From an uncultured Clostridia bacterium (GTDB lineage: Bacteria; Bacillota; Clostridia; TANB77; CAG-508): DNA of 42,317 bases. The stretch spans positions 1 to 42,317 of the forward strand of contig CALXVH010000013.1 of NCBI GenBank assembly GCA_944391965.1, read 5' to 3'. Below are positions 1 to 42,317 of this stretch, piece by piece; position 1 is the first letter of the stretch, and the number at the start of each line of letters is the position of its first letter. Position numbers and translations under genes: made by a program. The notes beneath the pieces were generated by a model. It searched no databases, had not been told where the DNA came from, and was given only the letters and a program-made list of their open reading frames with translations.

Positions 1-18
1 GTTACTCGGTCTTTAATT

Positions 19-47
19 ATATTACCATAACACCTTTTTATTGTCAA
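19..47 (-). promoter_or_regulatory. Candidate sigma-A promoter firing out of the left edge
   Basis: Reading the minus strand there is a perfect TTGACA (42-47), a 17-base spacer and TAATAT (19-24) preceded by TGG, an extended -10 arrangement. It would drive a gene left of the window. It lies past the end of the four-gene operon, so that operon probably ends in the AT-rich stretch 48-151. I saw no clear hairpin terminator there. Confidence 0.45.
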
Positions 48-151
48 CATATTTTTTCATTTTTTTTAATATTTTTTTAGTTTAAATATATTAAATAAAA
101 AGCTATCATTTTTTCTTTACTTGTTTCAATCATTTTAGCCTACAAATACTC

Positions 152-862
152 CTATAATGTTGTTATATTTCTTGTTTGCAATATATATATTTCTCCATCC
201 TTTATAGACCATTCTATATCTTGTGCAGCTTTATAGATTCTTTCTATATCTAAGCCAATTTTACTTAAAGTTTCTATCTCCTTATTTGACAACATTTCTT
301 TTCCTATTTTATTCTCTATTATTAATGTATTCTTATTTATTATAAGTTGTGATGGAGTTACCTCTCCTTGAACTAATTTTTCACCCAAACCTAATACACT
401 TTCTATTACAATAGTATCATCACCAGTTACTGGATTTTTAGTGAACATTACTCCTGATATATCTCCATCTATCATTTCTTGAACTATAACTGATACTTTT
501 GTATTCTCATCTACTATGTTTTTTTCATTAATATATCCTTTTATATTTTCTGATTTATTTGATTCATAACATCTTTCTATGCTTTTAATAATCTCTTCTT
601 TATTTATATTAAGAAAAGTTTCAAATTGTCCAGCATATGAATTTTGTGTTCCATCTTCACATATAGCAGATGATCTAACTGCTACTTTATCTAGTTTTAA
701 TTTATTATACATATTATATATGTTGTTTTTATTCTCTTTTGATGTACAAACAAATCCTCTAGGTACATTAAATCCTAATTTTATTAGTTCACCTAAATTA
801 CCTGCTTTTCCTCCGACTTCTTGCACATCTTTTTTACTCACTTCATCTAATTTATATATCAT
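152..862 (-). CDS. Stand-alone PPDK/PEP-synthase-type ATP-grasp domain protein
   Basis: This 236-residue protein matches only the N-terminal nucleotide-binding domain of pyruvate phosphate dikinase and PEP synthase. It has the GGKAGNLGEL loop with Lys19, the VAVRSSA strand with Arg63 followed by an EDG, the YAGQFET segment, a SGVMFTKNPVTG segment, and the terminal ILQTR pair Gln229/Arg231. The family domain is usually about 300-340 residues; here the helical stretch between the first loop and VAVRSS is shortened. There is no swivelling His domain and no PEP/pyruvate barrel. In the family this domain uses ATP to phosphorylate a histidine on the swivelling domain. The only such His domain nearby is in the first gene of this operon (2781-4034), so I infer the two act in trans. 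It starts one base after the stop of the phosphatase gene and is the last gene of the operon. The domain call is firm; the acceptor and substrate are unknown. Confidence 0.85.
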   Translation of the reverse strand: MIYKLDEVSKKDVQEVGGKAGNLGELIKLGFNVPRGFVCTSKENKNNIYNMYNKLKLDKVAVRSSAICEDGTQNSYAGQFETFLNINKEEIIKSIERCYESNKSENIKGYINEKNIVDENTKVSVIVQEMIDGDISGVMFTKNPVTGDDTIVIESVLGLGEKLVQGEVTPSQLIINKNTLIIENKIGKEMLSNKEIETLSKIGLDIERIYKAAQDIEWSIKDGEIYILQTRNITTL

Positions 863-863
863 A

Positions 864-1679
864 TTAATCCCTACCTAATATACATTCATCTTTAACTTTT
901 GGTGGAGGTCCAATAAATAGTTCATCTTCTGTCTTTATTATAATTCCATCTTCCTTTACATAAAAAACGATCCCATCATTATATCCAAATTCAGTTATGT
1001 GAGATAATTTCCTGTTATGAATAAAAGGTTCCATCGTTTCACCATGAGTAATTAAAAATACACATACATTTGTATCTTGACTTTTTGAATAGTTCTTTGA
1101 CCAATCTACTACATAATTTAATAGCTCTGTTATTTTCCTTCTTAAATCTGTTGGACCTTCTGCATCTTTATTGTATTGTTTCACCTCTTCTGAACTAGCA
1201 AGTTCTTTCCAAAATCCAGAATTCATTCCTCCATATCGTACTTTTAATTTCTGTATATAGCTTGGTGCCAAATCATATACATTCGGTTCTGCTAATTTGT
1301 CTCTTAATTCTTCTATAGTAAGTCCATTTGTTTTTTGCCTCGTATATATTTTGGGCTTTGAATAAAAATGAGATTTTGCCTCTTCTTCTGATAGCCCTTC
1401 TTGTTTTAGTTCTTCCATTATTTCTGCTTTGGTTAGTTTTTCAGTTTCGATAGCTCTTCTTCCAAATCTTTCGTCACTTAACCAATAAGTAGGTGAGGCA
1501 ATAATAAAAAATGTAGTATCTTTTAATTTATTGCCTACTATCCTATCTATTCTTTTTTTGGTCTTCTCTACTATTTCTCTTTTACCTTCTTCTGTGATAT
1601 GACCTATACTTAGGTCGCTTTTATCCCTAGAATTATTATATCTTCCATGCCTAGTTAATATTATATTTATATCTTTCAT
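864..1679 (-). CDS. Histidine phosphatase superfamily protein
   Basis: A 271-residue protein of the phosphoglycerate-mutase-like histidine phosphatase superfamily. The catalytic signature LTRHG is at the N-terminus (His11 the expected phospho-acceptor), and a second conserved histidine sits in LITHGE near residue 217. A long, charged helical insert lies between them, bigger than in simple SixA-type enzymes, so the substrate pocket may be unusual. It starts 8 bases after the stop of the 367-residue gene and ends one base before the ATP-grasp gene, so co-transcription is very likely. Family members hydrolyse phosphate from small molecules, proteins or phosphohistidine (SixA). I infer, without proof, that it opposes or processes the product of the split dikinase encoded around it. 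It could instead be a sugar or nucleotide phosphatase. Confidence 0.75.
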   Translation of the reverse strand: MKDINIILTRHGRYNNSRDKSDLSIGHITEEGKREIVEKTKKRIDRIVGNKLKDTTFFIIASPTYWLSDERFGRRAIETEKLTKAEIMEELKQEGLSEEEAKSHFYSKPKIYTRQKTNGLTIEELRDKLAEPNVYDLAPSYIQKLKVRYGGMNSGFWKELASSEEVKQYNKDAEGPTDLRRKITELLNYVVDWSKNYSKSQDTNVCVFLITHGETMEPFIHNRKLSHITEFGYNDGIVFYVKEDGIIIKTEDELFIGPPPKVKDECILGRD

Positions 1680-1687
1680 TTTATCAC

Positions 1688-2791
1688 CTACAAATCTTCT
1701 AAAGAAAAGTCAGTAAAATCTGGTGTCATAACTATTGCTTTTAAATCTGTTGGTAAATACCACACTAAGTAATAGAACATTCCAGCTTGTCCAACTGAAC
1801 GAATAGACATATTTGGATTTGACTGTCTAAGTATTTCTCGTATCTCATCATGAATTCCAAACCAAAATGGTAGTAACTTTCCATCTACTGCACCCATAAC
1901 ATCTTTATACATCGCAAAATTTTTAGCTTGTTCATATGACATCTTCAATAACTCATATTCATCAGCAGATAATTCCTTCTTAGCTTGCTCTAAAATATCA
2001 TCTATCTTTTTATGCATGCTATCATACTTTTCTTGTAATTGTAAATTTTCTTTTCTAAATTCTATGGTATGTGTCAAAATATTGTATAAAGGAAGCATTG
2101 AACTTCTAAATTTAACTTGATAAATTGCATGACGTAGTTTTTGTCCTATTATTTCGTTATTTTCTATAACCTTCCAAATATTTTTCCAAATACTATTTAT
2201 TTGCTCTACATTTTTCATCGGATCTTCGTCTATTAATTTAGTTACCCTTTCTAACTCTCCTTGTATCTCTTTTATATTTCTTAGTTCTTTTAACGCTGCA
2301 TTACAATCTAATGCTTGCTCTAAATATTCATCTGCATAATCTGATTGCAATAGAGTTTGAATTATCTCTTCTACTTTTGCTTCATATTTTTCTGTTTCAT
2401 CGGCTTTTACAGCCTTCCTAATTAATAACCTTAAATTATCAACATAAAAACTATGTATAGGACCATCTGCAAATAAATAATTTACTATCCAAAACCTAAA
2501 ACAAAATAATTTATTTAATCTTTGGTCCATTCTTACCATATACTCTAAATCTTTTTCTTTATGAGCATCATATTCCTTTTTTAGGTTATCAAGACCTACA
2601 ACTAATTCAGCCTTTTGTGCATCACCATATTCTCTAAAGCCAACTGGATCCATTGCATATTTTTTCGCAGCTTCTTCATATTTTTCTTTTATTAATGGAA
2701 ATTTATTCGGATATGTAAAAATCATTCCTTCTATATCATTTGGTAAATATGTTGGCATTTTTAACAAATATTCTGGTATTTTAATATTCAT
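1688..2791 (-). CDS. Unknown helical protein of the split-dikinase operon
   Basis: A 367-residue protein I do not recognise as a named family. It has no signal peptide or membrane segment. It is almost wholly charged and helical, with coiled-coil-like stretches around residues 120-200 and 235-285, and a more aromatic C-terminal part. That C-terminal part (about 275-330, with SYEQAKNFAMYKDVM and FGIHDEIREIL) resembles, by eye only, the helical segment that precedes the swivelling domain in PEP-synthase-like and rifampicin-phosphotransferase-like enzymes. Its start overlaps the end of the GHKL-swivel gene by 11 bases, with a GGAGGAGAAGG ribosome site inside that gene, so the two are probably translationally coupled. 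I infer it supplies the substrate-binding or linker part of a split enzyme. That needs a profile search. Confidence 0.5.
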   Translation of the reverse strand: MNIKIPEYLLKMPTYLPNDIEGMIFTYPNKFPLIKEKYEEAAKKYAMDPVGFREYGDAQKAELVVGLDNLKKEYDAHKEKDLEYMVRMDQRLNKLFCFRFWIVNYLFADGPIHSFYVDNLRLLIRKAVKADETEKYEAKVEEIIQTLLQSDYADEYLEQALDCNAALKELRNIKEIQGELERVTKLIDEDPMKNVEQINSIWKNIWKVIENNEIIGQKLRHAIYQVKFRSSMLPLYNILTHTIEFRKENLQLQEKYDSMHKKIDDILEQAKKELSADEYELLKMSYEQAKNFAMYKDVMGAVDGKLLPFWFGIHDEIREILRQSNPNMSIRSVGQAGMFYYLVWYLPTDLKAIVMTPDFTDFSLEDL

Positions 2792-4034
2792 ATACTACAC
2801 CTTCTCCTCCGTCGATTATTACTTTTTGCCCATCTTGTAAGACACTAGTTGCTATATTTGTTCCAACTACTGCAGGTATTCCAAATTCTCTAGATACTAT
2901 TGCAGCATGACAAAGAGTTCCTCCTAAATCTGTAATTATTCCCCCAGCTCGTCTTATTGCAATTAAATACTGTGGTCTTGTCATTGCTGTAACTATAATA
3001 TCCCCTTTATTTACCTTCTTAATTTCTTGTTCCATATTTCCACTATGAAACATATTTACCTGTCTTACTGTTCCTATAACCTTTCCTTTGCTTGCTGGAT
3101 ATCCAGTTAACAATCTTTTAGGTTTATATTCATATTCCTTAAAATACTCCATTAATCTTTCTTCTACTTGTTTATATTCATCAGAAGTCTTAACCCAGCC
3201 TTTTTTATCATGTGTTATATCTACTCCTGATATTTCTAGTTCTCCAATAATTTGTTTTATCTCCTGATTATTTGTAAGACCAATTTTATCAAAAACAGTA
3301 ACTAATCTTCCTCTTCTAAATGTATTAAACCCATAATAGCTCTTGTTATATCCTGCTAATTGATATGCCCACCAGCCTTTAATCTCACATTTACCAACTT
3401 TAATATTTATATTCTTTTTAGTCCCTTCTATTATATCTGGTTTAGGAACTACACATTTTTCATCATTAAAATATAAATAAATCTCATCATTTAAAATAAA
3501 TGGTGCAAATCTTCTTCCTAATTCTTCTTTTATTTTTTGTAATAATTCAGCTGTTAAATCAATCTTTAATTTTTTAACTTCTACCACTGTTCCATGTGAT
3601 TTATCATTTTTGCCTTCAATTATAAATGGAAATTTAAACCAATCGCCCTTTTGCAACCATTCATTTTCATCATATTTAATTATATATTCTTCGTTTGAAT
3701 CTTCCATTTTAGTCCTTAAAACAAATTCTTCACCTAAAAAAGATGTTGCTGTTTTTAATCCTAACCCAAATTCGCCAAGCTTTTCTTTTTTGCTTGAGTA
3801 TCCTAACCTTATAGAATCTTTTGCTTGCGATTTATTCATTCCTTTACCAGTATCTTCTATAATAATTTGTTCTTTATTAATTGTAACTTTTATTGTTAAT
3901 TTTTCATTTTCTAATCTAGCATCTATAGAATTGTCTATTAATTCTGATATTGCTTCCTGTACAGAATATCCAGTTTGGCTTATCTTACACATTATGCTCC
4001 TATGTGGTGTGATATTAATAAACTCTTTTACCAT
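2781..4034 (-). CDS. GHKL (MORC/HATPase_c_3-like) ATPase fused to PEP-utilizer swivelling His domain
   Basis: A 417-residue two-part protein. Residues about 1-300 form a Bergerat-fold ATPase: the N-box has ISELIDNSIDA, the G1 motif is EDTGKGM, the lid/G2 motif is GEFGLGLKTA, and a GTVVEV strand follows. This layout fits MutL/MORC/Hsp90-type GHKL proteins rather than histidine kinases, because there is no HisKA dimerisation helix. Residues about 308-417 are a PEP-utilizer mobile domain, starting with LTGYPASKGKVIG and containing GGTLCHAAIVSREFGIP, with His376 as the expected phosphocarrier. In PEP synthase and PPDK that His is phosphorylated by the ATP-grasp domain; here that domain is in a separate gene at 152-862. 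The ATG follows GGAGGG by six bases. It is the first gene of the operon, divergent from an AraC regulator. The domain calls are firm; the combined function is unknown. Confidence 0.85.
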   Translation of the reverse strand: MVKEFINITPHRSIMCKISQTGYSVQEAISELIDNSIDARLENEKLTIKVTINKEQIIIEDTGKGMNKSQAKDSIRLGYSSKKEKLGEFGLGLKTATSFLGEEFVLRTKMEDSNEEYIIKYDENEWLQKGDWFKFPFIIEGKNDKSHGTVVEVKKLKIDLTAELLQKIKEELGRRFAPFILNDEIYLYFNDEKCVVPKPDIIEGTKKNINIKVGKCEIKGWWAYQLAGYNKSYYGFNTFRRGRLVTVFDKIGLTNNQEIKQIIGELEISGVDITHDKKGWVKTSDEYKQVEERLMEYFKEYEYKPKRLLTGYPASKGKVIGTVRQVNMFHSGNMEQEIKKVNKGDIIVTAMTRPQYLIAIRRAGGIITDLGGTLCHAAIVSREFGIPAVVGTNIATSVLQDGQKVIIDGGEGVVYEY

Positions 4035-4044
4035 AATTATCCCT

Positions 4045-4061
4045 CCTATAATAATTATAGG
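4045..4061. repeat. 17-bp perfect inverted repeat, possible operator
   Basis: Seven bases, a three-base centre and the seven complementary bases (CCTATAA-TAA-TTATAGG) lie directly upstream of and overlapping the ribosome site of the GHKL-swivel gene, in the 108-base divergent gap to the AraC gene. Each arm contains TATAA, so it may also hold a -10 element. I could not find a well-spaced -35. It could be an operator or a short hairpin masking the ribosome site. Confidence 0.35.
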
Positions 4062-4142
4062 ATTTTTTCTAACCTAATAATTGACATTTTAGGTACCAAA
4101 AAAGTCTGTTTTATGTTAAAATATTTCTTAATTGGAGGAATT

Positions 4143-4961
4143 ATGGATAATTTTGATAAATTTACTGAACTAATTAATTACATAGAAGCTAATTTAGATG
4201 CAGATATTGAACCTAAAAAGATGGCACAAATCTTATGTGTTAACGAATACACTATGTATCGAATTTTTACTTTTTTAACAGGAATGACATTAACAGAATA
4301 CATTAGAAAAAGACGTTTAAGTATGGCTGCCATTGAGCTTCAAAATTCTGATATAAAAATTATAGATTTAGCTATTAAATATGGGTATGAAAATTCAGAA
4401 AGTTTTTCTAGATCTTTTTATAAATTTCACGGAATTAAACCAAGCAAAGTAAAAAAAGAAGGAAAGTATATAAAAAACTTTCCTCCATACTCATTTGCAA
4501 ATATAAGAACTAATAAAGAATTACATTATAAAATAGAAGAACATGATGAAATTGAATTATATGGTATTCCTAGAAAGTGTTATATTCCAGATATTAAAAA
4601 AATTGCACCTGCTTTTTGGAAAGAACTTAGTAAAGATAAAACTTACGATAATATCTTAAATGAGTATACTTCATATGGTGTTATAGAATATGATGAATTT
4701 TTTCCAAATTCTATTAACGCAAATTATTACATTGCAAGTAAAGAACATATGCCACATAGCACAAAAATTATAATTCCAAGTTCTACATGGGCTGTTTTTA
4801 AAATAGATGAAATATCTGGTGATTATTTTAATAACTTTTCACATAACGCATATCGTAACTGGATTCCTTATTCTGGTTATAATATTAGAAATATTCCAGA
4901 ACTTGAAGTTTACCATGGGCCAGGTCATACAGAATGGTGGCTTCCTATAGAAACGAAATAG
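4143..4961 (+). CDS. AraC-family regulator with C-terminal effector-binding (GyrI-like) domain
   Basis: A 272-residue transcription factor. Residues about 1-105 hold the double helix-turn-helix of the AraC/XylS family: KKMAQILCVNEYTMYRIF is the first HTH, and IIDLAIKYGYENSESFSRSFYKFHG with the typical PSKVKK end is the second. Residues about 120-272 look like the AraC effector-binding/GyrI-like domain, with IPSSTWAVFKI and a Trp-rich end. The order HTH first, ligand domain second is that of the MarA/Rob-like effector subfamily. The start at 4143 is chosen because GGAGG lies four bases upstream; the frame is open further upstream without a ribosome site. It is divergent from the GHKL operon and may regulate it, but it could equally act elsewhere. 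The ligand cannot be read from the sequence. Confidence 0.85.
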   Translation: MDNFDKFTELINYIEANLDADIEPKKMAQILCVNEYTMYRIFTFLTGMTLTEYIRKRRLSMAAIELQNSDIKIIDLAIKYGYENSESFSRSFYKFHGIKPSKVKKEGKYIKNFPPYSFANIRTNKELHYKIEEHDEIELYGIPRKCYIPDIKKIAPAFWKELSKDKTYDNILNEYTSYGVIEYDEFFPNSINANYYIASKEHMPHSTKIIIPSSTWAVFKIDEISGDYFNNFSHNAYRNWIPYSGYNIRNIPELEVYHGPGHTEWWLPIETK

Positions 4962-4982
4962 CGACATATAGTCGATTTTTTT
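4962..4982. terminator. Weak bidirectional hairpin between araC-type gene and spoIIQ
   Basis: CGAC-ATATA-GTCG directly after the AraC stop is followed by A and seven T. The stem is short (four to five pairs), but it lies exactly between convergent genes and partly overlaps the spoIIQ stop. Confidence 0.35.
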
Positions 4983-5751
4983 AATATTTTATATATATTG
5001 TAGGATCAACTTGTACATTATCTTTTAATATTTCAAAATGTAGATGACTTTCATCAGCAACTTCAAAAGTAGCTGTATTTCCAACTGTTCCAATTGTCTG
5101 TCCTGTAGTTACCTTTTCTCCTTCTACTACAAACTCAGAAGTTAATAAATTAGAATATACTGTTTTATAACCATCATCATGTGCAATAATAACTGTTAAT
5201 CCATATCTTGGATCATTTTTTATTGATTCTACTGTACCTTCATATGCTGCTTTAACAACTGTAGTCTTTGCTGCTTTTATATCTATTCCTACATGAGTGG
5301 TCCACTCGTTTAGCGTATTAGAAAACACTAAATTATCTTTTGCAAATTCTTTTATAATTTCTCCTTCGACTGGCTTTTCAAATTTTATTTCTTTCTTTTC
5401 TTCTTTCTTTGTTGCCTGCTTTGATGTAGATGTAGTCGTATTTGTTGTTTTTGAAGTTGTATTTGTTTGTTTTTGTACAGTATTTGTATTTTGTGAATTC
5501 ACAAAATTTTCTGTATTTAAAGCAATTTTATTTTCCTTTACTTCATTTACTGTCTTGTCAGAACTAGTACTTGCCTCTTCTATAGAGTTACTTTCATCTA
5601 AATAATTAACACTACCTGCAAGTTGTTTTCCACCACTTTCTGGTTCTTCTTTTCCCAATGAAAATAATGATATTAAGGAAACACCAATTACTATTACCGC
5701 AATCACAATTGCAAAAATAACACCTTTGGATACTTTTCTATATTCTCTCAT
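4981..5751 (-). CDS. spoIIQ: SpoIIQ, forespore M23-family (LytM) engulfment protein
   Basis: A 256-residue protein with one N-terminal membrane helix (about residues 9-31), a Thr/Asn/Lys-rich linker (about 40-120), and a C-terminal peptidase M23 domain. The zinc-ligand pattern looks intact: HVGID gives the His and Asp, and HLHFEI the HxH. Clostridial SpoIIQ keeps a working zinc site, whereas the Bacillus protein has lost it. SpoIIQ sits in the forespore membrane and joins SpoIIIAH across the intermembrane space during engulfment. It lies directly downstream of spoIID, the neighbour seen in other Clostridia, which supports SpoIIQ over a vegetative M23 hydrolase. GGAGGAAA precedes the ATG. It is last in the 8356-4981 sporulation cluster. 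Confidence 0.85.
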   Translation of the reverse strand: MREYRKVSKGVIFAIVIAVIVIGVSLISLFSLGKEEPESGGKQLAGSVNYLDESNSIEEASTSSDKTVNEVKENKIALNTENFVNSQNTNTVQKQTNTTSKTTNTTTSTSKQATKKEEKKEIKFEKPVEGEIIKEFAKDNLVFSNTLNEWTTHVGIDIKAAKTTVVKAAYEGTVESIKNDPRYGLTVIIAHDDGYKTVYSNLLTSEFVVEGEKVTTGQTIGTVGNTATFEVADESHLHFEILKDNVQVDPTIYIKY

Positions 5752-5814
5752 AAAAATTTCCTCCTCGTTTTGTTTAATTAAAGTATTTCCTTATTTTATG
5801 AATTTATACAATTT

Positions 5815-6819
5815 TTACATATCTTTTATTTCCACTCCAATATAAAAATGATGGATTATATCTTCATAATTACTTCCACTACTTGCTAAACTATCTGCAC
5901 CAGTCTGACTCATCCCGATTCCGTGACCATATCCTTTTACAGTAAATTTAATATTATCACCTTCTATTGATACTTCAAAATTAGCAGACTTTAATCCAAA
6001 AATAGTTCTTACCTCAACTCCTGACAAATTTTTATTCCCAATTTTTATAGTTTTTACTCTACCACTTTCTGTATACTCTAGGATTCCTATACAAGCTGAA
6101 TCATTATAATCTATAGTAAAATCTTGATATTTTTCTAACATTTTATTTTTTAACTCTTCTTTAGAAATAGTTACCTCTGAGCTATATTGACTATAATTTT
6201 CCTCACCAGATGTTTCTACCACCTGCAAATATGGCATGCCACTGCCACCCCAAACATTTATAGGAATTTCGGTTTTTCCTCCACTATTTGAATGAAAGAA
6301 AGCATTAATTAGTTCATTATTATATGTTATTATTTTTCCCTGTGTAGCATTTACTGCATTAACAATTTTATTCCAATTTGATTCTCGTTCACTTTCTTCC
6401 CATCTTGCTAACCTATCTTCTTTCGAAATCCAAGCTTGACAACAAGCTGAATCATCACATATTTGTGCTTCCCCATGTTTAGTACTATTGTTTATTATTT
6501 TATAAAGCGTATAAGTTCTTGCCACAACAGCTTGAGCTTTTAACGCTTCTTCCTGAAAATTTGCTGGCATTTCTGCAGACACAACACCATATAAATATTC
6601 GTCTAATTTTAACTCTTCTATACTATTATCAGCAGTATGTAAAAGTTTAACTGTTTGATACTGTTTATAATCATAATTATTTTCTATAATACTTTGAGTA
6701 ACTACATTATTCATAACATTACCGTCTGCGGAAGTTTCTTTAATTCGTGAAGTACACACTATAGGTATAAGAAAAATAATAATTATTATTCCTACAAAAT
6801 AAAATATAAACTTTCTCAC
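5815..6819 (-). CDS. spoIID: Stage II sporulation protein D (SpoIID)
   Basis: A 334-residue membrane-anchored peptidoglycan lytic protein of the DMP engulfment complex. An N-terminal hydrophobic helix (about residues 3-22) is followed by the SpoIID/LytB domain, with the hallmark SAEMPANFQEEALKAQAVVARTY near residue 90 and a GHGIGMSQ-type motif near the end (about 295-305). The Glu in SAEMP matches the catalytic residue reported for SpoIID. The start is GTG at 6819, five bases after an AGGAGG ribosome site that overlaps the sigF stop. SpoIID degrades septal peptidoglycan as the mother cell membrane moves around the forespore. Confidence 0.93.
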   Translation of the reverse strand: MRKFIFYFVGIIIIIFLIPIVCTSRIKETSADGNVMNNVVTQSIIENNYDYKQYQTVKLLHTADNSIEELKLDEYLYGVVSAEMPANFQEEALKAQAVVARTYTLYKIINNSTKHGEAQICDDSACCQAWISKEDRLARWEESERESNWNKIVNAVNATQGKIITYNNELINAFFHSNSGGKTEIPINVWGGSGMPYLQVVETSGEENYSQYSSEVTISKEELKNKMLEKYQDFTIDYNDSACIGILEYTESGRVKTIKIGNKNLSGVEVRTIFGLKSANFEVSIEGDNIKFTVKGYGHGIGMSQTGADSLASSGSNYEDIIHHFYIGVEIKDM

Positions 6820-6827
6820 TCTTCCTC

Positions 6828-7538
6828 CTATGATATTAACTCTATTTTCATTTTATTTAATATCTTTTTCTCTATTCTAGAAACCTGTACTTGTGAAATA
6901 TTTAACATTTCTGCTACTTGTGATTGAGTCTTTCCATTAAAATACCTTAGCATAATAATTTGCCTATCTCTGCTATCCATTTTATTTAGCAATTCTTTTA
7001 TAAAAATTCTATTTATCATCGTATCTGTTTCGTCTTTTTCTGAAGATACTTTATCTATTAATGCTAATTTATTATTTTCTGAATCTTCTTCATATATTGA
7101 ATCTACCTGTTTCATAGAATCAATCGCAAGAACAATATCTTCCTTTTCTACTTTTAATTCTTTTGCAATCTCTTCTACTGTTACATTTTTCCCTTCCTTT
7201 ATTGCTTTATTTTCTATATCTTTAATTTTTACACACAATTCTTTAATACTTCTGCTAACTTTTATTATTCCATCATCTCTTATAAATTTTTTTATCTCTC
7301 CTATAATATAGGTTACAGCATATGTAGATAATTTCACTTCATATTCTGGATTAAAATTTTTAATTGCTTTTATTAAACCTATATTTCCTATTTGGAATAA
7401 ATCTTCATTTTCATATCCTCTTCCTTTAAATCTTTTTACAATACTCCATACTAAGCCACTATTATTTTCTACAATTTTACCTAGCTCCTCTTTGTCTGTT
7501 TGAGCTTTTAAAATCTCACTAATAGTATTTTCATACAT
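6828..7538 (-). CDS. sigF: RNA polymerase sigma-F factor
   Basis: A 236-residue sigma-70-family factor: region 2 with [16 protein letters not shown] and the [15 protein letters not shown] recognition segment, region 3, and region 4 with a C-terminal [17 protein letters not shown] helix-turn-helix. The order after spoIIAA and spoIIAB identifies it as SigF rather than SigG or SigE. I start it at the ATG at 7538 (MYENTI) because an AGAGGAG site precedes it. A start ten codons upstream has no better signal and would overlap spoIIAB much more. It overlaps the spoIIAB stop by eight bases, which suggests coupled translation. SigF drives the first forespore-specific transcription. Confidence 0.95.
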
Positions 7539-8007
7539 AAAAATTCTCCTCTTGATTTTTCTCTTCATTTGTATTTTTATCAGCTATCTTTTTTTCCATT
7601 GTTACCTTTGTTCCCATTCCTACAACCGATTCAACCTTTAGGTTGTCCATAAAATTATCCATTATAGTAAAGCCCATTCCTGACCTTTCTAGTTCTGGTT
7701 TTGTTGTATATAATGGTTGTTTTGCAATTTCTATATCTTCTATTCCTTTGCCTTGATCTGCAATTTCTATTCTTAATACATTGTCATAGATATATGCATT
7801 TATCCTAATTATTCCTTCTTTATTTTCATATCCGTGGATAATAGAATTTGTTACTGCTTCTGAAACAGCTGTTTTTATGTCAGATAATTCTTCTATTGTT
7901 GGGTCTAATTGTGCTGCAAAAGCTGCTACTGTAATACGTGCAAATGCTTCATTATTTGATTTACTTAATATTTCCAATTGCATTTTATTTTTGTACCTTT
8001 TATTCAT
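7531..8007 (-). CDS. spoIIAB: Anti-sigma-F factor and serine kinase SpoIIAB
   Basis: A 158-residue GHKL-fold protein that binds SigF and phosphorylates SpoIIAA. Motifs present are the N-box [14 protein letters not shown], the G1 motif ADQGKG, and the G2 lid with RSGMGFTIM. The C-terminal tail after about residue 143 is charged and slightly longer than usual. Its ribosome site (GGAGGAAAAA) overlaps the stop of the restored spoIIAA frame at 8017-8019, which supports that frame as the original end of spoIIAA. Confidence 0.95.
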
Positions 8008-8016
8008 TTTTTCCTC

Positions 8017-8356
8017 CTAACATACATTAAATTTCATATCTAAATCATCATATATGTGTATTAGTTTTAATATCCCACACATATCTAATACTTTTTTTAC
8101 ACTTTTCTTAACATTAATTAATGCTACTTCTCCACCGTAACATATTTACTATCTTATACCTTCCTAATAACAATCCTATTCCTGCACTATCCATGAAGCT
8201 AACACTATCAAAATTAAATATAACTTTTTTAGGCATATGTCTTTCAATTTCATAATCCATTTTCCTCCTTAAATCTTTTGTAGTATGATGGTCTATTTCT
8301 TCTTCCAGCGAAAAGAATAATAGCTTGTCCTGCTCTAAATATTTTATCTGCACCAC
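8017..8356 (-). CDS. spoIIAA: Anti-anti-sigma factor SpoIIAA, interrupted by a one-base frameshift
   Basis: A STAS-domain protein normally about 110 residues. The opening frame (8356-8114) gives only 80 residues and ends with a foreign tail after GIGLLLGRYKIVNM. One base later in frame, the missing C-terminus continues (YGGEVALINVKK, then a VLDMCGILKLI helix) down to a TAG at 8017-8019. Removing one T of the TT pair at 8139-8140 joins the halves into a normal SpoIIAA. Ser57 in FMDSAG is the expected site phosphorylated by SpoIIAB. The start is GTG at 8356 or 8353, the second having better spacing to GGAGG. Causes could be an assembly error, a true mutation, or a +1 shift at TTA-CGG, where CGG should be rare. 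Confidence 0.9.
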
Positions 8357-8422
8357 TATCCCTCCTTTCGGATTATTATAATACCATTGGTAATATTTTC
8401 CAATAGCGATTCATGGGAAGTT

Positions 8423-8430
8423 TTGTCGAT
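8423..8430. promoter_or_regulatory. Candidate Spo0A box upstream of spoIIA
   Basis: TTGTCGAT matches seven of eight bases of the Spo0A box TTGTCGAA. It lies about 67 bases upstream of the spoIIAA start, and a second weaker GTCGAT-like site lies on the other strand at 8444-8451. Spo0A-P with SigH activates spoIIA in Bacillus and Clostridia. I could not place a convincing SigH -35/-10 pair. Confidence 0.35.
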
Positions 8431-8462
8431 ATGCAAAAAACTCATCGACTTTTTTCTACATA

Positions 8463-8491
8463 TTTTCTTAAATCAATTTTTATGTTATAAT
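8463..8491 (+). promoter_or_regulatory. Candidate promoter of the FAD-dependent dehydrogenase gene
   Basis: A perfect TATAAT (8486-8491) with an upstream TGT, the extended -10 pattern, sits 17 bases after a weak TTTTCT. The gene starts 31 bases further on, after an AGAAGGGA ribosome site. Confidence 0.5.
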
Positions 8492-8522
8492 TTTGTAGAT
8501 AACTTTTTTAGAAGGGATTTAT

Positions 8523-10097
8523 ATGAAAAGAATTAATAATATTAAAATTTATGAAGATTTAGATAATAATTCTTTGATAGAACTTATTTGTAAAAAATAT
8601 CACATTGTATATGAAGATATTTTAGATTGGCATATTATAAAAAAATCTATTGATGCGCGTAATAAAGACAATATTCATTATTTATATAATATTGCAATCT
8701 CATTTAAATCAGAGAAAAAATATTCTAAATTTGATGATTATAAAAAATTTGAATTGCCTAATATCAATATAAAAAATAATAATTTAGAACGACCTGTAAT
8801 TGTTGGTGCAGGACCTGCTGGTCTGTTTGCAGCATTAACTTTTATAAAAAATGGTATTAACCCAATTATTATAGAACAAGGCAAAAAAGTTGAAGATAGA
8901 AAAAAAGATGTTGATTCATTTTTGAAAACAGGTAACTTAGATACTAATTCTAACATTCAGTTTGGTGAAGGTGGTGCTGGAACATTTTCTGATGGAAAAC
9001 TTACTTCTGGTATTAATAACCCTTTATGTAGTATTGTTTTACAAGATTTTTATAACTTTGGTGCACCTGAGCAAATTTTATATTTAGCAAAACCTCATAT
9101 TGGAACAGATAATTTAATAAAAATTATAAGTAATATGCGAAATTATATTATTTCTAAAGGTGGAGAATTTTTATTTAATAGTAAAGTTGTTGATTTTAAT
9201 ATAAAAGATAATAAAATTGAATCAGTTACATATGTGAATGATGGAAAAGAATATGTTCTTGCCACTTCAAATGTTATCCTTGCTATTGGACATAGTAGTA
9301 GAGATACTTTTTATAAAATTTATGACAAAGGACTAAATATGGAAAGTAAAAACTTTTCAGTTGGTGTTAGAGTTGAACATTTACAAAAAGATATTAATTT
9401 TGCACAATATGGTAATAAAACAAATTTAAAACTTCCACCAGCAGAATATAAATTGGTATATCATGATAAAGATACTGGTAGAAGTTGTTATTCTTTTTGT
9501 ATGTGTCCTGGTGGTACTGTCATGGCATCATCAAGTGAGGAAAATACTATTGTAACAAATGGAATGAGTGTTTTTAAACGTGATGGAACAAATGCTAATA
9601 GCGCGATTTTAGTTAATGTGACTCCTGCTGATTTTTCTTCTAGCAGTCCTTTAGCTGGAATTGATTTTCAAAAAGACTTAGAAGAAAAAGCATTTATTGC
9701 AGGTGGAAAAAACTATTATGCTCCTATTCAAAAGTTGGGCGATTATTTAAATAACACATTATCTTGTGAATTTGGAAAAGTAAAACCTACTTACTTACCT
9801 GGTACAACATTTTATAATTTAAACAATATATTCCCTGATTTTGTTAATGCAACTATGAAAAATGCCTTTTTGCATTTTGATAAACAAATTCATGGCTTTG
9901 CAAACCCTGATACTCTTTTAACAGGTGTTGAAACTAGAAGTTCTTCACCAGTTAGAATTCTTCGTAATGAATTACTTATGTCTAATGTAGAAGGAATATA
10001 TCCTTGTGGCGAAGGTGCTGGATATGCTGGTGGTATCATGTCTGCTGCTGTTGATGGCATAAAATGTGCTTTAGCTAGTTTGAAGAATAATATGTAA
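8523..10097 (+). CDS. FAD-dependent dehydrogenase of the COG2509 type
   Basis: A 524-residue flavoprotein. Residues about 1-75 are a small N-terminal domain. A dinucleotide-binding motif VGAGPAGLFAAL begins at about residue 92, and IIEQG ends the second strand of the Rossmann fold. A conserved NIQFGEGGAGTFSDGKL segment follows near residue 145. The C-terminal FAD motif GIYPCGEGAGYAGGIMSAAVDG is characteristic of this family of uncharacterised FAD-dependent dehydrogenases. No signal peptide is present, so it should be cytosolic. It is transcribed alone, divergent from spoIIA, and closed by a strong hairpin. The substrate is unknown; links to thiol or tRNA chemistry cannot be read from the sequence. 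Confidence 0.85.
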   Translation: MKRINNIKIYEDLDNNSLIELICKKYHIVYEDILDWHIIKKSIDARNKDNIHYLYNIAISFKSEKKYSKFDDYKKFELPNINIKNNNLERPVIVGAGPAGLFAALTFIKNGINPIIIEQGKKVEDRKKDVDSFLKTGNLDTNSNIQFGEGGAGTFSDGKLTSGINNPLCSIVLQDFYNFGAPEQILYLAKPHIGTDNLIKIISNMRNYIISKGGEFLFNSKVVDFNIKDNKIESVTYVNDGKEYVLATSNVILAIGHSSRDTFYKIYDKGLNMESKNFSVGVRVEHLQKDINFAQYGNKTNLKLPPAEYKLVYHDKDTGRSCYSFCMCPGGTVMASSSEENTIVTNGMSVFKRDGTNANSAILVNVTPADFSSSSPLAGIDFQKDLEEKAFIAGGKNYYAPIQKLGDYLNNTLSCEFGKVKPTYLPGTTFYNLNNIFPDFVNATMKNAFLHFDKQIHGFANPDTLLTGVETRSSSPVRILRNELLMSNVEGIYPCGEGAGYAGGIMSAAVDGIKCALASLKNNM

Positions 10098-10100
10098 TTA

Positions 10101-10142
10101 AAAACCAGCCACTCACAGTCTTTACTGTAAGTGGCTGGTTTT
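10101..10142. terminator. Rho-independent terminator, bidirectional
   Basis: An 18-19 base stem (AAAACCAGCCACT... pairing with ...AGTGGCTGGTTTT) with a CTTT-like loop begins three bases after the dehydrogenase stop. The single irregular pair is C-A on the plus strand and G-U on the minus strand, so it also serves the convergent gene at 10163. Confidence 0.8.
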
Positions 10143-10162
10143 ATCTTATACTACTTTAGCTT

Positions 10163-10654
10163 TCAGATTTTAGCTTTAAGATAAATTGTGTCATCCGTCT
10201 CCTCAAGAATTTCAAAAAATGGAAGTATCTTCTTCTTGACATCTTCCTGGTCGAACACTCTATATGTGTTCCCATTTACCGTAATGGTTTTCTCTCCTGG
10301 ATTTCCTGTGGGTAATGCTGTAAGCTCTACCTTGAAAAGCTGAGTGATATCAGCTTCTGCTTTTCCTTCGCTCCAAGCAACTCTTAATGGTCTCATGAAA
10401 AGCCAAGCCAGCATTGCTTCCCATTCGGATTTTCCAGTTTCACGCCATAACGAAATCAAATTTTCCATAGTCACTTTCATTTTCAAGTCTTCAATGTCCT
10501 TAAGAATATACTTCTTTTTGACATCATGATATCGTGCTCCGATAGACTTAAAGTCCATAAAAATAAACCGTTCTCCAAGATTTCCATTCAAATCGATTCC
10601 GTAAAACCGAGTTTCCTCTTCAGGCGTCATTTTTTTAGATTCCTTTACTCTCAT
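10163..10654 (-). CDS. Orphan 163-residue protein with higher-GC coding
   Basis: I do not recognise a family. The protein is soluble, with no signal peptide or membrane segment, and mixes helices (residues 58-100, ending in Trp-rich segments) with a C-terminal part carrying TITVNGNTYRVFDQEDV. The start is supported by GGAGGAAAGAT directly before the ATG. Two 60-base lines counted by eye give 38% and 43% GC, against about 28% in the neighbouring dehydrogenase, and codons such as CGG and CTC are used more. This suggests recent acquisition. It stands alone between a terminator and valS. The reading frame is clean over its whole length, so it is probably a real gene. Confidence 0.65.
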   Translation of the reverse strand: MRVKESKKMTPEEETRFYGIDLNGNLGERFIFMDFKSIGARYHDVKKKYILKDIEDLKMKVTMENLISLWRETGKSEWEAMLAWLFMRPLRVAWSEGKAEADITQLFKVELTALPTGNPGEKTITVNGNTYRVFDQEDVKKKILPFFEILEETDDTIYLKAKI

Positions 10655-10819
10655 ATCTTTCCTCCAAAAACTATAAAACAGTAGCTTTGTCTTTAGTGTA
10701 ACCTGAAAAAATCCTTTCCATATTTCTTTCAGATAAATTATTACCTAAAGTGTAAAGCATTGTTGCAATTTATATTTTATCATAATTTACATAATATTTC
10801 AAGATACTTTTATACTTAT

Positions 10820-10846
10820 AACCTAGCTTATAGCTAGGTTATTTTT
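10820..10846. terminator. Hairpin after valS
   Basis: AACCTAGC-TTATA-GCTAGGTT forms an eight-pair stem next to ATTTTTT on the plus strand. It sits directly beyond the valS stop. On the minus strand the base after the stem is only moderately T-rich, so terminator strength for valS is uncertain. Confidence 0.55.
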
Positions 10847-13533
10847 TATTTCTTTAAATTTGCTAATCTTTCTTTAGAAGCATTTAACATTTCTTCATAT
10901 TTTGCTAGTTTTTCTTTTTCCTCATTTACTTTTGCTTCTGGTGCTTTATTAACAAAGCCTGGATTAGAAAGCATTTTATTACATCTTGCGACTTCTGACT
11001 CTAGTTTTGTTATCTCAGTTTCTAATCTCTTTATTTCTTCAGTAATATCAACTAATTCTTCAAAAGGAATATATAACTCTATTCCATCTTTTAAAATTGC
11101 TATAGCATTTTCTGGAATTCCAGCTTTATCTTCTTGAATCTTAATATCTGTTGCAAAGCCTAATTTTTTTAAGTATTCATCAGCTTCTTCTATAGCCTTT
11201 TTATACTCACTAGTCACAAATATTAATTTTGTCTTTTTACTTGGATGAACATTCATATTTGCTCTTGTATTACGAATATCCACAATTATATCTTTTAGTT
11301 TTTCTATTATTTCTTCTTCATTTTCGAATTGTGGCATTTCTCTATATTCTGGCCAATTTGACATCATAATATCTATATCATCATAATGAACTAATTTTGA
11401 ATAAATCTCTGCTGTAACAAATGGCATAAATGGATGTAATAATTTTAATGCATTTCTTAATACATAATCCAATACAAAATCAACTTGTACTCTTTCTTCT
11501 GAATTTTCACTATATATTCTTGTTTTACAAATCTCTATATACCAATCACAGAATTCATTCCAAATAAAATTATATATTTTATCTAGTGCAATACCTAAAT
11601 CGTAATCTTCTATTAATTTTGTAATATCTTTTATTAATGTATTTAATTTATTTAAAATCCATTTATCTTCTAGTCTTAACATCTCTCCATTGAATTCTTT
11701 TTTATCTGCATTGTATACTTTATTATAGAATTCAACTATTTTTTCATCTGGCTCTAATGAATTAGTTATAAATTTAGCAGCATTCCAAATTTTATTTGCA
11801 AAATTTGATGCTTGATCTAATTTCTCTGGCATATATCTAATATCATTACCCATTGTTGTTCCAGAAAGTACAGAAAATCTTAAGCTATCCGCACCATATT
11901 CATCTATAACTTCTAATGGGTCAACACCATTTCCAAGTGTTTTAGACATTTTTCTACCTTGGCTATCTCTTACAATTCCATGAATTAAAACATCTTTAAA
12001 TGGATTTTCTTTTGTAAGCTCTAAACTAGATACTATCATTCTTGATACCCAGAAAGTTATAATATCATATGCTGTAACTAATACATTTGTTGGGAAGAAT
12101 GTTTTATAATCTTCACTTTCTGTATTTGGCCAACCTAATGTAGAAAATGGCCATAATGCTGAACTAAACCATGTATCTAATGTATCATCGTCTTGATGAA
12201 CATTTTTTGATTTACATTTTTCACATTCTGTTACTTCATCTCTTGAAACAGTTATATGTCCACAATCATCACAATAATAAGCTGGAATTCTATGTCCCCA
12301 CCATAATTGTCTAGAAATACACCAATCTTGTATATTATTCATCCAATTAAAATACATTTTCTCATATTTCTTAGGAATAAATTTTATATCTCCATTTTCA
12401 ACTGCTTTAATTGCTGGTTTTGCTAATTCATCCATTTTAACAAACCATTGATCAGAAATTTTTGGTTCTATTGTTGTTTTACATCTTTCACATTTTCCAA
12501 CATTATGTGTTAAATCCTCAACCTTTACTAAAGCTCCTAATTCTTCTAGTTTTTCTACAATTTTTTCTCTTGCTTCTAGTAAATCCATTCCTTTATATTC
12601 TGGAACTAAATCTCCCATTTTGAAATTCTCATCAAATACTTCAATTATTTCTAAATTATGTCTTAAACCTGCTTGATAATCATTCATATCATGTGCTGGT
12701 GTTATTTTAACAGCACCTGTACCAAATTCTGTCTCTACAAATCTATCTGCAATTATTGGAATCTCTTTATTCATGATTGGTAAAATACATGTTTTTCCAA
12801 CTAAATCTTTATATCTCTCATCATCTGGATGAACAGCAACAGCTGTATCACCAAGCATAGTTTCTGGTCTTGTTGTTGCTACAATTATATATCTATCTTC
12901 ATCTTTTACTTTATATCTAATATGCCATAAATGTGTATTTTCTTCATGATATTCAACTTCTACATCTGAAATTGTAGTATTACAATTTGGACACCAATTA
13001 ACCATTCTTTTGCCTTTATAAATTAGACCTTTTTCATACAATCTAACAAATTGCTCTTTAACTGCTTCAGAAAGTCCTTCATCTAATGTGAATCTACGTC
13101 TATCCCAATCACAAGAACATCCTAATTTCTTTTGTTGTTCTTGTATTGTTCCACCATATAAATGTGTCCAATCCCAAGTTTCTTTTAAAAATGCTTCTCT
13201 ACCAATTTGATGTTTTGTTTTTCCTTCTGCTTTTAATTTTTGAACTACTTTCATCTCTGTTGAAATTGAAGCATGATCAGAACCTGGAAGCCATAAGGCA
13301 TTATATCCTTGCATTCTTTTAAAACGAATTAAAATATCTTGTATTGTTCCATCTAATGCATGACCCATATGTAGCTTTCCAGTTACATTTGGTGGAGGCA
13401 TCATTATACAATAAGCTTCTTTGCTTTTATCCATATTTGGTTTAAAATAACCTTTTTCTTCTGTTTCTTTATAAATTTTTTCTTCGAAGTCTTTTGGATT
13501 ATACTTATCATTTAATTTGTGATTATAATTCAT
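10846..13533 (-). CDS. valS: Valyl-tRNA synthetase
   Basis: An 895-residue class I aminoacyl-tRNA synthetase that charges tRNA-Val. The HIGH-type motif is KLHMGHALDG near residue 53, and the KMSKS-type motif is KMSKTLGNG near residue 528. The large editing (CP1) domain lies between them, and includes the TTRPETMLGDTAVAVHP segment. Two zinc-type CxxC pairs occur in the CP1/catalytic region (CPNC and CDDC/CEKC). An anticodon-binding domain follows, with a C-terminal coiled coil (about 830-895) typical of ValS rather than IleS or LeuS. GGAGGAA precedes the ATG. A T-box leader directly upstream shows control by uncharged tRNA. Confidence 0.97.
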   Translation of the reverse strand: MNYNHKLNDKYNPKDFEEKIYKETEEKGYFKPNMDKSKEAYCIMMPPPNVTGKLHMGHALDGTIQDILIRFKRMQGYNALWLPGSDHASISTEMKVVQKLKAEGKTKHQIGREAFLKETWDWTHLYGGTIQEQQKKLGCSCDWDRRRFTLDEGLSEAVKEQFVRLYEKGLIYKGKRMVNWCPNCNTTISDVEVEYHEENTHLWHIRYKVKDEDRYIIVATTRPETMLGDTAVAVHPDDERYKDLVGKTCILPIMNKEIPIIADRFVETEFGTGAVKITPAHDMNDYQAGLRHNLEIIEVFDENFKMGDLVPEYKGMDLLEAREKIVEKLEELGALVKVEDLTHNVGKCERCKTTIEPKISDQWFVKMDELAKPAIKAVENGDIKFIPKKYEKMYFNWMNNIQDWCISRQLWWGHRIPAYYCDDCGHITVSRDEVTECEKCKSKNVHQDDDTLDTWFSSALWPFSTLGWPNTESEDYKTFFPTNVLVTAYDIITFWVSRMIVSSLELTKENPFKDVLIHGIVRDSQGRKMSKTLGNGVDPLEVIDEYGADSLRFSVLSGTTMGNDIRYMPEKLDQASNFANKIWNAAKFITNSLEPDEKIVEFYNKVYNADKKEFNGEMLRLEDKWILNKLNTLIKDITKLIEDYDLGIALDKIYNFIWNEFCDWYIEICKTRIYSENSEERVQVDFVLDYVLRNALKLLHPFMPFVTAEIYSKLVHYDDIDIMMSNWPEYREMPQFENEEEIIEKLKDIIVDIRNTRANMNVHPSKKTKLIFVTSEYKKAIEEADEYLKKLGFATDIKIQEDKAGIPENAIAILKDGIELYIPFEELVDITEEIKRLETEITKLESEVARCNKMLSNPGFVNKAPEAKVNEEKEKLAKYEEMLNASKERLANLKK

Positions 13534-13559
13534 AAATATTCCTCCTTATTTTATTTATA

Positions 13560-13815
13560 TAGCTGAACTCTATAGAAAGTTCATGATTTAAACTAAAAAA
13601 AGAGTAAGCCTGCCTTTAAGGGCAAGATTACTCTTACGGTACCACCTTAATATTTTAATAATACTCATTATAGCTTTTAACGGAGCCAACCCGGATATAC
13701 TTACTATTAGTTCACTATATCTACAAAAAAAGCTACCTTCATTATATCTTCATATAAAAGGCTTTCAGCTACTAACCTTTATTCTCTAAATACTACAATA
13801 TAATTACTCCTCTTT
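13560..13815 (-). promoter_or_regulatory. T-box riboswitch leader of valS
   Basis: On the minus strand this untranslated leader has a stem I region with an AGCTGAAAG segment, the conserved CTCCGTTA, the T-box core GGTGGTACCG (13637-13646), and a competing terminator. The TGGT of the T-box pairs with an ACCA tRNA end, as expected for tRNA-Val with discriminator A. A GTA triplet at 13724-13722 between the upper and lower stem I helices is a candidate valine specifier, but I could not fold the loop with certainty. Uncharged tRNA-Val would stabilise the antiterminator and switch valS on. Confidence 0.88.
13594..13634 (-). terminator. T-box terminator
   Basis: On the minus strand AGAGTAATCTTGCC pairs with GGCAGGCTTACTCT, followed by seven T. 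Its 5' arm starts directly after the T-box core, so it competes with the antiterminator. Confidence 0.88.
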
Positions 13816-13828
13816 TTTATTGTATTTA

Positions 13829-14143
13829 TTATTCATCTATAAAGTTAAATTCATCTTTAAATTTTTCCTTGAACATTTCGAATACTGCATTTAAAGTATC
13901 TTCATCGTCTATACTAACATAAGTTTCCATATCTGGATCATCTTCTACATCTTCTACTTTTAAGATAACAACTTCGTCATTATCTTCTCCTTCTTCTGTT
14001 GGTAATAAAATTATATATTCTTCTCCTTCATATTCAATTAAATCTAAAAATTCAAATTTTACTTCATTTCCATCTTCATCATTTAAAATTATTATATTAT
14101 CTAATTCTTCACCATTATTTGGTGTGTTGATATCTTCACTCAT
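13829..14143 (-). CDS. DUF1292 (YrzB-like) protein
   Basis: A 104-residue acidic protein of the DUF1292 family, known in Bacillus as YrzB. The family core is visible: an IILNDEDGNEVKFEFLDLIEYEGEEYIILLP stretch broken by a Glu/Asp-rich turn and ending in a helix with ETYVSIDDEDTLNAVFEMF. Its function is not known. It follows ruvX and ireB, the standard Firmicutes order, in which alaS usually precedes ireB; alaS is not in this window. The AAAGGAG ribosome site is well placed. Confidence 0.88.
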   Translation of the reverse strand: MSEDINTPNNGEELDNIIILNDEDGNEVKFEFLDLIEYEGEEYIILLPTEEGEDNDEVVILKVEDVEDDPDMETYVSIDDEDTLNAVFEMFKEKFKDEFNFIDE

Positions 14144-14219
14144 ATTATTCTCCTTTCGATATCTTAATATTATTATTTCAAGTTTTACATATCATATACT
14201 ATTTTTGTAAATTTTGCAA

Positions 14220-14642
14220 CTATTTTTTCTCTTCTTTTCCAAGATACGTTTCTAAAATATAGACAGCTGCTATAGTATCGACAATATTTTTTTTATTTTT
14301 CTTATTCACGTCCAAAAAATTCATTGTTTTTTGTGCTTGAACTGTTGTTAGCCTTTCATCTATTACTTCGATAGGCATTTTCCCAAATTTACATTTTAAT
14401 TTATGAATAAATTTTTCTGTTTTCTCTGCTCGTACAGTTTTTTCTCCTTTTAAATTTAATGGCATTCCTATTACTATTTTCTCTACATTATATTCTGTTA
14501 CTATTTCTTCAAGTTCTCTTAATAAAATCCTATCACTGTTTTGATTGTTTATAGTTTTTAGCCCTTGGGCTGTAATGCCTAATGGATCTGTTATAGCAAC
14601 TCCAGTTCGTACATCTCCATAATCAATTCCTAATATCCTCAT
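14220..14642 (-). CDS. ruvX: RuvX/YqgF-family Holliday junction resolvase-like nuclease
   Basis: A 140-residue RNase H-fold protein. LGIDYGDVRTGVAI at the N-terminus carries the first catalytic Asp (Asp7), VIGMPLN is the second conserved strand, IEVIDERLTT carries the Glu, and a final Asp is in NIVDTIAAVYILE. Family members act in 16S rRNA 5' maturation (YqgF) and as putative Holliday junction resolvases. It starts one base after the ireB stop, so it is translationally coupled. Confidence 0.94.
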   Translation of the reverse strand: MRILGIDYGDVRTGVAITDPLGITAQGLKTINNQNSDRILLRELEEIVTEYNVEKIVIGMPLNLKGEKTVRAEKTEKFIHKLKCKFGKMPIEVIDERLTTVQAQKTMNFLDVNKKNKKNIVDTIAAVYILETYLGKEEKK

Positions 14643-14643
14643 A

Positions 14644-14904
14644 TTATTTATCTTCTAACCCTATATAATTTTTTACCATTTTTTCAAGTAATTCATCACG
14701 TTCTATAAGTCTTATTTTATTTCTTGCATCATTATAACTTGTTATATATGTTGGATCCCCTGAAAGAATATATCCAACTATTTGATTTATTGGATTATAT
14801 CCTTTTTCTACTAAAGCATCATAAACCTCTTTTAAAATTTCTTTTACTTTAAGGTTTTCGTCTCTTTCTACCTTGAAACTCATTGTTTTATCAAAATTTG
14901 CCAT
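14644..14904 (-). CDS. ireB: IreB-family regulatory phosphoprotein (DUF965/YrzL)
   Basis: An 86-residue protein of the IreB family, with DALVEKGYNPINQIVGYILSGDPTYIT and the ending ERDELLEKMVKNYI. In Enterococcus IreB is phosphorylated on Thr residues by the PASTA kinase IreK and modulates cell-envelope stress resistance. The N-terminal TMSF here could be a phospho-site equivalent. It heads the ireB-ruvX-DUF1292 block and has a strong GGAGG site. Confidence 0.93.
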   Translation of the reverse strand: MANFDKTMSFKVERDENLKVKEILKEVYDALVEKGYNPINQIVGYILSGDPTYITSYNDARNKIRLIERDELLEKMVKNYIGLEDK

Positions 14905-14920
14905 GTTACATTCCTCCTTT

Positions 14921-16042
14921 TTAAATATAATTTATATCACTTTCAGATTTATCTGCATTATCAATATACTCCTCTAATTTTTTAGTTAAGCCATCCATAG
15001 ATGTTCCTTTATAATATGATGTTAATACAAAATTTAATCTTGGGCTAACATATATATTTTCCTTATTTTTAACATTTGATATTGCTTTATCATCTAAATC
15101 TGGGCGTATTTGCATTTCTTCTATTTGTGCTTTAATATCTTCCAAGAAGTTAGCAACATCTTCAGATTGAACTCCAGAAAATACTATTACAAATTTTGGT
15201 CCCATATATCTTACAAATAGATAATCCTTAGATATATTGTTTTCGAAAAATTTGCTTACTTCTGTAATTACTTTATTTCCTAAATGTCTACTTATTTTTT
15301 CGTTAATTTCTTCTATGTTAGTTATTCTAAACATACAAACTGTTGAAATTGTATATTTGTCTATTTCTTGTTTGCCTAAACCATACAAATACTCTGCTGA
15401 TTTTAAACCTGTAAATAAATCTTTTCTTACTGTATTTTCTACTGTATTTTGATATTGTACAGTTTTTAAAATAGTAACTATATTATCTCTAATTACCTCT
15501 ATAATAGCTGTATCTATATTATCAAATGCATGAATTTCACTACTTTCAATTAACCAATAACCAATATAAACATTGTCTATATATAAAGGAAAGAACATTG
15601 CTGATTTAGCTCGTCCAAACTCCATTTTTTGATATGGCAATTTTTCTGATTCTTTTTCTACAGTTATATACTTAGGTGTTGCAGTCGCTATACTATCTTT
15701 AAATATTTCTTCATCGCCTAATTTAGTTAAGCTCTGCCAGTGTTTTTCATCAACATTTGATGCTTTTAATTCATATTCGGCTCCATTAAATACTACTATT
15801 GTTGAATATTTTAATATACTATATTTATTTAAAATAATTTCATTTATTTTTTGTATTTTTTCTTCAACACTAGAATATTCACCTATTGTATCCATAAAAT
15901 TTTGTAATACATTTAATCCATTTATCTTTTCACTAATATTGCTAAATTTAGCTATCTTTTTATGAATAGAAATATTGTATGCCATTAACGCTATTATTAT
16001 GCAAACTAGTATAACTATAGTTATTAATATTGCTACTGTCAA
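14921..16042 (-). CDS. Membrane-anchored GAF plus degenerate GGDEF protein
   Basis: A 373-residue protein with one N-terminal membrane helix (about 3-25), a GAF-like sensor domain (about 45-200, with AMFFPLYIDNVYIGYWLIESS), and a C-terminal GGDEF-fold domain (about 205-345, starting with DLFTGLKSAEYL). The catalytic GG(D/E)EF signature is replaced by MGPKF, so it is unlikely to make cyclic-di-GMP. It could bind a nucleotide or act through protein contacts. The start codon is TTG at 16042, after a well-placed GAGGTGAG site. It follows the CpaE-like gene by 23 bases and probably shares its operon. Confidence 0.75.
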   Translation of the reverse strand: MTVAILITIVILVCIIIALMAYNISIHKKIAKFSNISEKINGLNVLQNFMDTIGEYSSVEEKIQKINEIILNKYSILKYSTIVVFNGAEYELKASNVDEKHWQSLTKLGDEEIFKDSIATATPKYITVEKESEKLPYQKMEFGRAKSAMFFPLYIDNVYIGYWLIESSEIHAFDNIDTAIIEVIRDNIVTILKTVQYQNTVENTVRKDLFTGLKSAEYLYGLGKQEIDKYTISTVCMFRITNIEEINEKISRHLGNKVITEVSKFFENNISKDYLFVRYMGPKFVIVFSGVQSEDVANFLEDIKAQIEEMQIRPDLDDKAISNVKNKENIYVSPRLNFVLTSYYKGTSMDGLTKKLEEYIDNADKSESDINYI

Positions 16043-16065
16043 AACTTTCTCACCTCTATATTATT

Positions 16066-18402
16066 CTAAAAATTTTTCTTCATTTGATTTAATGTATCAT
16101 TCATTTCATTTGAAAATCTAGTTCTTTCATAATTATTGTTATTTTTTACTCCTTTATTTGAAGAAGGTGTTGGCTCCATTAATGGATATACCATATTTTC
16201 TAATGTTCTTAATGCCTGCATGAATTCCTTTGAATATCCATTTAAAGAAATTTTACAATTAACTAATCCTTCTAAATATTTTGAATATGTTGCAATTTCA
16301 AATGGAATTATACAATATTTAGCAGTTTCCCTATTAAATAATTCTCTCATAAATGACATTGATGGATCATTATAGAAAGATAATCCTCCTATAATATTTT
16401 TTACAGTTAAAGTTTTAACAGGTAATTCTTTGTTTATAACTATTCTTAAATTTTCCGGTTGATAAATGTTTTTACTTTGTAAATCTCTAAAAAATGCTGT
16501 AAGTGGTTGAATAGTTAATATATCCATACTCTGTACCAAATATATTTCCTGTGATGCAGCAAAATATCCAAAATCTGTTTCAAAATCACAATCTATTAAT
16601 ATTAATGAATGATTTTTTACTAATGTTGATAATATTTCTTCGTATTGTTCCATTGGTACATCATCATCTGGTAATGCTGTATATACAGTTAAATTCTTGT
16701 CTACTTTTAATCCTGCTGCAACACCATTGATTAAATTTGGAATGCTTTTTTCTGCAATTTGTCTTAAGTCTTCTTCGTTTTCTGTATATATATAATATGC
16801 ATTTCTATTTCTTGTTGCATCTAATATAGCTACATCTATGCCTTTTTTAGACAAACTAAGTGCAAGATTATTTACTAAAAAAGATGTTCCATTTTTGCTT
16901 GTTCCAACAAATGTTACAATTTTCTTTTCTCTTGTTAATAATGCATTTATTGAATCTGTTGGATATGTTCTTCTAGTATTTGCTAATTTAGTTTGATTAT
17001 TATATTCTGCTGATCTACCATTTGATGAATTAAAGTCAAATGGTACATATCCATTATTATCCATACTATTTGTATTATTACCTAAATTTGAAATTGTATT
17101 TGGTTGTAAATCATCATCATCAAATCCTGGCATTGTATTTAATTGTGAATCATCATCATCAAATCCTGGCATTGTATTTAATTGTGAATCATCATCATCA
17201 AATCCTGGCATTGTATTTAATTGTGTGTCATCATCATCAAATCCTGGCATTGTATTTAGTTGTGGCTCATCATCATCAAATCCTGGCATTGTATTTAATT
17301 GTGAATCATCGTCATCAAATCCTGGCATTACATTTTCTTCTGCCTTCTTCTTTGGTGGTCTTCCCCTTCTTTTTGGTTTATCAACCTCCACATTAGTAAT
17401 TTCTTCTTCTATTTTCTTTTTTGGTGGTCTACCTCTTCTCTTTGGTTTTATTTCCTCTTCTGGTTCCATAATATTTTGACTACCTGCATTAGAAACCAAC
17501 TCTGGTTCTGGTATATTTACTCCTGAAGAAGCAACCGTTTTTGTTGACATTTTCTTTACTTTATTTGTATTAACTGCTGAAGGTATAATTACAGGTCTTC
17601 CAAGATTTCTTTTTCCATTTGCTGATTCTATAAAACCGATTTTTAAACCATTCTCTTCTTCGTTATTACTATTTTTATTTGCTCCTGATGAACTTCTCTT
17701 TTCTCCCATTAGAGACATTATTTGTTGATATTTAGGTGATTTTTCTTCTAATATTGCTTTTACATTTAAAGGAAGAAAACTTGCAATAACTTTTAATTGT
17801 ACATCTGTATATTGTTGTGCTATTGAATCAAAACTATCTACACATTTTTGTTCATCTCTACCAATCTTTTTATAATGAGCCAAGATACTTTGAATTTCAG
17901 ACTCACTTACATCGTTTTCATTTTCTGATTGATATGTTACTTCTTCTGCATCGATTTTATAATATATTTTTGCTTCTTTTTTAGTTCTAGGAACTTTTAT
18001 TAATTTACAAATTTCATCTATATTTCTATCTGTTCCAATAAGTGCATTATATACACCAATACTAAATAATTTTACTAATATATCATCAGATTTTGTACGT
18101 CTATCTGAACATATTAATATTATTGGAGTATCAGCTCTTGTTGAATTAGTAGCTTCATCACTAATATTATCTAATCTATCGAAAATAAATTTATCTATTT
18201 GTTCATAATTATTATTTGTAAAAGGCTCTAAATCTTCACTTATTATGATTCTATCATAAGTGTTATCCTTTTGTAATTCTTTTAAAATAGCATTAAAATA
18301 ATATACATTTTTATATGATATTATTTCTTTATAATCACTTTGATATTTTTTTATAATGGATTTTGATATTTTTTCATTATTTACAGCAAATAATATTTTC
18401 AT
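16066..18402 (-). CDS. CpaE/ParA-like ATPase with receiver-like domain, AT-hooks and acidic tandem repeat
   Basis: A 778-residue mosaic. Residues about 1-145 look like a receiver-type pseudo-domain as in CpaE. About 320-352 carry two PKRRGRPPKKK AT-hook motifs, a DNA minor-groove binder common in eukaryotes. About 358-435 are six acidic repeats of 13 residues around MPGFDDDD. About 490-735 are a MinD/ParA-type P-loop domain with TFVGTSKNGTSFLVNNLA and VAILDATRNR. The P-loop departs from the usual GGxGKT pattern, so ATP hydrolysis is not assured. CpaE proteins place pilus or Tad machinery at the pole. The partner upstream is a small secreted membrane protein and downstream a GAF-GGDEF protein. 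The GGAGGGG ribosome site lies inside the upstream gene. The role is unknown. Confidence 0.7.
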   Translation of the reverse strand: MKILFAVNNEKISKSIIKKYQSDYKEIISYKNVYYFNAILKELQKDNTYDRIIISEDLEPFTNNNYEQIDKFIFDRLDNISDEATNSTRADTPIILICSDRRTKSDDILVKLFSIGVYNALIGTDRNIDEICKLIKVPRTKKEAKIYYKIDAEEVTYQSENENDVSESEIQSILAHYKKIGRDEQKCVDSFDSIAQQYTDVQLKVIASFLPLNVKAILEEKSPKYQQIMSLMGEKRSSSGANKNSNNEEENGLKIGFIESANGKRNLGRPVIIPSAVNTNKVKKMSTKTVASSGVNIPEPELVSNAGSQNIMEPEEEIKPKRRGRPPKKKIEEEITNVEVDKPKRRGRPPKKKAEENVMPGFDDDDSQLNTMPGFDDDEPQLNTMPGFDDDDTQLNTMPGFDDDDSQLNTMPGFDDDDSQLNTMPGFDDDDLQPNTISNLGNNTNSMDNNGYVPFDFNSSNGRSAEYNNQTKLANTRRTYPTDSINALLTREKKIVTFVGTSKNGTSFLVNNLALSLSKKGIDVAILDATRNRNAYYIYTENEEDLRQIAEKSIPNLINGVAAGLKVDKNLTVYTALPDDDVPMEQYEEILSTLVKNHSLILIDCDFETDFGYFAASQEIYLVQSMDILTIQPLTAFFRDLQSKNIYQPENLRIVINKELPVKTLTVKNIIGGLSFYNDPSMSFMRELFNRETAKYCIIPFEIATYSKYLEGLVNCKISLNGYSKEFMQALRTLENMVYPLMEPTPSSNKGVKNNNNYERTRFSNEMNDTLNQMKKNF
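17100..17333 (-). repeat. Six-unit 39-bp tandem repeat inside the CpaE-like gene
   Basis: Six near-identical 39-base units encode the acidic 13-residue motif MPGFDDDD-SQLNT. Most units differ at a few positions only. In-frame units like these can gain or lose copies by slippage. Confidence 0.9.
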
Positions 18403-18405
18403 TCG

Positions 18406-18816
18406 TTAACCCCTCCAACCTTTTACAACTATAGCAAATATAAGTGGTAATAGTTGTGTTATTACTAATACAGTTATACATCCTATCATAATTCCAAAGC
18501 CTCTATCTCTTTCATCAAGCTTACGGATACCTATTACTTGATAAATTCCTCCTATTGCTATTCCTACAAAGCATATTGGTATACTATATATTCTTACTGC
18601 ATTTAAAATATATGCTGCAATACCATATGCATCAGAGCCATATTCTTCTTTGTAATCTTCTAATTTTTTTTCTGAATTTTCTTTTATTTGAACTAATTGC
18701 CCTGCTCCTTGTGCTTCTAATTGATTAACAGAATCTGCATATACAAATTGACCACTTAGTACAAAAAGTAAAATTATAAAGCAACAAGATAGTACTTTTT
18801 TTATTATTTTATTCAT
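18406..18816 (-). CDS. Small secreted/two-helix membrane protein (VirB2-like topology)
   Basis: I start this at the ATG at 18816 (MNKIIKKVLSCC) because AAAGGGG sits before it; the frame is open further upstream without a ribosome site. The 136-residue product has an N-terminal signal helix ending at VYADS, a charged helical stretch, and two hydrophobic helices (about residues 75-95 and 107-130) separated by a short charged loop (RKLDERDRG). That layout resembles TrbC/VirB2 pilin-type proteins of conjugation systems, but I see no sequence motif to prove it. Its stop lies three bases before the CpaE-like ATPase start. A surface or secretion apparatus is possible. Confidence 0.55.
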   Translation of the reverse strand: MNKIIKKVLSCCFIILLFVLSGQFVYADSVNQLEAQGAGQLVQIKENSEKKLEDYKEEYGSDAYGIAAYILNAVRIYSIPICFVGIAIGGIYQVIGIRKLDERDRGFGIMIGCITVLVITQLLPLIFAIVVKGWRG

Positions 18817-18975
18817 TAGGTTTACCCCTTTCTGCTTGATTTTATTATACTCTATTATCATACAATACAATCGTTAAAATATCAATAATTTATAATTATT
18901 TTTTTTATTATCTAACAAAATTTTAGTAAAAAACTTTAATTTCTCTTTTACAATTATAATTAAGTGCAATAAACA

Positions 18976-19002
18976 CAAAAAGATAGAGAAAATCTCTATC
19001 TT
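18976..19002 (-). terminator. Rho-independent terminator of uppP
   Basis: On the minus strand AAGATAGAGA-TTT-TCTCTATCTT followed by TTT overlaps the uppP stop codon itself. The stem is perfect, ten pairs. Confidence 0.85.
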
Positions 19003-19795
19003 ACACTCTGTTTATACAAACAAACAAAACAATAATACCTATTATAATTCTATAAACAGCAAAAACTTTAAAATTTCCGGTTTGTAAATATTTTAGTAAG
19101 AATTTTATTACTAATATTCCAACTAAAAAGCTTACTAATATTCCAACTAGAAATGGTACACTAAACACAAAATCTTTTAATTTAAATATAGTAGCTGCTA
19201 AAACTATTGGTGCTGATAACATAAAAGAATATTTTGCTGCTGATTCTCTTTCTATTCCCATTGCTCTTGCTGTTGTCATTGTTATTCCTGACCTAGAAAC
19301 TCCAGGTATAAAAGCTAATGATTGTGATAATCCTATTATAAAAGTTTGCTTAAAATTCATATCTTCATATTTCACTCTTGATTTTGCTTTTTTGTCTATA
19401 ATGTATAGAATAATTCCCATAAAAATTAATGCACAACCAATAATTTCTGGTTTTGTTAATATATCAGCACAATAGTGATCTAATAAGTATCCTATAATTC
19501 CTCCTGGAATTGTTGCAAATACAATATACCAAAACATTTTTCCTTCAAATGTTTTTTTCTTTTTTGTTACTTGCTCATATCCTCCTTTTATCAATTTTAT
19601 CCAATCTTTAAAGAAAAATATTCCAATTGCAAGTAATGTTCCAAAATGCAAAGCTACATCAAAATCTCCTATTTCTCCCCAATTAAACAACCATGGTATT
19701 ATAAATAAATGTGCTGAACTTGATATTGGAAGTAATTCTGTAAGACCCTGAACAGCTCCTAATATTACTGCTCTAAAAACTGTTATTTCCATCAT
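19001..19795 (-). CDS. uppP: Undecaprenyl-diphosphatase (UppP/BacA)
   Basis: A 264-residue, seven- or eight-helix membrane enzyme that recycles undecaprenyl pyrophosphate to the monophosphate carrier for cell-wall synthesis; it can give bacitracin resistance. The first signature VQGLTELLPISSSAH (about 15-30) and the second GVSRSGITMTTARAMGI (about 165-182) carry the catalytic Glu, Ser and Arg residues. The start has two adjacent ATG codons after AAGGAGAAA. It follows dpaA by 18 bases, so a joint transcript is likely. Confidence 0.96.
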   Translation of the reverse strand: MMEITVFRAVILGAVQGLTELLPISSSAHLFIIPWLFNWGEIGDFDVALHFGTLLAIGIFFFKDWIKLIKGGYEQVTKKKKTFEGKMFWYIVFATIPGGIIGYLLDHYCADILTKPEIIGCALIFMGIILYIIDKKAKSRVKYEDMNFKQTFIIGLSQSLAFIPGVSRSGITMTTARAMGIERESAAKYSFMLSAPIVLAATIFKLKDFVFSVPFLVGILVSFLVGILVIKFLLKYLQTGNFKVFAVYRIIIGIIVLFVCINRV

Positions 19796-19813
19796 TTTAA
19801 CTTTTCTCCTTAG

Positions 19814-20674
19814 CTAATTGTTTTTTATCTCTTTTAGTATATTTTCTAATGTTTCCTTTATAAATTCTGCTGAAGTTATAGGCGCAACTCTTCCAGGTAA
19901 AGAAAGTGCCCAAATCAATTTTACTCCTATTTCTTTTGCTGCTTTTCTATCTACTCCTCCTGGGTTTGATGCAATATCTATAATAATACAATCTTTCTTT
20001 AACAAAGATAATCTTTCTTTATTTAGTATAACATGTGGGATTGTATTTATTATTATGTCAAACTCATTTAGATTACCATCTAATTCATCTAGTAGAATAG
20101 GTTTATAGCCATATGCTTTTATCCAAGCACAATTTATAGTAGTTCTCGTTTCACAATATACTTCTGCCCCTATTCCTTTTAACATATTTGATAAAATTTT
20201 ACTTACTCTTCCAAATCCCATTACTAAAATTTTACTACCATGTAAAGTTTTTGTTGATTCTTCCATAGCAATTTGAATTGCTCCTTCTGCTGTAGATATT
20301 GTATTTAAAACTGTTAATTCTTCTCTTTTTAGCAAATCAATTACTTTAGTATCATTAAATTTTTTATATAATTCATCTTCTATTCTTCCGGCAATAAAAG
20401 TTTTTCCCTTCACATTTTGAGCAACTTCAGATATTTTTATTTTATTGCTACTAAAAGGTGAATTAATATTAATTTCATCACTTGTAAGCGGAATTGAACT
20501 AACAATAACATCTGCCTTTGTTGTAACTTCCTCTATACTATTACATTTTTCTATTTTAGCATTAAGTTGTGCTTTTTCTAGACCATATGTATATACTTCA
20601 TAACCATCTTCTTTTAACATATCTGCAAGTTTTACAATTCTTAAGTCTCCACCTATAATAGAAATATTTTTCAT
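19814..20674 (-). CDS. dpaA: Dipicolinate synthase subunit A (DpaA/SpoVFA)
   Basis: A 286-residue protein with an N-terminal NAD-binding-like domain starting at SIIGGDLR and a second one at LVMGFGRVSKIL (about residue 150). It ends with the family-specific segment DIASNPGGVD and WALSLPGRVAPITSAEF. DpaA with DpaB converts the lysine-pathway intermediate to dipicolinate for the spore core. It usually sits directly before dpaB; here uppP follows and no dpaB is in the window. AGGAGGATTATT precedes the ATG. The dpaA assignment is firm from the C-terminal motif. Confidence 0.92.
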   Translation of the reverse strand: MKNISIIGGDLRIVKLADMLKEDGYEVYTYGLEKAQLNAKIEKCNSIEEVTTKADVIVSSIPLTSDEININSPFSSNKIKISEVAQNVKGKTFIAGRIEDELYKKFNDTKVIDLLKREELTVLNTISTAEGAIQIAMEESTKTLHGSKILVMGFGRVSKILSNMLKGIGAEVYCETRTTINCAWIKAYGYKPILLDELDGNLNEFDIIINTIPHVILNKERLSLLKKDCIIIDIASNPGGVDRKAAKEIGVKLIWALSLPGRVAPITSAEFIKETLENILKEIKNN

Positions 20675-20684
20675 AATAATCCTC

Positions 20685-21887
20685 CTATAAATTATCTCTT
20701 TCTTCTTTTTGTATATCTATGCTTTTTTCTTTTCCAATATTCATGTTTTTCAATTCATTTTTACTTATTTTTCCAACCAATAAATAAGTATCTTCTAAAT
20801 GCTGTTTTACTAATATTTCTGGTCTTGTCATTGTTGTCTTTTTTCTTATTATTTTATTAATATTTTTAGGTATATATCTTTCTATCGACAAAAAGACTGG
20901 ATCCTTTGCTGCTTTTTCTGCAAAGGAACTATCTAAATTTATTGCTCTATCTAAATAATTTATAGCTCTTTCCTTCTCGCCTTTTATTACATATATTCTT
21001 GCTAATTGATAACAACTTTCTGGTTCAGTATCTTCTACTTTCATTCCTTCTACAAAATATTTTTCTGCTTCATCTAGATCATCATATAGCATTGATATCA
21101 AACCAAGGTTATAATATCCTTTATAATTTAATGCATTTATTTGTGCTGCCTTTTCATAACAACTTTTTGCATTTTGGAAGTCATTTAGTCTAGTATATGC
21201 AATTCCTAAATTATAATATATTTCAAAACTTTCTTTATTATATTTTAAAGCATTCATATATACATTGATTGCTTCTTTAAAGTTTTCTTGTTCACATAAC
21301 AATTGTCCTAATAACTCTGATGCTTGGTAATAATCTGGTTTAATGTGTATTAAATTATTTAGCATTTGTATTGCTTCATCTTTTTTACCTAAATTTACTA
21401 ATAATTCAGAAATCTTATAATATGAATCATAGTCCTTTTTGTTTATATCTATAGCTTTAACATATTCATCTATAGCTTTTCTCATTCCACCTTCTTTTTC
21501 ATATGTTTGAGCAAGTAACCTATGTCCACTATAACTTTCTGGATATTTATTTATTAAATTTGTTAATAATTGTTTTGATTTTTTATTATTTTTTAATATA
21601 TTGCACAATTTTGCTAGAAAAATATAAAGCCACTCTGAAAAATTAATTCCATACTTTTCTAGTAAAATTATTGCTAATGGTAATACTATTGCTAATATAT
21701 ATGTTATTACCCTAATATACGTCCCTAAAAATCTTCCTATTAAAATTTCTATTAACCCAATTGCGATTCCCAATGCTTCTAATATTAATGGTACAACATA
21801 AGCAGTATCATTTTTCCTAATTATTTTAAAGAAGATTATTATAAAAAGAGAAAAGGATAATATATTAAAAATAATTCTTTCTAACAT
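20685..21887 (-). CDS. Membrane-anchored TPR protein
   Basis: A 400-residue protein with hydrophobic helices at the N-terminus (about residues 2-24, 28-50 and 55-80), then a run of TPR repeats from about 105 to 325 (for example SFEIYYNLGIAYTRLNDFQNAKSCYEKAA). A basic C-terminal tail follows. The repeats face the cytoplasm or outside depending on whether two or three helices cross. It has a GGGGAA ribosome site and ends ten bases before dpaA. TPR domains are scaffolds; no enzyme motif is present. Its location suggests, but does not prove, a role tied to sporulation or envelope. Confidence 0.8.
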   Translation of the reverse strand: MLERIIFNILSFSLFIIIFFKIIRKNDTAYVVPLILEALGIAIGLIEILIGRFLGTYIRVITYILAIVLPLAIILLEKYGINFSEWLYIFLAKLCNILKNNKKSKQLLTNLINKYPESYSGHRLLAQTYEKEGGMRKAIDEYVKAIDINKKDYDSYYKISELLVNLGKKDEAIQMLNNLIHIKPDYYQASELLGQLLCEQENFKEAINVYMNALKYNKESFEIYYNLGIAYTRLNDFQNAKSCYEKAAQINALNYKGYYNLGLISMLYDDLDEAEKYFVEGMKVEDTEPESCYQLARIYVIKGEKERAINYLDRAINLDSSFAEKAAKDPVFLSIERYIPKNINKIIRKKTTMTRPEILVKQHLEDTYLLVGKISKNELKNMNIGKEKSIDIQKEERDNL

Positions 21888-21908
21888 TTCTTTTTCCCCA
21901 CAATCTAT

Positions 21909-22439
21909 TTATCTTAAAAACTTTTCATTATAATTATTTATACATTTTTCTATGATTTTTTCTGCTTCTTCTCTTCCACACATCGCTTTTACTTCTGTTT
22001 TCTTATTTTCTAATTGCTTATATACTTCAAAGAAATGCATAATTTCGGCAGAGTATTGATCTGGTAAATCTTTAATATCTTGGCAATTCTTTAAAAAAGG
22101 ATCTGATTTTGGAATTGCGATTATTTTTTCGTCTAAATCCTCATTGTCTGTCATTAACATTACACCAATTGGATAACATTCTACTAATGTTAATGGAACT
22201 ATTTTTTCTTGACATATTACTAAAACATCTAACGGATCACCATCTCCAGCATATGTTCTAGGTATAAAGCCATAATTGGCTGGATAATGTGTTGATGTAT
22301 ATAAAACTCTATCTAATCTTAAAAGACCTGTAGCTTTATCCAATTCATATTTATTTGTTCCACCTTTTTCTATTTCTACAACAGCAATAAAATCATCTTT
22401 TTGTATTCTATCTGCTGAAATATCATGCCATATATTCAT
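21909..22439 (-). CDS. ppa: Inorganic pyrophosphatase, family I
   Basis: A 176-residue soluble enzyme that hydrolyses pyrophosphate with Mg2+. The family I signature DGDPLDVLV is present, with surrounding KYELDKATG and NYGFIPRTYAGDGD. It differs in fold from the family II enzyme at 31169-32095 in this same window. GGAGGGAAT precedes the ATG. It heads the minus-strand run with the TPR, dpaA and uppP genes, 22 bases upstream of the TPR gene. Confidence 0.95.
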   Translation of the reverse strand: MNIWHDISADRIQKDDFIAVVEIEKGGTNKYELDKATGLLRLDRVLYTSTHYPANYGFIPRTYAGDGDPLDVLVICQEKIVPLTLVECYPIGVMLMTDNEDLDEKIIAIPKSDPFLKNCQDIKDLPDQYSAEIMHFFEVYKQLENKKTEVKAMCGREEAEKIIEKCINNYNEKFLR

Positions 22440-22553
22440 ATTATTCCCTCCTATGCTTTCTTTATTTTAAGCTATATTTATAAAAAAGTCTACAAATTTT
22501 TTACATTTTAATAATTTTATAATATTATATATTTTTTTGTAAAAAATAATAGT

Positions 22554-23150
22554 ATGAATAAATTTCATAAAAATAAAATTATATTTTTAATATTATTTAT
22601 TTTTTTTATTTTAGTTATTCTATCTAGTTTAGTTTACTTTTATATTATTAAAAATAAAGAAAAAAAATTATATTCTTTTTCAGAAAAGTTAGAGGAAAAA
22701 TATCAAACAATATCACTATATTCTACTAGTAATAGCACTAACACTTCCCAGTATAGTTCTTCTCATATAATTGGTAAAATTACTATAGATAAAATAAATT
22801 TAAATTACTCTATTCTTTCAACATGTTCAGAAGATTTGCTAAAAATATCACCTTGTAGACTTTGTGGACCAGAGCCAAATCAAATCGGAAATCTTTGTAT
22901 TGCTGGTCATAACTATGAAAATGGAAAATTCTTTAGCAATATTAATAAGCTTAATATAGGTGATATAATTCGTATTTATGATTTAAGTAATAATTATTTA
23001 GAATATAGTATATATGACAAATTTGAAGTAGAAATAAATAATACTTCTGTATTAAGCCAAAATACTAATAATATAAGAGAAATAACTTTAATTACTTGCA
23101 ATAACCAAAATAAAACACGAATTATTCTAAAAGCAAAAGAAATGGACTAG
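22554..23150 (+). CDS. Sortase, class D-like
   Basis: A 198-residue transpeptidase with an N-terminal membrane helix (about 9-31). His119 in IAGHNYENGKFF, Cys182 in TLITC and Arg189 in TRIILKA form the sortase triad, and the TLITC box fits class D. Sortases cut at LPxTG and link proteins to peptidoglycan. The gene directly opposite (23222-23569) encodes a protein with LPKTG, its likely substrate. No clear ribosome site stands before the ATG, which is AT-rich upstream, so translation may be weak or leaderless. Two extra cysteine pairs (Cys101/104 and Cys91/115) near the active site are unusual for an extracellular enzyme. Confidence 0.88.
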   Translation: MNKFHKNKIIFLILFIFFILVILSSLVYFYIIKNKEKKLYSFSEKLEEKYQTISLYSTSNSTNTSQYSSSHIIGKITIDKINLNYSILSTCSEDLLKISPCRLCGPEPNQIGNLCIAGHNYENGKFFSNINKLNIGDIIRIYDLSNNYLEYSIYDKFEVEINNTSVLSQNTNNIREITLITCNNQNKTRIILKAKEMD

Positions 23151-23171
23151 CATAACTAGTCCATTAATTAT
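23142..23171. terminator. Hairpin after the sortase gene
   Basis: ATGGACTAG-CATAA-CTAGTCCAT overlaps the sortase stop codon, with an irregular TTAATTATTTCTTT tail. It separates the sortase from the convergent LPKTG gene. Confidence 0.6.
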
Positions 23172-23221
23172 TTCTTTAAATTGCAATAATAAAATATAAA
23201 ACAATAATTTATATAAATTAA

Positions 23222-23569
23222 TTAAATTCCTTTATAGTCTCTTACTTTTCTGTAAGCATAAATTGCGGCAACTACGCAAACACCTACTACTGCAAAAACT
23301 ATTGTATTATCTGCAATACCAGTTTTAGGTAAATTTGATTCTAATGTTGATGTATTATTTGCTGGTGTTGTTGGTGTTAATGTTGAAGTTAATGCACTAT
23401 TTGTTGCTGTATTGTTTGTTGCTGAATTATCTGTTGCAGTATTATTTGCTGGTGTATTTTGTGTTAATACTATTGTTTCTCCAGATGCATAAACACTACT
23501 TGTAATCATCATTACAGTTGATACAATTATAACTAATAAAATTCCTTTAATTAAACTATTTTTTTTCAT
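23222..23569 (-). CDS. Small LPKTG-anchored surface protein
   Basis: A 115-residue protein with a signal peptide (about 1-29, ending ASG), a low-complexity Thr/Asn/Ala-rich stretch (about 35-76, repeated NNTAT units), and a C-terminal sorting signal: LPKTG (residues 80-84), a hydrophobic helix and a basic tail. The mature part between signal peptide and LPKTG is only about 50 residues, so it may be a spacer-like or structural surface peptide rather than an enzyme. Its convergent neighbour is a sortase. A strong promoter (23624-23652) and an AAGGAA ribosome site precede it. Confidence 0.85.
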   Translation of the reverse strand: MKKNSLIKGILLVIIVSTVMMITSSVYASGETIVLTQNTPANNTATDNSATNNTATNSALTSTLTPTTPANNTSTLESNLPKTGIADNTIVFAVVGVCVVAAIYAYRKVRDYKGI

Positions 23570-23623
23570 TTCCTTCCCTACCTTTTCTCTCTTTTGTTAA
23601 TATTATATTCAATACTAATATTA

Positions 23624-23652
23624 TTTATACTACACTTTAATATAAAATGCAA
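23624..23652 (-). promoter_or_regulatory. Promoter of the LPKTG protein gene
   Basis: On the minus strand TTGCAT, a 17-base spacer and TATAAA lie about 55 bases upstream of the start codon. Confidence 0.55.
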
Positions 23653-23726
23653 GTTTTTTTTACATATATTTTTATTTTTTCAAAAATTTCCATGTTAAAG
23701 TTTGGTAAATACGTTTTTTCTGCATT

Positions 23727-24812
23727 TTAGACATTAAATCTAAATAAAACTACATCTCCATCTTGCATAATATAATCTTTACCTTCTGATCTTACCAATC
23801 CTTTTTCTTTAGCCTCATTTAAAGATCCTAGACTTATTAAATCATTATATGAAACAACTTCTGCTCTAATAAATCCCCTTTGTATATCTGAATGGATTTT
23901 TCCAGCTGCTTCTGGAGCTTTTGTTCCTTTTTTTATTGTCCAAGCTCTAACCTCTGGTTTACCTGCCGTTAAAAATGACATTAATCCTAACAAATCGTAG
24001 CTTTCTTTTATAACTTTATCTAATCCAGATTCATCCATTCCTAAAGCTTCTAACATTTCTTTTTTATCATCATCTTCTAGTCCTGACAATTCTTCTTCTA
24101 TTTTTACACATAATTTTATAACTTTAGCATTTTCGTTTTTGGCATATTCTCTTACTTTCTTTACATATTCATTATCTTCTGATATTTCATTTTCTGAAAC
24201 ATTTGTAACATACAATATTGGTTTCATAGTAAGTAAGAAACTATCTTTAATAATTTCTTTTTCTTCGTCTGAAAGCTCAAGAATTCTGGCTGGTCTACCC
24301 TGTTCTAATGTTTCTTTTACTTTCTCTAATAAATCTATTTCTGCTTGATAAGATTTATCTCCTTTTAATAATTTTTTTGCTCTTTCCAATCTTTTATTTA
24401 CTGTTTCTAAATCTGCAAAAACAAGCTCTAAATTAATCGTTTCTATGTCTCTTATTGGATCTATTGATCCATCAACATGAACTATGTTTGGATCTTCGAA
24501 ACATCTTACAACTTCTAATATGCTATCAACTTCTCTTATATGTGATAAAAACTTATTTCCTAATCCTTCTCCCTTACTTGCACCTTTTACAAGTCCTGCA
24601 ATATCTACAAATTCTATTACAGCATGTGTTACTTTTTCTGGATCATATATCTTAGCTAAATTATCTAATCTATCATCTGGTACAGGTACCATTCCTATAT
24701 TAGGTTCTATTGTACAAAATGGATAATTAGCACATTCAGCTCCTGCTTTTGTTATTGCATTAAATAATGTACTTTTTCCTACATTAGGAAGTCCTACTAT
24801 TCCAATTTTCAT
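23727..24812 (-). CDS. ychF: YchF/OLA1-family GTPase/ATPase
   Basis: A 361-residue Obg-family protein that prefers ATP. GLPNVGKSTLFNAIT is the P-loop at residue 6, the FVDIAGLVKGASKGEGLGN segment is the G3/switch II region, and a coiled-coil insert and C-terminal TGS domain (about 275-361) follow, with AEVVSYNDLI and DGDVVLFRFNV. It associates with ribosomes and the proteasome/catalase-type stress roles reported for the family are not visible here. The usual length is about 363-366 residues. A promoter lies at 24840-24868. Confidence 0.97.
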   Translation of the reverse strand: MKIGIVGLPNVGKSTLFNAITKAGAECANYPFCTIEPNIGMVPVPDDRLDNLAKIYDPEKVTHAVIEFVDIAGLVKGASKGEGLGNKFLSHIREVDSILEVVRCFEDPNIVHVDGSIDPIRDIETINLELVFADLETVNKRLERAKKLLKGDKSYQAEIDLLEKVKETLEQGRPARILELSDEEKEIIKDSFLLTMKPILYVTNVSENEISEDNEYVKKVREYAKNENAKVIKLCVKIEEELSGLEDDDKKEMLEALGMDESGLDKVIKESYDLLGLMSFLTAGKPEVRAWTIKKGTKAPEAAGKIHSDIQRGFIRAEVVSYNDLISLGSLNEAKEKGLVRSEGKDYIMQDGDVVLFRFNV

Positions 24813-24839
24813 TTCTATCGCTCCTTTATTCCATATGCT

Positions 24840-24868
24840 AATATAACATATTTAGCATGGTCTTTCAA
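24840..24868 (-). promoter_or_regulatory. Promoter of ychF
   Basis: On the minus strand TTGAAA, exactly 17 bases, then TATATT; the ychF start is 28 bases further, after AAAGGAG. The adjacent 24870-24969 holds no gene that I can see. Confidence 0.55.
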
Positions 24869-24969
24869 GAGTACTACTGCATTTTCCTACCTACTCATGC
24901 CATTTTTAACTAAATTTCTTCGTTTTATATCTCTACAACAAGTAAATCCTTATTCTTTCTATAATTGAA

Positions 24970-27939
24970 TTAAGAAATATGATTCAACTTTGAACCTTTA
25001 TTTTGGTTTTCTTTATTAATTCTAGCCAATTCATCTTTTGCCAATAAAAACACATTTATTAGCTTTGGATCAAATGCAGTTCCTGATTGTGATACAATAT
25101 ATTCCTCTACTTCTTTTGGGGGCATTGCTTTTTTGTATACTCTATCATTTGCTAGTGCATCATATACATCTATAATAGCCATAATTCTTGAAATAATTGT
25201 AATTTCATCGCCTTTTAATCCTTCAGGATATCCTGTACCATTATATTTTTCGTGATGATGTAATGTGATATCTTTTGCATATTCTAATACCTCACTAGAA
25301 AGTTTATCACTATATGTAGACTCTAATGTTTCCCTACCTATAATTGTATGACTTTTCATAATTTCATACTCTTCATCTGTTAGTTTACCTGCTTTATTCA
25401 AAATATTATCTGGTATACCAACTTTTCCTATATCATGCAAAGTAGCAGCTATAGAAATATTCTCTATTTCTTTTTCATCTGCAAATAAGCCTTCTTTATA
25501 AAATTCTTCATATTTTCTAAGCATAACTTTCATATACTCTTTTGTTCTTAAAATATGTTCACCTGTTTCTTTACTCTTTAAAGAAGTTAAATTAACTAAA
25601 CTATCATATAAAAAGCCATATACATTTCCAATTTCATTATTATATTTTTTCAAATCGGATTTTAATTTAATTTCTTCTTGTTTGTGCTTTATTGTGTTTT
25701 TAATATTCCAAATTAAGCTTTGGACATCATAATTAGACTCAAGATATGAATCTACACTTATATCTTTCACTTTTTCTTTTAATAATGCATTTCTTTTTTC
25801 ATTTAGTATTATAATTGGAATTTCTTTATACTTATATTTTAAAAATTGTATAAGAGACATTATATTGCTAATAACATCAAACTCATCAATTACTATTGCA
25901 TCTATTTTACTTGCTTGTAAAATAATTTCTACTTCTTTCATATTCTTCACTATAATAATATTAAATGCTTTAGACATTTGAGCTTTTAACATTGTACTTT
26001 TTTCTTCATCTGTTGTAACTATCATAATCGTCTTATCAATTTTTAAAATATTACTTTGCTCTATTTCTTTAAATATACTATCTAATTTATTTAATAGATT
26101 TTCCATTAATTCTTTTGCTTCAGGAGTATTTATTTTATCCTCTATATTTTTTATGTCATCAGAAAGTTTCTGAGCTCCTAAACTTGCTAATGCTCCCTTT
26201 AATGTATGTAAATAAAATTTTTTCTCTTCTTGTGTCATATTTAGAATTTTTTCTCTTATATCTGAAAAATCTTGATATAAAAGTGTTATTAATTTTGTTT
26301 CCATCTTCTCATCATAATTTATTCTTTGCAAAAATTCATCATATTTATCAATAAATGAAAACTTATGGCACAAGTCACTTTCCTTTTGTAAATAGCTTTG
26401 AATCGTTTGTTTAAATTCATTTGGCTTTATTGGTTTTTGTATGTACCCAGAAATATTTTCTTTATTTTCTTCTATAGTTTGATCTGTAATGTTAGTAGCT
26501 GTTAATGCTATAATTGGAACTTCTACACCCAAATCATTTCTCATAATTTTAGAAATCTCATATCCATTATATTTAGGCATATGTATATCCATTAAAATTA
26601 AATCGTAATAATCTCTTCCCAAATCTTCTATCTTTTTAATAGCCTCAGTACCATTATAAGCCACATCTGTCACTATATTTAATTCTGTTAATATTTTACT
26701 AGTTATTTCTACATTAATTTTATTATCTTCTACTAAAAGAATTCTATTATTTCCTGGAATTTTAACAGCTTTTGGTACAATTACTTTTGGTTTTATTAAT
26801 AATTCATCAGTTTCATCTTCATTCTTACCTTTGTCTATTCTAATGTAAAAATAAAATTTACTTCCTAATCCATAGTTGCTTTCTACCCAAATTTTTCCAT
26901 CCATATCTTCTATTATCTTCTTTGCTATGGCTAGTCCTAACCCAGATCCCTCTTGGGTTTTGGTTGATGGATCTTCGATTTGAGAAAATTCTTTAAATAT
27001 TTTTAATGTGTCTTCTTTCTTTATACCTTTTCCTGTATCTTTTAAACAAAATTGTAATTTATATGATGTTCTTGTTTCCTCTACTTGCTTCATATCTAAT
27101 TCGATATAACCTCTTTCAGTATATTTAATCGAATTATTAATTAAGTTAATAAATATTTGTGCAAACCTACCTTTATCTGCATAAACCATTATATCATCAT
27201 CAAAGTCACATTCCATGTACCATTTCAAATCTTTACTTTTTATTTTATCTTCAAATATTTCATTAATATTGTCAAATAACTTCTTTAAATTAAAATTAGT
27301 TTCTTTATTAGATACATTATATTTGTTATTATTTGAAAGTGTTAAAATATTATTTACTATTTCTAAAAGCATATTAGAAGAATCTTCTAATTTTTCTATA
27401 TATTCTAATTGTACATCATTTAAGCTTGTAGCTTTAAGGAAATAAATCATACCTATAATTATATTCATTGGAGTTCTTATTTCGTGGGAAAGATTAGCAA
27501 TAAATAAATCTTTTGATTTTATATTCTCATCTTTTTCTTTCAATTGTTTTTCTAAAGAATTAGTTGCTTCTATATATTTTTGTAAATCTCTTACCAAAAA
27601 CAAAATGTTATCTTTCATTCGGTACAAAAATATGTTTTTAATTGTTTTATTTCCATCTACATATAATGTTATATCTCCTGAATATGAACCAGATTCAAAA
27701 CATGCCTTTATCATATCTTTATATATTATTTCATTCCCTTGATAATTAAATACTTCTTTTAATGTTTTATATTCACCTTTATTTATATATTGTATATTTT
27801 GATCTATATCTGCAATTCCTATTAAATCTTGTATTCTAGAAAATAATTCTATCATTTTATTTTTGTCTATAGATTCATTTAATAATTTTATCTTAGAATT
27901 TTTTCTTATGTTTCTTTTTATAATTTCTATAATATTCAT
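24970..27939 (-). CDS. Hybrid histidine kinase with REC, Hpt-like, second REC-like and HD-GYP output
   Basis: The start at 27939 (MNIIEI) follows a GGGGG site; an ATG 21 bases upstream lacks one. The 989-residue protein has no membrane helix. In order: a PAS-like domain (about 20-140); a coiled coil; HisKA with IANLSHEIRTPMN; HATPase_c with DTGKGI and GSGLGLAI; a receiver with LLVEDNKIN and LILMDIHMP; an Hpt-like helix bundle with LHTLKGALASLGA; a second, degenerate receiver (around AIVIDEFD); and an HD-GYP phosphodiesterase with LHDIGKVG, HHHEKYNGTGYPEGLKGDE. Together these make a whole phosphorelay and a cyclic-di-GMP degrader in one chain. The upstream neighbour is a tRNA-Thr; its targets are unknown. 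Confidence 0.88.
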   Translation of the reverse strand: MNIIEIIKRNIRKNSKIKLLNESIDKNKMIELFSRIQDLIGIADIDQNIQYINKGEYKTLKEVFNYQGNEIIYKDMIKACFESGSYSGDITLYVDGNKTIKNIFLYRMKDNILFLVRDLQKYIEATNSLEKQLKEKDENIKSKDLFIANLSHEIRTPMNIIIGMIYFLKATSLNDVQLEYIEKLEDSSNMLLEIVNNILTLSNNNKYNVSNKETNFNLKKLFDNINEIFEDKIKSKDLKWYMECDFDDDIMVYADKGRFAQIFINLINNSIKYTERGYIELDMKQVEETRTSYKLQFCLKDTGKGIKKEDTLKIFKEFSQIEDPSTKTQEGSGLGLAIAKKIIEDMDGKIWVESNYGLGSKFYFYIRIDKGKNEDETDELLIKPKVIVPKAVKIPGNNRILLVEDNKINVEITSKILTELNIVTDVAYNGTEAIKKIEDLGRDYYDLILMDIHMPKYNGYEISKIMRNDLGVEVPIIALTATNITDQTIEENKENISGYIQKPIKPNEFKQTIQSYLQKESDLCHKFSFIDKYDEFLQRINYDEKMETKLITLLYQDFSDIREKILNMTQEEKKFYLHTLKGALASLGAQKLSDDIKNIEDKINTPEAKELMENLLNKLDSIFKEIEQSNILKIDKTIMIVTTDEEKSTMLKAQMSKAFNIIIVKNMKEVEIILQASKIDAIVIDEFDVISNIMSLIQFLKYKYKEIPIIILNEKRNALLKEKVKDISVDSYLESNYDVQSLIWNIKNTIKHKQEEIKLKSDLKKYNNEIGNVYGFLYDSLVNLTSLKSKETGEHILRTKEYMKVMLRKYEEFYKEGLFADEKEIENISIAATLHDIGKVGIPDNILNKAGKLTDEEYEIMKSHTIIGRETLESTYSDKLSSEVLEYAKDITLHHHEKYNGTGYPEGLKGDEITIISRIMAIIDVYDALANDRVYKKAMPPKEVEEYIVSQSGTAFDPKLINVFLLAKDELARINKENQNKGSKLNHIS

Positions 27940-27960
27940 TTTATCCCCCACGTAAGTCAT

Positions 27961-28241
27961 TATATTGATATTATATCTTATTAATTATTTAATGTAAACA
28001 AAACAAAAATATTTTTTTATTAATTTCCGTATCTTTGAATACTTAATAAAAAAAAGAAAAATCTCCCTCAATACTGAGAGAGAACGTTTTCATAATCATC
28101 TGAATATGCAAGAAGTTGCAATATTTCTCCGACTTTTACCATTTAATTTTTCTATACAAACCTCCGAATAAAAAACGTTGTACAATTATATTTATTTCTT
28201 ATTCTATATTTTCCACCTTTCATCACAAATAAGCTATATTC
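27961..28241 (-). other. tRNA-Thr trailer, no recognised gene
   Basis: This 281-base stretch between the hybrid kinase and tRNA-Thr(GGU) holds a terminator (28057-28083) and AT-rich sequence. A possible 24-codon reading frame on the minus strand (about 28156-28082) starts MVKVGEILQ and ends inside the terminator. Its GGAGG is 18 bases upstream, too far for a usual ribosome site, so I do not call it as a gene. Confidence 0.3.
28057..28083 (-). terminator. Terminator downstream of tRNA-Thr(GGU)
   Basis: On the minus strand TCTCTCTCA-GTAT-TGAGGGAGA is followed by TTTTTCTTTTTTT. It follows the tRNA by about 160 bases, so the primary transcript would be long. Confidence 0.75.
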
Positions 28242-28317
28242 TGGAGCTTCCAGTCAGAATCGAACTGACGACCTCTTCCTTACCATGGAAGCGCTCTACC
28301 TACTGAGCTATAGAAGC
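28242..28317 (-). tRNA. tRNA-Thr (anticodon GGU)
   Basis: A 76-base cloverleaf on the minus strand: acceptor GCTTCTA pairing with TGGAAGC (one G-U), D-arm GCTC/GAGC, anticodon stem CTTCC/GGAAG with loop ATGGTAA (anticodon GGT in DNA), T-arm GTCAG/CTGAC, and an encoded CCA. It would read ACC and ACU codons. It lies between sigH and the hybrid kinase. Confidence 0.95.
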
Positions 28318-28341
28318 ATAACTAATGCTTATTTAATAAGT

Positions 28342-28383
28342 TAAGCTGCCAAAACAAAACACATCTATTTTGTCAGCAGCTTA
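28342..28383. repeat. Inverted repeat between sigH and tRNA-Thr
   Basis: TAAGCTGC (28342-28349) and GCAGCTTA (28376-28383) are perfect complements, extended inside by CAAAA and TTTTG. There is no T-tract, so it may be an RNA processing or stability hairpin rather than a terminator. Confidence 0.6.
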
Positions 28384-28437
28384 GTTAACAAGTTGAAATT
28401 ATACTGTAGACACAAAACTAAATGTTTCTGTCACATT

Positions 28438-29088
28438 TTAATTATTATTTTCTTTTAGGATATTTTTTATTGCTTTTTTTCTTATTCTTTGAATAGCATT
28501 ATCGATAGATTTAACTGGTGCATCTAATTTATTTGCTATATCAACATAGCTTTCACCTTTCATAAATCTTGCTAATACTTGCTTTTCGAAATCACTTAAA
28601 GATTTATCTATTACATTTTCTACAGTTTTATAATACTCTTTCTTAGTAATTGTTTCTAATGGGTCTTCTACTGTATTATTATTAAAAATGTCCATAAGTT
28701 CTGTATTATCCTCATCATCATATGCTGCGGTATTTAATGATAAGTATGAATTAAGTGGCATATGTTTTTGCCTATTTGATGTTTTTATTGCTGTTATTAA
28801 TTGCCTTTCTATACACATATTTGCGAAAGACTTAAAACTAGTATTTTTATCTTCTGAATAACTCTTTATAGCTTTATATAATCCAATCATTCCTTCTTGA
28901 ACAATGTCTTCTTTTTCTGCACCTATTATATAATATTTACTAACTTTCATATTAACAAGTTCTTTATATTTGTCCATTAAGTAATTTAGAGCGCTTTTAT
29001 CCCCTGCTTTTATCTTATTAATTATTTCTTCATCTTGCATAAGTTCGTATTTTGAATCGAATGGATAAAACATATTGCTGTATTTCAT
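28438..29088 (-). CDS. sigH: RNA polymerase sigma-H factor (Spo0H)
   Basis: A 216-residue sigma factor of the SigH/Spo0H type: region 2 contains KEDIVQEGMIGLYKAI and the SFKSFANMCIERQLITAIK recognition segment; region 4 has the SYVDIANKLDAPVKSIDNAIQRIRKK helix-turn-helix. The KHMPLNSYLSLN linker is typical of SigH. It works at the start of sporulation and would be expected to drive spoIIA in this window. The start follows an AGGGGG site. It is divergent from rqcH. Confidence 0.95.
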   Translation of the reverse strand: MKYSNMFYPFDSKYELMQDEEIINKIKAGDKSALNYLMDKYKELVNMKVSKYYIIGAEKEDIVQEGMIGLYKAIKSYSEDKNTSFKSFANMCIERQLITAIKTSNRQKHMPLNSYLSLNTAAYDDEDNTELMDIFNNNTVEDPLETITKKEYYKTVENVIDKSLSDFEKQVLARFMKGESYVDIANKLDAPVKSIDNAIQRIRKKAIKNILKENNN

Positions 29089-29187
29089 AAGTGTATTGTA
29101 ACCCCCTGTTAATATATCTAAGCCACATTATAAGTCAAAAAAACGCACAATGTCAATACTTTTTACTGCTTATTAAGATTTTTTTAA

Positions 29188-29216
29188 TTGCTATATTATT
29201 AACTTTGTAATATAAT
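29188..29216 (+). promoter_or_regulatory. Promoter of rqcH
   Basis: TTGCTA (29188-29193), 17 bases, and a perfect TATAAT (29211-29216). The predicted start of transcription near 29223 gives a leader of about 50 bases. Confidence 0.65.
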
Positions 29217-29236
29217 AACGCCAAACATAAATTATG

Positions 29237-29285
29237 AAAGGAGAGTATGTTAATTAATAACATACAGCAATATTATGGCATTTGA
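29237..29285 (+). promoter_or_regulatory. rqcH leader with hairpin and 12-codon upstream ORF
   Basis: AAAGGAG (29237-29243) is followed at once by a perfect hairpin TATGTTA-ATTAA-TAACATA (29246-29264). The rqcH ATG at 29275 is 31 bases from the ribosome site, too far unless the hairpin folds, which would bring it to about 12. An ATG at 29247 starts a 12-residue frame (MLINNIQQYYGI) whose TGA (29283-29285) overlaps the start of rqcH. Either a structured site or translational coupling by an upstream ORF is possible. Confidence 0.5.
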
Positions 29286-30996
29286 TGGAATAACAACAAA
29301 ATCAATTTCTTACGAATTACAACATTCTATATTAGGAGGAAAAATAAATAAAATTTTCGAACCAAATAAAAACGAAGTTTTATTAAGCATATATGCAAAT
29401 GGAAAAAATTATGCTTTAAATATATGTATAGATTCTAATTTATATAGAATACATTTAACAACTAATGCAAAACCAAATCCTCTAAATGCACCTAACTTTT
29501 GCATGTTACTTAGAAAGCATTTAATTGGATATAAAATAAAATCAATATCTTCTAATGATAATTTAGAAAGAATTATAAAGATTGAATTAGAAGGATATAA
29601 CGAATTAAACGACCTAACAACTAAGTATTTAATGGTTGAACTAATGGGAAAACATAGCAATATAATTTTATTAAATGATAAATTCTTTATTATAGATAGC
29701 TTAAGGCATTTAGACACTTTGTCAAATTCATATAGAGACATATTGCCTGCACATGAATATATATACCCTGAAAACACTAAGAATAATTTTTATGATATTA
29801 AGTCTTTTGATGAATTTTATAATTTAATCTTAGAAAACAATGTAACAAATTTAACTAATTTTTTAGTTGGATATTTTACAGGTTTTAGTAAACCTTTTAT
29901 TAAAAATATCATGTTAAAACATGATATAAAAAATACAGAATTTTCAAAAGAAAATATTTTTAAGATGTATGAATATCTTTCTACAATTCTTAATAAATTA
30001 GATAGTAATGAAATCTCTTTAACAAACTATTCTAATGAAAAAGGTAAATTAGATTATGTTATAGATCTAATACCAAAATCATCTAATTTGGATATCAATT
30101 TTTATATTGATGATTTTTATTATAAAAAAGAAACAAATAACAATTATGTTTCTTATAGAAATAATTTGTTAAAATTAATTGCACATATTCTAAAAAAATA
30201 TGAGTTACGATTAGAAAGTATTAATAATAAGCTTAAAGAATGTGATAACAAAGATTTATATAAATTATATGGTGAATTAATTACTGCTAATTTATATAAA
30301 ATCGCTAAGGATTTTACTGCGTCTAAAATAGAAGTAGAAAATTACTATGATAATAATGCAATTTTAGCAATTCCTTTAGATAATACAATATCTATTGCTA
30401 ATAATGCCAAAAAATATTTTAAAAAATATAATAAACTAAAAAACGCTTTAGAAATTGTTACTCTTCAAAAAAAAGAAACTGAAGAAGAATTGCAATACAT
30501 AGAAAGCATAATATATGAATTAGAATATGCAAAAGATATTCAAGAAATTAATGAGATATATAATGAAATTAGTGAAAATCCTATTTTTAAGGATTATATA
30601 CAATCAAATAATAAGACTAGCTCTAAAAAAGAAGCAAATATATCATCACCAAGAGAATATCATATAGATGGTTACACTGTTTTAGTTGGTAAAAATAATA
30701 AGCAAAATGACTATCTTACAACAAAGTTGGCTTATCCAAATGACATATGGTTTCACACTAAAGATATTCATGGAAGTCATGTAATATTAAAAAATCCTTC
30801 TGAAAATGTATCTAATGATACTTTAATAAAATGTGCAAAACTTGCAGCTTACTATAGTAAAGGTAGGCTTTCTAGTAATGTACCTGTTGATTATTGTTTT
30901 GTAAAATATGTAAAAAAACCTAATGGAAGTAAACCCGGAATGGTTATTTATACAAATAATAAAACCTTAAATGTAACGCCCTCAATAGAAAATTAA
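29275..30996 (+). CDS. rqcH: RqcH (NFACT family), ribosome quality control Ala-tailing factor
   Basis: A 573-residue NEMF/Rqc2 homologue that binds stalled 50S subunits and recruits tRNA-Ala to add C-terminal alanine tails marking proteins for degradation. The NFACT-N domain starts MAFDGITT and contains PNFCMLLRKHL and the VELMGKHSNIILL strand. A long coiled-coil middle (about 300-440) and the C-terminal NFACT-R domain with VLVGKNNKQNDYLTTKLA, DIWFHTKDIHGSHV and KKPNGSKPG follow. At the position of the Asp-Arg pair known to be needed for tailing in Bacillus, this protein has Glu98-Arg99, a conservative change. The length matches the family. It was formerly labelled a fibronectin-binding protein. 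Confidence 0.95.
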   Translation: MAFDGITTKSISYELQHSILGGKINKIFEPNKNEVLLSIYANGKNYALNICIDSNLYRIHLTTNAKPNPLNAPNFCMLLRKHLIGYKIKSISSNDNLERIIKIELEGYNELNDLTTKYLMVELMGKHSNIILLNDKFFIIDSLRHLDTLSNSYRDILPAHEYIYPENTKNNFYDIKSFDEFYNLILENNVTNLTNFLVGYFTGFSKPFIKNIMLKHDIKNTEFSKENIFKMYEYLSTILNKLDSNEISLTNYSNEKGKLDYVIDLIPKSSNLDINFYIDDFYYKKETNNNYVSYRNNLLKLIAHILKKYELRLESINNKLKECDNKDLYKLYGELITANLYKIAKDFTASKIEVENYYDNNAILAIPLDNTISIANNAKKYFKKYNKLKNALEIVTLQKKETEEELQYIESIIYELEYAKDIQEINEIYNEISENPIFKDYIQSNNKTSSKKEANISSPREYHIDGYTVLVGKNNKQNDYLTTKLAYPNDIWFHTKDIHGSHVILKNPSENVSNDTLIKCAKLAAYYSKGRLSSNVPVDYCFVKYVKKPNGSKPGMVIYTNNKTLNVTPSIEN

Positions 30997-31046
30997 TTAG
31001 AGGCTTTTGATACAGTTAAATTAACTACGGAAATACGCTAAATATA

Positions 31047-31075
31047 TTGACTTAAACATAATTTTAGTGTATAAT
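31047..31075 (+). promoter_or_regulatory. Promoter of the family II pyrophosphatase gene
   Basis: TTGACT, 17 bases and a perfect TATAAT, leaving an untranslated leader of about 85 bases. Confidence 0.75.
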
Positions 31076-31107
31076 AGTTTATGTAAAGTGTGATAACAAA
31101 AATATAT

Positions 31108-31125
31108 GCAGAATGTCCATTCTGC
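31108..31125 (+). repeat. Hairpin in the pyrophosphatase leader
   Basis: GCAGAATG and CATTCTGC are perfect complements with two bases between, giving about seven usable pairs, 43 bases upstream of the ATG. Its role is unknown; there is no T-tract. Confidence 0.6.
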
Positions 31126-31168
31126 TATATTACTTTTACTTGAATAAATCAAATAAGGAGGAACTCAT

Positions 31169-32095
31169 ATGACAAAAGAAACATTAATATTTGGACACAA
31201 AAATCCAGATACAGACTCTATTACATCTGCATTAGTAATGGAAAATTTAGAGAAAAAATTAGGAAATGAAAATGCAAAGGCTGTTAGATTAGGAAATGTT
31301 AACAAAGAAACTCAATATGTTTTAAAATATCTTGGTATCGAAGCACCAGAATTAATAGAAGATGTAGAAGATAGCCAAGACGTTATTTTGGTTGATCATA
31401 ATGAAGCTAGTCAAACAGTTGGAAATATATCTAATGCTAAAATATTAAAAGTTGTAGACCACCACACAATGAATTTCGTTGCTCCATACCAATTATATTA
31501 TAGAGCAGAACCTGTTGGATGTACTGCAACAGTTTTATATAAAATGTATAAAGAAAATGACGTAGAAATAGATAAAACTATGGCTACATTAATGCTTAGT
31601 GCAATCGCTTCTGATACATTAATTTTAAAATCACCAACAACTACAGAAGAAGATAAAAAAGTTGTAAAAAAATTAGAAGAAATTTCTGGGCTTGATATTA
31701 ATGTATATGGTACAGATATGTTAAAAGCAGGTACTGACATTAGTGAGTTTACTCCAGAAGAGATTATAAATATAGACTGTAAATTATTCGAAAAAGGAAA
31801 TAAAAAATTCAGAATTGCACAAGTAAATACAGCAGACTTAGATTCTATATTTAAGAATCAATCATATTTCGAACAAGCAATTGCAAAAGATATCGAAAAA
31901 GAAAACTTAGATTTATACGTATTTGCAGCAACAGATATAATCAATTCTAATTCTAAAATTATTTCTTTAGGAAATGATGCACCAGTTGTAGAAAAAGCTT
32001 TTGGTGTTTCTGTTGATAATAATACAGCAATGCTAGAAAATGTTGTTTCTAGAAAGAAACAAATTTTACCAAATATTTTAAATAATTTAGACTAA
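31169..32095 (+). CDS. ppaC: Manganese-dependent inorganic pyrophosphatase, family II
   Basis: A 308-residue DHH-family enzyme. The metal ligands are visible in FGHKNPDTDSI (residues 7-17), DHNE (about 74-77), and VVDHHTM (about 97-103); the C-terminal DHHA2 domain holds the SRKKQILP end. It lacks the CBS/DRTGG regulatory insert of some clostridial members. It hydrolyses pyrophosphate with Mn2+ or Co2+, faster than family I enzymes. AAGGAGG precedes the ATG. A second, unrelated pyrophosphatase (21909-22439) is in the same window. Confidence 0.96.
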   Translation: MTKETLIFGHKNPDTDSITSALVMENLEKKLGNENAKAVRLGNVNKETQYVLKYLGIEAPELIEDVEDSQDVILVDHNEASQTVGNISNAKILKVVDHHTMNFVAPYQLYYRAEPVGCTATVLYKMYKENDVEIDKTMATLMLSAIASDTLILKSPTTTEEDKKVVKKLEEISGLDINVYGTDMLKAGTDISEFTPEEIINIDCKLFEKGNKKFRIAQVNTADLDSIFKNQSYFEQAIAKDIEKENLDLYVFAATDIINSNSKIISLGNDAPVVEKAFGVSVDNNTAMLENVVSRKKQILPNILNNLD

Positions 32096-32115
32096 TTTTT
32101 GAATAGTCAATTATA

Positions 32116-32148
32116 GTTTTTAAAGAAGTCCTAGGGTTCTTTAAAAAC
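32116..32148. repeat. 12-bp perfect inverted repeat after ppaC
   Basis: GTTTTTAAAGAA and TTCTTTAAAAAC flank a nine-base GTCCTAGGG loop. It is 21 bases past the ppaC stop but lacks a T-tract; the true terminator lies 20 bases further. Confidence 0.65.
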
Positions 32149-32167
32149 ATAATTTTAATATATAATG

Positions 32168-32203
32168 AAGGCTACTGAATATAAATTCAGTAGCCTTTGT
32201 TTT
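32168..32203 (+). terminator. Rho-independent terminator of ppaC
   Basis: AAGGCTACTGAAT-ATAA-ATTCAGTAGCCTT is a perfect 13-pair stem followed by TGTTTT. Confidence 0.85.
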
Positions 32204-32234
32204 ATATATTGCAAAACTATTTACATTTAGATAT

Positions 32235-32259
32235 GGATTTAAGGAACGTCCCTAAATCC
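32235..32259. repeat. REP-like palindrome between ppaC and the alcohol dehydrogenase
   Basis: GGATTTA...TAAATCC surrounds a GGAACGTCC-type core. Elements with this core often occur around RAYT-type transposons in Firmicutes, from memory. It could equally be a weak terminator for the minus-strand dehydrogenase, though no T-tract follows on that strand. Confidence 0.45.
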
Positions 32260-32275
32260 CTATTTATTGGCTTAA

Positions 32276-33439
32276 TTACATAGCTTGTCTATATAGTTCT
32301 ATAAAGTCTTCTCTTGATACATCTCTTGGATTGCCTGGTTTACATGGATCTTCCATTGCTTTATCTGCAAGCATTCCGAAGTCTTCTTCTTTTGCCCCTA
32401 CATCTTTTATTGTTTGTGTAATTCCAACTGCTTTAGATAATTCTGATATCTTCCATACAAATGTATTTATAACATCTTGATCATTTAAATGTGCTGCATC
32501 TGGTCTTCCAATTCTTACTAATATTTCTCTAAATCTTTGTGCAGTTGCTGGATCTTGTCCATTAAATCTCATAACTGTTGGTAATAAAATAGCATTTGCT
32601 AAACCATGTGGTGTATCATAAACTGCTCCTAATTGATGTGCCATAGAATGAACAATTCCAAGACCAACATTTGAGAATCCCATTCCTGCAATATATTGAG
32701 CTAATCCCATTTTATCTATTGCATCTTGATTTTTCTCATTAACTGCTGCTGGTAAATTTTCGAATATTAATTCTATTGCTCTCATATGGAACATATCTGA
32801 CATTGTATTATGAGCTTTTGTAATATATCCTTCAATTGCATGTGTTAATGCATCCATACCTGTTGAAGATGCAATTGATTTTGGTAATGTAGACATTAAT
32901 TCTGTATCTACTATTGCAACTAAAGGTATATCATGTGGGTCAACACATACCATTTTTACTTCTCTTTCTTCATCTGTTATTACATAATTTATAGTAACTT
33001 CTGCAGCTGTACCATGTGTTGTTGGAAGTGCAATTAATGGCATTCCTTTATTTACAGTATTAGATGGTCCATTTAGTGAAACTATATCTTCTCTATCTGG
33101 GTTTGTCATAACTATAGAAATTCCTTTAGCTGTATCTATACTAGATCCTCCACCTACTGCAACAATTATATCTGCTCCGAATTCTCTACAAACTCTTAGT
33201 CCATCTTTTACATTTGTTACTGTTGGATTAGGTTTTACATCACTAAATACTGTATATTCTATACCTGCTTCATCTAATTTATCTGTTACTTTTTTTGTTA
33301 AACCTATCTCGAATAAAGATTTATCTGTAACAACTAAAACCTTCTTATATCCTCTGTTTTTGATTTCTTCTGGTAAAACCTCCCTTGCTCCAAATCCAAA
33401 ATAAGATGTTTCGTTTAATACAAATTTTTCAATACTCAT
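32276..33439 (-). CDS. Iron-containing alcohol dehydrogenase (lactaldehyde reductase/FucO-like)
   Basis: A 387-residue group III alcohol dehydrogenase. The NAD-binding Gly-rich loop is VAVGGGSSIDTAKG, and the metal ligands are in DALTHAIEGY and HSMAHQLGAVYDTPHG. This closeness to FucO-type enzymes suggests reduction of lactaldehyde or related short aldehydes, or ethanol/butanol formation in fermentation. The exact substrate cannot be read. A strong GGAGGAAGAAA site precedes the ATG. Compared with neighbours it has no unusual base use. Confidence 0.88.
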   Translation of the reverse strand: MSIEKFVLNETSYFGFGAREVLPEEIKNRGYKKVLVVTDKSLFEIGLTKKVTDKLDEAGIEYTVFSDVKPNPTVTNVKDGLRVCREFGADIIVAVGGGSSIDTAKGISIVMTNPDREDIVSLNGPSNTVNKGMPLIALPTTHGTAAEVTINYVITDEEREVKMVCVDPHDIPLVAIVDTELMSTLPKSIASSTGMDALTHAIEGYITKAHNTMSDMFHMRAIELIFENLPAAVNEKNQDAIDKMGLAQYIAGMGFSNVGLGIVHSMAHQLGAVYDTPHGLANAILLPTVMRFNGQDPATAQRFREILVRIGRPDAAHLNDQDVINTFVWKISELSKAVGITQTIKDVGAKEEDFGMLADKAMEDPCKPGNPRDVSREDFIELYRQAM

Positions 33440-33503
33440 TTTCTTCCTCCTTAGTTTATTTTTTATATAATTAACTCCTACAAACGTAGAATGTAATTAT
33501 CTC

Positions 33504-33740
33504 TTATGTAATTTTATATTCTATGTCTTCCATAAAAGGAAACATTTCTGCAATTCTTTTATGTGTTATTACAGTTTGCCTTGGTTGCGGATTTTTAGGA
33601 TGATCAGATATTAGCTTTTGTGTATAACAATTTTCTGCAGTTTTAAATAATAAATATCTATTTCTTACATATGTGTAATACATTTGATATCCGTCATCTA
33701 ATTCTTTTTCAAATCTCTCGAATGTATACTTGCCATCCAT
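33504..33740 (-). CDS. Small conserved-looking protein of unknown function
   Basis: A 78-residue soluble protein rich in Tyr, with YTFERFEKELDDGYQMYYTYVRNRYLLFKTAENCYTQ and a C-terminal HKRIAEMFPFMEDIEYKI. I do not recognise its family. It sits directly after ligA (20-base gap) with an AAAGGAA site, so it probably shares the ligA transcript. Confidence 0.6.
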   Translation of the reverse strand: MDGKYTFERFEKELDDGYQMYYTYVRNRYLLFKTAENCYTQKLISDHPKNPQPRQTVITHKRIAEMFPFMEDIEYKIT

Positions 33741-33760
33741 ATTAAATTCCTTTCTGCATT

Positions 33761-36350
<2,590 letters not shown>

Positions 36351-36436
36351 TTGTGCTCCCTCCGTTTTTGATATACATTATTATATACAATCTATCCGTT
36401 TTTTTAAAGTATATTTTTATAATTTATACAATTTAT

Positions 36437-36730
36437 TTATCTAATTGACTTTGTTTTTTCGACAATATCTACAATATCTGTTATATATTCGCTAATTATT
36501 GGTATATTTAATTTAATTATTTTTTGTAAAATAACTATAATTATTGCGGTTACTAATGTTACACCTATACCTATTCCTATACCTTTCCATAACCCAGAAA
36601 ACAAATTTCTAAAGATCATTTCTTTTTTATTTCCCATTACTTCAATTAAATCTATAAATTTATTTTTATTTAGATTATAACTTAATTTATCTATTTTCTC
36701 TATTAATATTTTAATATCTTTTTCTAACAT
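36437..36730 (-). CDS. DUF5665-type small membrane protein
   Basis: A 97-residue protein with a helical N-terminal part (KFIDLIEVMGNKKEMIFRNLFSGLWKGIGIGIG) and one membrane helix (about residues 53-78). This matches the DUF5665 family known from Firmicutes. Its function is unknown. The ATG at 36730 is taken as the start; a GTG at 36742 is in frame. The ATG falls directly after the 5-base T run of the terminator that follows UPF0182, which leaves almost no leader if that terminator works. The ribosome site (GGGTG) is weak. Confidence 0.7.
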   Translation of the reverse strand: MLEKDIKILIEKIDKLSYNLNKNKFIDLIEVMGNKKEMIFRNLFSGLWKGIGIGIGVTLVTAIIIVILQKIIKLNIPIISEYITDIVDIVEKTKSIR

Positions 36731-36766
36731 AAAAACACACACCCAATATTATGGTGTGTGTTTTTT
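36731..36766. terminator. Bidirectional terminator, 13-pair stem
   Basis: AAAAACACACACC pairs perfectly with GGTGTGTGTTTTT around a nine-base loop, with T runs on both strands. It follows the UPF0182 stop and is adjacent to the DUF5665 start codon. Confidence 0.8.
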
Positions 36767-36772
36767 GAATTT

Positions 36773-39622
36773 TTATTCAGTTTCATTTACTGCTTGCATA
36801 TCTACTAAACTTGGATCATCAACAGTTGTGTTCGCGTCAGTAACTGTATTGTCTGCATTTTCCTCTTCTTCTTGTTTTCTTTGTTCTGTTACTAATTCAT
36901 CTAATCTATTAATTAATGATTGTAATGTAGACATATCACTTCCTACCATATCCCAGTCATTATTTCGTGTTGAATTTTCTACATTCTTATTTGCTTTTAT
37001 TATTTCATCTATTATTGAATTTATATCATCTGTATTTGAAACCTCTATATTTATTGCTGATTGTGAACCTAAGTTTCTTAATGCTTCTGTTAAGTTGTTT
37101 CCTATTGCAACTTTATTTCCAACAGCAACTATTACCCTTCTAAGAACAGGTACTTCTGACTCATTTAACATTACTTGATATATTGGTTCAACATATAAAA
37201 TTGTATTATCTATTGGAACCATTATCATATTTCTTATTAGTCTTGTTCCTGTAACATTTAAATTCTGTAATGTTGATGATATTTCTTCATCTTGTTCTAT
37301 CTGTGTATCAAGTTGCATTGGTCCGATTATATTACTATCAACAGAATATTTGTATAGTGTTAATTTACTATTTCCATTTTCATCATATGTTCCTACTAAG
37401 TAAGAAATTAAACTTTGTCTTTCATCTAATGTATATGGTAAAACTAATCCTAATTGTGGATTTTCACTATCGACTGTTTTTACCATTGTATAATATGGAT
37501 CTATAGGTGTACCTGTTGTTCTTAATGTTTGACCTGTTGTATGTGTTGCTCTATCCCATACATCACTACTTCTATATAAAACATCTGCTTTTACATTATG
37601 ATATTTTTCTAACATATCTGCTTGTATGTTATATAAAAATTCTGGATAGATAAAATGTTCTGATATATCTTGTGGTATTTCTTCTGCTGTCTTAAATAAG
37701 TCTGGATATATCTCTTTATATGCCATAATTATTGGATCTGTTGTATCTGTAATATAAAAATCAACAGTTCCATTGTAACTATCTACTACAACTTTTACAG
37801 AATTTCTTATATAGTTTAATCTTTCTCTTGTTCCATTTCTTTCTATAACTGACATTTGTGAATAAGGATAATTAGAAGCTGTTGTATAACCATCTATTAC
37901 CCATACAATTCTTCCATCAGATGTAATTACTTGATATGGATTTTCATCATAAATTACATATGGAAATACCTTTTCAACTCTTTCTAATATATTTCTATTT
38001 AACAATATTTTACTTTCATTTGTTATACTTGAAGAAAATGTTATATTTAAGTTCTTTTCTCTTATTCCTAATACTAATCTATCTAAGAAGTTTGTTGTAA
38101 GACCTGCACTTCCATCATATGTATTTTGTGCAGTTTCTGTATCAGATTTTGGGTAATCAAATTCTGACTTATCTTTTGAGTTTGTAACTATTGGTGTATT
38201 CTCATCAAGACCAAAATAAATTCTAGGTTGTGTTACATTTATTTGATTATCACTACCATCAAAAGATTTTTGAATATATTGCATATTTCCTGTTTCATCA
38301 GTTTCTGTTGCTGATGTAATTACAGTTCCATATCCATGTGTATATTCATATGTCTTATTATTATAACTTGTATTATTTCTACTTTCTATTTGTCTTGGAG
38401 ATAAATAGACTAATTCATCATTTCCATTAATATTATATTTTCCTATTTGTGAATTACTATAGCTGTAATAATCAGAACTTGTTTGATTATCATTTAAAGT
38501 ATCTAATGTTATATCTTGACTAACTATTGCTGTATTATTTACTGTCTCTGAATTGTCATTTACTACATCTAAATTATTATATTCCGAACTATCTAATTCA
38601 TTTTCTTGAATATTAATATTATATGCAGTTCTTGTATTTCTAATATTTGCTTCTATATATTGTTTTTCTCTATCTAATTCATTTGGTTTAACAAATGCAA
38701 ATTGGAATATTGTCATTACTAAGAATAGTACTAATAAATAACCTGGTATAGTTACTAATGAAATTACTACTTTTTTAGTTTTCTTTTCTTTAAAGAATTT
38801 AATTGCTTTAAACACAGCAACAACCATTAGAATAGCAAATATTATATATCCCCATAATTTAATTGTAACACTTGTTAGTCCTGCACCATATATTCTTGTT
38901 GAGTCATCATCTTGTAATGTTACACTTTGGTCTATTCCTAAATCTTGTGTTTTAAAAATAATATAAATACCTAAAAATACAACTACGATTTTAATATATT
39001 TAAAAATTTTATTTATTAAATTACTTTCCTTTAAAGTATTACGATCTATTCCATCGAAACATACATTAAATGTAACTATATAATATATTACTGAATATAT
39101 TAATACACAAATCGTTATACCAATTAAAAGCATAAGAATCATTTCTATAAAAGGCTTTTGAAAAATAAAGTATCCAATATCCAAATTAAATATAGGATCT
39201 CCAATACCAAATTGAGTACTATTTACAAATAGCATTGCATTTTCTGTAAATACATTCATTATTATGGCACTACCTATAATTGAAACAACTAATGCTAATG
39301 ATTTATTTAAAAGTTTTGGAACTGGTCTTTTTTCTGCATCGAAAAATGGTTTTAACTCTTTCTTTATTCCTTTATTAGTTAAATATATTATTATAAATAA
39401 TATTACAAAACTTATTCCAAAAGCTACTGATTTATATGTAAGATTTTGCCAAAAAACAGATGTATAATTTTCTCCTATCTCTAGCAATTCTAAATATTGT
39501 CCTCTTAAAGCAATATATCCTATTATTGCTACTACAACTAAAAATAATAGTACTAATAACATTCTAGTTTTTGATTTTTTTTCTGGTTTTACTTGTGTTT
39601 TAGCTTCTATTTTTTCTTCCAT
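36773..39622 (-). CDS. UPF0182 family large membrane protein
   Basis: A 949-residue protein with seven or so hydrophobic helices in the first 320 residues (starting at MLLVLLFLVVVAIIGYIAL), then a very large outside domain, Asn/Ser/Thr-rich, ending in a Glu/Asp-rich tail (about 915-949). This matches the UPF0182/COG1615 family, whose function is unknown. I start at the second ATG (39622) because GGAGG lies eight bases before it; the first ATG overlaps the ftsY stop. The gene is cotranscribed with ftsY. Confidence 0.9.
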   Translation of the reverse strand: MEEKIEAKTQVKPEKKSKTRMLLVLLFLVVVAIIGYIALRGQYLELLEIGENYTSVFWQNLTYKSVAFGISFVILFIIIYLTNKGIKKELKPFFDAEKRPVPKLLNKSLALVVSIIGSAIIMNVFTENAMLFVNSTQFGIGDPIFNLDIGYFIFQKPFIEMILMLLIGITICVLIYSVIYYIVTFNVCFDGIDRNTLKESNLINKIFKYIKIVVVFLGIYIIFKTQDLGIDQSVTLQDDDSTRIYGAGLTSVTIKLWGYIIFAILMVVAVFKAIKFFKEKKTKKVVISLVTIPGYLLVLFLVMTIFQFAFVKPNELDREKQYIEANIRNTRTAYNINIQENELDSSEYNNLDVVNDNSETVNNTAIVSQDITLDTLNDNQTSSDYYSYSNSQIGKYNINGNDELVYLSPRQIESRNNTSYNNKTYEYTHGYGTVITSATETDETGNMQYIQKSFDGSDNQINVTQPRIYFGLDENTPIVTNSKDKSEFDYPKSDTETAQNTYDGSAGLTTNFLDRLVLGIREKNLNITFSSSITNESKILLNRNILERVEKVFPYVIYDENPYQVITSDGRIVWVIDGYTTASNYPYSQMSVIERNGTRERLNYIRNSVKVVVDSYNGTVDFYITDTTDPIIMAYKEIYPDLFKTAEEIPQDISEHFIYPEFLYNIQADMLEKYHNVKADVLYRSSDVWDRATHTTGQTLRTTGTPIDPYYTMVKTVDSENPQLGLVLPYTLDERQSLISYLVGTYDENGNSKLTLYKYSVDSNIIGPMQLDTQIEQDEEISSTLQNLNVTGTRLIRNMIMVPIDNTILYVEPIYQVMLNESEVPVLRRVIVAVGNKVAIGNNLTEALRNLGSQSAINIEVSNTDDINSIIDEIIKANKNVENSTRNNDWDMVGSDMSTLQSLINRLDELVTEQRKQEEEENADNTVTDANTTVDDPSLVDMQAVNETE

Positions 39623-39636
39623 ATTTTTTACCTCCA

Positions 39637-40542
39637 TTATATAATTGCATTAACAAAATCTTCTGCATTAAATTTTTCCATATCATCTATTTGCTCACCA
39701 ACACCAATAAATTTAACTGGTATCTTATTTTCTGCAACAATTCCTATTACAACTCCACCTTTTGCAGTACCATCTAATTTTGTTAACACTAGACCAGTTA
39801 TATCTACAGTTTCTTTAAAAGCTTTTACTTGCATTATAGCATTTTGTCCTGTTGTTCCATCTAGTACTAATAAAGTTTCTTTTGTTGCATCAGGTAATTC
39901 TTTATTTATTATTTTATTTATCTTTCCTAATTCATCCATTAGATATTTTTTATTGTGAAGTCTTCCAGCTGTATCACAAATTAATACATCAGCATTTTTG
40001 TCTTTTGCAATTTTTATGGCATCAAATACTACAGAAGCAGGATCTGAGCCTTCGTCTTTTTTTACTATTTCACATCCAACTCGATTAGCCCAAATTTCTA
40101 GCTGCTCTACTGCTGCTGCCCTAAAAGTATCTGCAGCTGCAATTACTACTTTTTTACCTTCTTTTACGAGTTTATTTGCAATTTTTCCTATTGAAGTAGT
40201 TTTTCCTACACCATTTACTCCTACAACTAATATTATTGATGGAGTAGTTTCTAGTTTTAAATCATTATTGCCTACATCTAGAAGTTTTAGCATTTCTTCT
40301 CTTAGTACTCTTTTTACGTCTTCTTCATCTTCTATTTTTTCTTTTTTTATTCTATCTCTTAAATTTGAAATTATTTCTAATGATGTTTCCATTCCTACAT
40401 CTGACATAATTAATGCTTCTTCTAGTTCTTCTAAAAGCTCTTCGTCTACTTTCCTAAAGTGACTAAATACATTATTTATTTTTTCATCAAATGAATTTTT
40501 TGTTTTACTTAAACCTTCTTTTAATTTACTAAAAAATCCCAT
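39637..40542 (-). CDS. ftsY: Signal recognition particle receptor FtsY
   Basis: A 301-residue NG-type GTPase that docks SRP-ribosome complexes on the membrane. The N domain covers about 1-90. The G domain has [24 protein letters not shown] and [10 protein letters not shown]. It lacks the acidic A domain of the E. coli protein, as is usual in Firmicutes, and starts with a short amphipathic helix ([11 protein letters not shown]). Its TAA overlaps an ATG of the UPF0182 gene by one base. Confidence 0.97.
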
Positions 40543-40627
40543 AATTTCTTCCTTCTTCTTTAATTTTGTGATCCATAGTATTGTACCATAATATTTATGA
40601 AATTTCTATAAAATAACTAAAAAACTA

Positions 40628-40656
40628 TTGCTTTTGTTATTTTTTGAGTATAAAAT
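40628..40656 (+). promoter_or_regulatory. Candidate promoter of tRNA-Thr(CGU)
   Basis: TTGCTT, 17 bases, TAAAAT about 50 bases upstream of the mature tRNA end. Confidence 0.4.
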
Positions 40657-40708
40657 TATAGCTGTGTTTAAAGTTTAATTTTTTATTTTTGGTTATAAAC
40701 ATATTTAT

Positions 40709-40784
40709 GCCGTTGTAGCTTAGTTGGTAGAGCAGCGGATTCGTAACCCGAAGGTCGGCAGTTCGATTCTGCCCAATGGCACCA
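40709..40784 (+). tRNA. tRNA-Thr (anticodon CGU)
   Basis: A 76-base cloverleaf with acceptor GCCGTTG/CAATGGC (one G-U), D-arm GCTT/GAGC, T-arm GGCAG/CTGCC and encoded CCA. The anticodon loop TTCGTAA gives CGT (CGU), reading ACG. The anticodon stem is irregular: 31-39 is A-C and 27-43 is G-A. The 27-43 mismatch is also found in E. coli tRNA-Thr(CGU), but the 31-39 one is not. Confidence 0.92.
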
Positions 40785-40826
40785 ATAACGTTTCTGTTCG
40801 AAATTTATAGAACAGAATTGATGCAA

Positions 40827-40861
40827 AATCAATCAGAAAATATAATCTGGTTGATTTTTTT
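40827..40861 (+). terminator. Terminator of tRNA-Thr(CGU)
   Basis: AATCAATCAGA pairs with TCTGGTTGATT over 11 pairs (one T-G), followed by six or seven T. Confidence 0.85.
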
Positions 40862-40999
40862 GTTGCCTAAAAACAATATTAAAATCATCCAAACGAAAGG
40901 ATGGCGTAAGAAAATGAGCTATTTAAGCAAGAATTACAATTTGAGGAATATCTAAAACTAAGACTAGAATTTATATGTGAGCTTTCAAAAGTCACTCCT

Positions 41000-41368
41000 A
41001 TGAAAAACGAAAAACGGAAAAAAGTAATAAAGAAATTGAATCAGGAGATTCGGAAACATCTTGGACAACTGCAGGAGTTGATTATGATGGAAGCCGATGT
41101 GGAGCTTAATAACGGGAATTATATTCCTAAAGAGGCTCAACGGTATGTTGATCTGAAAAAAATTAAAGAAGATAAGGAAAACTTATTGATTACTATTGCA
41201 GATTTAACAGCCATCTGCAAGGCTTTGGAACATGGGAAGACTACAGTAGTAATTCGTGGCACTGCTACGAATCGCAGTATGATTCTTATCGAGACAAGCA
41301 AATCGATTTCGGCGGCTGGCTTAGACCAGGACAGTAATGGATTTACTGGTGAAATCTTGCTGAGCTAA
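41000..41368 (+). CDS. Higher-GC orphan protein, 5' end possibly truncated or shifted
   Basis: A 122-residue basic, helical protein (MKNEKRKKVIKKLNQEIRK, then coiled-coil-like segments and a short strand-rich end TTVVIRGTATN). I do not recognise its family. The same frame is open upstream to 40910 with protein-like codons (NELFKQELQFEEYLKLRLEF) but no start. A well-placed AAAGGA precedes an ATG at 40914 in the neighbouring frame. A one-base loss or gain would join them, so the gene may be shifted. GC is about 37-47% in two lines counted, against about 28% nearby. It sits right after a tRNA-Thr, a common site of integration, and has its own terminator. Confidence 0.5.
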   Translation: MKNEKRKKVIKKLNQEIRKHLGQLQELIMMEADVELNNGNYIPKEAQRYVDLKKIKEDKENLLITIADLTAICKALEHGKTTVVIRGTATNRSMILIETSKSISAAGLDQDSNGFTGEILLS

Positions 41369-41375
41369 CTCTCTT

Positions 41376-41417
41376 ACCGACCACCTCTGTTACTTTTGAG
41401 ATGGTCGGTTTTCAATT
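41376..41417 (+). terminator. Rho-independent terminator of the higher-GC gene
   Basis: ACCGACCACCTC pairs with GAGATGGTCGGT, one mismatch, followed by TTTTCAATTTTTT, eight bases after the stop. Confidence 0.8.
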
Positions 41418-41588
41418 TTTTATGATATAATGTTTTCCTATTATCCTTAAATCAACTGATATTAACCATCAGATAATAGATAATAGAAAATACTTTATAG
41501 TAACCCTATTTTGATTATGCCATAAATTCACATAATATCGTAACTTGTTAAAATTTATCACTATATAAAAAATTTCATTTTATTTATA

Positions 41589-41617
41589 TTGTTTCTATGT
41601 TAGAATATGTATAGAAT
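41589..41617 (+). promoter_or_regulatory. Candidate promoter of the NUDIX gene
   Basis: TTGTTT, 17 bases, TAGAAT, about 22 bases upstream of the start codon. The -35 is weak. The remaining 41418-41588 shows only an imperfect CTGAT/ATCAG repeat. Confidence 0.4.
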
Positions 41618-41639
41618 TTATTATTAAGGGAGAACTAAT

Positions 41640-42263
41640 ATGGAATATTTAGATATCTATGATGAAAATGGAAATTATATTGGAAAAGAAACAAGAGAAA
41701 ATGTACATAAAAACGCTCTATGGCATAAAACAGTTCATTGTTGGCTATATGATAAAGAAGGTAATGTTTATTTTCAAATAAGAGCAGATGTTAATAAATT
41801 ATATACAACTGCATCTGGACATATTAAAGCCGGAGAAACTGTTAAACAAGGCTTTGCACGAGAAATAAAAGAAGAGATTGGAATTGATGTAAATTATGAA
41901 AAAGCAGAGCTTGTAAATATATATACTTTTACTATGGACAAACAAAAAAGTGATGGTTCTATGTTTCGAGATAGAGCATTTTCCAATGTTTATGTTTGTG
42001 AATATAATGGTAATGAAAAAGATTTTAATTTTGATAATAGCGAAGTAACTGGACTTGTAAAAGTAAATGCACAAGATACATTAGACCTAATAAATGGAAC
42101 TAGACAAACTATATCTTCTACCATCTATAAAAATATTAATAATACTGTTGAACAGCATGATAAATCAGTTCTTTCCATTAATAGTTTTTTAGTAAATAAA
42201 GGAGAAACTGCAATAGAAAAATATGGTGATATTTTAACTAAAGTTATTGATTTAACTAAATAA
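41640..42263 (+). CDS. NUDIX hydrolase (IPP-isomerase-like type)
   Basis: A 207-residue enzyme with the NUDIX box GHIKAGETVKQGFAREIKEEIGI fitting Gx5Ex7REUxEExGU (about residues 60-82). The N-terminal DIYDENGNYIGKETRENVHK and the HKTVHCWLYD segment resemble the isopentenyl-diphosphate isomerase-like NUDIX group, but the isomerase cysteine and acid residues cannot be confirmed, so a diphosphate hydrolase is more likely. A C-terminal helical extension of about 50 residues follows. AAGGGAG precedes the ATG. Confidence 0.88.
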   Translation: MEYLDIYDENGNYIGKETRENVHKNALWHKTVHCWLYDKEGNVYFQIRADVNKLYTTASGHIKAGETVKQGFAREIKEEIGIDVNYEKAELVNIYTFTMDKQKSDGSMFRDRAFSNVYVCEYNGNEKDFNFDNSEVTGLVKVNAQDTLDLINGTRQTISSTIYKNINNTVEQHDKSVLSINSFLVNKGETAIEKYGDILTKVIDLTK

Positions 42264-42274
42264 TCTATATACAT

Positions 42275-42307
42275 GAAAAAAGAGAACAAAATCGTTCTCT
42301 TTTTTCA
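42275..42307 (+). terminator. Rho-independent terminator of the NUDIX gene
   Basis: AAAAAAGAGAAC...GTTCTCTTTTTTC forms a stem with an AAAATC-type loop and strong T runs, usable in both directions. Confidence 0.85.
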
Positions 42308-42317
42308 TTTTATTCAG

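Follow-up and report, generated by a model that had tools for sequence, protein, structure and literature searches.

A four-gene unit at the end of the window

At one end of the window, by which we mean the whole 42,317-nucleotide stretch of DNA analysed, lie four open reading frames, all on the minus strand and all with ATG starts, which are numbered here as genes 1 to 4 and listed with their flanking features in Table 1. The close packing described in an earlier note on this DNA is borne out: genes 1 and 2 share an 11-base overlap, genes 2 and 3 are separated by 8 bases and genes 3 and 4 by a single base. Since the set is conserved in seven genomes and is under purifying selection, its arrangement is not one of chance, and the four-gene unit is understood as real and selected.

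Table 1. Features of the unit and its flanks, in window positions
Feature	Position	Strand	Basis
rRNA-operon-like promoter, downstream boundary of the unit	19..47	-	promoter match
Gene 4, 236 aa, compact PEP-synthase/PPDK-type ATP-grasp without swivel	152..862	-	PPDK_N 6e-60; PDB alignment
Gene 3, 271 aa, divergent histidine phosphatase (putative; R10-H11-G12, R75, H212)	864..1679	-	profile-profile comparison with shuffles; invariant residues
Gene 2, 367 aa, helical protein, family unassigned	1688..2791	-	no significant Pfam/NCBIfam/PHROGs/PDB match
Gene 1, 417 aa, GHKL ATPase + S5 + phosphohistidine swivel	2781..4034	-	Pfam, PDB matches, motifs invariant in 7 sequences
Gene 1, GHKL part	~3666-3968	-
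Gene 1, S5 part	~3132-3350	-
Gene 1, swivel part	~2787-3113	-
Gene 1, His376 codon	2907-2909	-
Palindrome GACTTTTTTGGTACCTAAAATGTC, probable operator	4083..4106		present in 7/7 loci
Divergent AraC-type regulator, GyrI/Cass2-like ligand domain	4143..4961	+	Pfam

The gene 1 protein is a fusion, with Pfam matches to HATPase_c_3 (1.7e-19), Morc6_S5 (4.4e-9) and the swivel domain of PEP-utilizers (2.1e-23); among solved structures, its swivel part matches PEP synthases and its GHKL part matches MORC3 (PDB comparison). The seven sequences compared show no variation at residues E31, N35, D61, G63, G65, G90 and G92 of the N, G1 and G2 boxes, nor in the swivel motif T368-D-L-G-G-T-L-C-H376, which fits the published form T/SxxGGxxxH (PMC12167813). 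The regulatory Thr of PEP synthase, two positions before the His, is replaced by Leu, with the Cys preceding the His retained. The linker from S5 to swivel is short, about six residues, and leaves little room for a long swing.

PPDK_N is the sole Pfam domain on the gene 4 protein, the swivel being absent from this chain. The ATP-grasp and swivel domains are thus divided between two chains, with the swivel joined to a MORC-type GHKL-S5 ATPase, as had been claimed from the DNA letters and as the Pfam matches confirm. Residues K19, R63, D215, E217, Q229 and R231 of gene 4 are invariant across the unit loci, and from family knowledge we take them to be catalytic. Solved PEP synthases match gene 4 (PDB comparison); gene 4 falls short of one of these by about 90 residues in the stretch from position 45 to 59 and by about 30 around position 187. 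Because ATP-grasp and swivel each score highest with PEP-synthase models, descent of genes 1 and 4 from a PEP-synthase-like enzyme fits the data. Pfam found the PEP/pyruvate-binding C-terminal domain in none of the four proteins.

Gene 3 falls below the Pfam cut-off for PF00300. Compared with histidine phosphatases, its profile reached a probability of 91% and a score of 48.3, against 19.7 or less for 40 column-shuffled versions and 14.2 for the reversed profile; the comparison set held 13 sequences from histidine-phosphatase loci, one of which (L137) is a fragment of 39 aa included in error. The RHG triplet, the second Arg and the second His are invariant, and the top Foldseek matches of a low-quality gene 3 model, none below E 0.01, are mainly histidine phosphatases, which is a hint only. 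On the controlled profile comparison, gene 3 is taken as a divergent histidine phosphatase, in agreement with the earlier assignment.

Gene 2 is conserved at 76-97% over the seven loci, and searches of Pfam, NCBIfam, PHROGs, the PDB, plasmids, phages and viral contigs turned up no homologue beyond the unit. Weak matches in two genomes of the family, one to an MltG-like protein (as read) and the other to a stretch with stops, were taken as chance. The proposal that the 367-residue protein supplies the substrate or linker domain of a dikinase drew no support from profile comparison with RPH-type helical domains, in which it scored 19.2 and its shuffles 14.3-24.6; this is weak counter-evidence because the gene 2 alignment is shallow. 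AlphaFold models of the 367-residue protein and the gene 3 phosphatase (mean pLDDT 45 and 46) are unusable, the relatives being too few and too alike.

Distribution, chromosomal sites and selection

The carriers are uncultured gut Clostridia: 6/14 genomes of the window's genus and one genome (G981) of a second genus in the same family. Conserved co-occurrence, lack of which had been set beforehand as refuting the operon, was found throughout, with all four genes, in fixed order, in 7/7 carriers and at two chromosomal sites. In the first genus, the unit sits between spoIIQ and the rRNA-operon-like promoter, where contigs end. Four members without the unit have spoIIQ 136-376 bases from the contig end, before a similar promoter, so that the empty site is directly visible. 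The promoter sequence also ends contigs in relatives, whether they carry the unit or not, and an rRNA operon presumably lies beyond it. The site in the second genus is different, and nucleotide similarity there extends over window 155-4108, which takes in the four genes and some 75 bases upstream of them; the four genes move as one unit.

Beyond these carriers, gene 2 was not found in overlapping samples of 147 relatives, 388 genomes from the order and 399 from the phylum, nor was the fusion of gene 1 type found in the other genomes of a sample of 391 from the class. A scan of 84,980 species genomes relied on exact short patterns, the reach of which extends to close relatives only. The unit was not found in the plasmids, phages and viral contigs searched; no phage or plasmid record offered a single place covering 80% of the gene 1 fusion, and the GHKL proteins on viral contigs had neither a swivel nor the unit's neighbour genes. 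Stand-alone swivel reading frames in other Clostridia, considered as candidates, lack a GHKL part and in most cases represent fragments, or versions split over two genes, of RPH-like or pyruvate-kinase genes.

Comparison of the window with its relatives gave, for genes 1 to 4 in turn, dN/dS values of 0.04-0.07, 0.06-0.15, 0.08-0.24 and 0.15-0.38, those involving the most distant locus being limited by dS near saturation; the adjoining sporulation genes gave 0.13-0.32 over more distant pairs. All four genes are under purifying selection, which is strongest on the GHKL-swivel fusion, and the unit is kept functional.

Some 50-70 bases upstream of gene 1, between it and the divergent AraC gene, lies the 24-base palindrome. 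It occurs once in the host genome, at this unit (search within 3 mismatches), and at the second site its central GGTACC becomes GATATC, a symmetrical change. The AraC gene is conserved with the unit in the first genus only (5 relatives). A dedicated dimeric regulator probably acts here; the palindrome is kept at the second site, where the AraC gene is missing.

CGG codons and +1 frameshifts in the host lineage

A separate observation on the host concerns spoIIAA (window 8016-8356, minus strand), which is split over two frames with a +1 shift at about 8137, at the C forming a CGG codon, so that ATG TTA CGG TGG has to be taken as ATG TTA (C) GGT GGA. Seven genus members share this CGG site, with differing codons preceding it; in two genomes (G004 and G006) the +1 shift lies at another CGG, some 30 nt upstream, and in five members the gene is intact. 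Over 1.05 Mb of host sequence, CGG accounts for 49 of 279,135 codons (reading frames of at least 150 aa), and the Arg tRNAs found in this part have the anticodons ACG, TCT and CCT, with none CCG. A mechanical scan of the same 1.05 Mb gave 102 +1 frameshift shapes per thousand uses at CGG vs 14 at the next codon. Under a looser rule there are seven CGG sites, including those in RlmN, an AAA_14/DUF4143 protein, an M14 peptidase and a FAD-Rieske protein, and once the two frames are joined, the products match Pfam domains that run over the junction (RlmN radical SAM, STAS, DUF4143, M14 peptidase). Among the window genes counted, in-frame CGG occurs five times, always in one of two reading frames, 10163-10654 (minus strand) and 41000-41368 (plus strand), which may be foreign genes or not genes.

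Mycoplasma capricolum and some Bacillota are known to leave CGG unassigned or to reassign it (PMC8629427); open-access papers yielded no account of systematic +1 shifting there. The pattern in the host lineage resembles +1 shifting, tolerated or programmed, at a CGG codon that has no assignment, and it deserves a study of its own. Within the unit, gene 3 of one carrier (genome G007, locus L018 5260-6070) has a +1 shift at CCC CGG C. Because this shift is of the same CGG kind as that in spoIIAA, the gene need not be a pseudogene and may be expressed by frameshift translation.

A proposed phosphohistidine-coupled GHKL ATPase and its relation to known systems

Two-component dikinases are a described subfamily, with HpeHI, CreHI and the phenylphosphate synthase PpsAB as members; in HpeHI, one chain carries the ATP-grasp and the other the substrate domain plus swivel, the His of which is essential (PMC12167813). 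The earlier view of a dikinase cut into parts, for which no described system was known, can therefore be retained for the divided chains and for the GHKL-swivel fusion, of which we found no description in open-access papers; division of ATP-grasp from swivel is not in itself new. Starting from parts, motifs, linkage and selection as observed, we infer a direction of phosphate flow, an acceptor and a place for the 367-residue protein as follows. The ATP-grasp of gene 4 would split ATP to AMP and phosphorylate His376 of the gene 1 swivel, as HpeI does HpeH, a transfer that is probable given the complete motifs of ATP-grasp and swivel, both closest to PEP synthase. The order of partner then swivel in gene 1 is that of HpeH, and the GHKL module, not gene 2, is therefore taken to stand in the substrate domain's place, where it would either be switched itself or hold the acceptor; no recognisable substrate domain was found in the unit's other proteins by Pfam or profile comparison, the latter shallow for gene 2. 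GHKL-S5 modules are, as known for the family, ATP-dependent conformational clamps (PMC2292703). Phosphate on His376, or passed from there to an acceptor that the GHKL module or the 367-residue protein holds, would set the state of the clamp. For the reset, the gene 3 phosphatase would strip the phosphate from His376 in the manner of SixA, which removes phosphate from catalytic or protein phosphohistidines and acts on NPr and Ndk (PMC7948535, PMC12934123).

A phosphohistidine-coupled GHKL ATPase is, at a probability of roughly 45%, the best explanation of the unit. That the purpose is reversible control of the GHKL module we consider a serious prospect at a little under even odds; the sharper version, a MORC-type GHKL cycle gated by reversible phosphohistidine with a dedicated dikinase as writer and a dedicated histidine phosphatase as eraser, is advanced more tentatively. 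Against a phosphohistidine switch stand the deletions in the ATP-grasp (about 90 and 30 residues) and the short S5-swivel link, and the target of the phosphatase could be a small molecule.

A small molecule, for example an antibiotic, might be the acceptor of the entire system: the 367-residue protein would bind the compound, gene 4 and the swivel would phosphorylate it, the phosphatase would act on the resulting compound or a by-product, and the GHKL module would power or gate the complex. The relatives RPH and HpeHI do phosphorylate small molecules (PMC12167813), and the RIF-binding domain of RPH is helical like the 367-residue protein, which nevertheless resembles RPH-type helical domains no better than shuffled controls do. 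The AraC regulator with its GyrI/Cass2-like ligand domain, which speaks for this reading in one genus, is missing at the second site, and known small-molecule dikinases need no GHKL ATPase. We consider this explanation unlikely. Somewhat more doubtful is a function in genetic conflict (anti-phage or anti-plasmid), in which GHKL-S5 would sense or clamp DNA and the dikinase would modify a nucleotide, a nucleic acid or a protein. The patchy presence with empty sites would suit it, as would the MZA-like or helicase/nuclease loci in which the closest plasmid relatives of the GHKL module occur and the ties of prokaryotic MORC relatives to restriction systems (PMC2292703). The conflict setting suggested from the DNA letters is not seen: there is no sign of a defence island at either site, the flanks being sporulation genes and an rRNA-type promoter at the first and ordinary genes at the second, and the unit and its adjoining genes include no restriction-modification, helicase, nuclease or methylase gene. 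PADLOC returned a partial MzaB match only, and conservation of the fusion exceeds what is usual for defence genes. Very improbable, and disfavoured here, is a functionless remnant of PEP synthase or PPDK; both halves are closest to PEP synthase, but the unit lacks the PEP/pyruvate-binding domain by Pfam, a PPDK-type gene is present elsewhere in the host genome, and the four genes are under purifying selection.

MORC-type GHKL-S5 ATPases have ties to restriction systems in prokaryotes and to chromatin silencing in eukaryotes; split dikinases phosphorylate metabolites and drugs. A selected unit that joins a split dikinase and a MORC-type ATPase would link phosphohistidine chemistry to the GHKL clamp, and it would offer a small, expressible system for asking how GHKL-S5 ATPases are controlled. 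If true, a phosphohistidine-gated MORC-type ATPase would represent a switch, for signalling or for a motor, of a kind that we have not found described.

Among known systems, MORC and paraMORC proteins (PMC2292703, PMC8011034) share with gene 1 the GHKL and S5 domains and complete N, G1 and G2 ATP-binding motifs; a term search within two key MORC papers found no swivel. Gene 1 differs by its C-terminal swivel and by the absence, at both sites, of the usual restriction, helicase or nuclease partner. The N-terminal GHKL region resembles MzaB of the MZA system, but the match is partial (43.7 bits vs a cut-off of 850) and no other Mza gene is nearby. On plasmids, the nearest relative of this GHKL-S5 module (L064 6037-11515, Haladaptatus plasmid NZ_CP120471.1) has as neighbours a 227-aa protein of no assigned family and an SNF2/PLD helicase, with a PADLOC PDC-S11 protein near; the locus is possibly an undescribed archaeal defence locus. 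SixA (PMC7948535) belongs to the same histidine phosphatase superfamily as gene 3 appears to and provides the precedent of action on protein phosphohistidine; gene 3 differs in its 271 aa, its long insert and its position below the Pfam cut-off. PEP synthase and PPDK are the closest sequence match for the unit's ATP-grasp and swivel, and are distinguished from it by the unit's separate chains, its lack of a PEP/pyruvate domain and its Leu in place of the regulatory Thr. HpeHI, CreHI and PpsAB have as swivel partner a helical substrate domain where gene 1 has a GHKL-S5 ATPase, so that the substrate domain on the swivel chain that defines a two-component dikinase is replaced in the unit, which has in addition a much shorter ATP-grasp, the phosphatase and the 367-residue protein. 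In its ATP-grasp and swivel the unit nonetheless appears to resemble a two-component dikinase, with the ATP-grasp on a chain of its own and the T/SxxGGxxxH swivel on a second, C-terminal to its partner domain.

Follow-up and report, generated by a model that had tools for sequence, protein, structure and literature searches.

Known swivel histidines are carriers inside metabolic and antibiotic-modifying enzymes, and we know of no earlier case of phosphohistidine control in the MORC-type ATPase family. The consensus around these histidines is T/SxxGGxxxH, which includes the PEP synthase Thr position, and the separation of ATP-grasp and swivel onto different chains has been proven to work in HpeHI, CreHI and PpsAB, the swivel His of HpeH being essential (PMC12167813). 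A C-terminal swivel also occurs in the ECTD of Bacillota pyruvate kinase, where replacement of its His by Ala caused no growth defect of the ECTD-deletion kind (PMC11834443). Prokaryotic MORC and paraMORC ATPases are characterized by an S5 domain with the motif GhXhhpXXRhl, and the majority of the known genes adjoin an SFII helicase, a nuclease or a methylase (PMC2292703). Removal of phosphate from a phospho-His carrier is exemplified by SixA, which dephosphorylates NPr (PMC7948535).

Here we analyzed a 42,317-nt stretch of DNA from an uncultured Clostridia bacterium (the window, in which all positions are given) that encodes a tight operon of four genes on one strand, with gene 1 first and genes 2-4 downstream. 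The features of gene 1 are as follows:

2781..4034, minus strand: gene 1, GHKL ATPase with S5 and PEP-utilizer swivel domains, 417 aa
3576..3968, minus strand: Bergerat-fold ATPase module, aa 23-153, by Pfam HATPase_c_3 and the ELIDN, DTGKG, GEFGLGLK and HGT motifs
3132..3350, minus strand: MORC-type S5 domain, aa 229-301 (Pfam Morc6_S5, E 4.4e-9)
2799..3011, minus strand: phosphohistidine swivel domain, aa 342-412 (PF00391, E 2.1e-23)
2907..2909, minus strand: codon of His376, the predicted phospho-carrier, within TDLGGTLCHAAIVSR

Gene 1 is a single intact frame that starts with ATG and has no internal stops. An earlier note on this DNA had described a full Bergerat-fold ATPase with a swivel at its C-terminus, and both domains were recovered by Pfam. 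The HATPase_c_3 match covers aa 23-123 (E 1.7e-19) and all four motifs are present (E31..N35, D61TGKG65, G87EFGLGLK94, HGT149). The swivel scores 82 bits, where the cut-off is 23.1, and its signature, TDLGGTLCH, is an intact TxxGGxxxH, with H376, as numbered in the earlier note, lying in TDLGGTLCHAAI (aa 368-379). That note had missed the MORC-type S5 domain between ATPase and swivel, as well as the partner genes directly downstream. The S5 domain contains GFNTFRRGRLV (aa 235-245), which fits the MORC motif save for a Thr at one hydrophobic position. Among solved structures, human MORC3 and MORC2 are nearest to the GHKL module, and the alignment takes in the S5 region; nearest to the swivel are PEP synthase and RPH, with pyruvate kinase also among its relatives. 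The GHKL-S5 module belongs to the MORC type and not with the histidine kinases; the Pfam matches of the four operon proteins include neither a DHp/H-box domain nor a response-regulator partner. Pfam also found no PEP/pyruvate-binding TIM barrel in any of the four proteins, and no RPH-type substrate domain on the gene 1 protein.

The three downstream genes are:

1688..2791, minus strand: gene 2, all-helical orphan, 367 aa, with an 11-bp overlap with gene 1
864..1679, minus strand: gene 3, histidine-phosphatase-superfamily-like (RHG) protein, 271 aa
152..862, minus strand: gene 4, stand-alone PPDK_N ATP-grasp, 236 aa (PF01326, E 6.2e-60)

Gene 2 is followed by gene 3 after 8 bp, and gene 3 by gene 4 after 1 bp. 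In alignment, the catalytic residues K19, R63, E217, Q229 and R231 of gene 4 are invariant in seven of seven copies, and its solved relatives are the ATP-grasp domains of PEP synthase and RPH. Both halves of a PEP-synthase/RPH-like phosphotransferase, ATP-grasp and swivel, are encoded in the operon, on two separate chains.

Gene 3 is likely to be a member of the histidine phosphatase superfamily, as judged from its motifs and from structural models. R10 H11 G12, SP..R75 (SP..RAIET), E174 and the T H212 G motif are invariant in 6/6 copies, RHG stands at the end of strand 1, and the order of the motifs is that of the superfamily. The pattern, which was written on the gene 3 protein, matched none of 200,000 shuffles of that protein. 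By hhalign against a His_Phos_1 profile from the genus and order, the E..R..THG elements lined up in register (Prob 32%; E 4.7e-4, as calculated for one comparison); in Pfam, gene 3 was below detection for every model, His_Phos_1 included. The AlphaFold model is of low confidence (pLDDT 46), and with this model nearly all of the 50 matches listed by Foldseek (best E 0.013) and all 50 listed by VIA (best Z 7.2) belong to the superfamily or contain its domain. A search of 244 other genomes of the class yielded a single marginal, partial match to gene 3 (E 0.008), and none was obtained on plasmids or in viral contigs. In one copy (L010:5260-6073) gene 3 is read as two frames that overlap (5260-5688 and 5654-6073), which may reflect a frameshift or a sequencing error.

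The gene 2 protein is all-helical in an AF2 model of low confidence (pLDDT 45-46, with six to seven close homologues used). No family for it was found in Pfam, the PDB or PADLOC, the model had no structure match, and no homologues beyond the operon were detected in 397 other genomes of the phylum, on plasmids or in viral contigs. The protein could be a substrate-binding subunit. The idea, suggested by eye from its C-terminus, that it is a split-off RPH-type substrate domain was rejected, as hhalign against RPH-like proteins gave a Prob of 0.3-0.9%.

The 417-aa frame of gene 1 is common to seven separately assembled MAGs, at 85-98% identity, which rules out an assembly artefact and bears out the earlier statement, based on the continuous frame, that no assembly join is involved. 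None of the seven homologues deviates at His376 or in the ATPase motifs. The two observations that the earlier note had named as refutation, i.e., homologues with the His replaced and an architecture seen only once, were not encountered, and several genomes carry the fusion. Pairwise dN/dS in genes 1, 2, 3 and 4 was 0.05-0.07, 0.06-0.15, 0.12-0.24 and 0.15-0.38, respectively. All four genes are under purifying selection, which is strong on gene 1. Conservation within gene 1 is highest in the swivel, where 94% of the columns are invariant vs 73% in the GHKL part.

Of 14 genomes of the genus, six carry the operon; the seventh copy lies in a diverged MAG (L011; gene 1 at 85% identity) among other flanking genes. 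The four genes co-occur in the same order in both settings. A search at E <= 1e-30 of 290 other genomes of the class detected no GHKL-swivel fusion elsewhere, and a profile search of 382 other genomes of the phylum detected no second one; the profile's matches outside the source genome all begin at query residue 239 at least, are centred on the swivel and lie in other PEP-utilizing enzymes. Nowhere in 72,556 plasmids and 50,697 phage records was 80% of the gene 1 protein covered. In viral contigs, a single-sequence query returned no relatives of gene 1 and an alignment-based search returned 27 GHKL-only relatives, none with a swivel, an ATP-grasp or a gene 2 or gene 3 homologue nearby. The single-sequence scan of genome contigs reaches close relatives only, and distant homologues outside the phylum may exist. 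Within the genomes searched, the GHKL-swivel architecture is limited to one genus and one diverged lineage. No paper describing the fusion was found in a literature search, in keeping with the earlier remark that it is not known from characterized enzymes; while the component families are known, no family covers the whole, and the GHKL-S5-swivel architecture is new to the literature searched.

PPDK_N frames in 196 genomes of the class are much longer than 240 aa, apart from a few of about 265-440 aa. Some of these few, and other short swivel frames, come from dikinases that are split over two genes and have no GHKL fusion (L151 and L153). In these two loci from other Bacillota (L151:5186-7802 and L153:4813-7314), PPDK_N and swivel lie on adjoining separate ORFs, and the gene pairs are apparently uncharacterized two-component dikinases.

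Upstream of gene 1 lie two features of possible regulatory relevance:

4083..4106, no strand: imperfect palindrome GACTTTTTTGGT/ACCTAAAATGTC, candidate operator, 48 bp upstream of gene 1
4143..4961, plus strand: AraC-type regulator, divergent, with a Cass2/GyrI-like effector domain

All seven loci retain the palindrome, L011 with its different flanks among them, and it had no match in 100 shuffles. Because it is kept in two otherwise different settings, it is a candidate operator for a trans-acting regulator. The AraC-type gene is a possible regulator of the operon: its orthologues at >= 90% identity occur only in the same six genomes of the genus as the operon, and in L011 it is not adjacent to the operon. 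Sporulation-type genes adjoin the operon at 4981-8356 (an M23 peptidase and SpoIID), and beyond SpoIID a sigma factor, a SpoIIAB-like and a SpoIIAA-like gene were recognized by eye. At the other end, the contigs of all six genus copies (positions 1-151 of the window, and L006-L010) stop 128-382 bp past gene 4, just beyond TTGACA-17-TATAAT-like promoters, of which L008 has two in tandem. These look like rRNA-operon promoters; the operon probably lies immediately ahead of an rRNA operon at which the assemblies break off.

The operon proteins matched no known anti-phage system in PADLOC-DB 2.0.0, in which the MzaB model gave only a weak match to the GHKL domain of gene 1 (E 1.5e-8). Distant prokaryotic relatives of this domain were found in several settings: L029 is an MZA-like locus, L028 is a restriction-like locus with methylase, helicase and Vsr, in L027 the relative has a PAPS-reductase-like gene next to it, and in L005, from Haladaptatus, it has helicases next to it; gene names in L027, L028 and L029 were assigned by eye, while L005 is annotated. 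In L027:992-4304 the GHKL ATPase is flanked by the PAPS-reductase-like gene on one side and on the other by a gene that resembles methyltransferases (tcmP-like by eye), and the locus is possibly a defence-type operon. The company kept by these relatives suggests a link of the module to defence or DNA handling, and a role of the operon itself in defence or DNA management is possible. The operon has no SFII helicase, nuclease or methylase neighbours; it adjoins the AraC regulator and the sporulation genes.

From domain content and precedent we infer all of the functional steps, i.e., phosphorylation and dephosphorylation of His376 and control of the ATPase. The reading that we prefer, to which we give slightly less than an even chance, is that the operon equips a MORC-type ATPase with a phosphohistidine switch or relay. 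The gene 4 protein would use ATP, releasing AMP and Pi, to phosphorylate His376 on the gene 1 swivel, which would shuttle between its ATP-grasp partner and either the GHKL-S5 module of its own chain or the helical protein of 367 aa encoded by gene 2. The phospho-state would set the ATP-driven clamp or dimer cycle of the MORC-like module, and the gene 3 RHG protein would strip the phosphoryl group from His376 or from the final acceptor, thereby resetting the switch. The most likely donor of the phosphate, on the pattern of HpeHI and PpsAB, is the partner ATP-grasp and not the GHKL ATPase, because an operon-encoded ATP-grasp of PEP-synthase type with conserved catalytic residues is the canonical donor to a swivel His; gene 3 probably removes the phosphate. 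The earlier note had proposed that conformational change of the ATPase is coupled to a phosphate carrier. Coupling is possible, but the ATP-grasp in the operon and the MORC-type module speak against the GHKL domain as the driver, and any coupling would more probably run from His phosphorylation to the ATPase than the reverse.

A switch is supported by the invariant fusion and His376, the high conservation of the swivel and the intact ATP-grasp partner; by the lack of a TIM barrel or RPH-type substrate domain on the swivel chain, and of the latter in gene 2 by hhalign; by the phosphatase-like gene, for which SixA is a precedent on a phospho-His carrier (PMC7948535); by the likeness of the module to MORC3 and MORC2 and the MZA-, restriction- and helicase-type loci of its relatives; and by the co-occurrence of four genes in order in both settings under purifying selection. 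It is weakened by the inferential assignment of gene 3, which escapes Pfam and has low-confidence models, by the chance that gene 2 serves to bind a substrate, by the absence of the helicase, nuclease and methylase neighbours usual for MORC and paraMORC genes, and by a patchy distribution that could suit metabolism too.

The main rival is a multi-subunit dikinase, in which gene 4 would charge His376 for transfer to a small molecule, a nucleotide or a macromolecule. The acceptor would be held by gene 2 and/or by GHKL-S5, as a substitute for the rifampin-binding domain in RPH, and gene 3 would act on the phosphorylated product. The characterized enzymes that combine swivel and ATP-grasp without a TIM barrel (RPH, HpeHI, CreHI and PpsAB) do phosphorylate substrates (PMC12167813), the divergent regulator bears a small-molecule-binding domain of the Cass2/GyrI-like type, and gene 2 is predicted, in a low-confidence model, to be helical as RPH substrate domains generally are. 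We nevertheless consider such an enzyme somewhat unlikely, given that hhalign detected no similarity between gene 2 and RPH-like substrate domains, that an ATPase and not a substrate domain precedes the swivel, that a phosphatase in the same operon could reverse product formation, and that the AraC regulator is not beside the operon in L011.

There are two further explanations. That the swivel is a regulatory appendage, not phosphorylated and sensing a ligand or conformation, would follow the pyruvate kinase ECTD (PF00391), in which a change of the conserved His to Ala did not reproduce the growth defect of an ECTD deletion (PMC11834443); pyruvate kinase is also among the solved relatives of the domain. 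This is improbable in view of the stand-alone ATP-grasp with invariant catalytic residues in every operon copy, the intact TxxGGxxxH and the position of the swivel as the best-conserved part of gene 1. More improbable still is direct action of the GHKL ATPase on the swivel His, whether by phosphorylating it or by driving it mechanically, in the manner of a histidine kinase or an ATPase-coupled carrier. Histidine kinases do belong to the GHKL superfamily, and here ATPase and His share one chain; however, the module, with its S5 domain, is of MORC type, for which ATP hydrolysis but no His phosphorylation is known, and every copy of the operon encodes a dedicated ATP-grasp with an intact active site. 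Direct phosphorylation of His376 by the GHKL domain is the least likely of the routes.

Should the operon indeed act as a phosphohistidine switch, its dedicated kinase, carrier and phosphatase would provide the first case known to us of phosphohistidine control of a MORC-type ATPase. A tentative proposal, to which we give rather less than an even chance, is that it represents a new signalling module in which a MORC-type clamp cycle is switched by swivel-His phosphorylation, with an ATP-grasp kinase and a histidine-phosphatase of its own and possibly a function in defence or chromosome management. The operon bears on how prokaryotic MORCs are regulated, offering a small, testable system of four proteins in which a single residue, His376, is diagnostic, and it brings a candidate of non-catabolic type to the newly recognized two-component dikinases.

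Compared with known systems, the operon resembles HpeHI, CreHI and PpsAB in having a separate PPDK_N ATP-grasp and a separate chain with a C-terminal swivel His, and no TIM barrel (PMC12167813). It differs from them in that a MORC-type GHKL-S5 module occupies the place of the helical substrate-binding domain on the swivel chain, in the addition of two genes, one for a helical orphan and one for a phosphatase-like RHG protein, and in its short ATP-grasp (236 aa, vs about 340 residues in HpeI). RPH and PEP synthase are the nearest solved structures to the gene 4 ATP-grasp and gene 1 swivel; unlike these enzymes, the Clostridia system consists of two chains, is fused to GHKL and lacks a TIM barrel or recognizable rifampin-binding domain, and gene 1 has Leu at position 374, the site of the regulatory Thr in PEP synthases. 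Gene 3 shares with SixA-type phosphohistidine phosphatases the RHG...SP..RA..T...E...HG order and fold matches to the superfamily, and differs in its 271 aa and in lacking a detectable Pfam His_Phos_1 match. As in Bacillota pyruvate kinase with its PF00391 ECTD, an otherwise unrelated enzyme bears a C-terminal swivel, whereas in the Clostridia operon a dedicated ATP-grasp partner is encoded. Finally, gene 1 has the GHKL and S5 domains, the intact ATP site and a near-complete S5 motif of prokaryotic MORC and paraMORC ATPases, MzaB included, and is set apart from them by its C-terminal swivel, a feature not encountered in the texts of PMC2292703 and PMC8011034.
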